Positions 1-51,934 of a stretch of DNA of 51,934 nt are shown here, piece by piece (position 1 is the first letter of the stretch; each line of letters opens with the position of its first letter). Origin of the DNA: Candidatus Gastranaerophilales bacterium. GTDB lineage: Bacteria > Cyanobacteriota > Vampirovibrionia > Gastranaerophilales > Gastranaerophilaceae. Under the pieces are notes generated by a model. The model searched no databases. It saw nothing but the letters and a program-made list of their open reading frames with translations, and had not been told where the DNA came from. A program made the translations under genes and the position numbers. The stretch is taken from the NCBI GenBank assembly GCA_944327245.1, contig CALVHD010000013.1, positions 1 through 51,934 of the forward strand, given 5' to 3'.

Positions 1-484
1 AGTTTGCCCTGCAAACTAAAGCTCGTTTGCTTTTATGGTACGGTATCCGCTCTGTCCGCCAGAGCTCAACGCTCTGCCGTCACGAGCTTCACACACCTTT
101 GCCTTTCTTGTTTTCGCTAACTCCAGTCGGAGTAAAGCTCAAACTTCAAAAGATATGCTCCTGTAAAATTTCTGCATTAGCAGAAATTTCTACGTCGCCC
201 CAGTCCAGTGTCGGGCTGTCTGTCAAAGCTCGACGCTTTGACATCACGCCCTCACATCCTTTTGCCTTTTCATTCTCGTCTAAGTCCGTCGGACTAAGAC
301 GAGAATTGCAAAGGTTCTGCACTCGCTAAGTTTGCCCTGCAAACTAAAGCTCGTTTGCTTTTATGGTACGGTATCCGCTCTGTCCGCCAGAGCTCAACGC
401 TCTGCCGTCACGAGCTTCACACACCTTTGCCCCAAGCTGCACTCGCTAAGTTTGCCCTGCAAACTAAAGCTCGTTTGCTTGGGG
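1..484. repeat. Array of modular hairpin repeats, gene-free
   Basis: This stretch has no credible gene and is visibly richer in G+C than everything after it. A 103-base unit at 1-103 recurs without a change at 329-431. A 44-base piece at 317-360 recurs at 437-480. Short inverted repeats follow one another: 1-7/11-17, 60-65/71-76, 120-124/129-133, 166-175/180-189, 221-229/235-243 and 272-288/290-306 (one mismatch). The arm sequences differ between related units while the pairing is kept. Open frames here are repeat artefacts that shift between copies. The array probably continues to the left of the window. I do not recognise a named repeat family. Confidence 0.9.
329..431. repeat. Second perfect copy of 103-base unit
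   Basis: This is identical base for base to 1-103. It holds the hairpin AGTTTGC-CCT-GCAAACT at 329-345 and the hairpin CAGAGC-TCAAC-GCTCTG at 388-404. The sequence following each copy differs (tttcttg after the first, ccaagc after the second), so the unit edge lies near 431. Confidence 0.9.
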
Positions 485-576
485 ATATTAACAAATGTAA
501 CATTTTTTATTCAATAACTAAACTTAGACTCTTACTATGCCGATATTAAGAATATCCAGAAAGGTGATGTAGGTAT

Positions 577-885
577 ATGGGAAAAGAAAAATTCACAATT
601 GAAGAGTCCAGATTAGCGGATATTTTAAGGCAGGAAATTCTAAAAGATTCTCAAAATATAGTTAAACCTGATTTAAATCAAAAAGATTTAACTAATTTTG
701 AATTAATCTCAGAAGTCAAAAAGCCTTACGTTTCTCCGATTTTTTCAATGAACGAAGATGAAATATTAGCATTCGTTGAAGAATTCGACGTAGGCGAACT
801 AGCAACCTTATCAGTTGCCGAATTAAATCATATTGGAAAGGTTTTAGGAGTTGATCCTAAAATTTTGGTCGAAGGAGAGAACTAA
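577..885 (+). CDS. Small hypothetical protein, 102 aa
   Basis: This is an acidic soluble protein with no signal peptide or membrane segment, and I do not recognise the family. The last 25 residues (LNHIGKVLGVDPKILV) resemble the final helices of an XRE-type helix-turn-helix, but the recognition-helix part of such a domain is not evident, so a DNA-binding role is only a weak guess. The start is supported by AGAAAGGTGATG about 8 bases upstream. It lies just downstream of the hairpin array and runs tail-to-tail into the gloA-like gene, the two stop codons overlapping at 882-885. The frame and codon use fit the neighbours, so it is probably a real gene. Confidence 0.65.
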   Translation: MGKEKFTIEESRLADILRQEILKDSQNIVKPDLNQKDLTNFELISEVKKPYVSPIFSMNEDEILAFVEEFDVGELATLSVAELNHIGKVLGVDPKILVEGEN

Positions 886-1262
886 TTATTTTTTTCAATT
901 AGTTCAACAGCATTTCCATCGGGGTCAAGCAAGAATGCTATTCTTGTCTTGACTTCTTCCATATAAAAGGGTTCAACTTCCCATTTATAACCCATTTCAA
1001 CAATTTTTTTATTTATTTCGTCAAGATTATCACACAAAAATGCAAAATGTCCGAAAGAATTCCCAACGCTATATCCGCCGACAGGAGTTTCATCGTTGAT
1101 TGTTAATTCAATTTCCGTCTTTGTAATCTCATCAGTCAAATATTGCAAATAGCAATCTTCAAGACGTATTCTTTTGCCTCTTTTTAGGCCCAATAAATCA
1201 CAATAAAATTTTATAGATTTTTGTTCATCTTTTACTCTTATCATTGAATGTAAATATTGCAT
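882..1262 (-). CDS. Lactoylglutathione lyase (glyoxalase I) family protein
   Basis: This is a VOC-superfamily metalloenzyme of the glyoxalase I type, which isomerises the hemithioacetal of methylglyoxal and a thiol to a lactoyl thioester. At 126 aa it matches the bacterial GloA length. The four metal ligands of the family are all in place: His5 (HSM), Glu52 (IELT), His72 (GHFAF) and Glu120 (VELIE). The DPDGNAVELIE ending is typical. The start has AAGGAG at good spacing. It is the last gene of the minus-strand run after rpe (12-base gap), so it is probably co-transcribed with it. Other VOC enzymes (for example methylmalonyl-CoA epimerase) cannot be fully excluded, but the ligand spacing favours GloA. 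Confidence 0.85.
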   Translation of the reverse strand: MQYLHSMIRVKDEQKSIKFYCDLLGLKRGKRIRLEDCYLQYLTDEITKTEIELTINDETPVGGYSVGNSFGHFAFLCDNLDEINKKIVEMGYKWEVEPFYMEEVKTRIAFLLDPDGNAVELIEKNN

Positions 1263-1274
1263 TTTATTTTCTCC

Positions 1275-1913
1275 TTAAATTAAAGACTTTATAGCTTTTT
1301 CGATATTATCTGAATTGTATATATAATTTCCTGCAACAAGGCAATTTGCCCCTAAATCAATGCAAATTTTTGCTGTTTTATCGTTAATTCCGCCATCAAC
1401 TTGAATAATTAAATTATCATTTTTAGAATATTTTTTAATTTCAGTTATTTTTTTAGCACTTTCATCCATAAATTTTTGTCCGCCAAACCCCGGTTCGACT
1501 GTCATAACTAAAATTAAATCCACAAGATTAATATAATCTTTTATTTCATCCACTTGAGTTTTAGGTTTAATTGATAAACCAATTTTTTTATTATTTTTTT
1601 TGATTTTTTCTATTGTTTCAATTGTTTTATCTTTAGCCGCTTCATAATGAAATGTAATTAAATCAGCGCCGGCAGACGAAAAAGCATCAATATATTTAAT
1701 CGGATTTTCTATCATTAAATGAGTATCTAAAAATAAATCGGTTATTTTTCTCAAAGACTTAACAACAGGAACACCAATCGAAATATTTGGTACAAAATGT
1801 CCGTCCATAACATCAATATGAACCCAAGTCGTATATGGCTCAATTTTTCTTATTTCATTTTCTAAATTAGCAAAATCGGCAGATAAAATAGAGGGTGAAA
1901 CAATAGTTTTCAT
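1275..1913 (-). CDS. Ribulose-phosphate 3-epimerase
   Basis: This enzyme interconverts D-ribulose 5-phosphate and D-xylulose 5-phosphate in the pentose phosphate pathway. It is a TIM barrel of 212 aa, the usual length. Signatures are SPSILSADF at the N terminus, the HIDVMDGHFVPN metal site (His32, Asp34), HLMI with His65, the MTVEPGFGGQ phosphate loop and VDGGIN with catalytic Asp173. Its start codon overlaps the stop of rnc by one base (TAATG), indicating translational coupling. Membership in a pyrH-frr-cdsA-rnc run looks like a general housekeeping operon. Confidence 0.97.
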   Translation of the reverse strand: MKTIVSPSILSADFANLENEIRKIEPYTTWVHIDVMDGHFVPNISIGVPVVKSLRKITDLFLDTHLMIENPIKYIDAFSSAGADLITFHYEAAKDKTIETIEKIKKNNKKIGLSIKPKTQVDEIKDYINLVDLILVMTVEPGFGGQKFMDESAKKITEIKKYSKNDNLIIQVDGGINDKTAKICIDLGANCLVAGNYIYNSDNIEKAIKSLI

Positions 1914-2644
1914 TATTCTTCCTTATTAATTCCCAAATTATTAATTGCATCAAGGGCAGCTTCTGCTTGCGCCTGTTTAATGCTTTTAGCTGAACCTTTA
2001 CCTATAATTTCATTTTGAAATAAAACCTCAACATAAAATGTTTTATTATGTTCTTTACCTTTTTCATCAACTAAGTTATATATAGGTAATTTTTGATTAA
2101 TACCTTGAGTATACTCTTGCAAAATTGCCTTAGGATTTAAAATAGAAATATTTTTTTCTGTTGATAAAATATCCTCTAAAAAATTTTCTTTAATAAATTC
2201 ATAAGTTTTATTATAACCTTGTTCGTTATATTCAAGAAATATTGCACCAAGCAAAGCTTCAAAAGCACAGGCTAGGATTGATTCTTTTTTTTGTCCGCCC
2301 TGCTTTTTTTCATTTTTTCCTAACACTATTAAATCTTCAAAACCTAACTGTTTTGCATATTCAAATATGTGTTTATCTGAAACAATTTCAGCTCTTAACT
2401 TTGTTAATTTACCTTCCTTATAATTTAAATTTTCATTAAATAAAATATCGCTTATAATTAATTTCAATACAGCATCGCCCAGAAATTCAAGTCTTTCATA
2501 AGAATTTAAAATATCAATATTATTTTCGTTTGTATATGAAGTATGAATAAATGCTTGATTTAAAAGCTCAATATTTGAAAATTTTAAATTATATTTTTTT
2601 TGGAATTCTTCAAGAGCAACAATCCTCTTTTTAGAAATACACAT
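1913..2644 (-). CDS. Ribonuclease III
   Basis: This is a double-stranded-RNA endonuclease for rRNA and mRNA processing. The catalytic domain carries ERLEFLGDAVL, followed by a C-terminal dsRNA-binding domain (from the AILQEYTQG region to KQAQAEAALDAI). The reading frame extends to a GTG at 2653. I place the start at the ATG at 2644, because AAAAGGTG sits six bases ahead of it and the GTG itself is part of that ribosome site, giving 243 aa. One oddity: the second catalytic block reads ILA-C-AFEA, so the metal-binding Asp (Asp114 in E. coli) is Cys, while the following Glu is kept. The gene overlaps the cdsA end by 14 bases. Confidence 0.95.
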   Translation of the reverse strand: MCISKKRIVALEEFQKKYNLKFSNIELLNQAFIHTSYTNENNIDILNSYERLEFLGDAVLKLIISDILFNENLNYKEGKLTKLRAEIVSDKHIFEYAKQLGFEDLIVLGKNEKKQGGQKKESILACAFEALLGAIFLEYNEQGYNKTYEFIKENFLEDILSTEKNISILNPKAILQEYTQGINQKLPIYNLVDEKGKEHNKTFYVEVLFQNEIIGKGSAKSIKQAQAEAALDAINNLGINKEE

Positions 2645-3536
2645 TAATTGCACCTTTTAAATAGTTGAAAAATTCAATAAATACATTTGTTCCGTTACAA
2701 AAATGAACAAAGAAATAATATGCAACAGGAATTGCAAATATATACCCGTCAAACCTGTCTAACATACCGCCATGACCGGGGAGAATATCTGATGAATCTT
2801 TAACTCCGGCATCTCGTTTAATCAAAGATTCCGATAAATCACCCAATTGAGCGGATAATGTTATCAAAACACCGCCAATAATCGCTTGACACAAACTTAT
2901 ATCAATATAGAAAATTCCTAAAATTGAAACCAATATAGCGCATGCCGCTCCGCCAATTGCACCTTCAATAGTCTTTTTAGGGCTAATTACTTCTGCAAGC
3001 TTATGTTTTCCAAAACGCACGCCAAAATAATATGCTCCGATATCGGTTAGGGCAACCGCCAAAAATACAAACATTAAAAAAGATAAACCTTCAGACGGCG
3101 CAAATTGAAAAGCGGCAACTCTATCAAGCCCAATTTGCCTTATCAACAATATATGACAAGGAAGCCAACCGCAATAAAGCGCTCCTAGGGTTGTTGTTGC
3201 AACATTAACAATATAGGGTTGCCTTCCTCTAAACAATACCGTTAAAAATGATGCCATAATAGTTAAAGTAAGCATAGAAGGCACCATATCGAATCTATGG
3301 AAAAAAGTCAAAGTTGCAAACACAACAGCCGAAAATAAAATTATAGAAAGGCTCGGATGAAAACCTTTATACCTTAAAATTTTTACAAATTCACGACTGC
3401 AAAGGGTTATTATTATAATCAAAAGCACAAATAAAGGAATAGAACCCAATATTATAGCCGCTATTGATATAAGAGAAATAATTGTCCCTGTAATAACACG
3501 TGATAATTTATTCTTTTTTGCAACTTCGTCTGCCAA
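2631..3536 (-). CDS. Phosphatidate cytidylyltransferase
   Basis: This integral membrane enzyme makes CDP-diacylglycerol from phosphatidic acid and CTP, the branch point of phospholipid synthesis. It has 301 aa with about eight hydrophobic segments. The CdsA signature is complete near the C terminus: SLIKRDAGVKDSSD followed by LPGHGGMLDRFDG, with the ISPKKTIEGAIGG element before it. The start codon is TTG one base after the frr stop. GGAG seven bases upstream, inside the frr end, supports it. cdsA next to frr and pyrH is a common bacterial arrangement. Confidence 0.95.
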   Translation of the reverse strand: MADEVAKKNKLSRVITGTIISLISIAAIILGSIPLFVLLIIIITLCSREFVKILRYKGFHPSLSIILFSAVVFATLTFFHRFDMVPSMLTLTIMASFLTVLFRGRQPYIVNVATTTLGALYCGWLPCHILLIRQIGLDRVAAFQFAPSEGLSFLMFVFLAVALTDIGAYYFGVRFGKHKLAEVISPKKTIEGAIGGAACAILVSILGIFYIDISLCQAIIGGVLITLSAQLGDLSESLIKRDAGVKDSSDILPGHGGMLDRFDGYIFAIPVAYYFFVHFCNGTNVFIEFFNYLKGAINVYF

Positions 3537-3537
3537 A

Positions 3538-4098
3538 CTATATCTCCATTACTTCTTTTTCTTTCGCACTAACTGTTTCGTCAACAAGTTTAGTAAATTT
3601 ATCCGTAATTTTTTGAATTTGATCTTGTCCGTCTTTTACCGCATCTTCAGGAAGATTATCAGTTTTTTCAAGTTTTTTCACTGCATCTGTTGAATCACGT
3701 CTTACATTTCTGATTGCAACTTTTGCTTCTTCGCCTAAAGCCTTAACTTCTTTAGCTAATTCTTTTCTTCTGTCTTGAGTTAACGGCGGAAATTGAAGAC
3801 GAACTACAACACCATCAGAATTGGGTGTAATTCCGATTTCAGCCTTAACAATGGCTTTTTCAATTTCTTTTATGATTGATTTATCAAAAGGAGTAATAAC
3901 CAGAGTTGTTCCTTCTGAAACTGAAACTTGAGCTAATTGTCTTAAACCTGTTGGAGCTCCGTAGTAATCAACCAAAACTTTATCCAAAATAAGAGGGTTG
4001 GCTCTGCCTGTTCTAACAGTTGCCAATTCTTTTTTTAATTGTTGAATACATTTATCCATTTTTTCATTTGTCTGTTTTTTAATTTCTTCAATTGACAT
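3538..4098 (-). CDS. Ribosome recycling factor
   Basis: This factor splits post-termination ribosomes together with EF-G. It has 186 aa, the standard length. The conserved block TGRANPLILDKVLVDYYG and the C-terminal helices with RRDSTDAVKKLEK are present. AGGAG lies just ahead of the ATG. It sits between pyrH (23-base gap upstream) and cdsA, as in many bacteria. Confidence 0.97.
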   Translation of the reverse strand: MSIEEIKKQTNEKMDKCIQQLKKELATVRTGRANPLILDKVLVDYYGAPTGLRQLAQVSVSEGTTLVITPFDKSIIKEIEKAIVKAEIGITPNSDGVVVRLQFPPLTQDRRKELAKEVKALGEEAKVAIRNVRRDSTDAVKKLEKTDNLPEDAVKDGQDQIQKITDKFTKLVDETVSAKEKEVMEI

Positions 4099-4121
4099 TT
4101 TTATCTCCTAATAAATAACTT

Positions 4122-4841
4122 TTAATTCACTATTGTTCCTACGTTTTCACCGTTTAAAATTTTTACAATGCTGTCTTTTAGATTAAAATCAAAAACGCAA
4201 ATCGGAATATTATTTTGTTTACATAAAGCGCAAGATGTTAAATCCATTACTTTAAGACCGTTAACAATAATATCGTCATAACTTATATTATCATATTTTT
4301 TAGCATTTGGGTTAGTCTTTGGATCATCATCATATACACCATCTACACCATTTTTTGCCATCAACATAACATCAGCTCCAATTTCGGCCGCTCTAAGCGC
4401 TGCTGCTGTGTCTGTCGTAAAGAAAGGATTTCCTGTTCCTGCCGCAAAAATAACTACTCTATTTTTTTCTAAATGTCTTATTGCTTTAAATCTGATATAA
4501 GGTTCGGCTATTTTTTCAATATCAATTGCAGATTGAACTCTGCATTCTACACCATTTTTTCTTAATTCTGATTGAAGCGCTATAGCATTCATTACAGTAG
4601 CAAGCATACCGACATAATCACCGGAAGCCTGATCCATGCCCAATTTAGAAGAATTTTTCATTCCCCTGAAAATATTTCCGCCGCCAACAACAATCGCAAT
4701 TTGCGCACCCATTTGATAGGCTTTTTTAATTTCAGAAACAATATTTCTAACAGGTTCAGGGTCAATTCCAAATTGTTGATTGCCCAAAAGAGCTTCTCCT
4801 GAAACTTTTAGAAGAATTTTTTTATATTTTAAATCATTCAT
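4122..4841 (-). CDS. Uridylate kinase
   Basis: This hexameric bacterial UMP kinase phosphorylates UMP to UDP for RNA, sugar-nucleotide and CTP supply. It belongs to the amino-acid kinase fold. The N-terminal KKILLKVSGEAL, the IVVGGGNIFRG loop, GTGNPFFTTDTAAALRA and the DGVYDDDPK loop are all family hallmarks. It has 239 aa, as expected. AAAAAGGTG lies six to seven bases before the ATG. It is the first gene of the minus-strand run to rpe, so its upstream gap (4842-4930) should hold the operon promoter. Confidence 0.97.
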   Translation of the reverse strand: MNDLKYKKILLKVSGEALLGNQQFGIDPEPVRNIVSEIKKAYQMGAQIAIVVGGGNIFRGMKNSSKLGMDQASGDYVGMLATVMNAIALQSELRKNGVECRVQSAIDIEKIAEPYIRFKAIRHLEKNRVVIFAAGTGNPFFTTDTAAALRAAEIGADVMLMAKNGVDGVYDDDPKTNPNAKKYDNISYDDIIVNGLKVMDLTSCALCKQNNIPICVFDFNLKDSIVKILNGENVGTIVN

Positions 4842-4892
4842 TTAACACCTTTTTCTAATAAATTATAAAATATTAAAAATAATATAAATCAA

Positions 4893-4901
4893 TTATACAC
4901 A
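4893..4901 (+). promoter_or_regulatory. Isolated DnaA-box match in divergent gap
   Basis: TTATACACA fits the consensus TTWTNCACA exactly. With the next two bases (AG) it repeats the 11-mer found in the candidate origin at 35166-35176. It lies between the divergent starts of pyrH and the 4931 gene, so it could let DnaA act on either promoter. A single box in an AT-rich gap can also arise by chance. Confidence 0.4.
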
Positions 4902-4930
4902 AGAATTAATGAATATGTAATAATTAAATT

Positions 4931-6130
4931 ATGCCATCTGAAAATTTTATCAAGAACATAACATCAAAAAATAATTCGCTTTTTGAAGCAACAATTAAAA
5001 ATCTTATAAAATCCGCTGATATTGCAGATTTTAGACTATTATGCGAAAAAAGTGATTTCATTTTCCCTTTTTTGAAAGAAAAAATTATTAAAAACTTTGT
5101 AAAGTTAATTAAAGAAAATGAACTAAATTCCGTTTTTGAGTTTTCAAAAGTTTACAGTTCCGATTTTGAAGAATTAATTGTTTCTTCTTGGGTTAAATTT
5201 GCTAATGAAGATTTAACTGACAATATACTTGAACTTTTTGAAAACGGAACAGATGAACAAAAAGCATATGCCGCCAAATACTTTAGTTATATCCATGATA
5301 TTTGTGCTATAGACTATCTAAATAAATTTGCTTTTAGCAATTTTGAACCTCTAAAAATTAATTGCGCTCTGGCTTTGTCAAAATTCAACGATAAAATCGC
5401 ACTAAACAAAGCAAAAGAAATTGTTTTAACTTCAAAAGATGATTTTGAAATCATAGGCGCATATTCTTTTATAACGGCCTATGGAGATGACGAAGCAATA
5501 AAATTCATTATTGAAAATTATAAAAAAAGCGCTTTTAGAGAAAATATAATCATTTCACTTTTTGATTTTTATGACTATGACAGATTAACAAAACTTTTAT
5601 CCAAAGATGAAATTATTGAAATTTTTAACATATTAATACAGGCATATCCTGAAAACATAAGTTTAAACACAATTATTTATTACCAAATTTATGATTATAT
5701 AAAATTAATTTCAACTTACAACAATCAATTTGCAAACAATCTTCTTTTAATTGCAAAAACCAAGTTTGATGAATATAATTCATCGGATATTTATTCGTTT
5801 GATCTTGATAAAGATACAAAAAATGAATTAAAAAATATTACTCAATTCTTAGATGGCTTAAATCTTTCTTTTGACAATATTTTAGATGAATTAGAAAAAG
5901 ATAATTTCAGAATATCTTTGGCACTTGACGTTATCAAAGAACTGAAATTAAACAATACCGTTGAATTTATTGCTAATCTGATAAACAACAATAAACTAGC
6001 GCTTGATTTATGTGCCAAAAGCGCTATGATTTTAAAAGAATTAAACAAAACATCATTAATTAACAAAGAAAATATTAAAAACATTCAAAATGAAAACATA
6101 AAGGCTTTAATTGAAAGTTTATTAATCTAA
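4931..6130 (+). CDS. Hypothetical helical-repeat (HEAT-like) protein
   Basis: This 399-aa soluble protein is built mainly of short amphipathic helices. Segments such as DEQKAYAAKYFSYI, EPLKINCALALSKF and DFEIIGAYSFITAYGDDEAIKFI have the spacing of HEAT/PBS-lyase-like repeats. That suggests a scaffold or protein-binding role, but no catalytic motif is visible and I do not recognise a specific family. It starts without a clear ribosome site and is divergent from pyrH. Its last nine bases overlap the end of ftsQ tail-to-tail. It interrupts two minus-strand clusters. Confidence 0.7.
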   Translation: MPSENFIKNITSKNNSLFEATIKNLIKSADIADFRLLCEKSDFIFPFLKEKIIKNFVKLIKENELNSVFEFSKVYSSDFEELIVSSWVKFANEDLTDNILELFENGTDEQKAYAAKYFSYIHDICAIDYLNKFAFSNFEPLKINCALALSKFNDKIALNKAKEIVLTSKDDFEIIGAYSFITAYGDDEAIKFIIENYKKSAFRENIIISLFDFYDYDRLTKLLSKDEIIEIFNILIQAYPENISLNTIIYYQIYDYIKLISTYNNQFANNLLLIAKTKFDEYNSSDIYSFDLDKDTKNELKNITQFLDGLNLSFDNILDELEKDNFRISLALDVIKELKLNNTVEFIANLINNNKLALDLCAKSAMILKELNKTSLINKENIKNIQNENIKALIESLLI

Positions 6131-7126
6131 AATTTCATCTCCGTGAGTATGAGCTTGTTCTTCTTTTTGTATTTTTTGTTCTTGATTTTGTTCTTTAATT
6201 TGCTCTTGCTTTGGAGTAGTTTCCTGTGCTTGCGGTTTCATCTCTTTGGGTTTTTGTTTTTCAATTTTATCATTTTTAATTTCTTTAGCACCCTCAAGTC
6301 TGAAATATTGAGAATCATCCCATCTTAAATCAATATATTTAATTTTGCCTTCTACACTCCTTGCTTGAGGCAAAATAGATGCTATCCATTTAGCTCTTTT
6401 CAATGCAGTATCGTTAATTTCACCAAAACGAATTAAATATTCTTTTAACATTATATAAACATCGGAGTTATTTCTTAAATCAATATATTGCACTTCTTGA
6501 CCGGAATATGCTTCAATTGCCTTAACCAATTTAATTATTTCTTCTACTCTTTTTTTATCCCAAACCTCATCAAATCCATCCCTAACGCCATATGTAAGAA
6601 GCTTTTTAGTCTTAATTGAAGGATTTAGCGGCAAATAATCATGGTCTATTAAAGTTCCGTCTGTACACAAAGCAGAATTAGGCTCTGATTCCAAATTCGG
6701 CGCCAATAAGAAAATCGGCGTTCTTTCATCCAGTGCAACAGTTAATCTTGCCGGAAACCAAAAACGTCTTACATAAACCTTTTTTATTGGTTGAAGTTGA
6801 GAAATATTTTTTTCAAGCTCTTTTGTATTAAGTCTAAAAATTTGGGTATAAGGCAATTGCGTCTGTCTAATCATATTGATAATTTTATAATCAGGAGTTA
6901 TGACATTACCTTGTATTTTAATAACAGAAGAATCGGCAGCAGAAAGCTTAGCAGAATCAATATACCATTGAGGCAATTTTAAAATCTTAATTCCGCCATA
7001 ACAAATTGCAATTATCATAACTAAAGATAAAAATATCCTCATACGCTGCAAGTTTGCTCTTGTAGCGGCAATTTGCCTTTTAATTTTATTTACTTTAAGT
7101 CTTCTTTTTTGATAAAGTAAACCCAA
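6122..7126 (-). CDS. Cell division protein FtsQ/DivIB family
   Basis: This bitopic membrane protein of the divisome links early and late division proteins. A cytoplasmic basic N terminus is followed by one membrane helix at about residues 29-47 (IFLSLVMIIAICYGGI), then a POTRA-like domain (IKIQGNVITPDYKI through PIKKVYVRRFWFPARLTVAL) and a beta domain. The C-terminal 50 residues are an unusual Glu/Gln/Lys-rich tail. The start is TTG with AGAGG six bases ahead. It closes the murC-murB-ddl-ftsQ run, the classical dcw order, which supports the call despite low sequence conservation in this family. Confidence 0.88.
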   Translation of the reverse strand: MGLLYQKRRLKVNKIKRQIAATRANLQRMRIFLSLVMIIAICYGGIKILKLPQWYIDSAKLSAADSSVIKIQGNVITPDYKIINMIRQTQLPYTQIFRLNTKELEKNISQLQPIKKVYVRRFWFPARLTVALDERTPIFLLAPNLESEPNSALCTDGTLIDHDYLPLNPSIKTKKLLTYGVRDGFDEVWDKKRVEEIIKLVKAIEAYSGQEVQYIDLRNNSDVYIMLKEYLIRFGEINDTALKRAKWIASILPQARSVEGKIKYIDLRWDDSQYFRLEGAKEIKNDKIEKQKPKEMKPQAQETTPKQEQIKEQNQEQKIQKEEQAHTHGDEILD

Positions 7127-7139
7127 AATCAGCCTCTTA

Positions 7140-8093
7140 TTATATCTCTGCAGTTTTTAAAATTAATTCTACTAAACTATTATAATCTATACCCATTTCT
7201 TTTGCTTGAGCCGGTAAATCCGATGTATCTGTCATGCCGGGGTTAGTATTAATTTCCAATATATATGGTATGTTATTATATACCAAAAAGTCAACTCTTG
7301 AAACACCTTTGCATGAACATGCCTTATGAGCTTTTATAGCTAAATCTTGAATTTTTTTAGTTAATTCTTCGCTAAAATCAGCAGGTAAAATAAACTCTGT
7401 TAAGCCTTTTGTATATTTTGCCTCATAATTATACCATTGAGTTTTAGTTTTAAAACCTAAAATAGGTGTTGCAAAAATTTCAATTTCGCCATCATCTTTT
7501 TTTCTTTCTAAAACTCCGACTGTAGCAGATTGTCCTTGTAAATATTCTTCAATTAAAATTTCATCATCACATTTTAAGGCTTCAGCAATTGCACCATCAA
7601 GCTCATTTTCACTGTCTACTTTTGTCATTCCGATTGATGAACCTTCATTAGCCGGTTTAATTATAATCGGATAATTTAATTCTTTAATCTTCTTTTTATA
7701 ATCATCTTTAGTAACATTTATACTTTTAATTAAAGGAACCTCAGCAACAGTTGAAAGGACTCTTTTTGTCATGATTTTATCCATGCAAATTGAACTTGCC
7801 TTAACTTTACAGCCCGAATAAGGAATATTTAAAAATTCCAAAACGCCTTGTATGCAGCCGTCTTCCCCATATCTTCCATGAAGCATATTTATTGCAAATT
7901 CGATTTTTGTATCAACTAAAACCGATGCAATATTTCTATCTACATCAATTAAAGTTACATCTTTATAACCTAATTCAATCAATGCCCTAAAAACATTTCT
8001 TCCTGAACGAAGCGAAACTTCTCTTTCATTTGATAATCCGCCGCATAAAACTGCTATTTTTGAATTTTTATTTATTTTTTTAATATCTTCCAT
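7140..8093 (-). CDS. D-alanine--D-alanine ligase
   Basis: This ATP-grasp enzyme makes the D-Ala-D-Ala dipeptide of peptidoglycan. It has 317 aa. Motifs: VLCGGLSNEREVSLRSG, the HGRYGEDGCIQG loop, IIKPANEGSSIGM for ATP, the YNYEAKY omega-loop with the Tyr that favours D-Ala over D-lactate, and the C-terminal EINTNPGMT metal site. It overlaps murB by 22 bases and is followed by ftsQ after a short gap, so it is translated as part of the cell-wall run. Confidence 0.97.
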   Translation of the reverse strand: MEDIKKINKNSKIAVLCGGLSNEREVSLRSGRNVFRALIELGYKDVTLIDVDRNIASVLVDTKIEFAINMLHGRYGEDGCIQGVLEFLNIPYSGCKVKASSICMDKIMTKRVLSTVAEVPLIKSINVTKDDYKKKIKELNYPIIIKPANEGSSIGMTKVDSENELDGAIAEALKCDDEILIEEYLQGQSATVGVLERKKDDGEIEIFATPILGFKTKTQWYNYEAKYTKGLTEFILPADFSEELTKKIQDLAIKAHKACSCKGVSRVDFLVYNNIPYILEINTNPGMTDTSDLPAQAKEMGIDYNSLVELILKTAEI

Positions 8094-9001
8094 TTTTCTT
8101 CTTCACCTCTAGTCATTTTTCCTATATAGATTATTTCAGGAACAAGCTCAATATTAAATTTTTCTTTAACCTTTGAATAAATATCAAAAACGATATTTGT
8201 ATAATCAACGCTTGTTGCATTTCCTTTATTAATTATAAAATTGCAATGATTTTCCCAAACCTCACAATCGCCCACTCTATATCCTCTAAGTCCGCATTTA
8301 TCAATTAAAGCACCCGCAGAAAATTCACAATCAGAAGGATTTTTAAATACAGAACCGGCATTTGGAAGTGCCAAACTCGGTTGTCTTTCTTTTCTGAAAA
8401 TCAAATTTTCATCCATAAGCGCTTTGATATCTTCCTGTTTTGCTTTTTTAAGCTCAAATTTAGCGCTTAAAAATATATATTTTCTATCTTTTAAAATTGA
8501 ATGCCTATATGAAAAACCAAGCTCATCTTTTTTAAGAATAATTATTTTTTTATTTTCAACATCATATAATTTAGCACTAATTAAACAATCGCTGATTGTC
8601 TGCCCATGAGCTCCAGCATTCATATATACACAACCACCAACGCTTGCAGGTATCCCTATTAAAAATTCCAAGCCTGAGAGTTTTTTTTCATAAGCATATT
8701 TTGCCAAGGCCTGTGCTTTTACTCCGGATTCAACTTCAATTATATTTCCCAAATAAGAAATAAAATTAATGTTTCCACTATATATTACAGGCTCATCAAC
8801 TCCTTTTGATGAAAACAATATATTTGAACCATTACCTATAACAACGGGGTTAAAATCTTTATATTTCTTGAAAAGAGTAATCATTTCGCCATAATTATCG
8901 GGCAAAAAAAACAATTTTGCTCTTGATTTTATTTTAAGAGTATTAAAATTGGTTAACAAAAAATCATTATAAAATTTTATATCATTTTGAGAGCAAATCA
9001 T
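8072..9001 (-). CDS. UDP-N-acetylenolpyruvoylglucosamine reductase
   Basis: This flavoenzyme reduces UDP-GlcNAc-enolpyruvate to UDP-MurNAc. The FAD-binding half has VIGNGSNILFSSKG and GIPASVGGCVYMNAGAHG. The substrate half has YRHSILK and PNAGSVFKNP, which carries the catalytic Ser. At 309 aa without the extra C-terminal domain of E. coli it is the shorter type II MurB. It overlaps murC by 20 bases at one end and ddl by 22 at the other, so the three genes are tightly coupled. Confidence 0.97.
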   Translation of the reverse strand: MICSQNDIKFYNDFLLTNFNTLKIKSRAKLFFLPDNYGEMITLFKKYKDFNPVVIGNGSNILFSSKGVDEPVIYSGNINFISYLGNIIEVESGVKAQALAKYAYEKKLSGLEFLIGIPASVGGCVYMNAGAHGQTISDCLISAKLYDVENKKIIILKKDELGFSYRHSILKDRKYIFLSAKFELKKAKQEDIKALMDENLIFRKERQPSLALPNAGSVFKNPSDCEFSAGALIDKCGLRGYRVGDCEVWENHCNFIINKGNATSVDYTNIVFDIYSKVKEKFNIELVPEIIYIGKMTRGEEEKWKILKK

Positions 9002-10364
9002 TAATTTCTCCGCCTATTTTTGTTATATCTCCCGCGCCAAGAGTTAAAACTATATCTCCTTTTTTTAATTTTGGAGCAATTTTTTTAGCTGCCTCTTTAA
9101 TATCACCTTCAATATATTGCGTGTCAATTCCCTTTTTGATAATTTCAGATACAAAATTTCTAGAATTAAATTGATTATCAAAATTATCGCCTGCACTAAA
9201 TACATCTAAAACAAATAATTTATCAATCATATTAAAACTATCTAAAAATTCATTCCACAAGCCTTTTAATCTTGTATATCTGTGAGGTTGAAAAATTGCA
9301 ACTTTTCTTCTTTTAATGTCTTTTATAGCTGACAAAGTTGATTGAATTTCTTGAGGATGATGCGCATAATCATCAATAATTTTAATATCATTCACATCTG
9401 CAACTATTTGAAAACGTCTTCCCATCCCGCTAAATTCAGAAAAATATTTATAATATTCACTATAATTAAATCCTAGGGTATCTAAAACCGCCAAAATAGC
9501 TAATGCATTATAAACATTATGAATTCCCGGAATTATAAGACTAATTTTTCCTATTAATTTATCTTTTTTATAAAAATCAAAAGATGAATTTAATTCATCA
9601 AAAACTATATTTTTAGCGCTATAATCCGCATTATTTTCTATTGCATAGGTAATTATATTTTTAAATTTTGTTTGTTTTTTAAATAGATTACATCCTTCAT
9701 TATCAATATTTAAAAATAATGTACTTTTTTCATCCATATTATCAACCATTTTTTCAAATGTTGAAATAATATCCTCTAAGCCGTTTTTATAAAAATCAAG
9801 ATGGTCTTTTTCAAGATTATTAACTACAACATAATCGGGCGAATATTTTTGTATTGTTCCGTCTGATTCATCTAACTCTGCTATAAAATATTTTGAATTT
9901 TTATCTGCTTTAGCATTTATATTTAATTTTGGAATAATTCCGCCTATTGCATAAGAAGGATTTTGTCCCATTTTTTCTAAAATAAAACTCAAAAGTCCTG
10001 ATGTTGTTGTTTTGCCGTGTGTTCCCGCCAAACCGATAAATTTTGGAAATCTTTCAGAAATAAATTTAAGGCAATCGGACCTATGCATTACATCGAAGTT
10101 ATTTTCCCTTGCATATTTTAATTCTGGGTTATCTTCTTTAATTGCCGATGAAATTACAATTTTAGGTTTACCCTTGATATTATCTTTACTGTGTCCTATA
10201 TAAATTTTAGCTCCAAGAGAACTTGTTAATTTAGTATATTTGCTCTCTTGAATATCAGAGCCTGAAACCTTATAACCCAAACACAAAAGTATTTTAGCTA
10301 ATGCGCTTTGACCTACTCCTCCAATAGCAATAAAGTGAAAATCAGGGAAATTATTATTATTCAT
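8982..10364 (-). CDS. UDP-N-acetylmuramate--L-alanine ligase
   Basis: This is the first amino-acid-adding Mur ligase. It joins L-Ala to UDP-MurNAc with ATP. The N-terminal AIGGVGQSALAKIL Rossmann loop, the GTHGKTTTSG P-loop (residues 114-122), ELDESDGT, and DDYAHHPQEI are all typical of MurC. It has 460 aa, the usual length. It begins within the last eight bases of the glycosyltransferase gene and overlaps murB, the murC-murB-ddl-ftsQ order being that of many dcw clusters. Confidence 0.97.
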   Translation of the reverse strand: MNNNNFPDFHFIAIGGVGQSALAKILLCLGYKVSGSDIQESKYTKLTSSLGAKIYIGHSKDNIKGKPKIVISSAIKEDNPELKYARENNFDVMHRSDCLKFISERFPKFIGLAGTHGKTTTSGLLSFILEKMGQNPSYAIGGIIPKLNINAKADKNSKYFIAELDESDGTIQKYSPDYVVVNNLEKDHLDFYKNGLEDIISTFEKMVDNMDEKSTLFLNIDNEGCNLFKKQTKFKNIITYAIENNADYSAKNIVFDELNSSFDFYKKDKLIGKISLIIPGIHNVYNALAILAVLDTLGFNYSEYYKYFSEFSGMGRRFQIVADVNDIKIIDDYAHHPQEIQSTLSAIKDIKRRKVAIFQPHRYTRLKGLWNEFLDSFNMIDKLFVLDVFSAGDNFDNQFNSRNFVSEIIKKGIDTQYIEGDIKEAAKKIAPKLKKGDIVLTLGAGDITKIGGEINDLLSK

Positions 10365-11673
10365 TTATTAATTCCTTCATAGTAACACAAGAAACACCAT
10401 GTTGAGTTTTACCCCAATCCATGGTCTTTTTTGTAAATATAATCTTAAATATTATCAACATTGCAATAGGAAACCAAATTGTAATGAAATATATTGAAGT
10501 TACGATTGATTCATATAATGCTTTAAAAAAACCGTAATTTGCATATTTTCTAAGACTATATATAAATCCGCAAGTAAAAAATATCGCCGTTGTAACTACT
10601 AAAATAATGGAAGATAAAATACAGTTTTCATAACCTTTTACAAAATGGAAAGCCTGAATAAAGATTTCGGCTATAAGCCAGAATGGCAATAAAAATTCAG
10701 TAATGTAGGCTATCAAATCAAATCCGACTCTTAAAGACATATCTTTTGAATTAAATACATCGTTTGCATATTCTAAATATCTTCTTATGGAACCTTCAAC
10801 CCATCTTCTTCTTTGGCGAATTAAAGCACTAAAACAAATTACCCCTTCTTCATATACCTTCGCTTCAGGGCAAAAACGAATATCCCAACCTTTTACATGA
10901 AGTCTTGTTGACATATCAAGGTCATCAGTAATTGTTTCTTCGTTCCAAAAATTAATGCTCTTCAGCGCCTGAAGCTTAATTAATTCCCCGTTTCCTCTTA
11001 ATTCAACAGCCCCTCTTACGGCATCTCTGCCTGCTTGCATGTGGGTATCAAGAATATATTCATTATATTGGCATTTTGTATAGAAATTTTGATTTTTATT
11101 TATTATTACTTTTTGAGCCTGAACAGCACCAACATCACAAGGCTCCAATTTTATAAGCATTTTATTTAAAAAATCGCTTTCAACTTTAGCATCAGCATCA
11201 AAAACTAAAATTGCATCACCACGGGCAATCTTCATAGCATCATTTAAAACTGCCGATTTACCGGCTGTTGCATTTTTATCTCTAACAAGAGCCTTTATTT
11301 TATCATATTTTGAAGCCAAATTTGTGATAATTTCGGCAGTATTGTCCGTACTTCTATCATCAATTAAAATAATTTCAAAATCTTTATAATCAAGATTTAA
11401 GATATTTACTGCAGTATCTTCAATAACTTCATGCTCATTATGACAAGGAATTAAAACAGAAACAAAAGGGTGAAAATCATAGTTAATTATGGGCGGATTT
11501 TTTCTTAATTTTCTTTTTTGATATTTTGTTGCAAGCCACATATAAACGGAATACAAAAACATAAAGCCAATTAAGAAAATAATTGCCCACATTGTATTAA
11601 AATAGTTTTGAAAAATAACTAAAAATGCTATCAGAAACGAAATTATAATTAATAGCGCTATTCTTTCTTTCAT
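10357..11673 (-). CDS. Processive family 2 membrane glycosyltransferase
   Basis: This 438-aa inner-membrane enzyme has two N-terminal helices (about residues 5-48), a cytoplasmic GT-A domain and three C-terminal hydrophobic segments. The processive GT2 motifs are in order: DDRSTD (105-110), DADA (159-162), TDDLD (249-253, with Asp where many have Glu) and QRRRW (287-291). These match poly-GlcNAc/hyaluronan/cellulose synthase-like enzymes that polymerise and export a beta-linked chain. The sugar cannot be read from sequence. It heads the cell-wall run and overlaps murC by eight bases, which hints at an envelope role tied to peptidoglycan supply. Confidence 0.88.
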   Translation of the reverse strand: MKERIALLIIISFLIAFLVIFQNYFNTMWAIIFLIGFMFLYSVYMWLATKYQKRKLRKNPPIINYDFHPFVSVLIPCHNEHEVIEDTAVNILNLDYKDFEIILIDDRSTDNTAEIITNLASKYDKIKALVRDKNATAGKSAVLNDAMKIARGDAILVFDADAKVESDFLNKMLIKLEPCDVGAVQAQKVIINKNQNFYTKCQYNEYILDTHMQAGRDAVRGAVELRGNGELIKLQALKSINFWNEETITDDLDMSTRLHVKGWDIRFCPEAKVYEEGVICFSALIRQRRRWVEGSIRRYLEYANDVFNSKDMSLRVGFDLIAYITEFLLPFWLIAEIFIQAFHFVKGYENCILSSIILVVTTAIFFTCGFIYSLRKYANYGFFKALYESIVTSIYFITIWFPIAMLIIFKIIFTKKTMDWGKTQHGVSCVTMKELINE

Positions 11674-11740
11674 TTTCCGTATTTTTAATCCCTATAATAC
11701 TATTTTGATTTTATCAAAAAAATATTAAAAGGTAAAATTA

Positions 11741-13150
11741 TTAAAATTTCTTGGTTACAAGAGCAAAAATATCATTATAGCAAATGCTTACCATTAAAAT
11801 TATCAACAAGAAAAAGAAGAAATTTGTAATTTTTTCGCTTAATTCCTTGCTCGGCTTTTTGCCTGTGATTTTTTCTATAATTAAAAACATTACATGCCCG
11901 CCATCAAGCGCAGGTATAGGCAAAAAGTTCATAATTGCAAGGTTAATGCTAATCATTGCAGTTAATAAAATTCCGTTTAGCATACCTTTTGAAGCTATAA
12001 TATCACCGCCTACTTTTACAACGGCAATAACCCCATGCATATCGGAAGCAGAAACTTTTCCCGTTATTAATTGCCATAAACTGTATAACATTGTTACTGT
12101 TGTTGTATAAAGATAATCAAAAGACTTAACAACAACATCTTTAGGAGTCTTTACAGCTGCATAAACATCTTCAATTTTTAATAAAATACCCAATAAACCT
12201 TCTTTTTCAACTTTAATATTTTTGAATGTAATCTCTTTATCACCTCTTAAAACAGTAATGTCCATAGGTTTATATGTATCGGATAATGCATAAGCTAAAT
12301 CGTTAATTGATGTATCTTTTGATAGAATTATACTTTTTTTATTATAAATTTCATTTCTCAGATTGATTTGATTTTCATCTAATTTAATGCCGTCTTTTTT
12401 ATATTTTTCAAGACCCTTTAAAATATCTTTATTTACTTCCAGTTGATTTTCTTCATATATTTTCGGAAGTTTTATTAAAGTATTTTTACTGATTACATCT
12501 TCAATATCAGGATTTAATTTTTTTAACTCCTTAAAATTCTTTTCAATTAAATCTTTTTGAGCATAATCATCAAACATCTTGGAATTTTTCGCAAAAAAAG
12601 TTAATTGATAAAGATTATCAATTTTTTCATTATTAATTTTGAAAATTTTATCACCTTTCAAAATACCCTGCTGTTGAACATTAGAAGTAACTTTAGGCGA
12701 AAAACTATCTACAAAAATATTCTGATTAGATGTAGGAAGTTTATGATAATACATAGCGCAAAACATTACAAGAATAATTGCAAAAATAACATTCATAATA
12801 ACGCCGGCTGAAACTATAAAAAGCTTTTGAGCTATGGTTTTATTTTCATATAATTCATCGGAATCTTTTGGTAAAATTTCATCTTCAACATCAAAATCAG
12901 GATTTTTTTCTTTTTCTTCTTTTATAAAATTTTCTTCATCATCAGCAAAAGAAACATACCCTCCAAATAAAAAAGCATGAATATAAAAATTAGTATGATT
13001 AATTTTAAATAATTTCCAACTCGGTCCTATAGGCATGCCTATCCCAAAACGAGTAACCCTGACATTACACAATCTTGCCGCAAAAAAATGACCTATTTCA
13101 TGCACTAAAACAAGTAAGCTAATTAAAACAATCATTATTATTTGATTCAT
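11741..13150 (-). CDS. RseP-type site-2 membrane metalloprotease
   Basis: This is an intramembrane zinc protease of the M50B family, which releases membrane-bound regulators. The zinc site HEIGH is at residues 17-21 in the first helix, and the third ligand lies in NFLPIPALDGGH (409-420). A second membrane helix is near 112-132. Between the helices is a PDZ domain (GILKGDKIFKINNEKIDN and a later ITVLRGDKEITF). Roughly 100 Lys/Glu/Asn-rich residues (about 190-290) are inserted between the two halves, making the protein longer inside the loop than usual. The gene follows the coiled-coil gene by 11 bases. The cleaved substrate is unknown. Confidence 0.92.
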   Translation of the reverse strand: MNQIIMIVLISLLVLVHEIGHFFAARLCNVRVTRFGIGMPIGPSWKLFKINHTNFYIHAFLFGGYVSFADDEENFIKEEKEKNPDFDVEDEILPKDSDELYENKTIAQKLFIVSAGVIMNVIFAIILVMFCAMYYHKLPTSNQNIFVDSFSPKVTSNVQQQGILKGDKIFKINNEKIDNLYQLTFFAKNSKMFDDYAQKDLIEKNFKELKKLNPDIEDVISKNTLIKLPKIYEENQLEVNKDILKGLEKYKKDGIKLDENQINLRNEIYNKKSIILSKDTSINDLAYALSDTYKPMDITVLRGDKEITFKNIKVEKEGLLGILLKIEDVYAAVKTPKDVVVKSFDYLYTTTVTMLYSLWQLITGKVSASDMHGVIAVVKVGGDIIASKGMLNGILLTAMISINLAIMNFLPIPALDGGHVMFLIIEKITGKKPSKELSEKITNFFFFLLIILMVSICYNDIFALVTKKF

Positions 13151-13161
13151 GGTATCCTCGT

Positions 13162-14148
13162 TTATTGTTTATTTGGGGGTACTTTTTTATAAAGTCCGAA
13201 AATGCTTGGCTTATATGAATTTAAATTTTTGTTTGACTCAGCCAACAAAAGTCTTAGTTTTCTGTTTTGTTCTTCTAAATTACGATTTTTTTGTTCAAGT
13301 CTTTTATTTTCTTCTTCAACATCTTCTAATTTTGCTTGAGATTTAGCATCTTGAGAACAAATAGAGCTGACATGTTTAGCTATTTTTTTAGCCATAGAAC
13401 GAGCTATCATATTTAACGTACGCTCTGAAATATCAAATTTAAACTCATTTCTTGGAGTTAAATCAACATTTTTTTTGGTTAATTCAGAAACTACATATTC
13501 TCTGAATTTTTCTTGCGCTTCCAAGGATTCAGACAAAAGGCTAATATCATCAAAATCGCCGTTATTACTATTTGAAGATAAATTATCATTAGGTAATTCC
13601 ACTGCAGAAGAAACATTATCTTCCGTTTTTAAAGCACCCTCTAAAATACCGATTTTTTTCTCTTTATAAACTGGTGTTTCGGTTGGTTCTATAATTTGAA
13701 CACTGGGTTCATTTTGAATAAGGTCATCAATAGGAATTGACTCTTGCATTTTATCTATTAAAGGAGTTCCATCCGAAAGAGAAATATTATTTAATATTTG
13801 GCTCGTTTCAGAATCTGCAATTTTAAATTCCTCTTGCACGGGAGTTTTTTGTTCAATTTCAGGTTCAATTTTAACTTCTTGAGAAACTTCTTCTTTTTTT
13901 TCTTGCTCTTCTTCTTGCTTTTCTTCCTGTTCTTTATCGTCTTGTTTTTCTTCTTTTAAATTAAAAAGATTATTCAAAACAATATCAAGAGCATTTTTAT
14001 CAAAAAATTCACTGCCCTGCTCATCTTCAAAAATAGCTTCTATTTGCCACTTTTTGAAAAAAGTATCAAGAGTATAAGAATCTATAAAATACCCTCTGGA
14101 AGCTAAATTCTGTAATATTTCATTTTTTGTATATACATTTGACGTCAT
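13162..14148 (-). CDS. Hypothetical protein with C-terminal coiled coil
   Basis: This 328-aa soluble protein has three parts. The N-terminal 65 residues (TKNEILQNLASRGYFI to ALDIVLNNLF) are helical and could be a winged-helix-like module. Residues about 66-200 are a low-complexity Glu/Lys/Gln-rich and then acidic linker. Residues about 230-310 end in a strong heptad coiled coil (LEDVEEENKRLEQKNRNLEE). I do not recognise the family. It probably shares a transcript with rseP 11 bases downstream. A role in localisation or scaffolding is possible but unproven. Confidence 0.75.
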   Translation of the reverse strand: MTSNVYTKNEILQNLASRGYFIDSYTLDTFFKKWQIEAIFEDEQGSEFFDKNALDIVLNNLFNLKEEKQDDKEQEEKQEEEQEKKEEVSQEVKIEPEIEQKTPVQEEFKIADSETSQILNNISLSDGTPLIDKMQESIPIDDLIQNEPSVQIIEPTETPVYKEKKIGILEGALKTEDNVSSAVELPNDNLSSNSNNGDFDDISLLSESLEAQEKFREYVVSELTKKNVDLTPRNEFKFDISERTLNMIARSMAKKIAKHVSSICSQDAKSQAKLEDVEEENKRLEQKNRNLEEQNRKLRLLLAESNKNLNSYKPSIFGLYKKVPPNKQ

Positions 14149-14191
14149 AATTCAACCCACGAGTATTATAACAAAAAAGATTAGATATAGT

Positions 14192-14977
14192 CTAGTCAGT
14201 AAAGTTAATTATATCACCCGTGTTAACTTCAACAATATTAAAATATTTTGCCAAAAACATTTTAGCCTTTAAATCTACACAATGACAAGGATATAATAAA
14301 TCAATGTTTTGCTCTTTTAAATAACAGGCTAATTCCTCTAAAACTTCTTGCTTTTCATTTATCAAATGAAAACCGCCTATTATGCTTTTAACTTTTTGAA
14401 CCTGTGTTACTTTTTTTGCTTGTTCAATAATATTTTTAACACCGGAATGCGAACATCCTGTTATAATAATAAGCCCATCATTTGAAATATAAACCAAAGA
14501 AGATTCTTCAGGACAATTTGAATTATTGTTCTCAATTTCACCTATAAAACACAATTTTGAAGTAAGCCAAATCGGAGTTTTAGATAAATTAAAATTAAAA
14601 AGCTCCTCTAAACCCTCTTTTTTTAATAAAAAACCAACATTTCCGATATCTTTTTCTATTTTTGGTGAAAATATATCTTGATGAGCTATAATATTTTTCT
14701 TTTTATAAAGAAACCCTAAATCAATTAAAGTCTGATATTGTTGAATCAAATAATAAAAACCACCTGTATGATCGTTATGAGCATGAGAAAACACAATATC
14801 ATCAACATCATTTAGGTTAATATTTAATTTATTCGCATTATTTATAAATACATTTGAATACCCGCAATCAAAAAGAACAGCTTTATTTTCCTCTTGAATA
14901 TAAAAGCTTAAAGCAGGCTCGGCCAAAAAATATTTATCAATTTTTGTATTATTATCAGATAAAATTGCTATTTTCAT
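14192..14977 (-). CDS. Metallo-beta-lactamase-fold hydrolase
   Basis: This 261-aa enzyme has the full di-metal set: HAHNDH (His65, His67, Asp69, His70), His177 in GCSHSGV, His204 in GGFHL and His232 in PCHC. The GCSHSG and GGFHL pattern matches the MBL subgroup annotated as 7,8-dihydropterin-6-yl-methyl-beta-ribofuranosyl-aminobenzene-phosphate synthase-like hydrolases. The physiological substrate is not deducible. It is divergent from the 15043 gene and shares a 65-base promoter gap with it. Confidence 0.85.
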   Translation of the reverse strand: MKIAILSDNNTKIDKYFLAEPALSFYIQEENKAVLFDCGYSNVFINNANKLNINLNDVDDIVFSHAHNDHTGGFYYLIQQYQTLIDLGFLYKKKNIIAHQDIFSPKIEKDIGNVGFLLKKEGLEELFNFNLSKTPIWLTSKLCFIGEIENNNSNCPEESSLVYISNDGLIIITGCSHSGVKNIIEQAKKVTQVQKVKSIIGGFHLINEKQEVLEELACYLKEQNIDLLYPCHCVDLKAKMFLAKYFNIVEVNTGDIINFTD

Positions 14978-15018
14978 ATCAAAATTTCTATTTTTTATGT
15001 ATTATACTTATACGATTA

Positions 15019-15024
15019 TATAAT
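15019..15024 (+). promoter_or_regulatory. Probable -10 box for the 15043 gene
   Basis: TATAAT lies 18 bases before the ATG at 15043 in the divergent gap, giving a leader of about a dozen bases. No convincing -35 hexamer is seen at 16-18 bases upstream. Confidence 0.45.
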
Positions 15025-15042
15025 AAAATAAGAAAGCATAAA

Positions 15043-17073
15043 ATGTTAGCCGTCATTCCATATTACTACAAAGGGCAAAATTTCATAAAAACAAATATTG
15101 CCAATAAAAAAACTTCCGATAATTTTAATAATAAATCTCATAAGAATATTACTTTTACAGGCAGAGTTCCAAGCAGTATTAAATTATCCAAAGACCAATA
15201 TGCATTATCTAATGCATTAACAAAATATGAAAGTTTAATAGTAAATAATTTATATCAAGGTTTACCTTCCATAAATCAGGTTAATATAGGCATTTTAAAT
15301 TGTCAAAATAAAAAAATTAAAGAATTATCAGCACTAAAAAATGCTTTTTATGAAGGAAATTTATTGCTACCTACGCCATTTGATGAAGATATAAAATCTC
15401 TTTTAAATCAAGATGAAATTAATTTTATTCCTGATTTAAACAAAAATTTAGAAGAAACTTTGTTCAATATAGACCCTCTCAGTGCAACTTGTCAAAGTGA
15501 AATATTTCAAGCATTCAATAAAACAAATAAAGATGAACTAGATGAAAACGCCCTGATTGCTATTGAACTATCTAAATCGCACGATTTAAAAAATAAAGAA
15601 CTTACTATTCTTGATGAAATAATTTCAAAACCATTTGAAAATTTAAGCCCTGAAGCAATTATATATTCAAAAGCCCTTGAAGAAATTTTTAGCAATTTTT
15701 CTTCAACAAGCTCAAATATGACTCTAAAAGAAAAAGCTCAAATAATGAAATTGATAAATCTATTAAATATAAACGGGGCTTGCTTATTAAAAGATTATAA
15801 ACAACAATATAATGACCTATTGCAATCAGCTAAAAATAAAAAAGAACTGCTCGCATATGCTGATGAAAAAACTTGGACTGATAAAGACGTAGAAAACTAT
15901 TTTAATCAAAATCAAGCAAAAATATTAAAAACAATCATAATTGCGGATTCTTCAACTTTAAATGCACAACTTGACCATAAAATTGATAAATTTGACAGAA
16001 CGATAGGAATTATAAATGAATTAAATAATACAGAAGCTATTAATTTAATTCACCAAGTTATACAAAAAATCAAAGAGCCTGAAAATAAAATCAGAATAAT
16101 TGAACTTTTAAAAAGTTACTCTGATGATAACAGACAAAATGAATTTATGGATGAATTAAAAAAAATTAACCAAGATAACAAAATTAATATAAATTCCATA
16201 AACTCAATTGCACAAAAATATATGCAAATTTTTGCTAAAAATGATGACATTAACGGGAAAAATTTTGAACTGAAATATGCTCACACACTAAGTGCTATGC
16301 TAGATAGATTAAATGTCTTAAATATGCCAAATTATAGAGAATATTTAATGGAATTATTAAGCACAATTTCAAATTCTTATTCAAAATATAAACAAAATTA
16401 TTCTGATTTTTTATTAAACCCTCAAAGTGAAATCGGAAAAGCAAACCTTGATACTAAAAAACAATTTCTTGAAAATGGCTTAAATTTTGACACTTGGCTA
16501 AATTATGACGCTATAAAAGAATTTAGCACAAATGAGGACAAAGATAAAATACAAATCAGATTGTGGGATAGAAATGTCGGCTTTGATTTATTCCAAGGCA
16601 ATTATACGGGTATATGCATAGCTTCTAACGGAAAAAATTGCTTTGGGGCTGTAGATTCTTTAATTAACAGCGCAGTACAAATTGTTGAATTAAGCACAAA
16701 AGATAAAGTTATAGGAAACGTATTTACTTATTGGGCAAAAGATAAAGATGATGATTCTTTGTGTTTTGTTATTGATGGAATAACGCTGGATAAGAAATTT
16801 TTAGAAAATGAAGATTTAAAAGAAAATTTGATTGATTTTATGAAAGAATATGCTAAAAATACAGCACCCGATAAAGATTATAAAATTTATGTCGGAGATT
16901 ATTATAACGGTTTATCTTTTGACGAATGTAAATCTAAAAAAATGTCTGCCAAAATCCTTGGAAATACAGGGGATAGAAAATATTACCTTGATTCAATGGC
17001 AAAAGATAAATATGTTAAAATTGATGGCAATATTGCTCATAGAATAGATGTTAAAAGGATTTATCCCATATAA
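15043..17073 (+). CDS. Large hypothetical protein with leader and C-terminal domain
   Basis: The frame is open from 14854, but that would overlap the divergent MBL gene by 124 bases. The ATG at 15043, just after a TATAAT box, gives 677 aa. The first 42 residues are Asn/Lys-rich and end in ITFTGR, a leader style shared with other proteins in this window. The middle is mostly helical with no recognisable domain. The last 150 residues (GFDLFQGNYTGICIASNGKNCFGAVDSL, VIGNVFTYWAKD, LCFVIDGITLD) look like a compact alpha/beta domain resembling a GNAT-like fold, on weak resemblance only. No signal peptide or membrane helix. It ends at a hairpin terminator. Confidence 0.7.
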   Translation: MLAVIPYYYKGQNFIKTNIANKKTSDNFNNKSHKNITFTGRVPSSIKLSKDQYALSNALTKYESLIVNNLYQGLPSINQVNIGILNCQNKKIKELSALKNAFYEGNLLLPTPFDEDIKSLLNQDEINFIPDLNKNLEETLFNIDPLSATCQSEIFQAFNKTNKDELDENALIAIELSKSHDLKNKELTILDEIISKPFENLSPEAIIYSKALEEIFSNFSSTSSNMTLKEKAQIMKLINLLNINGACLLKDYKQQYNDLLQSAKNKKELLAYADEKTWTDKDVENYFNQNQAKILKTIIIADSSTLNAQLDHKIDKFDRTIGIINELNNTEAINLIHQVIQKIKEPENKIRIIELLKSYSDDNRQNEFMDELKKINQDNKININSINSIAQKYMQIFAKNDDINGKNFELKYAHTLSAMLDRLNVLNMPNYREYLMELLSTISNSYSKYKQNYSDFLLNPQSEIGKANLDTKKQFLENGLNFDTWLNYDAIKEFSTNEDKDKIQIRLWDRNVGFDLFQGNYTGICIASNGKNCFGAVDSLINSAVQIVELSTKDKVIGNVFTYWAKDKDDDSLCFVIDGITLDKKFLENEDLKENLIDFMKEYAKNTAPDKDYKIYVGDYYNGLSFDECKSKKMSAKILGNTGDRKYYLDSMAKDKYVKIDGNIAHRIDVKRIYPI

Positions 17074-17079
17074 AAAGAA

Positions 17080-17098
17080 GCCTCTTTAATAAAGAGGC
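17080..17098. terminator. Hairpin terminator between convergent genes
   Basis: GCCTCTTT and AAAGAGGC pair over eight bases with a three-base loop. It lies between the 15043 gene and the convergent AMIN-domain gene, so it can serve both. A run of T (TTTTTA) follows on the minus-strand reading, while the plus-strand tail is weaker. Confidence 0.8.
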
Positions 17099-17119
17099 AT
17101 TTATTGGTTGAGTATTATA

Positions 17120-18292
17120 TTAAATTGATTGTTTTGCTTTTGAAATTGAATTTTTCAGTTCATTGGCTAAATCGCCTCTGCCTGATTGTTCATAAATTTT
17201 TGTAACTGATTCTAAAAATTTCATATTATCTTTTTTAATAGTATTTTTTTGAGTGTAATTAATTTTGTTTGAAGGTCTTTGAATATAAGGACTGTTAAAA
17301 TTGTTATTTACGGCTTTTGGTTTAGGCGGAATTCTAAATGTATCAGAATTATTTTTATATGGAGCTTGAGTAAAATCTTTATTCATTTTAAGAACTTCTT
17401 GATTTTTATATGGATTTTGTGTGCTTTTTTGATATTGATTTAGCGCAATTCCTTTTTTAATCATATCCGTATTAACAGATTTTAATTTATCTTTGTAATT
17501 ATCTTTATATTTATTTTGTAAATATTCCTGATATTTTTGATGAGCCTTTGTAAGCTCTAATTGTGCAGCTTTTAGGGTTTGACTTCTTTGAGAAATATCG
17601 TCTAAATCATCATTATTAGAAAATTGCTTTTGATTATTCAAACCAATTAAAGGTTCGGATTCTTGAGATAATTTTGTTGCAAGACTTTTAATTAAAACAG
17701 CCAATAAAGCAATAACAGAAAGAATAATTAAAACAATTCCGAGACTTCCTTCTTTTAAACTTGTAAATACGGAAGAGCCTAAATGTGCAAAATTAAATGA
17801 ATTATCATTCCAATCTTGTATATCTTCATTATCTAAATCATTATTGCTTGTCGGTTGATATTCATTGATTGGGCGATTAATAACCACGTTTTTTACAGGA
17901 GCTTGTTTTTCTTCTTCTACAAAAGAATCCGTAAAAACAAGTTCTGTGTTTCTTGCATTTTTTCCTTCAACGTATATTCTAACTTTATTTTTGTCTAATT
18001 GTTTTACTACAACATTATCTATATTACTAACATCATCATAGATAGTTCCTGCGCTATCAGCCAAAACGGAATTTTTTAAATCAAAATATATGCTATTGTC
18101 AGCTTCAATTCGTGTTTTATAACGAACAGGCTGAGATGAATTAATATTTAATTCATATTTTTGCGGATTTACTTTTGATTTTGAAATTATTACAGATGAA
18201 ATTACATTTTCTTGTGCTAAAGACGGAGCACAAAATATAATACTTAAAACCAGTGTAATTAAAAAATTAATCTTAAAGGAATATTTTTTCAT
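17120..18292 (-). CDS. Exported AMIN-domain membrane protein
   Basis: The frame is open from a TTG at 18328, but the ATG at 18292 starts a textbook signal peptide (MKKYSFKINF, hydrophobic core, PSLA-QE cleavage near residue 26), so I use it (390 aa). Residues about 30-120 resemble an AMIN domain, the beta-sandwich that anchors amidases and secretins to the cell wall. A membrane helix follows at about 183-205, then a long Asn/Gln/Lys-rich, probably cytoplasmic tail with a helical end. That combination suggests a link between envelope and cytoplasm. No enzymatic domain is visible. Confidence 0.75.
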   Translation of the reverse strand: MKKYSFKINFLITLVLSIIFCAPSLAQENVISSVIISKSKVNPQKYELNINSSQPVRYKTRIEADNSIYFDLKNSVLADSAGTIYDDVSNIDNVVVKQLDKNKVRIYVEGKNARNTELVFTDSFVEEEKQAPVKNVVINRPINEYQPTSNNDLDNEDIQDWNDNSFNFAHLGSSVFTSLKEGSLGIVLIILSVIALLAVLIKSLATKLSQESEPLIGLNNQKQFSNNDDLDDISQRSQTLKAAQLELTKAHQKYQEYLQNKYKDNYKDKLKSVNTDMIKKGIALNQYQKSTQNPYKNQEVLKMNKDFTQAPYKNNSDTFRIPPKPKAVNNNFNSPYIQRPSNKINYTQKNTIKKDNMKFLESVTKIYEQSGRGDLANELKNSISKAKQSI

Positions 18293-18401
18293 TCCCAAAT
18301 ACTCTCCCATAAACTTCAAGTCTTTCAATAATTAAATGATATTAGGTTTATGAAAGTTGGGCATTAATCTTTTGATTGCATTATTGAATAATTTTATAGA
18401 C

Positions 18402-18875
18402 CTAAAGATTTATTTTTTTAATTAAATTAGCCATCTCAATAGCCGCCTTGGCACATTCTGAGCCTTTATTGCCGGCCTTTGTTCCGGCTCTTTCAATAGC
18501 TTGTTCTATTGTATCTGTTGTTAAGACTCCAAACAAAACAGGAGTACCGCTATTCATAGATACTGTGGCAATTCCCTTTGATAATTCAGCACAAACATAA
18601 TCATAGTGTGATGTTGAACCTTTAATTATCGCCCCTAGTGCAACTATAGCATTATATTTTTTAGAATCTGCGGCATATTTTGCGCTTAAAGGAATTTCAA
18701 AAGCCCCCGGAGTCCAAATAACATCAATATTTTCTTCTTTAACATTAAGCCTTTTAAAGGTATCAATTGCACCATCCAATAATTTTGAACCTATAAAATC
18801 ATTAAACCTTGATATTACAATACAAAATCTGTCGTTTTCTTGTGCGTATAAATTGCCTTCAAAAGTATTCACCAT
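18402..18875 (-). CDS. 6,7-dimethyl-8-ribityllumazine synthase
   Basis: This is the penultimate step of riboflavin synthesis, joining 5-amino-6-ribitylamino-uracil with dihydroxybutanone phosphate, usually as a large icosahedral or pentameric assembly. It has 157 aa, the normal size. Motifs: SRFND near the N terminus, TPGAFEIP, the [16 protein letters not shown] loop with catalytic His, and [24 protein letters not shown] precedes the ATG. It stands alone here without ribD, ribE or ribA, and no FMN riboswitch is visible upstream. Confidence 0.97.
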
Positions 18876-19008
18876 GATATCTCTCCTTATGCTATCATAT
18901 TAACACAAAGAAAGAAAAATATAAGGGATATTTTTTGGTGGTAAATTTATCATACAAAGAGTTGAATTTCTAAATTTTTTTTAGCAACTTTTCTTGAATT
19001 GATATAAT

Positions 19009-19014
19009 TATAAT
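19009..19014 (+). promoter_or_regulatory. Probable -10 box of atpDC
   Basis: TATAAT is one of two overlapping matches (the other at 19003-19008) about 30 bases before the atpD start. No good -35 is seen. The 165-base gap upstream of atpD otherwise shows nothing I can name. Confidence 0.4.
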
Positions 19015-19025
19015 ATATGGAATAA

Positions 19026-20450
<1,425 letters not shown>

Positions 20451-20455
20451 ATTTT

Positions 20456-20863
20456 ATGAAAGATAAAATTCATTTAAAGGTTATAACCCATGAAAATATT
20501 GTCTATGAAGATGATATTGATGAGTTGTATGTACAAGCAACAGACGGACGTTTGGGAATTTTAAAAAACCATATTCCCGTTATATGTTCGCTTGCAATCG
20601 GTGTTACTAAAGTTATTAAAGAAAAAACACCAAGCTGTATAGCAACTATGGGTGGAGTTTTGCAATTTGCGAACAACAAAGCAACAATTTTAACCGACAT
20701 TGCGGAATTGGATTGTGATATTGATATAGTAAGAGCTCAACACGCAAGACAAAGAGCTGAAGCTCGCTTAAAAGCACATGACGAAACAATCGACATAACA
20801 AGAGCACAATTTGCACTTGCAAAAGCAATAGCAAGAATTTCAGCCAGAGATAAAAAATATTAA
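20456..20863 (+). CDS. ATP synthase F1 epsilon subunit
   Basis: This is the small rotor subunit that couples gamma to the c-ring and restrains ATP hydrolysis. It has 135 aa: an N-terminal beta-sandwich (IHLKVITHENIVYEDDIDEL, GRLGILKNHIPV) and a C-terminal helical hairpin (RAQHARQRAEARLKA). It starts six bases after the atpD stop, so the two genes are co-translated. It runs tail-to-tail into the methyltransferase gene with one base between the stops. Confidence 0.96.
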   Translation: MKDKIHLKVITHENIVYEDDIDELYVQATDGRLGILKNHIPVICSLAIGVTKVIKEKTPSCIATMGGVLQFANNKATILTDIAELDCDIDIVRAQHARQRAEARLKAHDETIDITRAQFALAKAIARISARDKKY

Positions 20864-20864
20864 T

Positions 20865-21731
20865 TTATTTTATTGCTTTAATTAAAGCTGTATCCGAACT
20901 CACTCTTATTTCTCTTTTTGAAAGAGTGAGTTTAATTTCTTCAATATAATTATTGACTTTTTTTTCTTCAAAATATTCCATAAACCTTTCTTTCATGGTT
21001 TTTTGGTCAGGAGCAGGAGGAGTTATAAACCAGTTTTCAATAGTTTCTATTGTTGGGGAATATTTTGAAACAACTTTTTGAACATTTACTTCAACATTGC
21101 TAAACCCTGCCTGCTGCATATTAAAATCTAAACTTTCGGCACTGAAATTAACCAACGGATCATTCGGATTAGACATAAATTCCATTTCCGCTTTTTTAAA
21201 ATCAAAATAATCAGATACTTCATCCGGAATTAATAATTGATAATATTTAGTATTTTGAGAAATAATCGGCTCAAAAGCACAATACATTCCTTGAGGTTTT
21301 AAAATTCTATATAATTCATTAAATGCTTGCTGTTTATCTAAAACATGAACTAAAACCGAGCGAGTTAAAGCTCTGTCAAGATAATCATTTTCAAGTTTAA
21401 TATCACACACATCACTTTTTAAAAATTTTACATTGCTTCTGATTTCTGATTTTTTCAAAATATTTTGACATTCATCAAGACAATCTTGAAATTTATCCGA
21501 AAAAATAAGCTCAACCTTGTCTTCAAATCTTTCTAATACTCCAAAACCTAAAAGCCCTGAACCACAACCAAAATCGGCTATTTTTTGATTTTCATTCAAA
21601 TCTGCCATATCAAGAACAATATTTCTAATATTCATTAGCCAATTTAAAGTTTGTTGAATTTGAACATCATTCATATATGAAAACCTTGTTTTCTTAAGCC
21701 AAGTTGACCAATTCTTACATATATCGCTCAT
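20865..21731 (-). CDS. SAM-dependent methyltransferase
   Basis: This 288-aa class I (Rossmann-like) methyltransferase has motif I at IADFGCGSGLLGFGV, the acidic motif II at FSDK, motif III around SDVCD, and the LYRILKPQGMY helix-turn of the methyltransferase-11 type. This fold covers small-molecule and lipid methylation and the substrate cannot be read. The C-terminal 90 residues have no match I recognise. It stands alone between atpC (convergent) and the diguanylate cyclase (divergent). Confidence 0.85.
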   Translation of the reverse strand: MSDICKNWSTWLKKTRFSYMNDVQIQQTLNWLMNIRNIVLDMADLNENQKIADFGCGSGLLGFGVLERFEDKVELIFSDKFQDCLDECQNILKKSEIRSNVKFLKSDVCDIKLENDYLDRALTRSVLVHVLDKQQAFNELYRILKPQGMYCAFEPIISQNTKYYQLLIPDEVSDYFDFKKAEMEFMSNPNDPLVNFSAESLDFNMQQAGFSNVEVNVQKVVSKYSPTIETIENWFITPPAPDQKTMKERFMEYFEEKKVNNYIEEIKLTLSKREIRVSSDTALIKAIK

Positions 21732-21827
21732 TTTTCCCCCAAAAGTTGTATTTAATATTTTGATAAGTGATTTTTATATGTTAAACATTTATAATTAATT
21801 GTAGTCAGTATATTTTAAGATTTTATT

Positions 21828-23492
21828 ATGTCATTTGAAAATTCTTTATCTATTGAAAACAATATAAAATATCTTAGCATGATGTTTGAAATTAGTACAA
21901 TTGCCAATCAATCAGATGACGTTTATGAACTGTTATCTAAATTAAAAGATTATTGCACTAAATTAATAAATGCCGATGATATTACTTTCTATCTTTTAGA
22001 AGATCAACACTACAAGTGTATCTGCGCAAAAGAAAAAACAAGAAATAATGAATTTTTTGAATGTGAAGAAGGAAATTCACCTTTTTGGGATGCCGTAAAC
22101 AAAGCAAAATTAACCGCTATGAAAGATAGCGCAGGCGCTCCGTTATTTAAATCATTTTTAGAAAATAATAATATCGCTTCGCTTGACCCCAGTCATGTCA
22201 GAGTATTCTTCAATAACCAAGTACCAATTTGTTTTTGTTTTATAAAAGAAAATCAAGAAAAACCTATTGAAATAGATACATTTAATAATTTAGACGCAAT
22301 TTTTACATATATAGAACCTATTATAGCTAAATTTCATAAAAAAATTAAAAAAGATGAAGAATTAGCACAATTACAAAAGTCTTTGCATAATATTTCAATT
22401 CTTTATAATATTTCACAAGCCGTTAATTTCATTGATGACTTAAAAAGACTTTTACAGGTTATCATCCAAAAAGCACTTGTCACTCTTGACGCCGAAAAAG
22501 GGTCATTAATGCTTTATGATTATTCAATTAATGCCCTGCAAGTTAGAATTGTTTCAGGTCTGCAAGATAAAAAGCTTGAAGATGCAATTAACAATGGCGC
22601 TGTTCATTGCGCTAAAATAGGCATTGGCGAAGGTATTGCAGGAACAGTATTTTTAGAACGTAAACCCATTATAACAAACCTTGGCTCTGCCGACCCTCGT
22701 TTTATAGTAAAAGAAGTTTTGTCTAATACAAAATCACTTTTATGTGTTCCTTTAATTGCAAAAGGCGAAGTAATCGGCGTAATTAACATTACAAACAAAA
22801 AACACAATAAATTATTTAACCAAAAAGACCTTGAATTTATTACATCTTTAGCTAATCAAGCAGCCATTGCAATTGATAATGCTAAATTATATGAACTTGC
22901 AACAAAAGACGGTATGACAAAGCTATATATCTATCGTCATTTCTATACATTATTAGAAAATGAAATCAGACGCTGTTCAAGATATAAAAGAAACATGTCT
23001 TTATTGATGATGGATATTGATAATTTTAAAAGAATTAACGATACTTATGGACACTTAACAGGTGATACAATCTTAAAAAGACTTGCTGCTGTTTTACAAG
23101 AAACAGTAAGAAAAATTGATATTCCTGCAAGATACGGCGGAGAAGAATTTGTTGTAATTCTACCTGAAACAGATAAGAAAGATGCTTGTGTTATAGCAGA
23201 AAGAATCAGAAAGAACATATCTAAAATCGTTGTGAAAGTTAATGAAACGGAAAATTTATCTCCAACGGTTTCTATGGGTGTTGCGCAATATACAACAGAC
23301 GGTCAAGACCCTAAAACACTAATCAATGCTGCTGATACTGCCTTATACTATTCAAAACATAACGGCAAAAATATGGTTTCAACATTTGAAAAAGACGGCT
23401 GCAAAAAAGTTGAACAGCTAAATGTTGATTTAGACAACGAAGAACTTTTAAGCAATCAAATTGATCAGGTTAATTTAGATAATTTAGAATAA
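21828..23492 (+). CDS. GAF-domain diguanylate cyclase
   Basis: This enzyme makes cyclic di-GMP from two GTP. Residues about 1-170 form a degenerate GAF-like sensor. A short helical linker leads to a clear GAF domain at about 190-355 (LDAEKGSLMLYD, GIGEGIAGTVFLERKPII). A GGDEF domain at about 358-525 has the catalytic GGEEF at 437-441. The inhibitory I-site RxxD (Arg428 to Asp431) sits five residues before it, so product feedback is expected. No membrane helix is present, so this is a cytoplasmic sensor. A hairpin terminator follows the gene. Confidence 0.95.
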   Translation: MSFENSLSIENNIKYLSMMFEISTIANQSDDVYELLSKLKDYCTKLINADDITFYLLEDQHYKCICAKEKTRNNEFFECEEGNSPFWDAVNKAKLTAMKDSAGAPLFKSFLENNNIASLDPSHVRVFFNNQVPICFCFIKENQEKPIEIDTFNNLDAIFTYIEPIIAKFHKKIKKDEELAQLQKSLHNISILYNISQAVNFIDDLKRLLQVIIQKALVTLDAEKGSLMLYDYSINALQVRIVSGLQDKKLEDAINNGAVHCAKIGIGEGIAGTVFLERKPIITNLGSADPRFIVKEVLSNTKSLLCVPLIAKGEVIGVINITNKKHNKLFNQKDLEFITSLANQAAIAIDNAKLYELATKDGMTKLYIYRHFYTLLENEIRRCSRYKRNMSLLMMDIDNFKRINDTYGHLTGDTILKRLAAVLQETVRKIDIPARYGGEEFVVILPETDKKDACVIAERIRKNISKIVVKVNETENLSPTVSMGVAQYTTDGQDPKTLINAADTALYYSKHNGKNMVSTFEKDGCKKVEQLNVDLDNEELLSNQIDQVNLDNLE

Positions 23493-23504
23493 AATAAATT
23501 TAAA

Positions 23505-23522
23505 AAGGGGCTTTCGCCCCTT
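23505..23522. terminator. Bidirectional hairpin terminator
   Basis: AAGGGGC-TTTC-GCCCCTT forms a seven-base-pair stem with a four-base loop between convergent genes. The minus-strand reading is followed by TTTTTAAATTT and the plus-strand reading by TATTTG, so it terminates best for the GH77 gene and acceptably for the cyclase gene. Confidence 0.88.
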
Positions 23523-23527
23523 ATTTG

Positions 23528-25480
23528 TTATTCTTTTTCTTTTAAAACTCCCGCCCAATGATTTAATTCATTAATCAACGGTTGAATTTCGTTTCTCTTA
23601 TTATAATTTACCCTGCCGTTTTGAATATCGTCATTAACTTTTGCATTAACAGACATTGAAATAATTTCAGGCATGTTCAGTGCAAAATCCTGATGAGATA
23701 AAGAATTATAATATGTATCTTCATAATTTGGATTTAATCTTAAAGTCCAATTTTGATTACCGACAGTTCCGGGTCTGTTATATTGTTGATTAATTCCAAA
23801 GAAATCCATAAATGATATTTGAATATTTTTCGTAGAACGCAATAAATCCGCAAATTTTGCTTTTACATATTCTTTTGGATTTGATTGGATTTTAGTTTGG
23901 AATTGATATCTTTCATGCCCTTGGTAATTAGCAGGATATAATGAATGAGCAAGATAACTTGCTTGCCAAGGTTCTCTTGAAGTTAAAGAACGATCATGTA
24001 TCATTTGCTGAACAGGCGGATTATCATGACATCCGATATACGCCCAATTATCTTTTGGAGCTTCAGTTGCCTTATTCCACATCATGCCTGAAATGCCGTT
24101 TAAATGTTCTTGATTTCTAAACACATTTTGGAATACGCCTGTTTTATCCCATCCTAAATCTTCCCAAACAACTTCTTTTGGATTAATTCCATGTTCATTC
24201 ATGGTAGGTAAAACAATTCTATTTAAAACTTTTTGAAAATTATGATTTCTGTCAAGACCAAGCTGGGAAATATGACCGGAGTGCAGTCTTTCTCTTATAG
24301 GATATTTAATCAAATTTCCATGTTCATCATATTTTTGCGCATATTGAACAGTATCTTCTTTATATAAATAAGGATTAACAAGTCCTATTGCATGATCTAT
24401 TCTAATATTGCTTGAATCAGACAATGCTTTTTCAAGCTTAGCTTTTAAATAAAGTCCGGATGGACCTAAAGAACCATCATAATTAAATAATTTATCAGGA
24501 TCTAATACGGAAATTCCCCATAGCTGAGGCGAATTGAAAGGTCCTCCGTCATCGCAGCCAAGTTTATAATCTTTCAAGAAAACATCTTCATTGGCTAAAT
24601 CATCAAAAGACGAACCGCCGACCAATAAATCCCCAATATAAGAAATATCTCTGGTTTGTGCGTCTGCTTTTGCTTGTTTATCAACAAGGAATTGAGAAAA
24701 TTTATAAACATTTGAATTATTATCTTCATTTAATATTTGATAATAACGATTTTTGGCATTTTCATCACCTTGTTTTGCTTTTTTTAAAAGCTCTCTGTCT
24801 TCTTGGCTCCAATTCGGATAATAATCTGTTCCATAATTTTTAGCTATAGAGTCAAGAACCGCATAATCATTGAGCCAAAAAGAGTTATCCTGTTGAAATC
24901 TTTGATATTCTTCATTCAATTTTAGGGCATTATCATCACCATTATTTAATTTTTCTTGAAAATTTCCCCAAGCAATAGCCAAAAGCGTATCTGAAACAGC
25001 GCTTGCTTCATCAAAATCAGAGAAAGTATAATTTTCATTCGGAATTTCAATATCTGAAACTTCGCTATCTATTTCTTCATCAGACAAAATTGAAGCATAC
25101 TCAGGTGATTTTAACTGAGCCAAATCAATGAATAAAGGGTTTTTAGCAAAAACAGAAGAAGTATATGGAGATGTATCTTTTCTGTTTAATTTGCCGTTTG
25201 GTCCCAATTGAACACTATTAAATCCATGCATTTTAATAAAATCCATAAATTCATTCTGCCCATAAGGACTTCCAATTTTTTGATCTTCTCCTGAATTTAA
25301 TTTAGCAGGAAAACTTGAACCATGAATAATTAAAGCACGATTTTGTATGCCAAGATAATCTAAGGCTTTATTTATTGACTCACTGTATGGCTTTTTTTCA
25401 TCTTCCCTAAGTTTACGATTAAAAGTAAGACCTCGACTCGAATTACTTTTAGTAAACCCAACAACACTATTTATTCTCAT
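23528..25480 (-). CDS. 4-alpha-glucanotransferase, GH77 (amylomaltase)
   Basis: This enzyme transfers alpha-1,4-glucan segments in maltodextrin and glycogen metabolism. The GH77 triad is present: nucleophile Asp362 in RIDHAIGL, acid/base Glu440 in VVWEDLG and Asp486 in CHDNPPV. The QLGPNGKLNRKDTSPY, NPLFIDL and NQNWTLRL blocks are also typical. At 650 aa it is longer than the usual 500. The first 25 residues are an extra Asn/Ser/Arg leader (VVGFTKSNSSRGLTFNRK), and the region at about 130-260 is expanded. No other glycogen gene is nearby. Confidence 0.92.
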   Translation of the reverse strand: MRINSVVGFTKSNSSRGLTFNRKLREDEKKPYSESINKALDYLGIQNRALIIHGSSFPAKLNSGEDQKIGSPYGQNEFMDFIKMHGFNSVQLGPNGKLNRKDTSPYTSSVFAKNPLFIDLAQLKSPEYASILSDEEIDSEVSDIEIPNENYTFSDFDEASAVSDTLLAIAWGNFQEKLNNGDDNALKLNEEYQRFQQDNSFWLNDYAVLDSIAKNYGTDYYPNWSQEDRELLKKAKQGDENAKNRYYQILNEDNNSNVYKFSQFLVDKQAKADAQTRDISYIGDLLVGGSSFDDLANEDVFLKDYKLGCDDGGPFNSPQLWGISVLDPDKLFNYDGSLGPSGLYLKAKLEKALSDSSNIRIDHAIGLVNPYLYKEDTVQYAQKYDEHGNLIKYPIRERLHSGHISQLGLDRNHNFQKVLNRIVLPTMNEHGINPKEVVWEDLGWDKTGVFQNVFRNQEHLNGISGMMWNKATEAPKDNWAYIGCHDNPPVQQMIHDRSLTSREPWQASYLAHSLYPANYQGHERYQFQTKIQSNPKEYVKAKFADLLRSTKNIQISFMDFFGINQQYNRPGTVGNQNWTLRLNPNYEDTYYNSLSHQDFALNMPEIISMSVNAKVNDDIQNGRVNYNKRNEIQPLINELNHWAGVLKEKE

Positions 25481-25525
25481 GACCTTATTTTCACAAAAAT
25501 AATTTCAAATTGCAAGTATTTATTT

Positions 25526-25554
25526 TTGTAAAATCTTTTTTTCTTTGCTAAAAT
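25526..25554 (+). promoter_or_regulatory. Promoter of nadK operon
   Basis: TTGTAA at 25526-25531 and TAAAAT at 25549-25554 are separated by exactly 17 bases. Transcription would begin about at the ATG at 25561, and no ribosome site lies in between, so a leaderless message is likely. Confidence 0.55.
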
Positions 25555-25560
25555 ATAGCC

Positions 25561-26358
25561 ATGCAAAAAATATTTGAAAAAATAGGAATAATATACAATT
25601 CAGATATCATTGAAGCTAAAAATTTAGCAAAAAATATCAACAAAAAAATAAACAATTCCATAGTTTTTTCACATGACAATTTAAAAGATGATATTAACTT
25701 AGCAATAGCAATAGGTGGCGATGGTACATTTTTAAAATGTGCAAGACATTATTCAAACAAAAACATCCCTCTTTTGGGGTTTAATGTAGGTAGATTGGGA
25801 TATTTAGCCCAAGCAAAACCTGATGAAATTGATTTTGTTATAGAAAAATTAAAAAACAACGATTTTACAATTGAAAATCGTCTTATGTTAAAAACAAATG
25901 ATAAAATTGCTCTAAACGATATTGTCATAAAAGGAATTAATTGCGCAAGAACAGCAACCCTAGACCTTTATATAAACAATAAAAAACTATGTTCTTACGT
26001 TTCTGACGGGTTAATAATTTCTACTCCTACAGGCTCAACCGCATATTCATTATCGGCAGGCGGTCCGATTGTAAATCCTTCAATAGACTGTTTCTTAATA
26101 ATTCCAATATGCGCCCACACTCTTAATATGCGCCCTATTATTGTTCCTTCGAATGAAAAAATAACCGTAAAAATACACGAAAATGAAGAAAAATTAAATG
26201 TATTTTGTGACGGTCAGGTTGATTTTGTGGTAGAAAATGAAATCACAATAGAAAAAAATGAAAATTACGCTAAGCTTTTAATTTTAAATCAACAAAAAGA
26301 CAGATTTTATGATATTTTAAAAGAAAAACTTCACTGGTCACTATCACCCGAAAAGTAG
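25561..26358 (+). CDS. NAD kinase
   Basis: This enzyme phosphorylates NAD to NADP and supplies the cell's NADPH pool. It has 265 aa. The GGDGTFLK motif is at residues 52-59, followed by LGFNVGRLGYL and the long SDGLIISTPTGSTAYSLSAGGP signature of the family. It is the first gene of a close plus-strand series, with recN four bases downstream, an arrangement found in many bacteria. No Shine-Dalgarno is present. Confidence 0.96.
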   Translation: MQKIFEKIGIIYNSDIIEAKNLAKNINKKINNSIVFSHDNLKDDINLAIAIGGDGTFLKCARHYSNKNIPLLGFNVGRLGYLAQAKPDEIDFVIEKLKNNDFTIENRLMLKTNDKIALNDIVIKGINCARTATLDLYINNKKLCSYVSDGLIISTPTGSTAYSLSAGGPIVNPSIDCFLIIPICAHTLNMRPIIVPSNEKITVKIHENEEKLNVFCDGQVDFVVENEITIEKNENYAKLLILNQQKDRFYDILKEKLHWSLSPEK

Positions 26359-26362
26359 AAAA

Positions 26363-27958
26363 ATGTTAAAAACTTTATTTATTAAAAATTTTATATTAAT
26401 AAAAGAAATTCGCCTTGATTTTACTTATGGTTTTAATGTTCTATGCGGTGAAACAGGCGCCGGTAAAAGTATTATTATAAAAGCTCTTGATGGCGTCTTA
26501 GGGGCAAAAATTTCAAAAGAAAATGCTTATGAAAAAGATAAACCGATTATAATTGAAGCTGTTTTTGAAAAAAACAATGAAGAAATAACAATCTCAAGAG
26601 AAATTTCATCTTCATCAAAATTTCGCCTAAATGGAATTTTATCATCCTTAGATGAAATTAAAGATTTAAGAGAAACCTTAGTTGATATTCATTCTCAACA
26701 TCAAACATATTCATACATGGCTCAAAAACACCATATTCATCTTTTGGATGATTATATTATCAAAAAGAGTCCCGAATATTTTGAACTTTTAAAAAATTAC
26801 AAAGAAAATTATCTTGAATTTAGAGAAGTTGAAAAAAAGCTAAACAATTTAAAAGAAAATTATCTAAATAATGAAAAAGAAATTGAATTTTTGCGCTTTC
26901 AATTAAAAGAACTTGATGACGCAGCTATTAAAGAAAATGAAGAAGAAGAATTAAAAAATGAGCTTGATATTTTATCTAATGTTCAAGAATTAAAAGAAGG
27001 TTCTTATTCGTCTTATTACGCTTTATATGGAGATAATCAAAGTATAGTTGAAGCATTAGGCAAAATTAAATATACAATTTCCTCTTTAGCTGAATTAGAT
27101 AAAAATCTTAAAGATGTTGAATCAAATCTTTTTGATGCATTTGAAAATTTAAAAGACAGTGCAAATTATTTAAGAGATTATTCGTCTAATCTTGAATTAA
27201 ATCCAATAAGATTAGATGAATTAAACGAAAGAATTTCTCTAATTCAAAAATTAAAAAGAAAATACGGAGCTGACCTTGATTTTGAAAGAAACAATATTCA
27301 AAAAAAATTAAATGAATTAACTTCAGGAGATAATAACCTTGAAGATTTAGAAGAAAATTATAATACACTGCAAAACACAATTAATCTTTTGGCTTCAAAA
27401 ATGGATGAATACAGAAAAAATAATGCCAAAGAACTTTCAGGATTAATTGAAGAAAAATTGAAAACTCTTGAACTGAAAGAAGCAAAATTTGAAATTTTAG
27501 TTAAAGAAATCCAAAATAACGAATTTGGAGCAAATTATGTTGAATTTTTAATTTCGACAAATAAAAATCAAACTCCGATGCCGTTAGTTAAAGTTGCTTC
27601 AGGTGGTGAAATTTCAAGAGTTATGCTTGCTCTAAAAACAATTTTTGCAAATATAGATAATATTTCAACTGTTGTTTTTGATGAAATAGATACAGGTATT
27701 TCAGGAGTTACATCAAGCGCCGTAGCTCAATCTATATTAGAACTGGCTAAAACCACTCAAATTATCTGCATAACTCATCAGCCTATTATCTGCGCTAAGG
27801 CCGATAATTTTATCTGGATAGTTAAAACTCATCAGGATAATACAAATATTAAAATTGAAATTTTAAATAACGAAAAAAGATTAAAAGCACTGGCGCAGCT
27901 GGCAGGTGGCGAAGTAAGCGAAAAAACAATAGAATTTGCCAAAACCCTAATAAAATAG
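26363..27958 (+). CDS. DNA repair protein RecN
   Basis: This SMC-like ATPase acts in double-strand break repair. It has 531 aa with the Walker A GETGAGKS near residue 31, a central coiled coil rich in Glu/Lys, the SGGEISRVMLALK signature and the FDEIDTGISG Walker B. The DIHSQHQ motif after the first lobe is diagnostic for RecN. It follows nadK by four bases. I see no SOS-like operator upstream of the operon. Confidence 0.96.
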   Translation: MLKTLFIKNFILIKEIRLDFTYGFNVLCGETGAGKSIIIKALDGVLGAKISKENAYEKDKPIIIEAVFEKNNEEITISREISSSSKFRLNGILSSLDEIKDLRETLVDIHSQHQTYSYMAQKHHIHLLDDYIIKKSPEYFELLKNYKENYLEFREVEKKLNNLKENYLNNEKEIEFLRFQLKELDDAAIKENEEEELKNELDILSNVQELKEGSYSSYYALYGDNQSIVEALGKIKYTISSLAELDKNLKDVESNLFDAFENLKDSANYLRDYSSNLELNPIRLDELNERISLIQKLKRKYGADLDFERNNIQKKLNELTSGDNNLEDLEENYNTLQNTINLLASKMDEYRKNNAKELSGLIEEKLKTLELKEAKFEILVKEIQNNEFGANYVEFLISTNKNQTPMPLVKVASGGEISRVMLALKTIFANIDNISTVVFDEIDTGISGVTSSAVAQSILELAKTTQIICITHQPIICAKADNFIWIVKTHQDNTNIKIEILNNEKRLKALAQLAGGEVSEKTIEFAKTLIK

Positions 27959-27971
27959 TTATAATCAAAAT

Positions 27972-29105
27972 ATGAAATTTTCAGAAATTTTAAATTTATC
28001 TAATCTTTTTGATATTTCAAGAGATTTATATTCAAAAATCAGTTATTCAAGATTTTTCGAAAAATCAGGCAGGGCAATAATGCCTTTAAGATACTTTTTT
28101 GAATTAACTCATTTGTGCAACTTAAACTGCCCTTATTGTTATATTGGGGAAAATCGAAAAAAAGAAGAACTTTCAACAAAAAATTGGTTTGATATTATTA
28201 ATCAAATTCCTTTTTGGGGTTTTATAACTCTTGTTGGGGGTGAACCGTTAATTAGAGAAGATTTTTGTGAAATTTTAGAATATGCTTCAAAAAAAGTCCT
28301 AAGAAAAGTAAATGTTGTAACAAACGGAATTTTAATTGATGAAAAAATAATAAATAGTTTTATTAAATCAAAAATGCTTTTATTAAGCGTTTCATTGGAT
28401 GGTTGGGATAAAAACCACGATAAAAACAGAAAAAAAGAAGGCATTTTTAAAAAAATAACAAATAATTTAGATGAATTAAAAAAACAAATTATTTTTTCAA
28501 ATTCCAATTTAATGATTGATATTAAAACCATCATTTTAAAAAACAATCTGGAAGATATTTTAAAATTATACGAATATTGCACAAATCAAGGGTTTGAATT
28601 TTTATCTGTATCTTTTTTAAGAAACAATAATCTTAAACAAAATTCAATTTTATATGATAATTTTGATGAAATTTTTTATAAGCCAAATTATCCGATTGAA
28701 TTATATTTTGATTTAGATGAATTTAAAAGAATTTATCTTGAATTAAATAAAATGAAAAAATATTCTAAAACAAAAATTCGTTTCTCGCCAAAATTTGATA
28801 ATAAAAACCCTGAAATTGAATTAAAATTAATTGAAAATTTTTTCACAAAATACCCTAAAAAAAATATAAAAGAAATTTATCAACCTTGTTTATATCCTTT
28901 TTCGAACACAATAATAAATCCATCAGGGGATATTTATCCTTGTTTATCATATAAAATGGGTAATGTATTAGAACAAAAAATAATTGATATTATAAATAAC
29001 ACAAAATACAGATGTTTCAGAAAAAACTTAAAATACTCAAAAGTATTTTCATCATGTCAAATGTGTTGTGAATTAAAAGTCAGAAATATTGAGGAAAAAC
29101 AATGA
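27972..29105 (+). CDS. Radical SAM enzyme with SPASM/twitch-like C terminus
   Basis: This 377-aa enzyme has the [4Fe-4S] radical SAM motif at Cys49, Cys53 and Cys56 (CNLNCPYC), the GGEPL SAM-binding motif, and a C-terminal auxiliary-cluster region. That region has C-x12-G-x4-C (QPC to IYPC) followed by further Cys residues in SSCQMCC. The spacing matches SPASM/twitch domains of peptide-modifying and cofactor-making enzymes. The substrate is unknown. It starts 13 bases after recN, and its TGA stop overlaps the start of the M16 peptidase (ATGA), so the two are translationally coupled. No small precursor peptide gene is adjacent. Confidence 0.85.
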   Translation: MKFSEILNLSNLFDISRDLYSKISYSRFFEKSGRAIMPLRYFFELTHLCNLNCPYCYIGENRKKEELSTKNWFDIINQIPFWGFITLVGGEPLIREDFCEILEYASKKVLRKVNVVTNGILIDEKIINSFIKSKMLLLSVSLDGWDKNHDKNRKKEGIFKKITNNLDELKKQIIFSNSNLMIDIKTIILKNNLEDILKLYEYCTNQGFEFLSVSFLRNNNLKQNSILYDNFDEIFYKPNYPIELYFDLDEFKRIYLELNKMKKYSKTKIRFSPKFDNKNPEIELKLIENFFTKYPKKNIKEIYQPCLYPFSNTIINPSGDIYPCLSYKMGNVLEQKIIDIINNTKYRCFRKNLKYSKVFSSCQMCCELKVRNIEEKQ

Positions 29106-31732
29106 AAAAAATATCTATAGCAATTATGGTTTTAATTCTTGGCTTTAATATTACTTATGCTCTTGAAGAAGGCTTGAGTGTTAATAAACTTCCTTCAGGG
29201 CAAAAAGTTGTAATAAAAGAAGTTAAAGATAATCCTATTGTTAAAATTGATACTTGGATAAATACCGGTTCAATCAATGAAAATGACAAAAATAACGGCA
29301 TAAGCCATTTTTTAGAACATTTATTTTTTAAAGGAACAAAAAAATACCCAACAGGCGCTATGGATAAAATCTTGGATTCTAAAGGTGCAACAGTAAACGC
29401 TGCAACAAGTAAAGACTATACTCATTATTATATTCAAATTCCATCTAAAGATTTTGAATTAGCTCTTAATTTACACGCAGATATGCTGCAAAATCCACTA
29501 ATTCCAAGAAAAGAATTAGAACGTGAAAGACCTGTTGTTATTGAAGAAATTTCAAAAACAAAAGACAGTCCCCAAAATCGTATGTTTGACAATTTATATA
29601 CTGCCTTATATTCAAAATCAAATCATCCGTATAAAAGAACAATAATAGGAAAAAAAGAAGTTATTGAAACAATTACAAGGGAAGAAATCTTAGATTATTT
29701 TAATAAATTCTACACTCCTGATGCATACACAACAATAATTGTCGGTGATGTTGATAGCGCTGAAGCTCTTAAAAAAGTAGAAGCTGCTTTTAGTCAAAGA
29801 CAAAAAATGAAACAAGTAAAAATAAAATATCCGAAAGTAAAACCGCTTGATAAAATTGAGCGTGTTGATGAAGCTATGGATATTAATAAAACCCATATGT
29901 TGATTGGATTTTTAGCTCCAAAATTCTCAGATAATATTGATATGTATGCTCTTGATGTACTATCAACTATTTTAGCAAGCGGTAAAAGTTCAATTTTAAA
30001 TTCTGAATTAAAAGAAAATAAACAACTCGTTTTATCAATTTCAGCGGGTAATTATTCTCAAAAAGACAGTGGAATTTTCTATATTTATTCTACAATGGAG
30101 CCTGATAAAAAAGAACTTGTTGAAAAAGAAATTATATCTGAGCTTAAAAAAATATTAAACGGCAATTTTGATGAAAATATCATTACAAAAGCTAAAAATA
30201 TGATTAAAACAGACACATATTACTCCCGTGAATCAATTTCCAATATTAGTGATGATTTAGGCTATGATTTTACTTTTATACAAGATGAAAATTTTTATGA
30301 AAATTACCTAAAAAATATTGATAAAATTACAAAAGCTGATATTGTTAATGCTGCAAAAAAATATATTTTGCTCGATAAATACGTTATTTCAACAGTTCAT
30401 CCTAATGGATTTAAAAAAGTCAGCAATGTTGAAAATAAAAAAGAAGATAATTATGTAAAAGTTCTTGAAACTAAAAATAACACTAAAAAAGTTCAATTTC
30501 CAAACGGCGCAACTTTAATCACTAAAAATAAAAAAACAAATTCTATAATTGCGCTAGATATTTCAATTAAAGGTTCAAAAGCAGTTGAAAAAAAACCTCT
30601 AAGTGCCATGTTAAGTGCGCTTTGCGCTAAATGCGGAACACAAAACTATACAAACAGTCAACTCGCTCAATTTTTAGATGAAAACGGCATAAAATTAGCT
30701 CTAACTGTAACAAACGATGTTTATTCAATTGTTCTTCAAACTACAAAAGATAATCTTGATAAAGCATTCATTGCGCTGGACGAAGTTATGAATAAACCCT
30801 TATTTATAGACAGTGAAATTGAAAAAATTAAACAAAGAACAATTCAAGAAACAAAAGGAATTTCAGATAATCCTTCAAGTTATGTTTTTGATGAATTTAA
30901 AAAATTAGCCTTTCCAAATACAATATACGGACAAAATTCAACATTTATATTAAATAATATCAATAAGGTTACAAGAGGAGATATTATTGAATATTATTCA
31001 AATATATTTAACCCTGAAAATATGACTATATCTGTTGTTGGAGATATTGACGAAAATTATTTAATTAATAAATTAAATTCTATTATTAAAAAACCAAAAA
31101 ATGCTAAAAAATTCTCTTACACAGATTATAAATACACACCCTTTAGACCCTCTAATAATGTGCAAACAACCTTATACAAAGATGAGGTTCAAGCAAATTG
31201 GATGACATTAGGATATAAAATTTGTTCTGTTCAAAATAGAAAAGAAATTGCAACTCTAAATGTTATAAATGCAATTTTAGGCGAAGGAATGTCAAGCAGA
31301 TTATTTCGAAAATTAAGAGAAGAACAAGGCTTAGCTTACACAGTAGGCTCAACCATAAATACAAATATGAAAGACGGAGCCTTTATAACCTATATCGGAA
31401 CAAATGAAAAAAGTATAGATAAAGCAAAACAAGAAATTTTAAACCAGATTGAAATCCTAAAAACAGAAATGGTAACAACTCAAGAATTAACAGATGCTAA
31501 AAATAAAATTTTAGGTCAATTGTTGATGTCTTTAGAAACAAACATGGAAGAAGCAGACATGTTAGGATGGTATAATATTTTAGGCAAAAATTTAAATGGT
31601 TTTGATGAATATAAAGAAATGATAATGAATGTATCACAAAGCGATGTTATCGAAATAGCAAACAAATATTTTTCCAAACCCTATATTTACACCGTTGTAA
31701 AAGCTAAAAAAAATTCTAAATCATTAAAATAA
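29102..31732 (+). CDS. Exported M16 (insulinase-like) double-domain peptidase
   Basis: This 876-aa zinc peptidase starts with a signal peptide (MKKISIAIMVLILGF, cleavage near ITYA-LE), so it works outside the cytoplasm. The N-terminal half has the inverted zinc motif HFLEH (69-73) with the third ligand around Glu149 (PVVIEEISK). The second M16 half (from about residue 460) lacks the motif but keeps the LREEQGLAYTVG element that binds substrate. This is the active-plus-inactive layout of PqqL and processing peptidases. It is co-translated with the radical SAM gene. Confidence 0.92.
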   Translation: MKKISIAIMVLILGFNITYALEEGLSVNKLPSGQKVVIKEVKDNPIVKIDTWINTGSINENDKNNGISHFLEHLFFKGTKKYPTGAMDKILDSKGATVNAATSKDYTHYYIQIPSKDFELALNLHADMLQNPLIPRKELERERPVVIEEISKTKDSPQNRMFDNLYTALYSKSNHPYKRTIIGKKEVIETITREEILDYFNKFYTPDAYTTIIVGDVDSAEALKKVEAAFSQRQKMKQVKIKYPKVKPLDKIERVDEAMDINKTHMLIGFLAPKFSDNIDMYALDVLSTILASGKSSILNSELKENKQLVLSISAGNYSQKDSGIFYIYSTMEPDKKELVEKEIISELKKILNGNFDENIITKAKNMIKTDTYYSRESISNISDDLGYDFTFIQDENFYENYLKNIDKITKADIVNAAKKYILLDKYVISTVHPNGFKKVSNVENKKEDNYVKVLETKNNTKKVQFPNGATLITKNKKTNSIIALDISIKGSKAVEKKPLSAMLSALCAKCGTQNYTNSQLAQFLDENGIKLALTVTNDVYSIVLQTTKDNLDKAFIALDEVMNKPLFIDSEIEKIKQRTIQETKGISDNPSSYVFDEFKKLAFPNTIYGQNSTFILNNINKVTRGDIIEYYSNIFNPENMTISVVGDIDENYLINKLNSIIKKPKNAKKFSYTDYKYTPFRPSNNVQTTLYKDEVQANWMTLGYKICSVQNRKEIATLNVINAILGEGMSSRLFRKLREEQGLAYTVGSTINTNMKDGAFITYIGTNEKSIDKAKQEILNQIEILKTEMVTTQELTDAKNKILGQLLMSLETNMEEADMLGWYNILGKNLNGFDEYKEMIMNVSQSDVIEIANKYFSKPYIYTVVKAKKNSKSLK

Positions 31733-31805
31733 GATTAATTTTAGAAGTTTTTTAAAAAAACCTTATAAAATGAAAATATAAGAAATATTTTTTGAGGTTT
31801 TTATT

Positions 31806-34379
31806 ATGTTCGATAATTTCACTGATTCATCAAAAGAATTAATTTATAATGCCCAAAATACAGCCATGGAAAATCATAATACTTTGATTGAACCTGTGCA
31901 TATTTTAATGAGTATGACACAAACAAATATTGATAGCGTTATAAATTTGTTTCAAGAATTAAAACTAAATACTAATTTATTTAATTCCGATGTTAAAAAC
32001 GCCATGAATAATTTAGCTAAAACTGCTGAAATTACAGATAAAATCTTTTTTAGCCAAAATTGTTTAAAAATGTTTGAATTAGCAGCTAAAAAAGCAAAAG
32101 AAATGAAAGACAGTTTTGTTTCGCCTGAACATCTTTTATTAGCTATTGCTAATTGCGATGAATCAGACTTAAAAAGAATAATTGAAAAATATCAATTAAA
32201 CGATACAAAAATATTAACCGCCATAAAAAAAATAAGGGGGGATAAAAAAGTGGATACAAAAAACGCTGATGAAGATTTTAAAATATTGGAAAAATTCTCT
32301 GTAGATTTAACAAAACTAGCTCAAGACGGGAAACTTGACCCTGTAATCGGCAGAGATGAAGAAATAAGAAGAATAATTCAAGTTCTAAACCGTAGAAGCA
32401 AAAATAATCCTTGTTTAATAGGTGAAGCCGGTGTTGGTAAAACCGCAATTGTTGAAGGTTTAGCTCAAAGAATTATAAGAGGAGATGTTCCTGAAAGCTT
32501 AAAAAACACAACTTTGATTTCGCTTGATATGGGCGCATTAATTGCAGGCGCTAAATATCGTGGTGAATTTGAAGAAAGACTTAAAAAAGTTCTAAAAGAG
32601 GTTGAAAAATCAGACGGTCAAATCATCATGTTTATTGATGAATTACACACTGTTGTGGGTGCCGGAGGAGCTGAAGGTACGTCCGATGCAGGCAATCTTT
32701 TAAAACCAATGCTTGCTCGTGGCGCAATAAGAACAGTAGGCGCTACTACAATTAATGAATACAGAAAATATATTGAAAAAGATCCGGCTTTAGAACGTCG
32801 TTTCCAACCTATTTTAGTAGATGAACCTTCAATAGATGATACAATATCAATCCTTAGAGGTTTAAAAGATAAATATGAAGTACACCACGGCATAAGAATT
32901 AAAGATTCAGCGCTGGTTGCTGCAGCTAAATTATCAGCAAGATATATTACAGACAGATTTCTTCCTGATAAAGCAATTGACCTTGTAGATGAAGCTTCAA
33001 GTGCTGTTAGGATTGAAATTGATTCAATGCCTGAAGAATTAGATAAATTAGAAAGACAAAAACTTCAATTACAAATTGAACTGCAATCCTTAAAAGATGA
33101 TAATGATGAAGAAAAAATCCAAAAAGTTCAAAAAATGCTTGATGAAACAGATAGTAAAGTTCAAGTATTAAAAGCCCAATGGGAAAAAGAAAAATCATCA
33201 ATAAAAGGTGAAACAGGCATTAAAACAGAAATTGAACAAACTAAACACGAAATTGAAAAAGCTCAAAGAGAATACAATCTTGAACTTGCCGCAAAATTAA
33301 AATACGGCAAATTGCCTGAATTAGAAGCACAATTAAAAGAATGTAAAAATCAAGAACATAAAAATACATTATTAAAAGAAGAAATAGATGAAGAAGATAT
33401 AGCTGAAATTATTTCAAAATGGACGGGTGTACCTGTTTCAAAGCTGGTTGAAGAAGAAAGTCAAAAGCTTTTAGATATGGAAAACACTATTCACAGCCAA
33501 GTTATCGGTCAAGATGAAGCAGTTAATGTTATATCAGATGCTATAAGACGTGCAAGAAGCGGTTTGGCCGATCCAAAAAGACCTATAGGAACATTCTTGT
33601 TTTTAGGTCCTACAGGGGTAGGTAAAACAGAACTTGCTAAAGCTTTAGCTAAGTTTATGTTTTTAGATGAAAACAGCTTAATCAGAATAGATATGTCAGA
33701 ATACATGGAAAAACATTCAGTAGCAAGATTAATTGGTGCGCCTCCAGGGTATGTCGGTTACGATGAAGGCGGACAATTAACCGAAGCAGTAAGAAAAAAA
33801 CCATATTCAGTTATCCTTTTTGATGAAATTGAAAAAGCTCATCCTGATGTATTTAATATCATGCTTCAAATTTTTGATGATGGCAGATTAACAGATTCAA
33901 AAGGAAGAACAGTTGATTTCAAAAATACAATAATAATTTTAACATCTAATATAGGCTCAAATATTATTCTTGATAATGCTCTAAAAGGAAATACGGCAAA
34001 TAAAGAACAAATAAAAGAAGAAATAAGTCAAAAATTAAGAGAATATTTTAAACCTGAATTTTTAAACAGAATTGATGAAACTATATTCTTTGATGCTCTA
34101 AAATTAGAAGACTTATCAAAAATTGTCGATATCCAAGTTCAATATTTGAAAAAATTACTTGAAGAAAGAAAAATTGAAATTGAAATCACACAAGAAGCTA
34201 AAGAACAATTAGCCATTGCAGGATATAATCCTATGTATGGTGCAAGACCATTAAAAAGAACAATAAGACAATTAATTGAAAACCCTCTATCAAAAGCTTT
34301 ATTAAAAGGTGATTTTGATGATGGGGATAAAATAAAAATTAATTATGTTAATGATGAATTCAAATTCTCTAAAATATAA
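31806..34379 (+). CDS. ClpB protein disaggregase
   Basis: This Hsp100 AAA+ chaperone works with DnaK to pull apart aggregates. It has 857 aa. An N-terminal Clp domain is followed by AAA-1 with GEAGVGKT at about residue 206, the long coiled-coil M domain (about 400-530) that distinguishes ClpB from ClpA/C, AAA-2 with GPTGVGKT at 601, and a C-terminal D2-small domain ([19 protein letters not shown]). GAGG precedes the ATG. It has its own 73-base upstream gap with TATAAA, no CIRCE element, and a strong terminator after it. Confidence 0.97.
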
Positions 34380-34383
34380 TGAT

Positions 34384-34411
34384 AAAAGGTTGGAAATACT
34401 TCCAACCTTTT
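34384..34411 (+). terminator. Terminator after clpB
   Basis: A perfect twelve-base-pair stem, AAAAGGTTGGAA with TTCCAACCTTTT, with a four-base loop (ATAC), begins four bases after the clpB stop and ends in a T run. Confidence 0.9.
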
Positions 34412-34465
34412 AATTTACTTATTTGCCAGACCATAATAAATAATGTTATTATTTAGCCAAACTTT

Positions 34466-35128
34466 ATGGAATTAAAAAATTTAACAAAAAATATTTATAA
34501 TGGTTTTTTAGACATGATTTATAAGAAAAAATGTCTAATTTGCGGTTGTTCAAAAACCGATGATTTACTGTGTAAAACTTGTTTAAAAGATGTTCAATTC
34601 TTATCATATTTTGCACATAAATTTTACGAAAAAATTCCTATATATTCTGCTACGATTTATGATAAAAATGTTAAATCTTTAATTCAAATGTTAAAATTTA
34701 AACACAAAAAATCAGCAGCAAAACCCTTATCAAACATTCTTTTTAGCTATTTTAAAAAATTAAATTTAAAAGATGATTATATAATTGTTTATCCTCCGAG
34801 TTTTTTCATAAAATCGGCTCAAAGAGGCTACAATCATATGTTTTTAATAGCTAAAGAATTTTCAAAATTAACAGATTTTAAAATAAATAAAAATTTAATA
34901 AAAAAAATAAAACCCACAAAACCCCAATATAAAGTAAAAGACAGAAGAAAAAACATAAAAGGAAGTTTTAAAATCAATCAAAAAGAACTCTTAAAACTAA
35001 AAGACAAAAAACTTCTCTTAATTGATGATATAACAACATCAGGAGCAACTTTAGAAGAAATTATAAATTGTTTTTTAAAACTAAATTTTAATAATATAAC
35101 TTGTCTTACAATTTCAAAAACTAAATAA
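34466..35128 (+). CDS. ComF/GntX-family phosphoribosyltransferase-like protein
   Basis: This 220-aa protein has a zinc-finger-like N terminus (Cys23, Cys26, Cys36, Cys39) followed by a phosphoribosyltransferase fold with the PRPP loop LLIDDITTSGAT. This is the ComF layout. ComF is needed for DNA uptake in naturally competent bacteria, but family members are widespread and the reaction is unknown. No other competence gene is in the window. It stands between the clpB terminator and the candidate origin. Confidence 0.85.
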   Translation: MELKNLTKNIYNGFLDMIYKKKCLICGCSKTDDLLCKTCLKDVQFLSYFAHKFYEKIPIYSATIYDKNVKSLIQMLKFKHKKSAAKPLSNILFSYFKKLNLKDDYIIVYPPSFFIKSAQRGYNHMFLIAKEFSKLTDFKINKNLIKKIKPTKPQYKVKDRRKNIKGSFKINQKELLKLKDKKLLLIDDITTSGATLEEIINCFLKLNFNNITCLTISKTK

Positions 35129-35363
35129 TTAATCTTGTGCATTGATTGTGGAAAAATTACACAAGTTATACACAAGAAAAAATTCAAGCATAATAACACT
35201 TTCAAGGTCTTTTGCACAAATATTTTGTCTTTATTATAAATTATTAATTTTATATATAAAAATATATTATTATATATAATATAAAGTTTTAAAAAAGTTT
35301 CAAATAGAAGTAATTTGTATCTTTTTTTGTTTTTATACTATAATTTTAGAATGATAAACTAAA
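35129..35363. other. Candidate chromosomal replication origin (oriC)
   Basis: This 235-base gene-free gap upstream of dnaN holds three exact matches to the DnaA box TTWTNCACA: TTTTCCACA on the minus strand at 35147-35155, TTATACACA at 35166-35174 and TTTTGCACA at 35210-35218. A weaker fourth lies at 35136-35144. They are followed by about 60 bases of almost pure A/T (35226-35285), as expected of an unwinding element. dnaN and mnmG (gidA), both classical origin neighbours, are immediately to the right, and origins beside dnaN are known in cyanobacteria. An alternative is DnaA control of dnaN only. Confidence 0.6.
35315..35344 (+). promoter_or_regulatory. Probable dnaN promoter
   Basis: TTGTAT at 35315-35320 and TATAAT at 35339-35344 are separated by 18 bases. 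The start point would fall near 35351, within reach of the GTG start at 35379. The -35 is weak. Confidence 0.45.
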
Positions 35364-35378
35364 ATGGAGAAATTGCCA

Positions 35379-36503
35379 GTGGAAATAGTTTTAAATAAAG
35401 AAGATTTTTCAAACGGAATTAAAATTGTTGAAAAAGTTACATCACAAAAAGCAATTCAACCAATACTTTCTAATATTTTAATTGAAACAGTATCACAAGA
35501 CAGAATAAGATTTTGTGCAACAGATTTAAATCTTGCAATAAATTATAAAACTCAAGCTGAAGTTATAAAAGAAGGTTCAATAACCTTAAGTGCAAAAAAA
35601 ATATCTGAAATTGTTTCAAAATTATCATCAAGTGAAGTTAGCCTTAAAACAATTGAAGATGGTGAAAATATTAAAATTAAAAGCGGTAAAACAGAATTTG
35701 ATTTAATAGGATTAAGTGCAAGAGAATTTCCAAAAGTTTTAGATGGAATTCAAGAAGAAGAATTTAAAACAGTAATTTTAAATAAAAATGAATTTGCAAA
35801 AGCTGTTAAACAAGTTATTTTTGCAGTATCTCTTCAAGAAACTCAGGCGGTTTTAACCGGCGTTTGTTTTAATATTGAAAATAATACTCTTGAACTTGCT
35901 GCAACTGATGGAAATCGTTTAACAAGGGTTCAAAAAGAAATTGAAACACCAATTGACGAAGCTTGTAATTTTATTGTTCCGGCTAAAACCCTGCAAGAAG
36001 TTTTAAGAATTTCATCAATTATTGATGATGAAAAAATTACAATTAAAATTCAAAAAAACAAAATTCTTTTTGAATTTGAAAATTTAGCTTTTCAATCAAG
36101 ATTAATTGATGGTGTTTATCCTAAATATCAACAATTAATTCCTTCTGAAAGTGAAAAGAAAATAATAGTAGATAGGGTTGAGTTAATTAATTCTATTGAA
36201 AGAGTATCTGTTATGGTTAATGATAGAACAAATGTTGTAAGGTTTAATTTTAGCCAAGGACAACTGGAAATTATGGCAGATACACCCGAAGCAGGACGTT
36301 CTAAAGATTATATTGATATTCAATATGATTTTGATGATATGTTGACGGCTTTTAATTATAAGTATGTATTGGATGGTTTAAAGAATATGGATTCTAAAAA
36401 AGTTGAAATAGAAATTTCAGATGTTTTAGCAGCTTCTATTTTTAAACCGCAAGAAGATAACAGTAATTACATTTGTTTAATTATGCCTGTTAAAGTTCAA
36501 TAG
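35379..36503 (+). CDS. DNA polymerase III beta sliding clamp
   Basis: This ring-shaped clamp tethers the replicative polymerase to DNA. The frame is open from an ATG at 35364, but that codon lacks a ribosome site. The GTG at 35379 has GGAG nine bases ahead and places the first residues (MEIVLNKEDF) where DnaN proteins normally begin, giving 374 aa. Three clamp repeats are present: LNKEDF, LNKNEFAKAVKQVIFAVS, and the third with VDRVELINSIERVS. The C terminus YICLIMPVKVQ matches the family. dnaA and recF are not adjacent. Confidence 0.96.
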   Translation: MEIVLNKEDFSNGIKIVEKVTSQKAIQPILSNILIETVSQDRIRFCATDLNLAINYKTQAEVIKEGSITLSAKKISEIVSKLSSSEVSLKTIEDGENIKIKSGKTEFDLIGLSAREFPKVLDGIQEEEFKTVILNKNEFAKAVKQVIFAVSLQETQAVLTGVCFNIENNTLELAATDGNRLTRVQKEIETPIDEACNFIVPAKTLQEVLRISSIIDDEKITIKIQKNKILFEFENLAFQSRLIDGVYPKYQQLIPSESEKKIIVDRVELINSIERVSVMVNDRTNVVRFNFSQGQLEIMADTPEAGRSKDYIDIQYDFDDMLTAFNYKYVLDGLKNMDSKKVEIEISDVLAASIFKPQEDNSNYICLIMPVKVQ

Positions 36504-36511
36504 GAAATATT

Positions 36512-37444
36512 ATGAAAGTCAGTGTTAAAACTCCAGCAACAATAGCAAACCTTGGACCCGGATTTGATTCTTTTGGATTAGCTTTACCTTTGTATAATGT
36601 TGTTTCTGTTGAAGAAACAGTACTTCCAGGGTCAGGTATTGAAATTAACATAATAAACGAAAAAAATAATGAAAAATCAGAGTTGGCTGATGTTCCTACC
36701 GATAAAACAAATATAGTCTATAAAGCAATTGAATTATTATATAATTTTATAGGTCAGGTACCAAACGAGTTAAAAATAACAATTAAAACTCAAATTCCTA
36801 TTTCAAGAGGTTTAGGTTCATCATCATCTGTTATTGTGGGTGGTTTAATTGCAGCAAACGAGCTTTTAGGCAGACCTGCAGATGAAAAAGTTTTGATGTC
36901 AATAGCAACAGAAATTGAAGGACACCCTGATAATATTACTCCTGCTTTTATAGGCGGAGTTACAATGTCATCTTGGGAAGAAGACGGATCTGTTGTATAT
37001 AGAAAACTGCCTTGGAATGATGACTGGAAATTAATGGTTTGTATTCCTGATTATGAATTAAATACGGAAATTTCTCGTTCCGTTTTACCAAAAGAAGTTC
37101 CAATGTCATCTGCTATTCATAATTTAAAAAGAAGCGCTATGTTTGTTGATGCTCTTTATAATAAAGATGAAGAACTTTTAAAATTAGCACTAAAAGACAA
37201 ACTGCACCAGCCATACAGAGAAAAATTAGTCCCCGGATTATCTGATATTATGAATAATTTAAAACACATAAATGGTGTTATAGGTACTGTTTTGTGCGGT
37301 GCAGGACCTGCAATTTTGGTTATTTATAATGGAATCGGTGTTGGTGATATTAAAGAAGTTGTTTCAAGCAGCTGGAGTTATTTTAATGTTGAGACAAATT
37401 TCTTGAATTTGCCGATTGAAAAACAAGGTGCTGTCATTTTGTAA
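36512..37444 (+). CDS. Homoserine kinase
   Basis: This GHMP-family kinase phosphorylates L-homoserine on the way to threonine. It has 310 aa. PATIANLGPGFDSFGLAL at the N terminus, the ATP loop PISRGLGSSSSVIVGG and the C-terminal GTVLCGAGPAILVI are characteristic of ThrB. AGGAAAT precedes the ATG, eight bases after dnaN. The other threonine genes (hom, thrC) are not in the window, so co-transcription with dnaN and mnmG looks like packing rather than pathway logic. Confidence 0.95.
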   Translation: MKVSVKTPATIANLGPGFDSFGLALPLYNVVSVEETVLPGSGIEINIINEKNNEKSELADVPTDKTNIVYKAIELLYNFIGQVPNELKITIKTQIPISRGLGSSSSVIVGGLIAANELLGRPADEKVLMSIATEIEGHPDNITPAFIGGVTMSSWEEDGSVVYRKLPWNDDWKLMVCIPDYELNTEISRSVLPKEVPMSSAIHNLKRSAMFVDALYNKDEELLKLALKDKLHQPYREKLVPGLSDIMNNLKHINGVIGTVLCGAGPAILVIYNGIGVGDIKEVVSSSWSYFNVETNFLNLPIEKQGAVIL

Positions 37445-37466
37445 GATATTAAGGAATGGTTAAATA

Positions 37467-39383
37467 ATGTCATATAACGGTTTTAAGTTTGATTGTATTG
37501 TCGTTGGCGCCGGTCATGCGGGCGTTGAGGCGGCAATTAGCGCTTCAAGGTTAGGACTTAAAACACTTTTAACTACTTTAAATATTGATAATATTGCTCT
37601 AATGCCTTGTAATCCTGCTATAGGAGGTCCTGCAAAATCTAATTTAGTGAGGGAAATTGATGCTTTAGGCGGTGTTATGGGAGAGCTTGCCGATTTAACA
37701 TATATGCAATTAAAAACTTTAAATTCATCTAAAGGTCCGGCTGTTAGAGCCTTAAGAGCGCAATCTGATAAGAAAGAATACAGATATAGCGCAAGGCATT
37801 TTGTAGAATCGCAAGAAAATTTAACTCTAAAACAAACTCAAATTGTAGATTTAATTGTCGAAAAGAATGAAATAAAAGGTGTGGTTGATGAATTAGGGAT
37901 TGAATATTTTGCTCCAAGCGTTATTTTAACAACAGGAACAAGTCTTGAAGGAAGAATTTTTATCGGTTTAAAATCTTTTCAAGCAGGAAGACTGGGTGAA
38001 AGAAGTGCCAACGGTTTATCTAATAAACTAAGAGAACTTGGTTTAAATGTCAGAAAATTAAAAACAGGAACACCAGCCAGAGTTGACGGAAGAACAATAG
38101 ATTATTCAAAACTTGAACTTCACCCAGGGGACGAGGTCATTGACGGAATGCCAAGGTTTTTTAGTTACAAACCCAATCGTCCTATAAGAAAACAATACCC
38201 TTGTTATTTAACAAAAACAAACGAAAGAACTCATCAAATAATCAGAGAAAATCTTCAATATTCTCCTTTATATCGAGGTTTAATAACGGGAGTTGGTCCA
38301 AGATATTGTCCAAGTATTGAAGATAAAGTTGTAAGATTTAGTCATAATCCTTCTCATCATATTTTTATTGAACCGGAAGGCGTTGACACTTATGAAGTTT
38401 ATATTCAGGGTTTTTCAACAAGTTTACCTATTGAAGCACAATTTCAAATGATACATTCACTTCCGGGGTTAGAAAATGTATCTGTTATAAAACCTGCTTA
38501 TGCTGTTGAATATGATAGTGTGTGTGCTCTTGAGCTTGACAACGGTTTAATGACAAAGAAAATTAAAGGGTTATTTTTAGCCGGTCAAATAAACGGCACA
38601 TCAGGTTATGAAGAAGCAGCAGCTCAAGGACTTGTAGCAGGAATTAATGCTAAAAATTATCTTGATAAAAAAGAATATATTGAATTAACCCGTTCAAATT
38701 CATATATTGGGACTTTAATTGATGATTTAATTACAAAAGATATTGATGAACCATATAGAATGTTAACATCAAGAAGTGAATACAGATTAATTTTAAGGCA
38801 AGATAATGCTGATTTAAGATTAATGGAATTAGGTTATAAAACAGGGCTTGTTAGAGAATCTGATATTTCAAGAAAAAGGTTAAAAGAACTAGAAATAGAT
38901 AACTTAATTGAAAATTTAAAAGAATTTAAAATTAGCGCAAACGAGAAAAATAAAGAAATTTTATCAAAATATAATGAAGCGCTTGAACTTGGAACGAACG
39001 GATTTAATATATTAAAAAGACCTAATGTTGATTTTAAGGTGCTAAAAGAGTTGGGTTATAAATCAAGAATAAAATCAGACGATACTTATTTAATCCGAGA
39101 TATAGAAGAACAAGCTGAAATTTTAATTAAATATGATGGTTATATTAAACGTCAATTAGATCAAATTGATAAACAAATTAAAACCGATGAAATAAAAATA
39201 CCTGATGATATTGACTATAATGCTATTAAACAAATATCAACAGAATCAAAAGAAAAATTAAATAAAATAAGACCCAAAACAATAGGTCAAGCTCTTAGAA
39301 TAGGCGGAGTTAAACCTGCTGATGTTTCTGTTTTAATGGTTTTAATAGAACAGCATAGAGTGTCAAAAAGTCTAATTCACTAG
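37467..39383 (+). CDS. tRNA uridine carboxymethylaminomethyl-modifying enzyme MnmG (GidA)
   Basis: This FAD protein works with MnmE to modify U34 of certain tRNAs. It has 638 aa. The FAD loop VVGAGHAGVEAAISASRLG, MPCNPAIGGPAKSNLVREIDALGG and the EYRLILRQDNADLRL block are diagnostic. It lies 22 bases after thrB. Its stop overlaps the kdsA end over 12 bases tail-to-tail. Its position near a DnaA-box cluster recalls the gidA-oriC association of other bacteria. Confidence 0.97.
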   Translation: MSYNGFKFDCIVVGAGHAGVEAAISASRLGLKTLLTTLNIDNIALMPCNPAIGGPAKSNLVREIDALGGVMGELADLTYMQLKTLNSSKGPAVRALRAQSDKKEYRYSARHFVESQENLTLKQTQIVDLIVEKNEIKGVVDELGIEYFAPSVILTTGTSLEGRIFIGLKSFQAGRLGERSANGLSNKLRELGLNVRKLKTGTPARVDGRTIDYSKLELHPGDEVIDGMPRFFSYKPNRPIRKQYPCYLTKTNERTHQIIRENLQYSPLYRGLITGVGPRYCPSIEDKVVRFSHNPSHHIFIEPEGVDTYEVYIQGFSTSLPIEAQFQMIHSLPGLENVSVIKPAYAVEYDSVCALELDNGLMTKKIKGLFLAGQINGTSGYEEAAAQGLVAGINAKNYLDKKEYIELTRSNSYIGTLIDDLITKDIDEPYRMLTSRSEYRLILRQDNADLRLMELGYKTGLVRESDISRKRLKELEIDNLIENLKEFKISANEKNKEILSKYNEALELGTNGFNILKRPNVDFKVLKELGYKSRIKSDDTYLIRDIEEQAEILIKYDGYIKRQLDQIDKQIKTDEIKIPDDIDYNAIKQISTESKEKLNKIRPKTIGQALRIGGVKPADVSVLMVLIEQHRVSKSLIH

Positions 39384-40187
39384 TTTAAAAATTTTATTGC
39401 AAATATCAAAAACTTCTTCACAACTGTCTAATTTAAGCATATTATCACCGTCACACAAAGCGCATTCAGGGTTTGGATGAATTTCGAAAAATAAACATTT
39501 TGCCCCTGCTGCAATTGCTGCTTTAGCTAATAAAGGCACAAATTTTCGCTCTCCTGCAGAACTTGCGCCATGACCTCCGGGGATTTGTACGCTGTGAGTA
39601 GCATCAAAAACCAAAGGATAACCCAGTTCGTCTTGGATAATTTGAACACCTCTCATATCAACTATAAGGTTGTTATAGCCAAAAGATGTTCCTCTATCTG
39701 TAATTAAAATTTTATCGTTTCCGGAATCTATTACTTTTTGAGCTATTGATTTCATTTGATAAGGTGATAAAAATTGACCTTTTTTAATATTTACAATTTT
39801 TCCTGTTTTGGCAGCTGCTACAAGTAAATCTGTTTGTCTGCATAAAAAAGCAGGTATTTGAATAATATCAGCAACTTTTGCAGCTATATCAGCTTGGGAT
39901 GGTTCGTGGATATCGGTAACGATAGGCAGATTTAGTTCTTTTTTAACTTTTGCTAAAATTTCTAAACCTTTTTCAATTCCTAAACCACGATAAGAATTTA
40001 GCGATGAACGATTTGCTTTATCAAAAGATGTTTTAAAAACAAAATTTATATCAAGTCTGTTGCAAATTTCTTTTAATTTTTTAGCGGTTGTGAGTGTAAT
40101 TTCTTCACTTTCCACCGCGCATGGACCTGCTAAAATTGTAAGTTTATCTTTTCCTATTTCAAAATTATTAAGTGTTAGAGTTTTCAT
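39372..40187 (-). CDS. 3-deoxy-8-phosphooctulonate synthase
   Basis: This enzyme condenses arabinose 5-phosphate and PEP to KDO 8-phosphate for the inner core of lipopolysaccharide, so the organism has an LPS outer membrane. It has 271 aa. FKTSFDKANRSS, TDIHEP and DATHSVQIPGG are family signatures. Cys23 in AGPCAVES, with later His, Glu and Asp (FEIHPNPECALCDGDN), marks the metal-dependent class rather than the E. coli metal-free class that has Asn there. It stands alone on the minus strand between mnmG and recA. Confidence 0.96.
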   Translation of the reverse strand: MKTLTLNNFEIGKDKLTILAGPCAVESEEITLTTAKKLKEICNRLDINFVFKTSFDKANRSSLNSYRGLGIEKGLEILAKVKKELNLPIVTDIHEPSQADIAAKVADIIQIPAFLCRQTDLLVAAAKTGKIVNIKKGQFLSPYQMKSIAQKVIDSGNDKILITDRGTSFGYNNLIVDMRGVQIIQDELGYPLVFDATHSVQIPGGHGASSAGERKFVPLLAKAAIAAGAKCLFFEIHPNPECALCDGDNMLKLDSCEEVFDICNKIFKLVN

Positions 40188-40237
40188 GAGTTTTATTATA
40201 TAATAATAATTAATATTAGGGAAGTGAGGATTTTTTT

Positions 40238-41317
40238 ATGTGCGCAGCACCAACAAAAGAAATTGATGAAAAAGAACAAAAAGCCATCCAAGAAGGTAAA
40301 AATAAAGCGTTAAAATTAGCATTAGATAAAATTGAAAAAGATTTTGGAAAAGGTTCTATCATGCGTCTTGGTGATAAATCAAGCGTTAATTGTGAATGTA
40401 TTCCAACAGGTTCATTAGCCCTTGATATTGCGCTTGGAATAGGCGGAGTGCCCAGAGGAAGAATAATTGAAATTTATGGCCCTGAATCATCAGGTAAAAC
40501 AACTTTAGCTCAACATATTGTTGCAAATGCACAAAAAAAAGGCGGAATTGCTGCTTTTATTGATGCTGAACACGCACTTGATCCTGAATATGCAAGAAAT
40601 TTAGGAGTTGACGTTGATCAATTGTTAATTTCTCAGCCTGATACAGGTGAACAAGCACTGGAAATTGCCGAAGAATTAGTGCGTTCAGGCGCTATTGATG
40701 TTATTGTTATAGATTCTGTTGCAGCGTTAGTACCTAAAGCTGAAATTGAAAAAGCCATGGATGAACAACAAATGGGTTTACAAGCTCGCTTGATGTCAAA
40801 AGCATTAAGAAAATTAACAGGTATTGTAGGTAAAACAAATACGACTGTTATTTTTATTAACCAACTAAGACAAAAAATCGGTATAATGTTTGGTAATCCG
40901 GAAACAACAACAGGCGGAAATGCTCTAAAATATTATGCTTCAGTTCGTCTTGATATAAGAAGATGTGATAGTGTTAAAAATAAAGATAACGAAGATATAG
41001 GTAACAGAGTTCGTGTTAAAGTTGCTAAAAATAAAGTAGCACCTCCTTTTAAGGTTGCCGAATTTGATATTATTTATGGTAAAGGTATTTGTGCTTTAGG
41101 TAATATTATCGATGTTGCGGTTAATTTTGATATTATTAAAAAAGCTGGTGCATGGTTTAGTTATAATGATGAAAAATTAGGACAAGGCAGAGAAAAAGCA
41201 AAAGAATTTTTAGAACAAAATCCTGATATTTTAGCTGAAATTGAAGCAAAAGTCAGAGAAAAAATAGCTGCTAAAAATAAACCTCAACAAGATATTGAAA
41301 ATAAGGAAGAAAAATAG
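40238..41317 (+). CDS. Recombinase RecA
   Basis: This is the strand-exchange ATPase of homologous recombination and the SOS response. It has 359 aa. Walker A GPESSGKT is at residues 81-88, with [21 protein letters not shown] and [20 protein letters not shown] following. The last 20 residues are a Lys/Glu tail. GTGAGG precedes the ATG at good spacing. I see no LexA-type palindrome in the 50-base upstream gap. rmlA starts at the next base after its stop. Confidence 0.98.
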
Positions 41318-42187
41318 ATGAAAGGTATTATCCTTGCTGCAGGAGCAGGTTCAAGACTGTATCCTGCAAGTTTACCTATTTCTAAAATATTGCTGCCTGT
41401 ATATGATAAACCTATGATTTATTATCCTATAACAACTTTATTGTTAGCAGGTATTAGGGATATTTTGATTATTACAAGTCCATATGATATTGATAACTTT
41501 AAAAAAGTTTTAGGTGACGGTAGTTCAATCGGGGTTAAATTTTCTTATGCTGTTCAAGAAGTTCCTAAAGGAATAGCAGAAAGTTTTTTAATAGCTGAAG
41601 AATTTATTCAAAATTCGCCTGTGGCTTTAATTTTAGGGGATAATATTTTCCATGGTTTTGGTTTTTCATCTATGTTGAAAGAGGTTGGAAAAAGAGAAAA
41701 AGGTGCAACAGTATTCGGCTATCAGGTTCAAGATCCTGAAAGATTTGGTGTTGTTGAATTTGATGGAAATAATAAAGCGATTTCTATAGAAGAAAAACCT
41801 AAAAATCCAAAATCTAATTATGCTGTTACAGGGTTATATTTTTATGATAACCATGTGGTTGAATATGCAAAAACTTTAACACCGTCTGCCAGAGGTGAAT
41901 TAGAAATTACCGATTTAAATAAAATTTATTTAGAAAAAAATAATTTAAAAGTTGAAATTTTAGGCAGGGGTTTTGCTTGGCTTGATACAGGGACTTTTGA
42001 AAGTTTATTACAAGCTGCAAATTTTGTACAGTCCATGGAAATAAATACAGGTATGAAAATAGCTTCAATTGAAGAAGTTGCGTACCGCATGGGTTATATT
42101 TCAAAAGATAAATTAATTGAATTAGCTAAGAAATATAAACAAAACGGATATGGAAAATATTTAATTAAAATTTCTGAAATTACATAG
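41318..42187 (+). CDS. Glucose-1-phosphate thymidylyltransferase
   Basis: This enzyme makes dTDP-glucose, the first step to dTDP-rhamnose and related envelope sugars. It has 289 aa. [15 protein letters not shown], the [13 protein letters not shown] block, [29 protein letters not shown] and the C-terminal [12 protein letters not shown] to NGYGKYL match RmlA closely. The nucleotide loop reads AAGAGS instead of GGSGT, and Ile replaces the usual Gln in SKQLLP, so specificity may be shifted. It abuts recA with no gap. rmlB, C and D are not present. Confidence 0.92.
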
Positions 42188-43865
42188 AATCAAACGAATC
42201 ATAGATTTCATTCAGTTTTTTATTTAAATAATTTGTAATTGTATTTGTATTAATTATATTTCTTTCTAAACATAATTTTATGTACATATATAAAAATTCA
42301 GTGGTTGAATTGATTGGAACATCGTTTTTTGGACGAAGTGCGTTTTTATATATATCAAAAATCGGTACTTTTGTATTTAGACGCAATATTAACGACATAA
42401 GTATTAATCTTACATCATCATTATCTTTTATTTCTTCAGGTAAAGAGTCTGAATTTTTTTGTAAATCTTCATAAAATTCGTAAATATTATAATGTAGTGC
42501 CGTAGCTATTTTATCATCTTCTTGAGGATGGAGTTTTGAATATAAATTAATATATTTTTGAGCTTTTCTTATTATAGGTTTTATTTTTTTATGTTCATTT
42601 TCTATATCCAGATTACTGATATAAGTTATTCCTATATATTCTTTCGATAAATTTTCTCCGTTATCTTTGGCTAATTGTATAATTCCGTTAATAACCTTTT
42701 CAGGAAGGCAATTAACAGCAACCAAATTTACACCGTCCGTATTATTAGGGTTGATAATTCTAAGAGTTTTTCTTGCTTGCCAGCCCTTTTTCATGGCGAT
42801 TGAAAACTTTTCTCTTGCCCAAGCGTTGATTTGCCAAAATTTTTCCATTAAATTTGTTTGTTCTTTTGAAAAATTAGACGGGTTGTCCAGTTCTTTGTCT
42901 GAAATATTCATATAATGCTTTTTGAAAAATTTTGAAAGCTGTTTTTTAACACTTTTGCCTTCATGGGTATTATTAAATGCAAAATCTAATACTTCTGAAA
43001 ATTCTTCTGCTTTATCCGGATTATTTTTATAAAATTCCTTTTGTCTTTCAGACATTTTGTAAACTGCTTCAGGATTTTCAGAATAATATTTTTTAAGACT
43101 TTCTGAAATATGTTGTTTATGGGATTCAGAAAGATGTCTTGTCGGAATAAAAACAGGTTCACCATCTCGAGCTTGTTGTTTTGCTTCTTTTGCTTCTTTT
43201 AGTTTTATGGATAATGCTTGAGTGAATTTATCATTGTATTCTTTATTTGATAATTTTAAAACATTTGCATAACGTGAATTCATTAAAGGAATGTTTAATT
43301 TTTTGGTCATTGTATAATAAAGATTTATTCCTTTATCTTCATTAGAAATATTTTTAATTTGTTTTGATAAATCATTTAATGAAAAGCCTTGTCCCCAATA
43401 TAATTTAATTAATTGTAAGGTTAAATCTTCGTCAGACGGAAAAAGTTCACTTTCGTTATTTTGCCATTTATTAAGAAAACTTTTATCTTTTGTATCCGCA
43501 TCATAAGCAGAAATTACACCGTTAAATTCGGGATATTTTTCTTTTAATTCTTCTAAATCAAAACAATCATTTATACCTTTGTATTTTTCAAAGTGGACAT
43601 CATAAAGAGTTTTAGTATTATCTGGATTTTCAAGAGTTTCTTCAACTTTGGCTTTAATTCCTCCGGGATAATCATTTTCTGATAGATGATTATACGTTTC
43701 TTTTAAATTAATGCTGTAACCTCCGCAAAAAATAGGGTAGTTTGTGTTTTGGAGGTTTAAATTTGTTGTTCGGATTGGACTACTTGTGTTTATTGAATTT
43801 GTGTTTTTTCTTTGAGTGTTGTTGTTTTGTATTTTAAAAATATTAAAATTAGGTGTTATTTTCAT
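42180..43865 (-). CDS. Hypothetical protein with NUMOD3-like repeats
   Basis: This 561-aa soluble protein has an Asn/Thr/Ser-rich leader (residues 1-45) ending in IFCGGY, the leader style seen in other proteins here. At about 243-290 are two tandem repeats of the pattern [IM]SE-x2-K-x-[YF]Y-x2-NP, with a preceding SESHK element. These resemble NUMOD3, a DNA-binding module of homing endonucleases and associated proteins. The C-terminal half is helical and unrecognised, and no nuclease motif is visible. It overlaps the rmlA end by eight bases. There is no signal peptide. Confidence 0.7.
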
Positions 43866-44039
43866 AATTTTTCCTGTTTATATAAAGACCTAATATACAA
43901 AACTCCTAAAGAACAAAAGTTGTAAAATAATGTAGAATATTAAGAAACATTAAGAAAAATAAATATTTACTACAATAGTAAAAACTATTATACCCAGTAA
44001 CTTTTCCTAGTTCTAATGGCTTATTTTTACTTTGTTAGG

Positions 44040-44068
44040 CTTACAAAATATTTTTTTTGTGGTATAAT
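44040..44068 (+). promoter_or_regulatory. Strong promoter of the 53-aa gene
   Basis: CTTACA (44040-44045) and a perfect TATAAT (44063-44068) are 17 bases apart, with TG one base before the -10 (extended -10). The rest of the 43866-44039 gap shows nothing I can name. It would also hold the promoter of the divergent 561-aa gene. Confidence 0.7.
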
Positions 44069-44113
44069 GCTTGCAAAAGTTGTTAGTTGTATTAATATCG
44101 TTAGGAGGTTCTT

Positions 44114-44275
44114 ATGTCACTTTCTACTCAAAAAACGGAAACTCAGATTTCTATTAAATCTAAGTTCAACGATGAATTCCAACACTATTTGAAAAAACAA
44201 TGTTTAAAAACAACATTCAATGGACTAGAATTAGAAACCTTCAGTTGGTACAAAAAAGTTTTAGGGTTGGTTTAA
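44114..44275 (+). CDS. Small unknown protein, 53 aa
   Basis: ATG at 44114 with a near-perfect ribosome site TAGGAGGT (44102-44109), a strong extended -10 promoter and a hairpin terminator after it make this a monocistronic, probably abundantly expressed gene. The product starts MSLSTQKTETQISIKSKF and ends WYKKVLGLV. It is polar and basic with one Cys and no signal peptide or membrane helix. I do not recognise it. Possible roles such as a small regulator or structural protein are only guesses. Codon use fits the neighbours. Confidence 0.75.
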   Translation: MSLSTQKTETQISIKSKFNDEFQHYLKKQCLKTTFNGLELETFSWYKKVLGLV

Positions 44276-44294
44276 AACAAAAGATTTTCAAAAT

Positions 44295-44329
44295 AAAAAA
44301 AGCGGAGTTGAGTTAATCCCGCTTTTTTT
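44295..44329. terminator. Bidirectional terminator between small genes
   Basis: AAAAAAAGCGG and CCGCTTTTTTT pair over eleven bases around a 13-base loop. The T run on the plus strand and the A run that becomes T on the minus strand let it serve both the 53-aa gene and the convergent 88-aa gene. Confidence 0.88.
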
Positions 44330-44335
44330 ATGTTT

Positions 44336-44602
44336 TTATATATTTACATCGAAACTTCTTTTTGTTTCTGCTGCTTTTAAATTCATGCCGACAATCATAG
44401 CCTGACGAGAATACATATTTATTTCTTTTGCAACGTCGCCGTTAAATACATTTTCATTTTTTATAAAATAGTTTGACATAGAATCAAACAAATTAGGAGA
44501 TTCAGGATTGATATCAAGCTCTTTTTTTGGTGTTTGATATGATTTTGTTTGAGGGGTAACATTTAGCCCAAATCTTGAACCTAAATTATAATTTTGAGCC
44601 AT
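44336..44602 (-). CDS. Small hypothetical protein, 88 aa
   Basis: The ATG is preceded by AAAGGAGA at good spacing, so the gene is real and well translated. The first 40 residues are polar and Pro/Thr/Ser/Asn-rich (GLNVTPQTKSYQTPKK), the rest helical (MSNYFIKNENVF, KEINMYSRQAMIVGMNLKAAE). No signal peptide or membrane helix. I do not recognise the family. It shares a terminator with the 53-aa gene and is divergent from hsp20. Confidence 0.7.
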   Translation of the reverse strand: MAQNYNLGSRFGLNVTPQTKSYQTPKKELDINPESPNLFDSMSNYFIKNENVFNGDVAKEINMYSRQAMIVGMNLKAAETKRSFDVNI

Positions 44603-44679
44603 AAAATTCTCCTTTATTGTTCGACCTTATGTTTTAATTTACGACATTTCGTCATTTTAACTTTAATGATTTATTCTGT

Positions 44680-44700
44680 TTTGTAAAGAATATTTACAAA
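44680..44700. promoter_or_regulatory. Inverted repeat upstream of hsp20
   Basis: TTTGTAAA-GAATA-TTTACAAA is a perfect eight-base inverted repeat in the divergent gap between the 88-aa gene and hsp20. Its symmetry and place fit a repressor operator. The regulator is unknown and no CIRCE sequence is present. Confidence 0.4.
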
Positions 44701-44720
44701 TATTATTCCATTTTTTCAAA

Positions 44721-44788
44721 TTTAATAAACAAAAAGGTAATGTTAATTTTTAAAAAATAATTCAAAATGGATTATCTAGTTTATTAAA
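44721..44788 (+). promoter_or_regulatory. Distant inverted repeat reaching the hsp20 ribosome site
   Basis: TTTAATAAAC (44721-44730) and GTTTATTAAA (44779-44788) are perfect complements 48 bases apart. The second arm directly abuts AGGAG, the hsp20 ribosome site. If both lie in the leader, an A/U-only helix could form that melts on warming. This is speculative. Confidence 0.3.
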
Positions 44789-44799
44789 AGGAGAAAATA

Positions 44800-45264
44800 A
44801 TGCATTTTAGTATTGTGAAAAGAGAACCCTCATATTTTTTTGAAAATATCCACGAAGACCTAAACAGATTTTTAAAAGATACTTTTGGAGATATTGAATA
44901 TTTAGATAAAACCAATAATTCTGTTTATAAAGCATTTCGTCCTGCAATTGAAGTGAAAGAAAAGAAAAATGAATATAAAATAAAAGTTGAATTACCTAAT
45001 GTTAATAAAGAAGATATTGATGTTGAATTATCTGAAAACTATATTTCATTAAATGCGGAATCAAAATTTGAAGAATGCAAAGAAGAAGAAAATTTAAAAA
45101 CAACAGAATTTAGATATGGTAAATTTACAAGAACAATTCCTTTAGAACATGCTATTAATATTGAACAAGCAAAAAGTGAATTTAAAAACGGTGTTTTACA
45201 TATTGAATTGCCAAAATTACACCAAGACAAAAAAGAAGACATTAAAAAATTGAAAATAGATTAA
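44800..45264 (+). CDS. Small heat shock protein (Hsp20/alpha-crystallin)
   Basis: This ATP-independent chaperone holds unfolding proteins for ClpB/DnaK, and clpB is elsewhere in this window. It has 154 aa. A short N-terminal arm (FFENIHEDLNRFLKD) is followed by the alpha-crystallin domain at about residues 47-140 (FRPAIEVKEKKNEYKIKVELPNV through GVLHIELPK). A clear C-terminal I-x-I anchor is not evident. AAAAGGAG precedes the ATG. A long hairpin follows the gene. Confidence 0.95.
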   Translation: MHFSIVKREPSYFFENIHEDLNRFLKDTFGDIEYLDKTNNSVYKAFRPAIEVKEKKNEYKIKVELPNVNKEDIDVELSENYISLNAESKFEECKEEENLKTTEFRYGKFTRTIPLEHAINIEQAKSEFKNGVLHIELPKLHQDKKEDIKKLKID

Positions 45265-45308
45265 TTATTGCCGTTCTTTTGGTATCATATTTTCTTTATT
45301 TTATATAT

Positions 45309-45354
45309 AAACCACCATAAAAAAAGAACTTATTTTATAAGTTCATGGTGGTTT
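45309..45354. terminator. Nested hairpin terminator after hsp20
   Basis: An inner stem GAACTTAT/ATAAGTTC (45326-45344) is stacked on an outer stem AAACCACCAT/ATGGTGGTTT (45309-45318 and 45345-45354), with a seven-base A bulge on the left side only. T runs lie on both outer sides, so it can terminate both hsp20 and the convergent gmhA gene, whose stop codon starts right at its edge. Confidence 0.85.
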
Positions 45355-45894
45355 TTATTTTTCTTCCATAATTTCACAAATCATATGTCCTATTGCAATA
45401 TGAAGCTCTTGGATTTCACAAGTAATATCAGACGGAGCATTTATTTCTACATCTATATTAAAATCTGTTTTATTTTTTCCTGTTAAGAAAATAACTTTTA
45501 AGTTATTTTCTTTAGCATATTTAATAGCATTTAATACATTTTTGCTTTTAGCGCTGGTTGAAATTGCAATTAAAATGTCATTTTCATTTGCTAAACCTTC
45601 TAATTGGCGAGTGAAAATATTTTCAAAAGAATAATCATTAGAAATTGCTGTTATTATTGAATTATTGGAGCTTAATGAAATTGCAGGCAAAGATTTTCTT
45701 TCTTTTTGAAATTTTGAGATAAATTCGCAAGCTAAATGATTACAATCAGAAGCAGAGCCCCCGTTTCCGCACAAAAAAATTTTATTATTGTTTTTAAGGG
45801 CTTTTTTAATTAAATCGGCTGCTTTTTCAATATCTTTTTTGCAATTTTTCAATAATTTAAAATTTTCTATTCTTTTTTCAAATTTTTTGTCCAA
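45355..45894 (-). CDS. Sedoheptulose-7-phosphate isomerase family (SIS domain)
   Basis: This enzyme converts sedoheptulose 7-phosphate to D-glycero-manno-heptose 7-phosphate for the LPS heptose core. It has 179 aa. The SIS phosphosugar site CGNGGSASD, the His/Glu pair in DCNHLACEF, SLPAISL, ISNDYSFENIF and the C-terminal HIAIGHMICEIME match GmhA. The start is TTG two bases after the stop of the methyltransferase gene, with GAGG upstream. Together with kdsA it supports a full LPS inner core. Other phospho-sugar isomerases of this fold are less likely. Confidence 0.9.
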   Translation of the reverse strand: MDKKFEKRIENFKLLKNCKKDIEKAADLIKKALKNNNKIFLCGNGGSASDCNHLACEFISKFQKERKSLPAISLSSNNSIITAISNDYSFENIFTRQLEGLANENDILIAISTSAKSKNVLNAIKYAKENNLKVIFLTGKNKTDFNIDVEINAPSDITCEIQELHIAIGHMICEIMEEK

Positions 45895-45896
45895 TT

Positions 45897-47258
45897 CTAT
45901 TCCCTCTCTAATAAAACAACTGATTCAATATGATAAGTATATGGAAATAAATCTACCCCTTGAATAAATTTCGGTTTAAAATTTTCTTTTTCAAGTTCCA
46001 TAATATCTCTTTTCAGAGTTTGAGGATTACAAGAAACATAGATTATTTTATCTGTAACTTTTGAAATAGCTAAAAGACCTTCTTTTTCACATCCTGAGCG
46101 AGGCGGGTCTAAGATTACATAGTCAAATTTTTTATTTTCTTTTTGAAAATTAATAAAATGTTTTTTAGCGTCACCTTTTAAAATTTCATAGTTTTCAATG
46201 TTATTCAATTTGAAATTTTTTTGTGCCATTAAAATAGCATTGTCATTTTCTTCTACAAGGGTTATTTTTTTAGTTTTTTCATATACATAAATTCCAATTG
46301 CACCTACTCCGCCATAAGCATCTAAAATTGTTGAATTATTTTTGATAGAATTTTTTACAACATCAAATAAAAATTCTGCAGCATAAGGATTAATTTGAAA
46401 AAAAGAGGTTGCACCAATGTAATATTTTTTATCTTTTAATTGTTCTTTTATATAATCCTCTCCTAAAATTTTTATTGTTTCTTTTCCTAAGATATTATTT
46501 GTTTTATGAGGATTAAAGTTAATAAAAATACCCTTTAATTCCTTGAATTGAGCGGAAATTTTTTTGCTGAATTTGAAAATCTTGCTTTCAAAATCAATTA
46601 ATTCATCTTGTTTTAAATTTAATACTAAGGTTAATAGAATTTCATTATCAGATGAATTTATTCTAAATAAGACATTTTTTAACAAACCTTTGTGATTTTT
46701 TTCATCATAACAATCAAGAGGAAAGTTTTCTCTTATGAATTGAGCCATAGAATTAATTATTTCAGGCTGTGTAGGGCAGAATTTTATGTTTGTTAAATTG
46801 TGAGAATTATCTTTATAATAACCCAATAAAATTCTTTTAGAATTTTTTGTTTGTCTTGCGCAATATTGAATTTTATGCCTATAGTTAAGGGTTTTAGGGC
46901 TTTTTATTATTGGGTAAATTAGTTTTTCATCAATAATATTTTTAAAAATATCTTTTAAAATTAAGGTTTTTTGTTCAATTAAGTAGTCATAATCGCAAAT
47001 TTGATTTTGACAGCTTCCGCAAGCATTATATAACGGACAAAATGGTTTTATTCTATATGGTGATGGTTTTAGTATTTCAATTATTTCAGCGCGCGCGAAT
47101 TTTTTATTCAGGGATGTGATTTTGACTTTTAATTCTTCATCGGGAAGCGCGCCTTTAACAAAAATAACAAAATTATCTTCGCCAAAACGAGCAAGAGCCT
47201 CTTTTCCATAAGTTAATTTTTCTATTTTTATATTTATAATGTCGTTTAATTTAATCAA
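45897..47258 (-). CDS. TrmA/RlmD-family RNA (uracil-5-)-methyltransferase
   Basis: This enzyme transfers a methyl from SAM to a uracil in 23S rRNA (or tRNA). It has 453 aa: an N-terminal TRAM domain (IEKLTYGKEALARFG), the 4Fe-4S cysteines Cys74-x5-Cys80-x2-Cys83 with a later Cys161, the SAM loop DAYGGVGAIGIYV, the DPPRSGC motif and the catalytic Cys in VSCNPQTLKRD. Which base is modified (U747, U1939 or other) cannot be decided from sequence. The start is TTG overlapping the upstream stop (TTGA). It is translationally coupled to the winged-helix gene. Confidence 0.92.
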   Translation of the reverse strand: MIKLNDIINIKIEKLTYGKEALARFGEDNFVIFVKGALPDEELKVKITSLNKKFARAEIIEILKPSPYRIKPFCPLYNACGSCQNQICDYDYLIEQKTLILKDIFKNIIDEKLIYPIIKSPKTLNYRHKIQYCARQTKNSKRILLGYYKDNSHNLTNIKFCPTQPEIINSMAQFIRENFPLDCYDEKNHKGLLKNVLFRINSSDNEILLTLVLNLKQDELIDFESKIFKFSKKISAQFKELKGIFINFNPHKTNNILGKETIKILGEDYIKEQLKDKKYYIGATSFFQINPYAAEFLFDVVKNSIKNNSTILDAYGGVGAIGIYVYEKTKKITLVEENDNAILMAQKNFKLNNIENYEILKGDAKKHFINFQKENKKFDYVILDPPRSGCEKEGLLAISKVTDKIIYVSCNPQTLKRDIMELEKENFKPKFIQGVDLFPYTYHIESVVLLERE

Positions 47259-47578
47259 TATGAAAAGTACCTGTCAAAATCTACATCATCAAACGAACAC
47301 AATAGTTGATAAATTTCATCATCTTCATCAAGTCTTTGATAATTGTATTCGTCAAATTTCCAATATCTTGGATTTATTCCGCTACATCTTATTATAGAAT
47401 GTTCATATAAAATTTTTAGTTTTTTCTTAACAACATCAAGGTTTAAATTAACTCTTTTAGACAATTCAACGGCAGTTATTCCTTTAGGGTTTGAATACTT
47501 TTCAGGCGTCAGAAACATAAGCTCTAAACCTACGAGCTTAAGTTCTTTATCTTCATTTTCATAATCGTATTCAAACAT
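47255..47578 (-). CDS. Small winged-helix-like protein
   Basis: This 107-aa acidic protein has a central helix-turn-helix (GITAVELSKRVNLNLDVVKKKLKILYEHSIIRCSG) of the winged-helix type, flanked by acidic arms. It may be a transcription regulator, but no family is recognised. A -10 like TATTAT lies about eight bases before the ATG and there is no ribosome site, so the message may be leaderless. It is co-transcribed with the rRNA methyltransferase and divergent from the small secreted protein. Confidence 0.6.
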   Translation of the reverse strand: MFEYDYENEDKELKLVGLELMFLTPEKYSNPKGITAVELSKRVNLNLDVVKKKLKILYEHSIIRCSGINPRYWKFDEYNYQRLDEDDEIYQLLCSFDDVDFDRYFSY

Positions 47579-47615
47579 ACTTCTATAATACCTTAAATTG
47601 TGCTAATATTTAAGT

Positions 47616-47894
47616 ATGAAAAAGATTTTTTTAACCTTTTTATTTCTTATTTTTAGCGTCTATCCTGTGCTAGCGGTCAATTTTGGTTCATATAAAACCG
47701 AAACCGATTATGGTTTAATAGACGGCTTTAAATGGAATTTCTTTAATCGAGAAAAAGGTCAGCCTTTAGTTCAATTAAAATCAGAAACAAAAGAAGAACA
47801 AATTCGCCTTGAAAAAGAGAAAGATAAACCTAAAGAAGTTCAAGATGATGTTCAATTATATCGTTTTATGATAGATGATATTGTTGCTTTTTAA
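47616..47894 (+). CDS. Small secreted hypothetical protein, 92 aa
   Basis: A clear signal peptide (MKKIFLTFLFLIFSVYPVLA, cleavage before VN) leads a mature chain of about 72 residues. It has an aromatic N-terminal part (GSYKTETDYGLIDGFKWNFF) and a charged helical part (KEEQIRLEKEKDKPKEVQ). No Cys or lipobox. I do not recognise it. It is divergent from the winged-helix gene with only 37 bases between the start codons, and no ribosome site is visible. Confidence 0.6.
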   Translation: MKKIFLTFLFLIFSVYPVLAVNFGSYKTETDYGLIDGFKWNFFNREKGQPLVQLKSETKEEQIRLEKEKDKPKEVQDDVQLYRFMIDDIVAF

Positions 47895-47910
47895 TTAATT
47901 TTTTTAAATT

Positions 47911-49137
47911 TTATTCATATCTTAAAGCGTCAATAGGGTTTAATAGTGATGCTTTATAAGCCGGATAATATCCAAACCCTATGCCGACAAGTCCTGAAAA
48001 ACCAAAAGATAATAATATTGGTGCAATTGAAATAACAATTGCTGTTTCAAATAAAACTCCGATTAAAAGAGCAATTATAATTCCTGCTATAACACCAATT
48101 AACCCGCCAATTAAAGATAAAACCAAGGCTTCGATTAAAAATTGCATTCTAATATCTTGAGCTCTTGCTCCTATTGCCATTCTTATACCGATTTCTTTTG
48201 TGCGTTCTGTTACAGATACAAGCATAATATTCATAATGCCAATTCCGCCTACAACTAAAGAAACAGAGGCAATAGAAGCCAATAAAATAGCAAAAGTTTG
48301 AACAGTAGATTTCATTTTTTCTTGAAATTCGGCGCTGTTTCTTATTTCAAAATCATTTTCTTTTAATTTACCAAGGTTATGACGTCTTCTTAAAATTTCT
48401 TCTATATCCTGCTGCGCTATTTCAGCATCTTCTATTGATGAAGCTTTTACAATAATTTGATTAACTGAGCCGGGGAAGTCTGTACCAAATATTTTTCTTT
48501 GTGCTGTTGTTAAAGGAATAAAAATAATATCATCTTGATCCATAGGGCCCATTTGACCTTTGGATTTAAGAGTTCCTATAACCTTAAAAGGAACGTTTCC
48601 AATTCTTAGAGTTTTACCAATTGAATTAACATCACCAAATAATTCTTTTTCAACGGTTGAACCAATAAGAGCAACTTTTGCAGCACTTCTGTCATCTTCT
48701 TTAGTAAAGGGTCTGCCCAAGTTAATTTCATAATTTTTTACGTATAGATATGGTGTTGTAACACCGTAAATTTGAGTTTGCCAGTTTTGATTTCCATACA
48801 TAACTTGCTTAGATGAACTCATCAAGGGAGCAACCGCTTCAATTCCTCTTGCTTGTTTTTGAATAGCTTCAGAATCTTTAACGCTTAGGGTTGGTTTTGT
48901 ACCCATACCCATTGATACACCGCCTGTTTTAGCTGTGGCCGAACGAATGGTCAAGAGGTTTGAGCCCATAGATTCCATATTTTCCTGCACTTGTTTATTA
49001 GCGCCTGATCCTATTGCAAGCATTATAATAACAGCGCCAACGCCAATAATTATCCCTAAAGAAGTCAAAGCTGAGCGCATTTTATTAACTTTTAGAGAAT
49101 TTAGTGCTATAGATAATGTGGATTTAAAATCAATCAT
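47911..49137 (-). CDS. MacB-type ABC transporter permease
   Basis: This 408-aa membrane protein has the MacB/FtsX layout: an N-terminal helix (about 22-43), a periplasmic MacB_PCD domain (about 45-270) and three C-terminal helices (about 285-395) with GIGIMNIMLVSVTERTKEIGIRMAIGA. It forms the membrane dimer of a tripartite efflux pump that pushes substrates from the periplasm. It lies two bases after the ATPase gene. In E. coli MacB both halves are fused, here they are separate. The substrate is unknown. Confidence 0.93.
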   Translation of the reverse strand: MIDFKSTLSIALNSLKVNKMRSALTSLGIIIGVGAVIIMLAIGSGANKQVQENMESMGSNLLTIRSATAKTGGVSMGMGTKPTLSVKDSEAIQKQARGIEAVAPLMSSSKQVMYGNQNWQTQIYGVTTPYLYVKNYEINLGRPFTKEDDRSAAKVALIGSTVEKELFGDVNSIGKTLRIGNVPFKVIGTLKSKGQMGPMDQDDIIFIPLTTAQRKIFGTDFPGSVNQIIVKASSIEDAEIAQQDIEEILRRRHNLGKLKENDFEIRNSAEFQEKMKSTVQTFAILLASIASVSLVVGGIGIMNIMLVSVTERTKEIGIRMAIGARAQDIRMQFLIEALVLSLIGGLIGVIAGIIIALLIGVLFETAIVISIAPILLSFGFSGLVGIGFGYYPAYKASLLNPIDALRYE

Positions 49138-49138
49138 T

Positions 49139-49855
49139 TTAAGTTTCTCTATTTCTATGTTTCATCCATTCTTCTTTTAACATATCAGAAACAATTCTAC
49201 CGTCTTTGAATTTTATAATTCTTTTTGTATATTCTGCTATATCAGGCTCGTGGGTTACTAAAACAACAGTTTTCCCAAGATTTTTATTAAGATTAACAAA
49301 AAATTCCATAACATCAATACTTGTTTTAGTATCAAGGTTTCCTGTCGGTTCATCAGCTAAAATTAAAGGAGCATCATTTACAATAGCTCTTGCAATTGCA
49401 ACTCTTTGTTGTTGACCGCCTGACATTTGAGAAGGCATATTATTTTCTTTTTTATCCAAACCTACAATTTTAAGTGCTTCTCTTGCTCTTTTATATCTTT
49501 CTTCTTCGGGAATTCCTTTATAAATCATAGGTAAACACACATTATCTATGGCTGATGTTCTTGAAATAAGGTTAAAACCTTGAAAAACAAAGCCAATTTT
49601 ATTATTCCTAATATCAGATAATTCATCACTTGATAGAGAAAATACGTCTAACCCGTCAAGATGATATTGTCCTGATGTAGGTCTATCAAGTGTTCCAAGC
49701 ATATTCATACAAGTTGATTTACCAGAACCTGATGTACCCATGATTGCCACAAATTCACCTTTTTCAATTGAAAAAGAAACATCATGGAGTGCATAAAATG
49801 TTTCATCACCCATTTGATAAGTTCTTATTGCGTTTTTTACTTCAATTAATGCCAT
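49139..49855 (-). CDS. ABC transporter ATPase (MacB/LolD-like)
   Basis: This is the energy subunit for the adjacent permease. It has 238 aa. Walker A GTSGSGKST, the ABC signature MSGGQQQRVAIARAI, Walker B LILADEPTGNLD and the switch His in VTHEPD are all intact. It follows the adaptor gene by one base, so the operon is tightly packed. Its sequence type (MacB/LolD/FtsE) fits a periplasmic-facing transporter. Confidence 0.95.
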   Translation of the reverse strand: MALIEVKNAIRTYQMGDETFYALHDVSFSIEKGEFVAIMGTSGSGKSTCMNMLGTLDRPTSGQYHLDGLDVFSLSSDELSDIRNNKIGFVFQGFNLISRTSAIDNVCLPMIYKGIPEEERYKRAREALKIVGLDKKENNMPSQMSGGQQQRVAIARAIVNDAPLILADEPTGNLDTKTSIDVMEFFVNLNKNLGKTVVLVTHEPDIAEYTKRIIKFKDGRIVSDMLKEEWMKHRNRET

Positions 49856-49856
49856 A

Positions 49857-51005
49857 TTATATCATTCTTCTCATTGATTTCGTTTGTTTTTTAACTTTAT
49901 CACCAATTGAGCTTATAATTACCTTATCGCCTTCTTTTATTTCGTTTGAAATAATTTGAGTTTTATTTTCATCTGATAAACCAAGCTCAATATTATATCT
50001 TTTCGGACCTTGTTTTTCTAAAATCCAAATGCCTTGTTTATCATATTTTTGTTGATTGTCAGCAGGTGTAAATTTTAGAGCTTTATTATCTACGCATAAA
50101 ACATTTTCAGCTTTTCCGACAATAATTGAAACATTTGCACTCATTCCAGGGATTGCAAAACCGTCTGCATTATCCACAGATACAATAACAGTATATGTCA
50201 CAACATTGTTTGTTGTGGTTGAAGCAAGTCTTACTTGGGTTACTTCACCTTCAAAAATTTTATCTTGATATCCGTCAAGCGTATATTGAGCATGCTGACC
50301 TACTTTAATTTTACCTATATCAGCTTCAGATACGCTTGTTTCAATTTGCATTTTTGTTAAATCTTTAGCTACTTCAAATAATGTTGGAGTATTGAAGCTG
50401 GCAGCTACTGTTTGACCTACATCAACCGCTCTTGAAATTACTGTTCCATCAACAGGTGAAGTTATTTTTGAATATCTTAAATTTGTTAAATTATTTTCTA
50501 AAGACGCGCTTGCTGCGCTAACTTCAGCTTGATTGGCCGTAACATCAGCCTGTGCTTGAAGATAGTTAGATAATGCTAATTCAACATCATCTTTTGAAAC
50601 ATAATTTTTTTCATAAAGATGTTTATATCTTTGGTAATTATTCTTCTTATAAGCCAAGGTTGCTTTTGCTTTTGCAAGGCTTGCTTTTGCATTATTTAAT
50701 TTTGCGCTTGATTGGTCAACGTTAGCTTGAAATAAGCTTGGGTCTAATTCAGCCAATAATTGCCCTTGCTTAACTGTTGAATTATAATCCACATAAATTT
50801 TAGCTACAGTACCTGAAACTTGTGTACCAACTTCAATGGTATTTATTGGTTTGATTGTTCCCGATGCTTCAACATATTGAGTTATGGTATCCTTTGCAAT
50901 TGGTTTTGTTATATATTTTACAGAGCCCTTTTTAATTAATAAAAACGCTCCTATTATCACGACTGCCGCTATAATAGAAATTATTATTATATTTCTTTTG
51001 TTCAT
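49857..51005 (-). CDS. MacA-like periplasmic adaptor subunit
   Basis: This 382-aa membrane-fusion protein connects the ABC permease to the outer-membrane channel. An N-terminal membrane anchor (residues about 5-24, IIIISIIAAVVIIGAFLLI) is followed by a lipoyl domain split by a coiled-coil hairpin (about 70-185, AKATLAYKKNNYQRYKHLYEKN) and beta-barrel domains. GTQVSGTVAKIYVDYNSTVKQG and SPVDGTVISRAVDVGQTV are the two lipoyl halves. Its ATGA start overlaps the stop of the TolC-like gene. Confidence 0.93.
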   Translation of the reverse strand: MNKRNIIIISIIAAVVIIGAFLLIKKGSVKYITKPIAKDTITQYVEASGTIKPINTIEVGTQVSGTVAKIYVDYNSTVKQGQLLAELDPSLFQANVDQSSAKLNNAKASLAKAKATLAYKKNNYQRYKHLYEKNYVSKDDVELALSNYLQAQADVTANQAEVSAASASLENNLTNLRYSKITSPVDGTVISRAVDVGQTVAASFNTPTLFEVAKDLTKMQIETSVSEADIGKIKVGQHAQYTLDGYQDKIFEGEVTQVRLASTTTNNVVTYTVIVSVDNADGFAIPGMSANVSIIVGKAENVLCVDNKALKFTPADNQQKYDKQGIWILEKQGPKRYNIELGLSDENKTQIISNEIKEGDKVIISSIGDKVKKQTKSMRRMI

Positions 51006-51934
51006 TTAACCCCCATTGATTTTAATAAGGTTTCTCTTGCTACATTATAGTTAAACACAGCTTCAACAAAATTCAATTGCGAATTGTTGTAGTTAGCCAG
51101 TGCATCTTGAAGTTCAACATAATTATTTAAACCAACACTGTATCTTCCATCAGCCAGTTCGAAATTTTCCAGTGTTGCTTTAACTTTCAAATTCATTAAA
51201 GGAATTTTTCTTTCCAATTGGCGCATATTAACATAATTTGTTTGAACTTCCCAATATATATCTGATTTTGCAACATTAATATTTTGCAAGGCAATATCTA
51301 AGAAGCTTTCACCCTCTTTAACCTGATAGTGTATTTGATATGGATTTATTGAGCCAAGACCGATGCTTGCACCTAATTGTAGAGGGCTTGAATATGTTGA
51401 TTCACTTTTTGTATAGCCCCAAGTTAAATCTCCAGTGATTTCAGGAGCATATTGTTTTTTAATTGCTTTTAGAGATTCTTGTTGAACCAATGCAAGCATT
51501 TCGTTAGATTTTAAATCAGGGCGTAATTCAAGAGCCTGATTAACTGCTTCTTGTTTTGAAATTGTTAAAGGATGAAATTCAAAGTTTTGAATAATATCTT
51601 TATGCTCAATTCCTGAAGTTAACATAATAAGCCCATCGGGAGTTTTTTTGATACCTTCTCCTGATGGTTTAATTGTGGTTAAACTTTCAATTTTTTTCTT
51701 ATAGTCTGCTTTTAAAAAGCTAAAGTTTTCCGTATTTTTTACTATAAAAGGAGTATCTTCCTGATAATACATTGAGTTTTTGAGAGCAATTATTGAAGTT
51801 TGAAGATTGTTTTGACCTTCAACCATTTGAATTTTAGCATCTGTTAAGTTCACTTGCGCATTAACAACATCAATTTTAGATTTTAAACCCTCATCAAACA
51901 TTGCTTTTGTTCTTTCATAGTTAAGGGTTTGTAT
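51002..51934 (-). CDS. TolC-family outer-membrane efflux protein, 5' end missing
   Basis: The frame is open to the window edge, so the start lies beyond 51934. About 310 residues are visible. The helical hairpin repeats of the TolC fold are clear (RTKAMFDEGLKSKIDVVNAQVNL, QEAVNQALELRPDLKSNEM, ELADGRYSVGLNNYVELQDA). It forms the outer-membrane exit duct for the MacAB-type pump encoded downstream, and overlaps that adaptor gene by four bases. Signal peptide and first repeat half are outside the window. Confidence 0.9.
   Translation of the reverse strand: MQTLNYERTKAMFDEGLKSKIDVVNAQVNLTDAKIQMVEGQNNLQTSIIALKNSMYYQEDTPFIVKNTENFSFLKADYKKKIESLTTIKPSGEGIKKTPDGLIMLTSGIEHKDIIQNFEFHPLTISKQEAVNQALELRPDLKSNEMLALVQQESLKAIKKQYAPEITGDLTWGYTKSESTYSSPLQLGASIGLGSINPYQIHYQVKEGESFLDIALQNINVAKSDIYWEVQTNYVNMRQLERKIPLMNLKVKATLENFELADGRYSVGLNNYVELQDALANYNNSQLNFVEAVFNYNVARETLLKSMGVK

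Follow-up and report, generated by a model that had tools for sequence, protein, structure and literature searches.

Background

The closest described counterparts of the locus reported here are cyanobacterial. In Synechococcus elongatus PCC 7942 and other Cyanobacteria, the replication origin lies beside dnaN, at the shift point of the GC skew, with dnaA located elsewhere (PMC7198777); a preliminary description of the present DNA pointed to origins of this kind when it proposed a candidate oriC between a comF-like gene and dnaN. A second described system is the basal unwinding system (BUS), in which DnaA passes from its boxes to trinucleotides of consensus 3'-GAT-5', the spacer between the two having its peak at 10-13 bp (PMC8287927).

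The window, i.e. the whole stretch of DNA that was analysed, is the entire contig C13 (51,934 nucleotides) of a 1.70-Mb genome (1,703,937 bp in 45 contigs), whose nearest named relatives are MAGs of Candidatus Gastranaerophilales; the host is an uncultured, non-photosynthetic gut cousin of the cyanobacteria. A literature search returned no paper joining Gastranaerophilales and GC skew and, for Melainabacteria/Vampirovibrio, none on their replication origin, as judged by title and abstract. Here, I argue that positions 35129-35363 of the window are, with little room for doubt, the chromosomal replication origin, a DnaA-dependent oriC.

Elements of the proposed origin region

The comF/dnaN intergenic gap measures 235 bp. 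The comF-like gene on its left has Pribosyltran and DZR_2 matches just under the curated Pfam cut-offs, and dnaN on its right has three DNA_pol3_beta domains above cut-off; DnaN, a ThrB-type kinase and MnmG are all backed by Pfam, and mnmG starts at 37467, 2.1 kb on from the gap. The dnaA gene of the same genome lies on a separate contig from dnaN (C17:2553), with Bac_DnaA and Bac_DnaA_C above cut-off. The whole window has zero Rfam matches and zero tRNAs; near recA (40238-41317) there is another gap of 0.9 kb (43866-44799), without an ORF of at least 90 aa and without an Rfam or tRNA match. The features of the region are as follows.

34466 to 35128, + strand: comF-like gene, left neighbour
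35129 to 35363, no strand: very probable oriC, the entire comF/dnaN intergenic region, supported by the cluster of boxes, the AT tract, the exact change point of the skew and conservation
35147 to 35155, - strand: DnaA box 1, TTTTCCACA, exact TTWTNCACA; inverted with respect to box 2, which starts 19 bp further on; place kept in most of the genus
35166 to 35174, + strand: DnaA box 2, TTATACACA, exact TTWTNCACA; conserved place in the genus
35210 to 35218, + strand: DnaA box 3, TTTTGCACA, exact TTWTNCACA; 44 bp past box 2, facing the AT tract
35216 to 35337, no strand: AT tract, presumed DNA unwinding element, with the AT-richest 100-mers of the contig
35219 to 35230, + strand: 12-nt spacer, AATATTTTGTCT, from box 3 to the trinucleotides; length common to most of the family
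35231 to 35247, + strand: DnaA-trio-like tract, TTATTATAAATTATTAA; TTA on top is 3'-AAT-5' below; broken after two repeats
35339 to 35344, + strand: TATAAT, probable -10 element of dnaN, judged from its sequence and an aligned stretch conserved genus-wide
35364 to 36503, + strand: dnaN, DNA polymerase III beta clamp

The observations on which the preliminary description had built its candidate all hold: three exact TTWTNCACA boxes within 72 bases (35147-35218), a tract of nearly pure A/T following them, a position directly upstream of dnaN and 2.1 kb from mnmG according to the ORF coordinates, and a gene orientation that stays unchanged across the gap instead of switching exactly there. Two further exact boxes lie within comF, at 34569 and 34609. 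The window as a whole holds 11 boxes against 10.2 expected, i.e. no general enrichment, so that the signal resides in their clustering. On a Poisson model based on the full genome count (252 boxes in 1,703,937 bp), only 0.011 clusters of three per 72 bp are expected genome-wide, and the probability of at least three boxes in the comF/dnaN gap is 7e-6. AT content peaks at 92% per 100 bp, against 71% for the contig, and all 100-mers that reach this maximum begin at 35216-35238. The gap brings together a box cluster beyond chance, an adjacent AT-rich element and a skew switch (see below), in a genome that encodes a dnaA with the helix-turn-helix box-binding domain.

With the cyanobacterial oriC of the S. 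elongatus type the locus shares its position immediately upstream of dnaN and the location of dnaA elsewhere; moreover, an inverted pair at a distance of 18-20 bp, resembling boxes 1 and 2, is part of the box clusters that precede dnaN in the cyanobacterial genomes sampled. It differs in having three boxes, as opposed to 5-11 in the clustered cyanobacterial cases, in that not all of its boxes are TTTTCCACA, in its very AT-rich setting, and in the Asn found at DnaA position 433, where the sampled Cyanobacteria have Asp.

The likeness to the BUS consists in box 3, the 12-nt spacer, trinucleotides of the right type and strand, and the AT tract. CTA/TTA read on the top strand corresponds to 3'-GAT/AAT-5' on the bottom one; the choice of strand follows the arrangement of box and trios in B. 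subtilis. The trinucleotides (TTATTA) begin within the 16 nt of a DnaA box that define a BUS, yet its rule of at least three consecutive repeats is only partly followed in the genus of the window, where TTATTA, a short interruption and ATTATTA succeed one another, and AT-rich DNA eases chance matches. Longer trinucleotide runs occur in many sister genera. The usual order throughout the family is a last forward box, then 12 nt of spacer, TTA/CTA trinucleotides and an AT tract.

In the mechanism proposed here, DnaA, encoded on contig C17, would occupy boxes 1 to 3, the first two as an inverted pair, and would then reach from box 3 past the 12-nt spacer to the TTA trinucleotides; the AT tract would be melted by DnaA, and two forks would depart in opposite directions, making initiation bidirectional.

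GC skew at dnaN and at dnaA

Raw GC skew follows gene orientation, therefore third-codon (GC3) skew per gene strand was used instead; for the window's own genome the analysis covers contig C13 alone. All + strand genes from 14854 to 35128 have fewer G than C at third codon positions and the - strand genes there have at least as many G as C, the signs being reversed for most genes to the right of 35364. A leading/lagging change-point model locates the switch exactly in the gap, between positions 35128 and 35364 (delta lnL 60.0, the next best being 56.3), and none of 2000 same-strand permutations is equally good.

In two congeners, G127 and G057, a single contig (160 and 120 kb, respectively) holds dnaN as well as dnaA, at a distance of 39 kb. 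In both, genes of both strands flip sign in the bin holding dnaN, and one skew sign is maintained across dnaA. A sign change around the dnaN bin also emerges in G155, from another genus, of which 20 stretches along a 740-kb contig were sampled. A skew minimum at dnaA had been named beforehand as the outcome that would count against the proposed origin; the switch lies instead at the dnaN gap in the window, G127 and G057, and the proposal therefore withstands that test. Gene-strand bias was also considered as a marker of the origin and dropped, being roughly balanced on the relatives' contigs.

Skew is little or absent in G145 (almost none on a large contig), G203, G205 and G207, too little for a flip to show. 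Three of these (G145, L135-L154; G203, L305; G205, L322) are close relatives nearly devoid of replication-type GC skew, in contrast to the window genome (G000), G127 and G057; rearrangement, several origins or a slower mutation bias may lie behind this.

Some observations favour a rival view, in which replication in this lineage no longer depends on DnaA, in full or in part, and starts at several sites, the gap being a relic of an older origin: skew is weak and boxes are degraded in some congeners (G145, G021), and cyanobacteria with irregular skew have lost DnaA-oriC dependence repeatedly (PMC7198777). Against this, the skew of the window genome steps sharply, its boxes are intact and conserved, and dnaA is present in every one of the 160 genomes of the family with a completeness of at least 90% and a contamination of at most 5%; a relic is thus very improbable, and a DnaA-dependent oriC remains by far the better reading.

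Conservation of the box array among relatives

Within the genus, the boxes keep near-constant places from dnaN, at about -217 (reverse), -198 (forward) and -154 (forward), and are degraded at this site in a few congeners. The forward pair with 44-bp spacing occurs a single time in the window's own genome and is found upstream of dnaN in 17 of the 27 genomes of the genus; a reversed control pattern gives 7 matches anywhere in all 27.

In G207 (L303 8500-9602 on G207:C25 versus L304 on G207:C4), dnaN and the comF-oriC module have been parted naturally: one contig has dnaN-thrB-mnmG, and on a different one the module (TTTTGCACA, AATATTTTGTCT, TTATTATAG...) stays just downstream of comF. This genome bears on the possibility that the boxes form a DnaA-controlled promoter site of dnaN or a DnaA titration site, the true origin being elsewhere. 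Such a role is conceivable, in that the dnaN promoter lies inside the region and DnaA boxes outside origins are known to regulate genes (PMC7198777); however, the module is retained beside comF where dnaN has moved off, hence it is more than a promoter element of dnaN, and the skew switches exactly at the gap and not at dnaA. The two observations together contradict a role confined to the regulation of dnaN and leave an origin elsewhere very unlikely. The candidate oriC of the preliminary description is accordingly upheld by the skew switch, by the conserved box array and by the persistence of the module where dnaN moved.

In sister genera, the presumed oriCs, with TTTTCTACA boxes, have the same place, spacer length and trinucleotide tract, with a skew flip at dnaN in several; they differ in base 6 of the box, T or A as opposed to C or A in the clade of the window, and in DnaA position 433, Lys or Arg as opposed to Asn. 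In ten sister-genus genomes with TTTTCTACA boxes, inverted box pairs are found only upstream of dnaN; several further genomes have the pair at a distance from dnaN, 1.4 to 47 kb when on the same contig, and these displaced pairs are mostly still followed by the 12-nt spacer, the trinucleotides and the AT tract.

In genus g8 and others (L085, L086, L090, L095; L374-L380), the box cluster is absent directly upstream of dnaN and the module lies elsewhere, at most 47 kb away on the same contig; the inverted TTTTCTACA pair was not found in the g8 genomes G183, G074, G045 and G100.

Clusters of box-like motifs are also seen in other families of the class, a few hundred bp from dnaN on its upstream side, and often contain two forward boxes 42-44 bp apart; in families f2 and f7 dnaA adjoins dnaN. 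From these gene arrangements, it is plausible that dnaA moved away and the origin remained beside dnaN. Most of the family has the two genes far apart or on separate contigs, but in genus g29 (G090, L217) about 2 kb separates dnaN from a dnaA located upstream of it.

DnaA residue 433 and the sixth base of the box

The DnaA of the window genome matches solved DnaA chains, its Asn aligning with the Asp in the GRDHTT motif (8btg), which is D433 in E. coli DnaA. This Asp is present in 30 of the 30 Cyanobacteriota loci sampled outside the class and in none of 87 class sequences (L001, L155-L164, L183-L202, L219-L261, L306-L321), which have Lys (50), Asn (23), Thr (5), Arg (4), Gly (4) or Gln (1) instead.

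The boxes vary along with it. Upstream of dnaN outside the class, base 6 is C in 64 boxes, A in 2 and G in 1 (12 of 18 loci). Within 700 bp of dnaN, the boxes of Asn433 genomes have C in 57, A in 59, T in 6 and G in 1, and those of Lys433 genomes T in 147, A in 99, C in 11 and G in 10. The only congener with Thr433, G021 (L066, L242), has boxes near dnaN solely of the A6 type (TTWTNAACA), which fits, as a single case.

Within the family, 433 is the sole column of domain IV that fully separates the Asn and Lys clades: columns 399, 434, 435, 438 and 439 are alike in both and 423 is partly different. Twelve columns outside domain IV separate the two clades just as well. The Asn clade has a single origin on the DnaA tree, for which reason the shift of 433 and box counts, within the family, as one event. 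Furthermore, the base that changes is at position 6, adjoining the contact at position 7 that is cited at second hand, and A6 is cheap in AT-rich DNA. The correlation, resting on few evolutionary events, suggests that residue 433 and base 6 may have changed together.

I lean slightly towards the view that the box-reading code of DnaA has been rewritten in the class: Asp433 would have been lost at or near the class base, mostly to Lys, with base 6 passing from C to T or A (TTTTCTACA), and the clade of the window would have undergone one Lys-to-Asn change and a return to C or A, so that initiator and origin co-changed and the layout was kept. The box variants relevant to such a recognition code are TTTTCCACA, TTTTGCACA, TTTTGAACA and TTTTCTACA; among the matches listed in a literature search with TTTTCTACA, the papers are unrelated by title.

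Conclusions

To sum up, the DNA elements, the skew switch and the conserved box array strongly support an oriC in Candidatus Gastranaerophilales, which I assign to the cyanobacterial dnaN-adjacent type; this type would thereby extend to a non-photosynthetic sister class of the Cyanobacteria. Placing the origin in uncultured gut bacteria helps estimates of growth rate based on metagenomes. The comparison also provides a naturally occurring series, open to testing, in which the initiator's conserved DNA-contact residue and one base of the site it binds seem to shift jointly.
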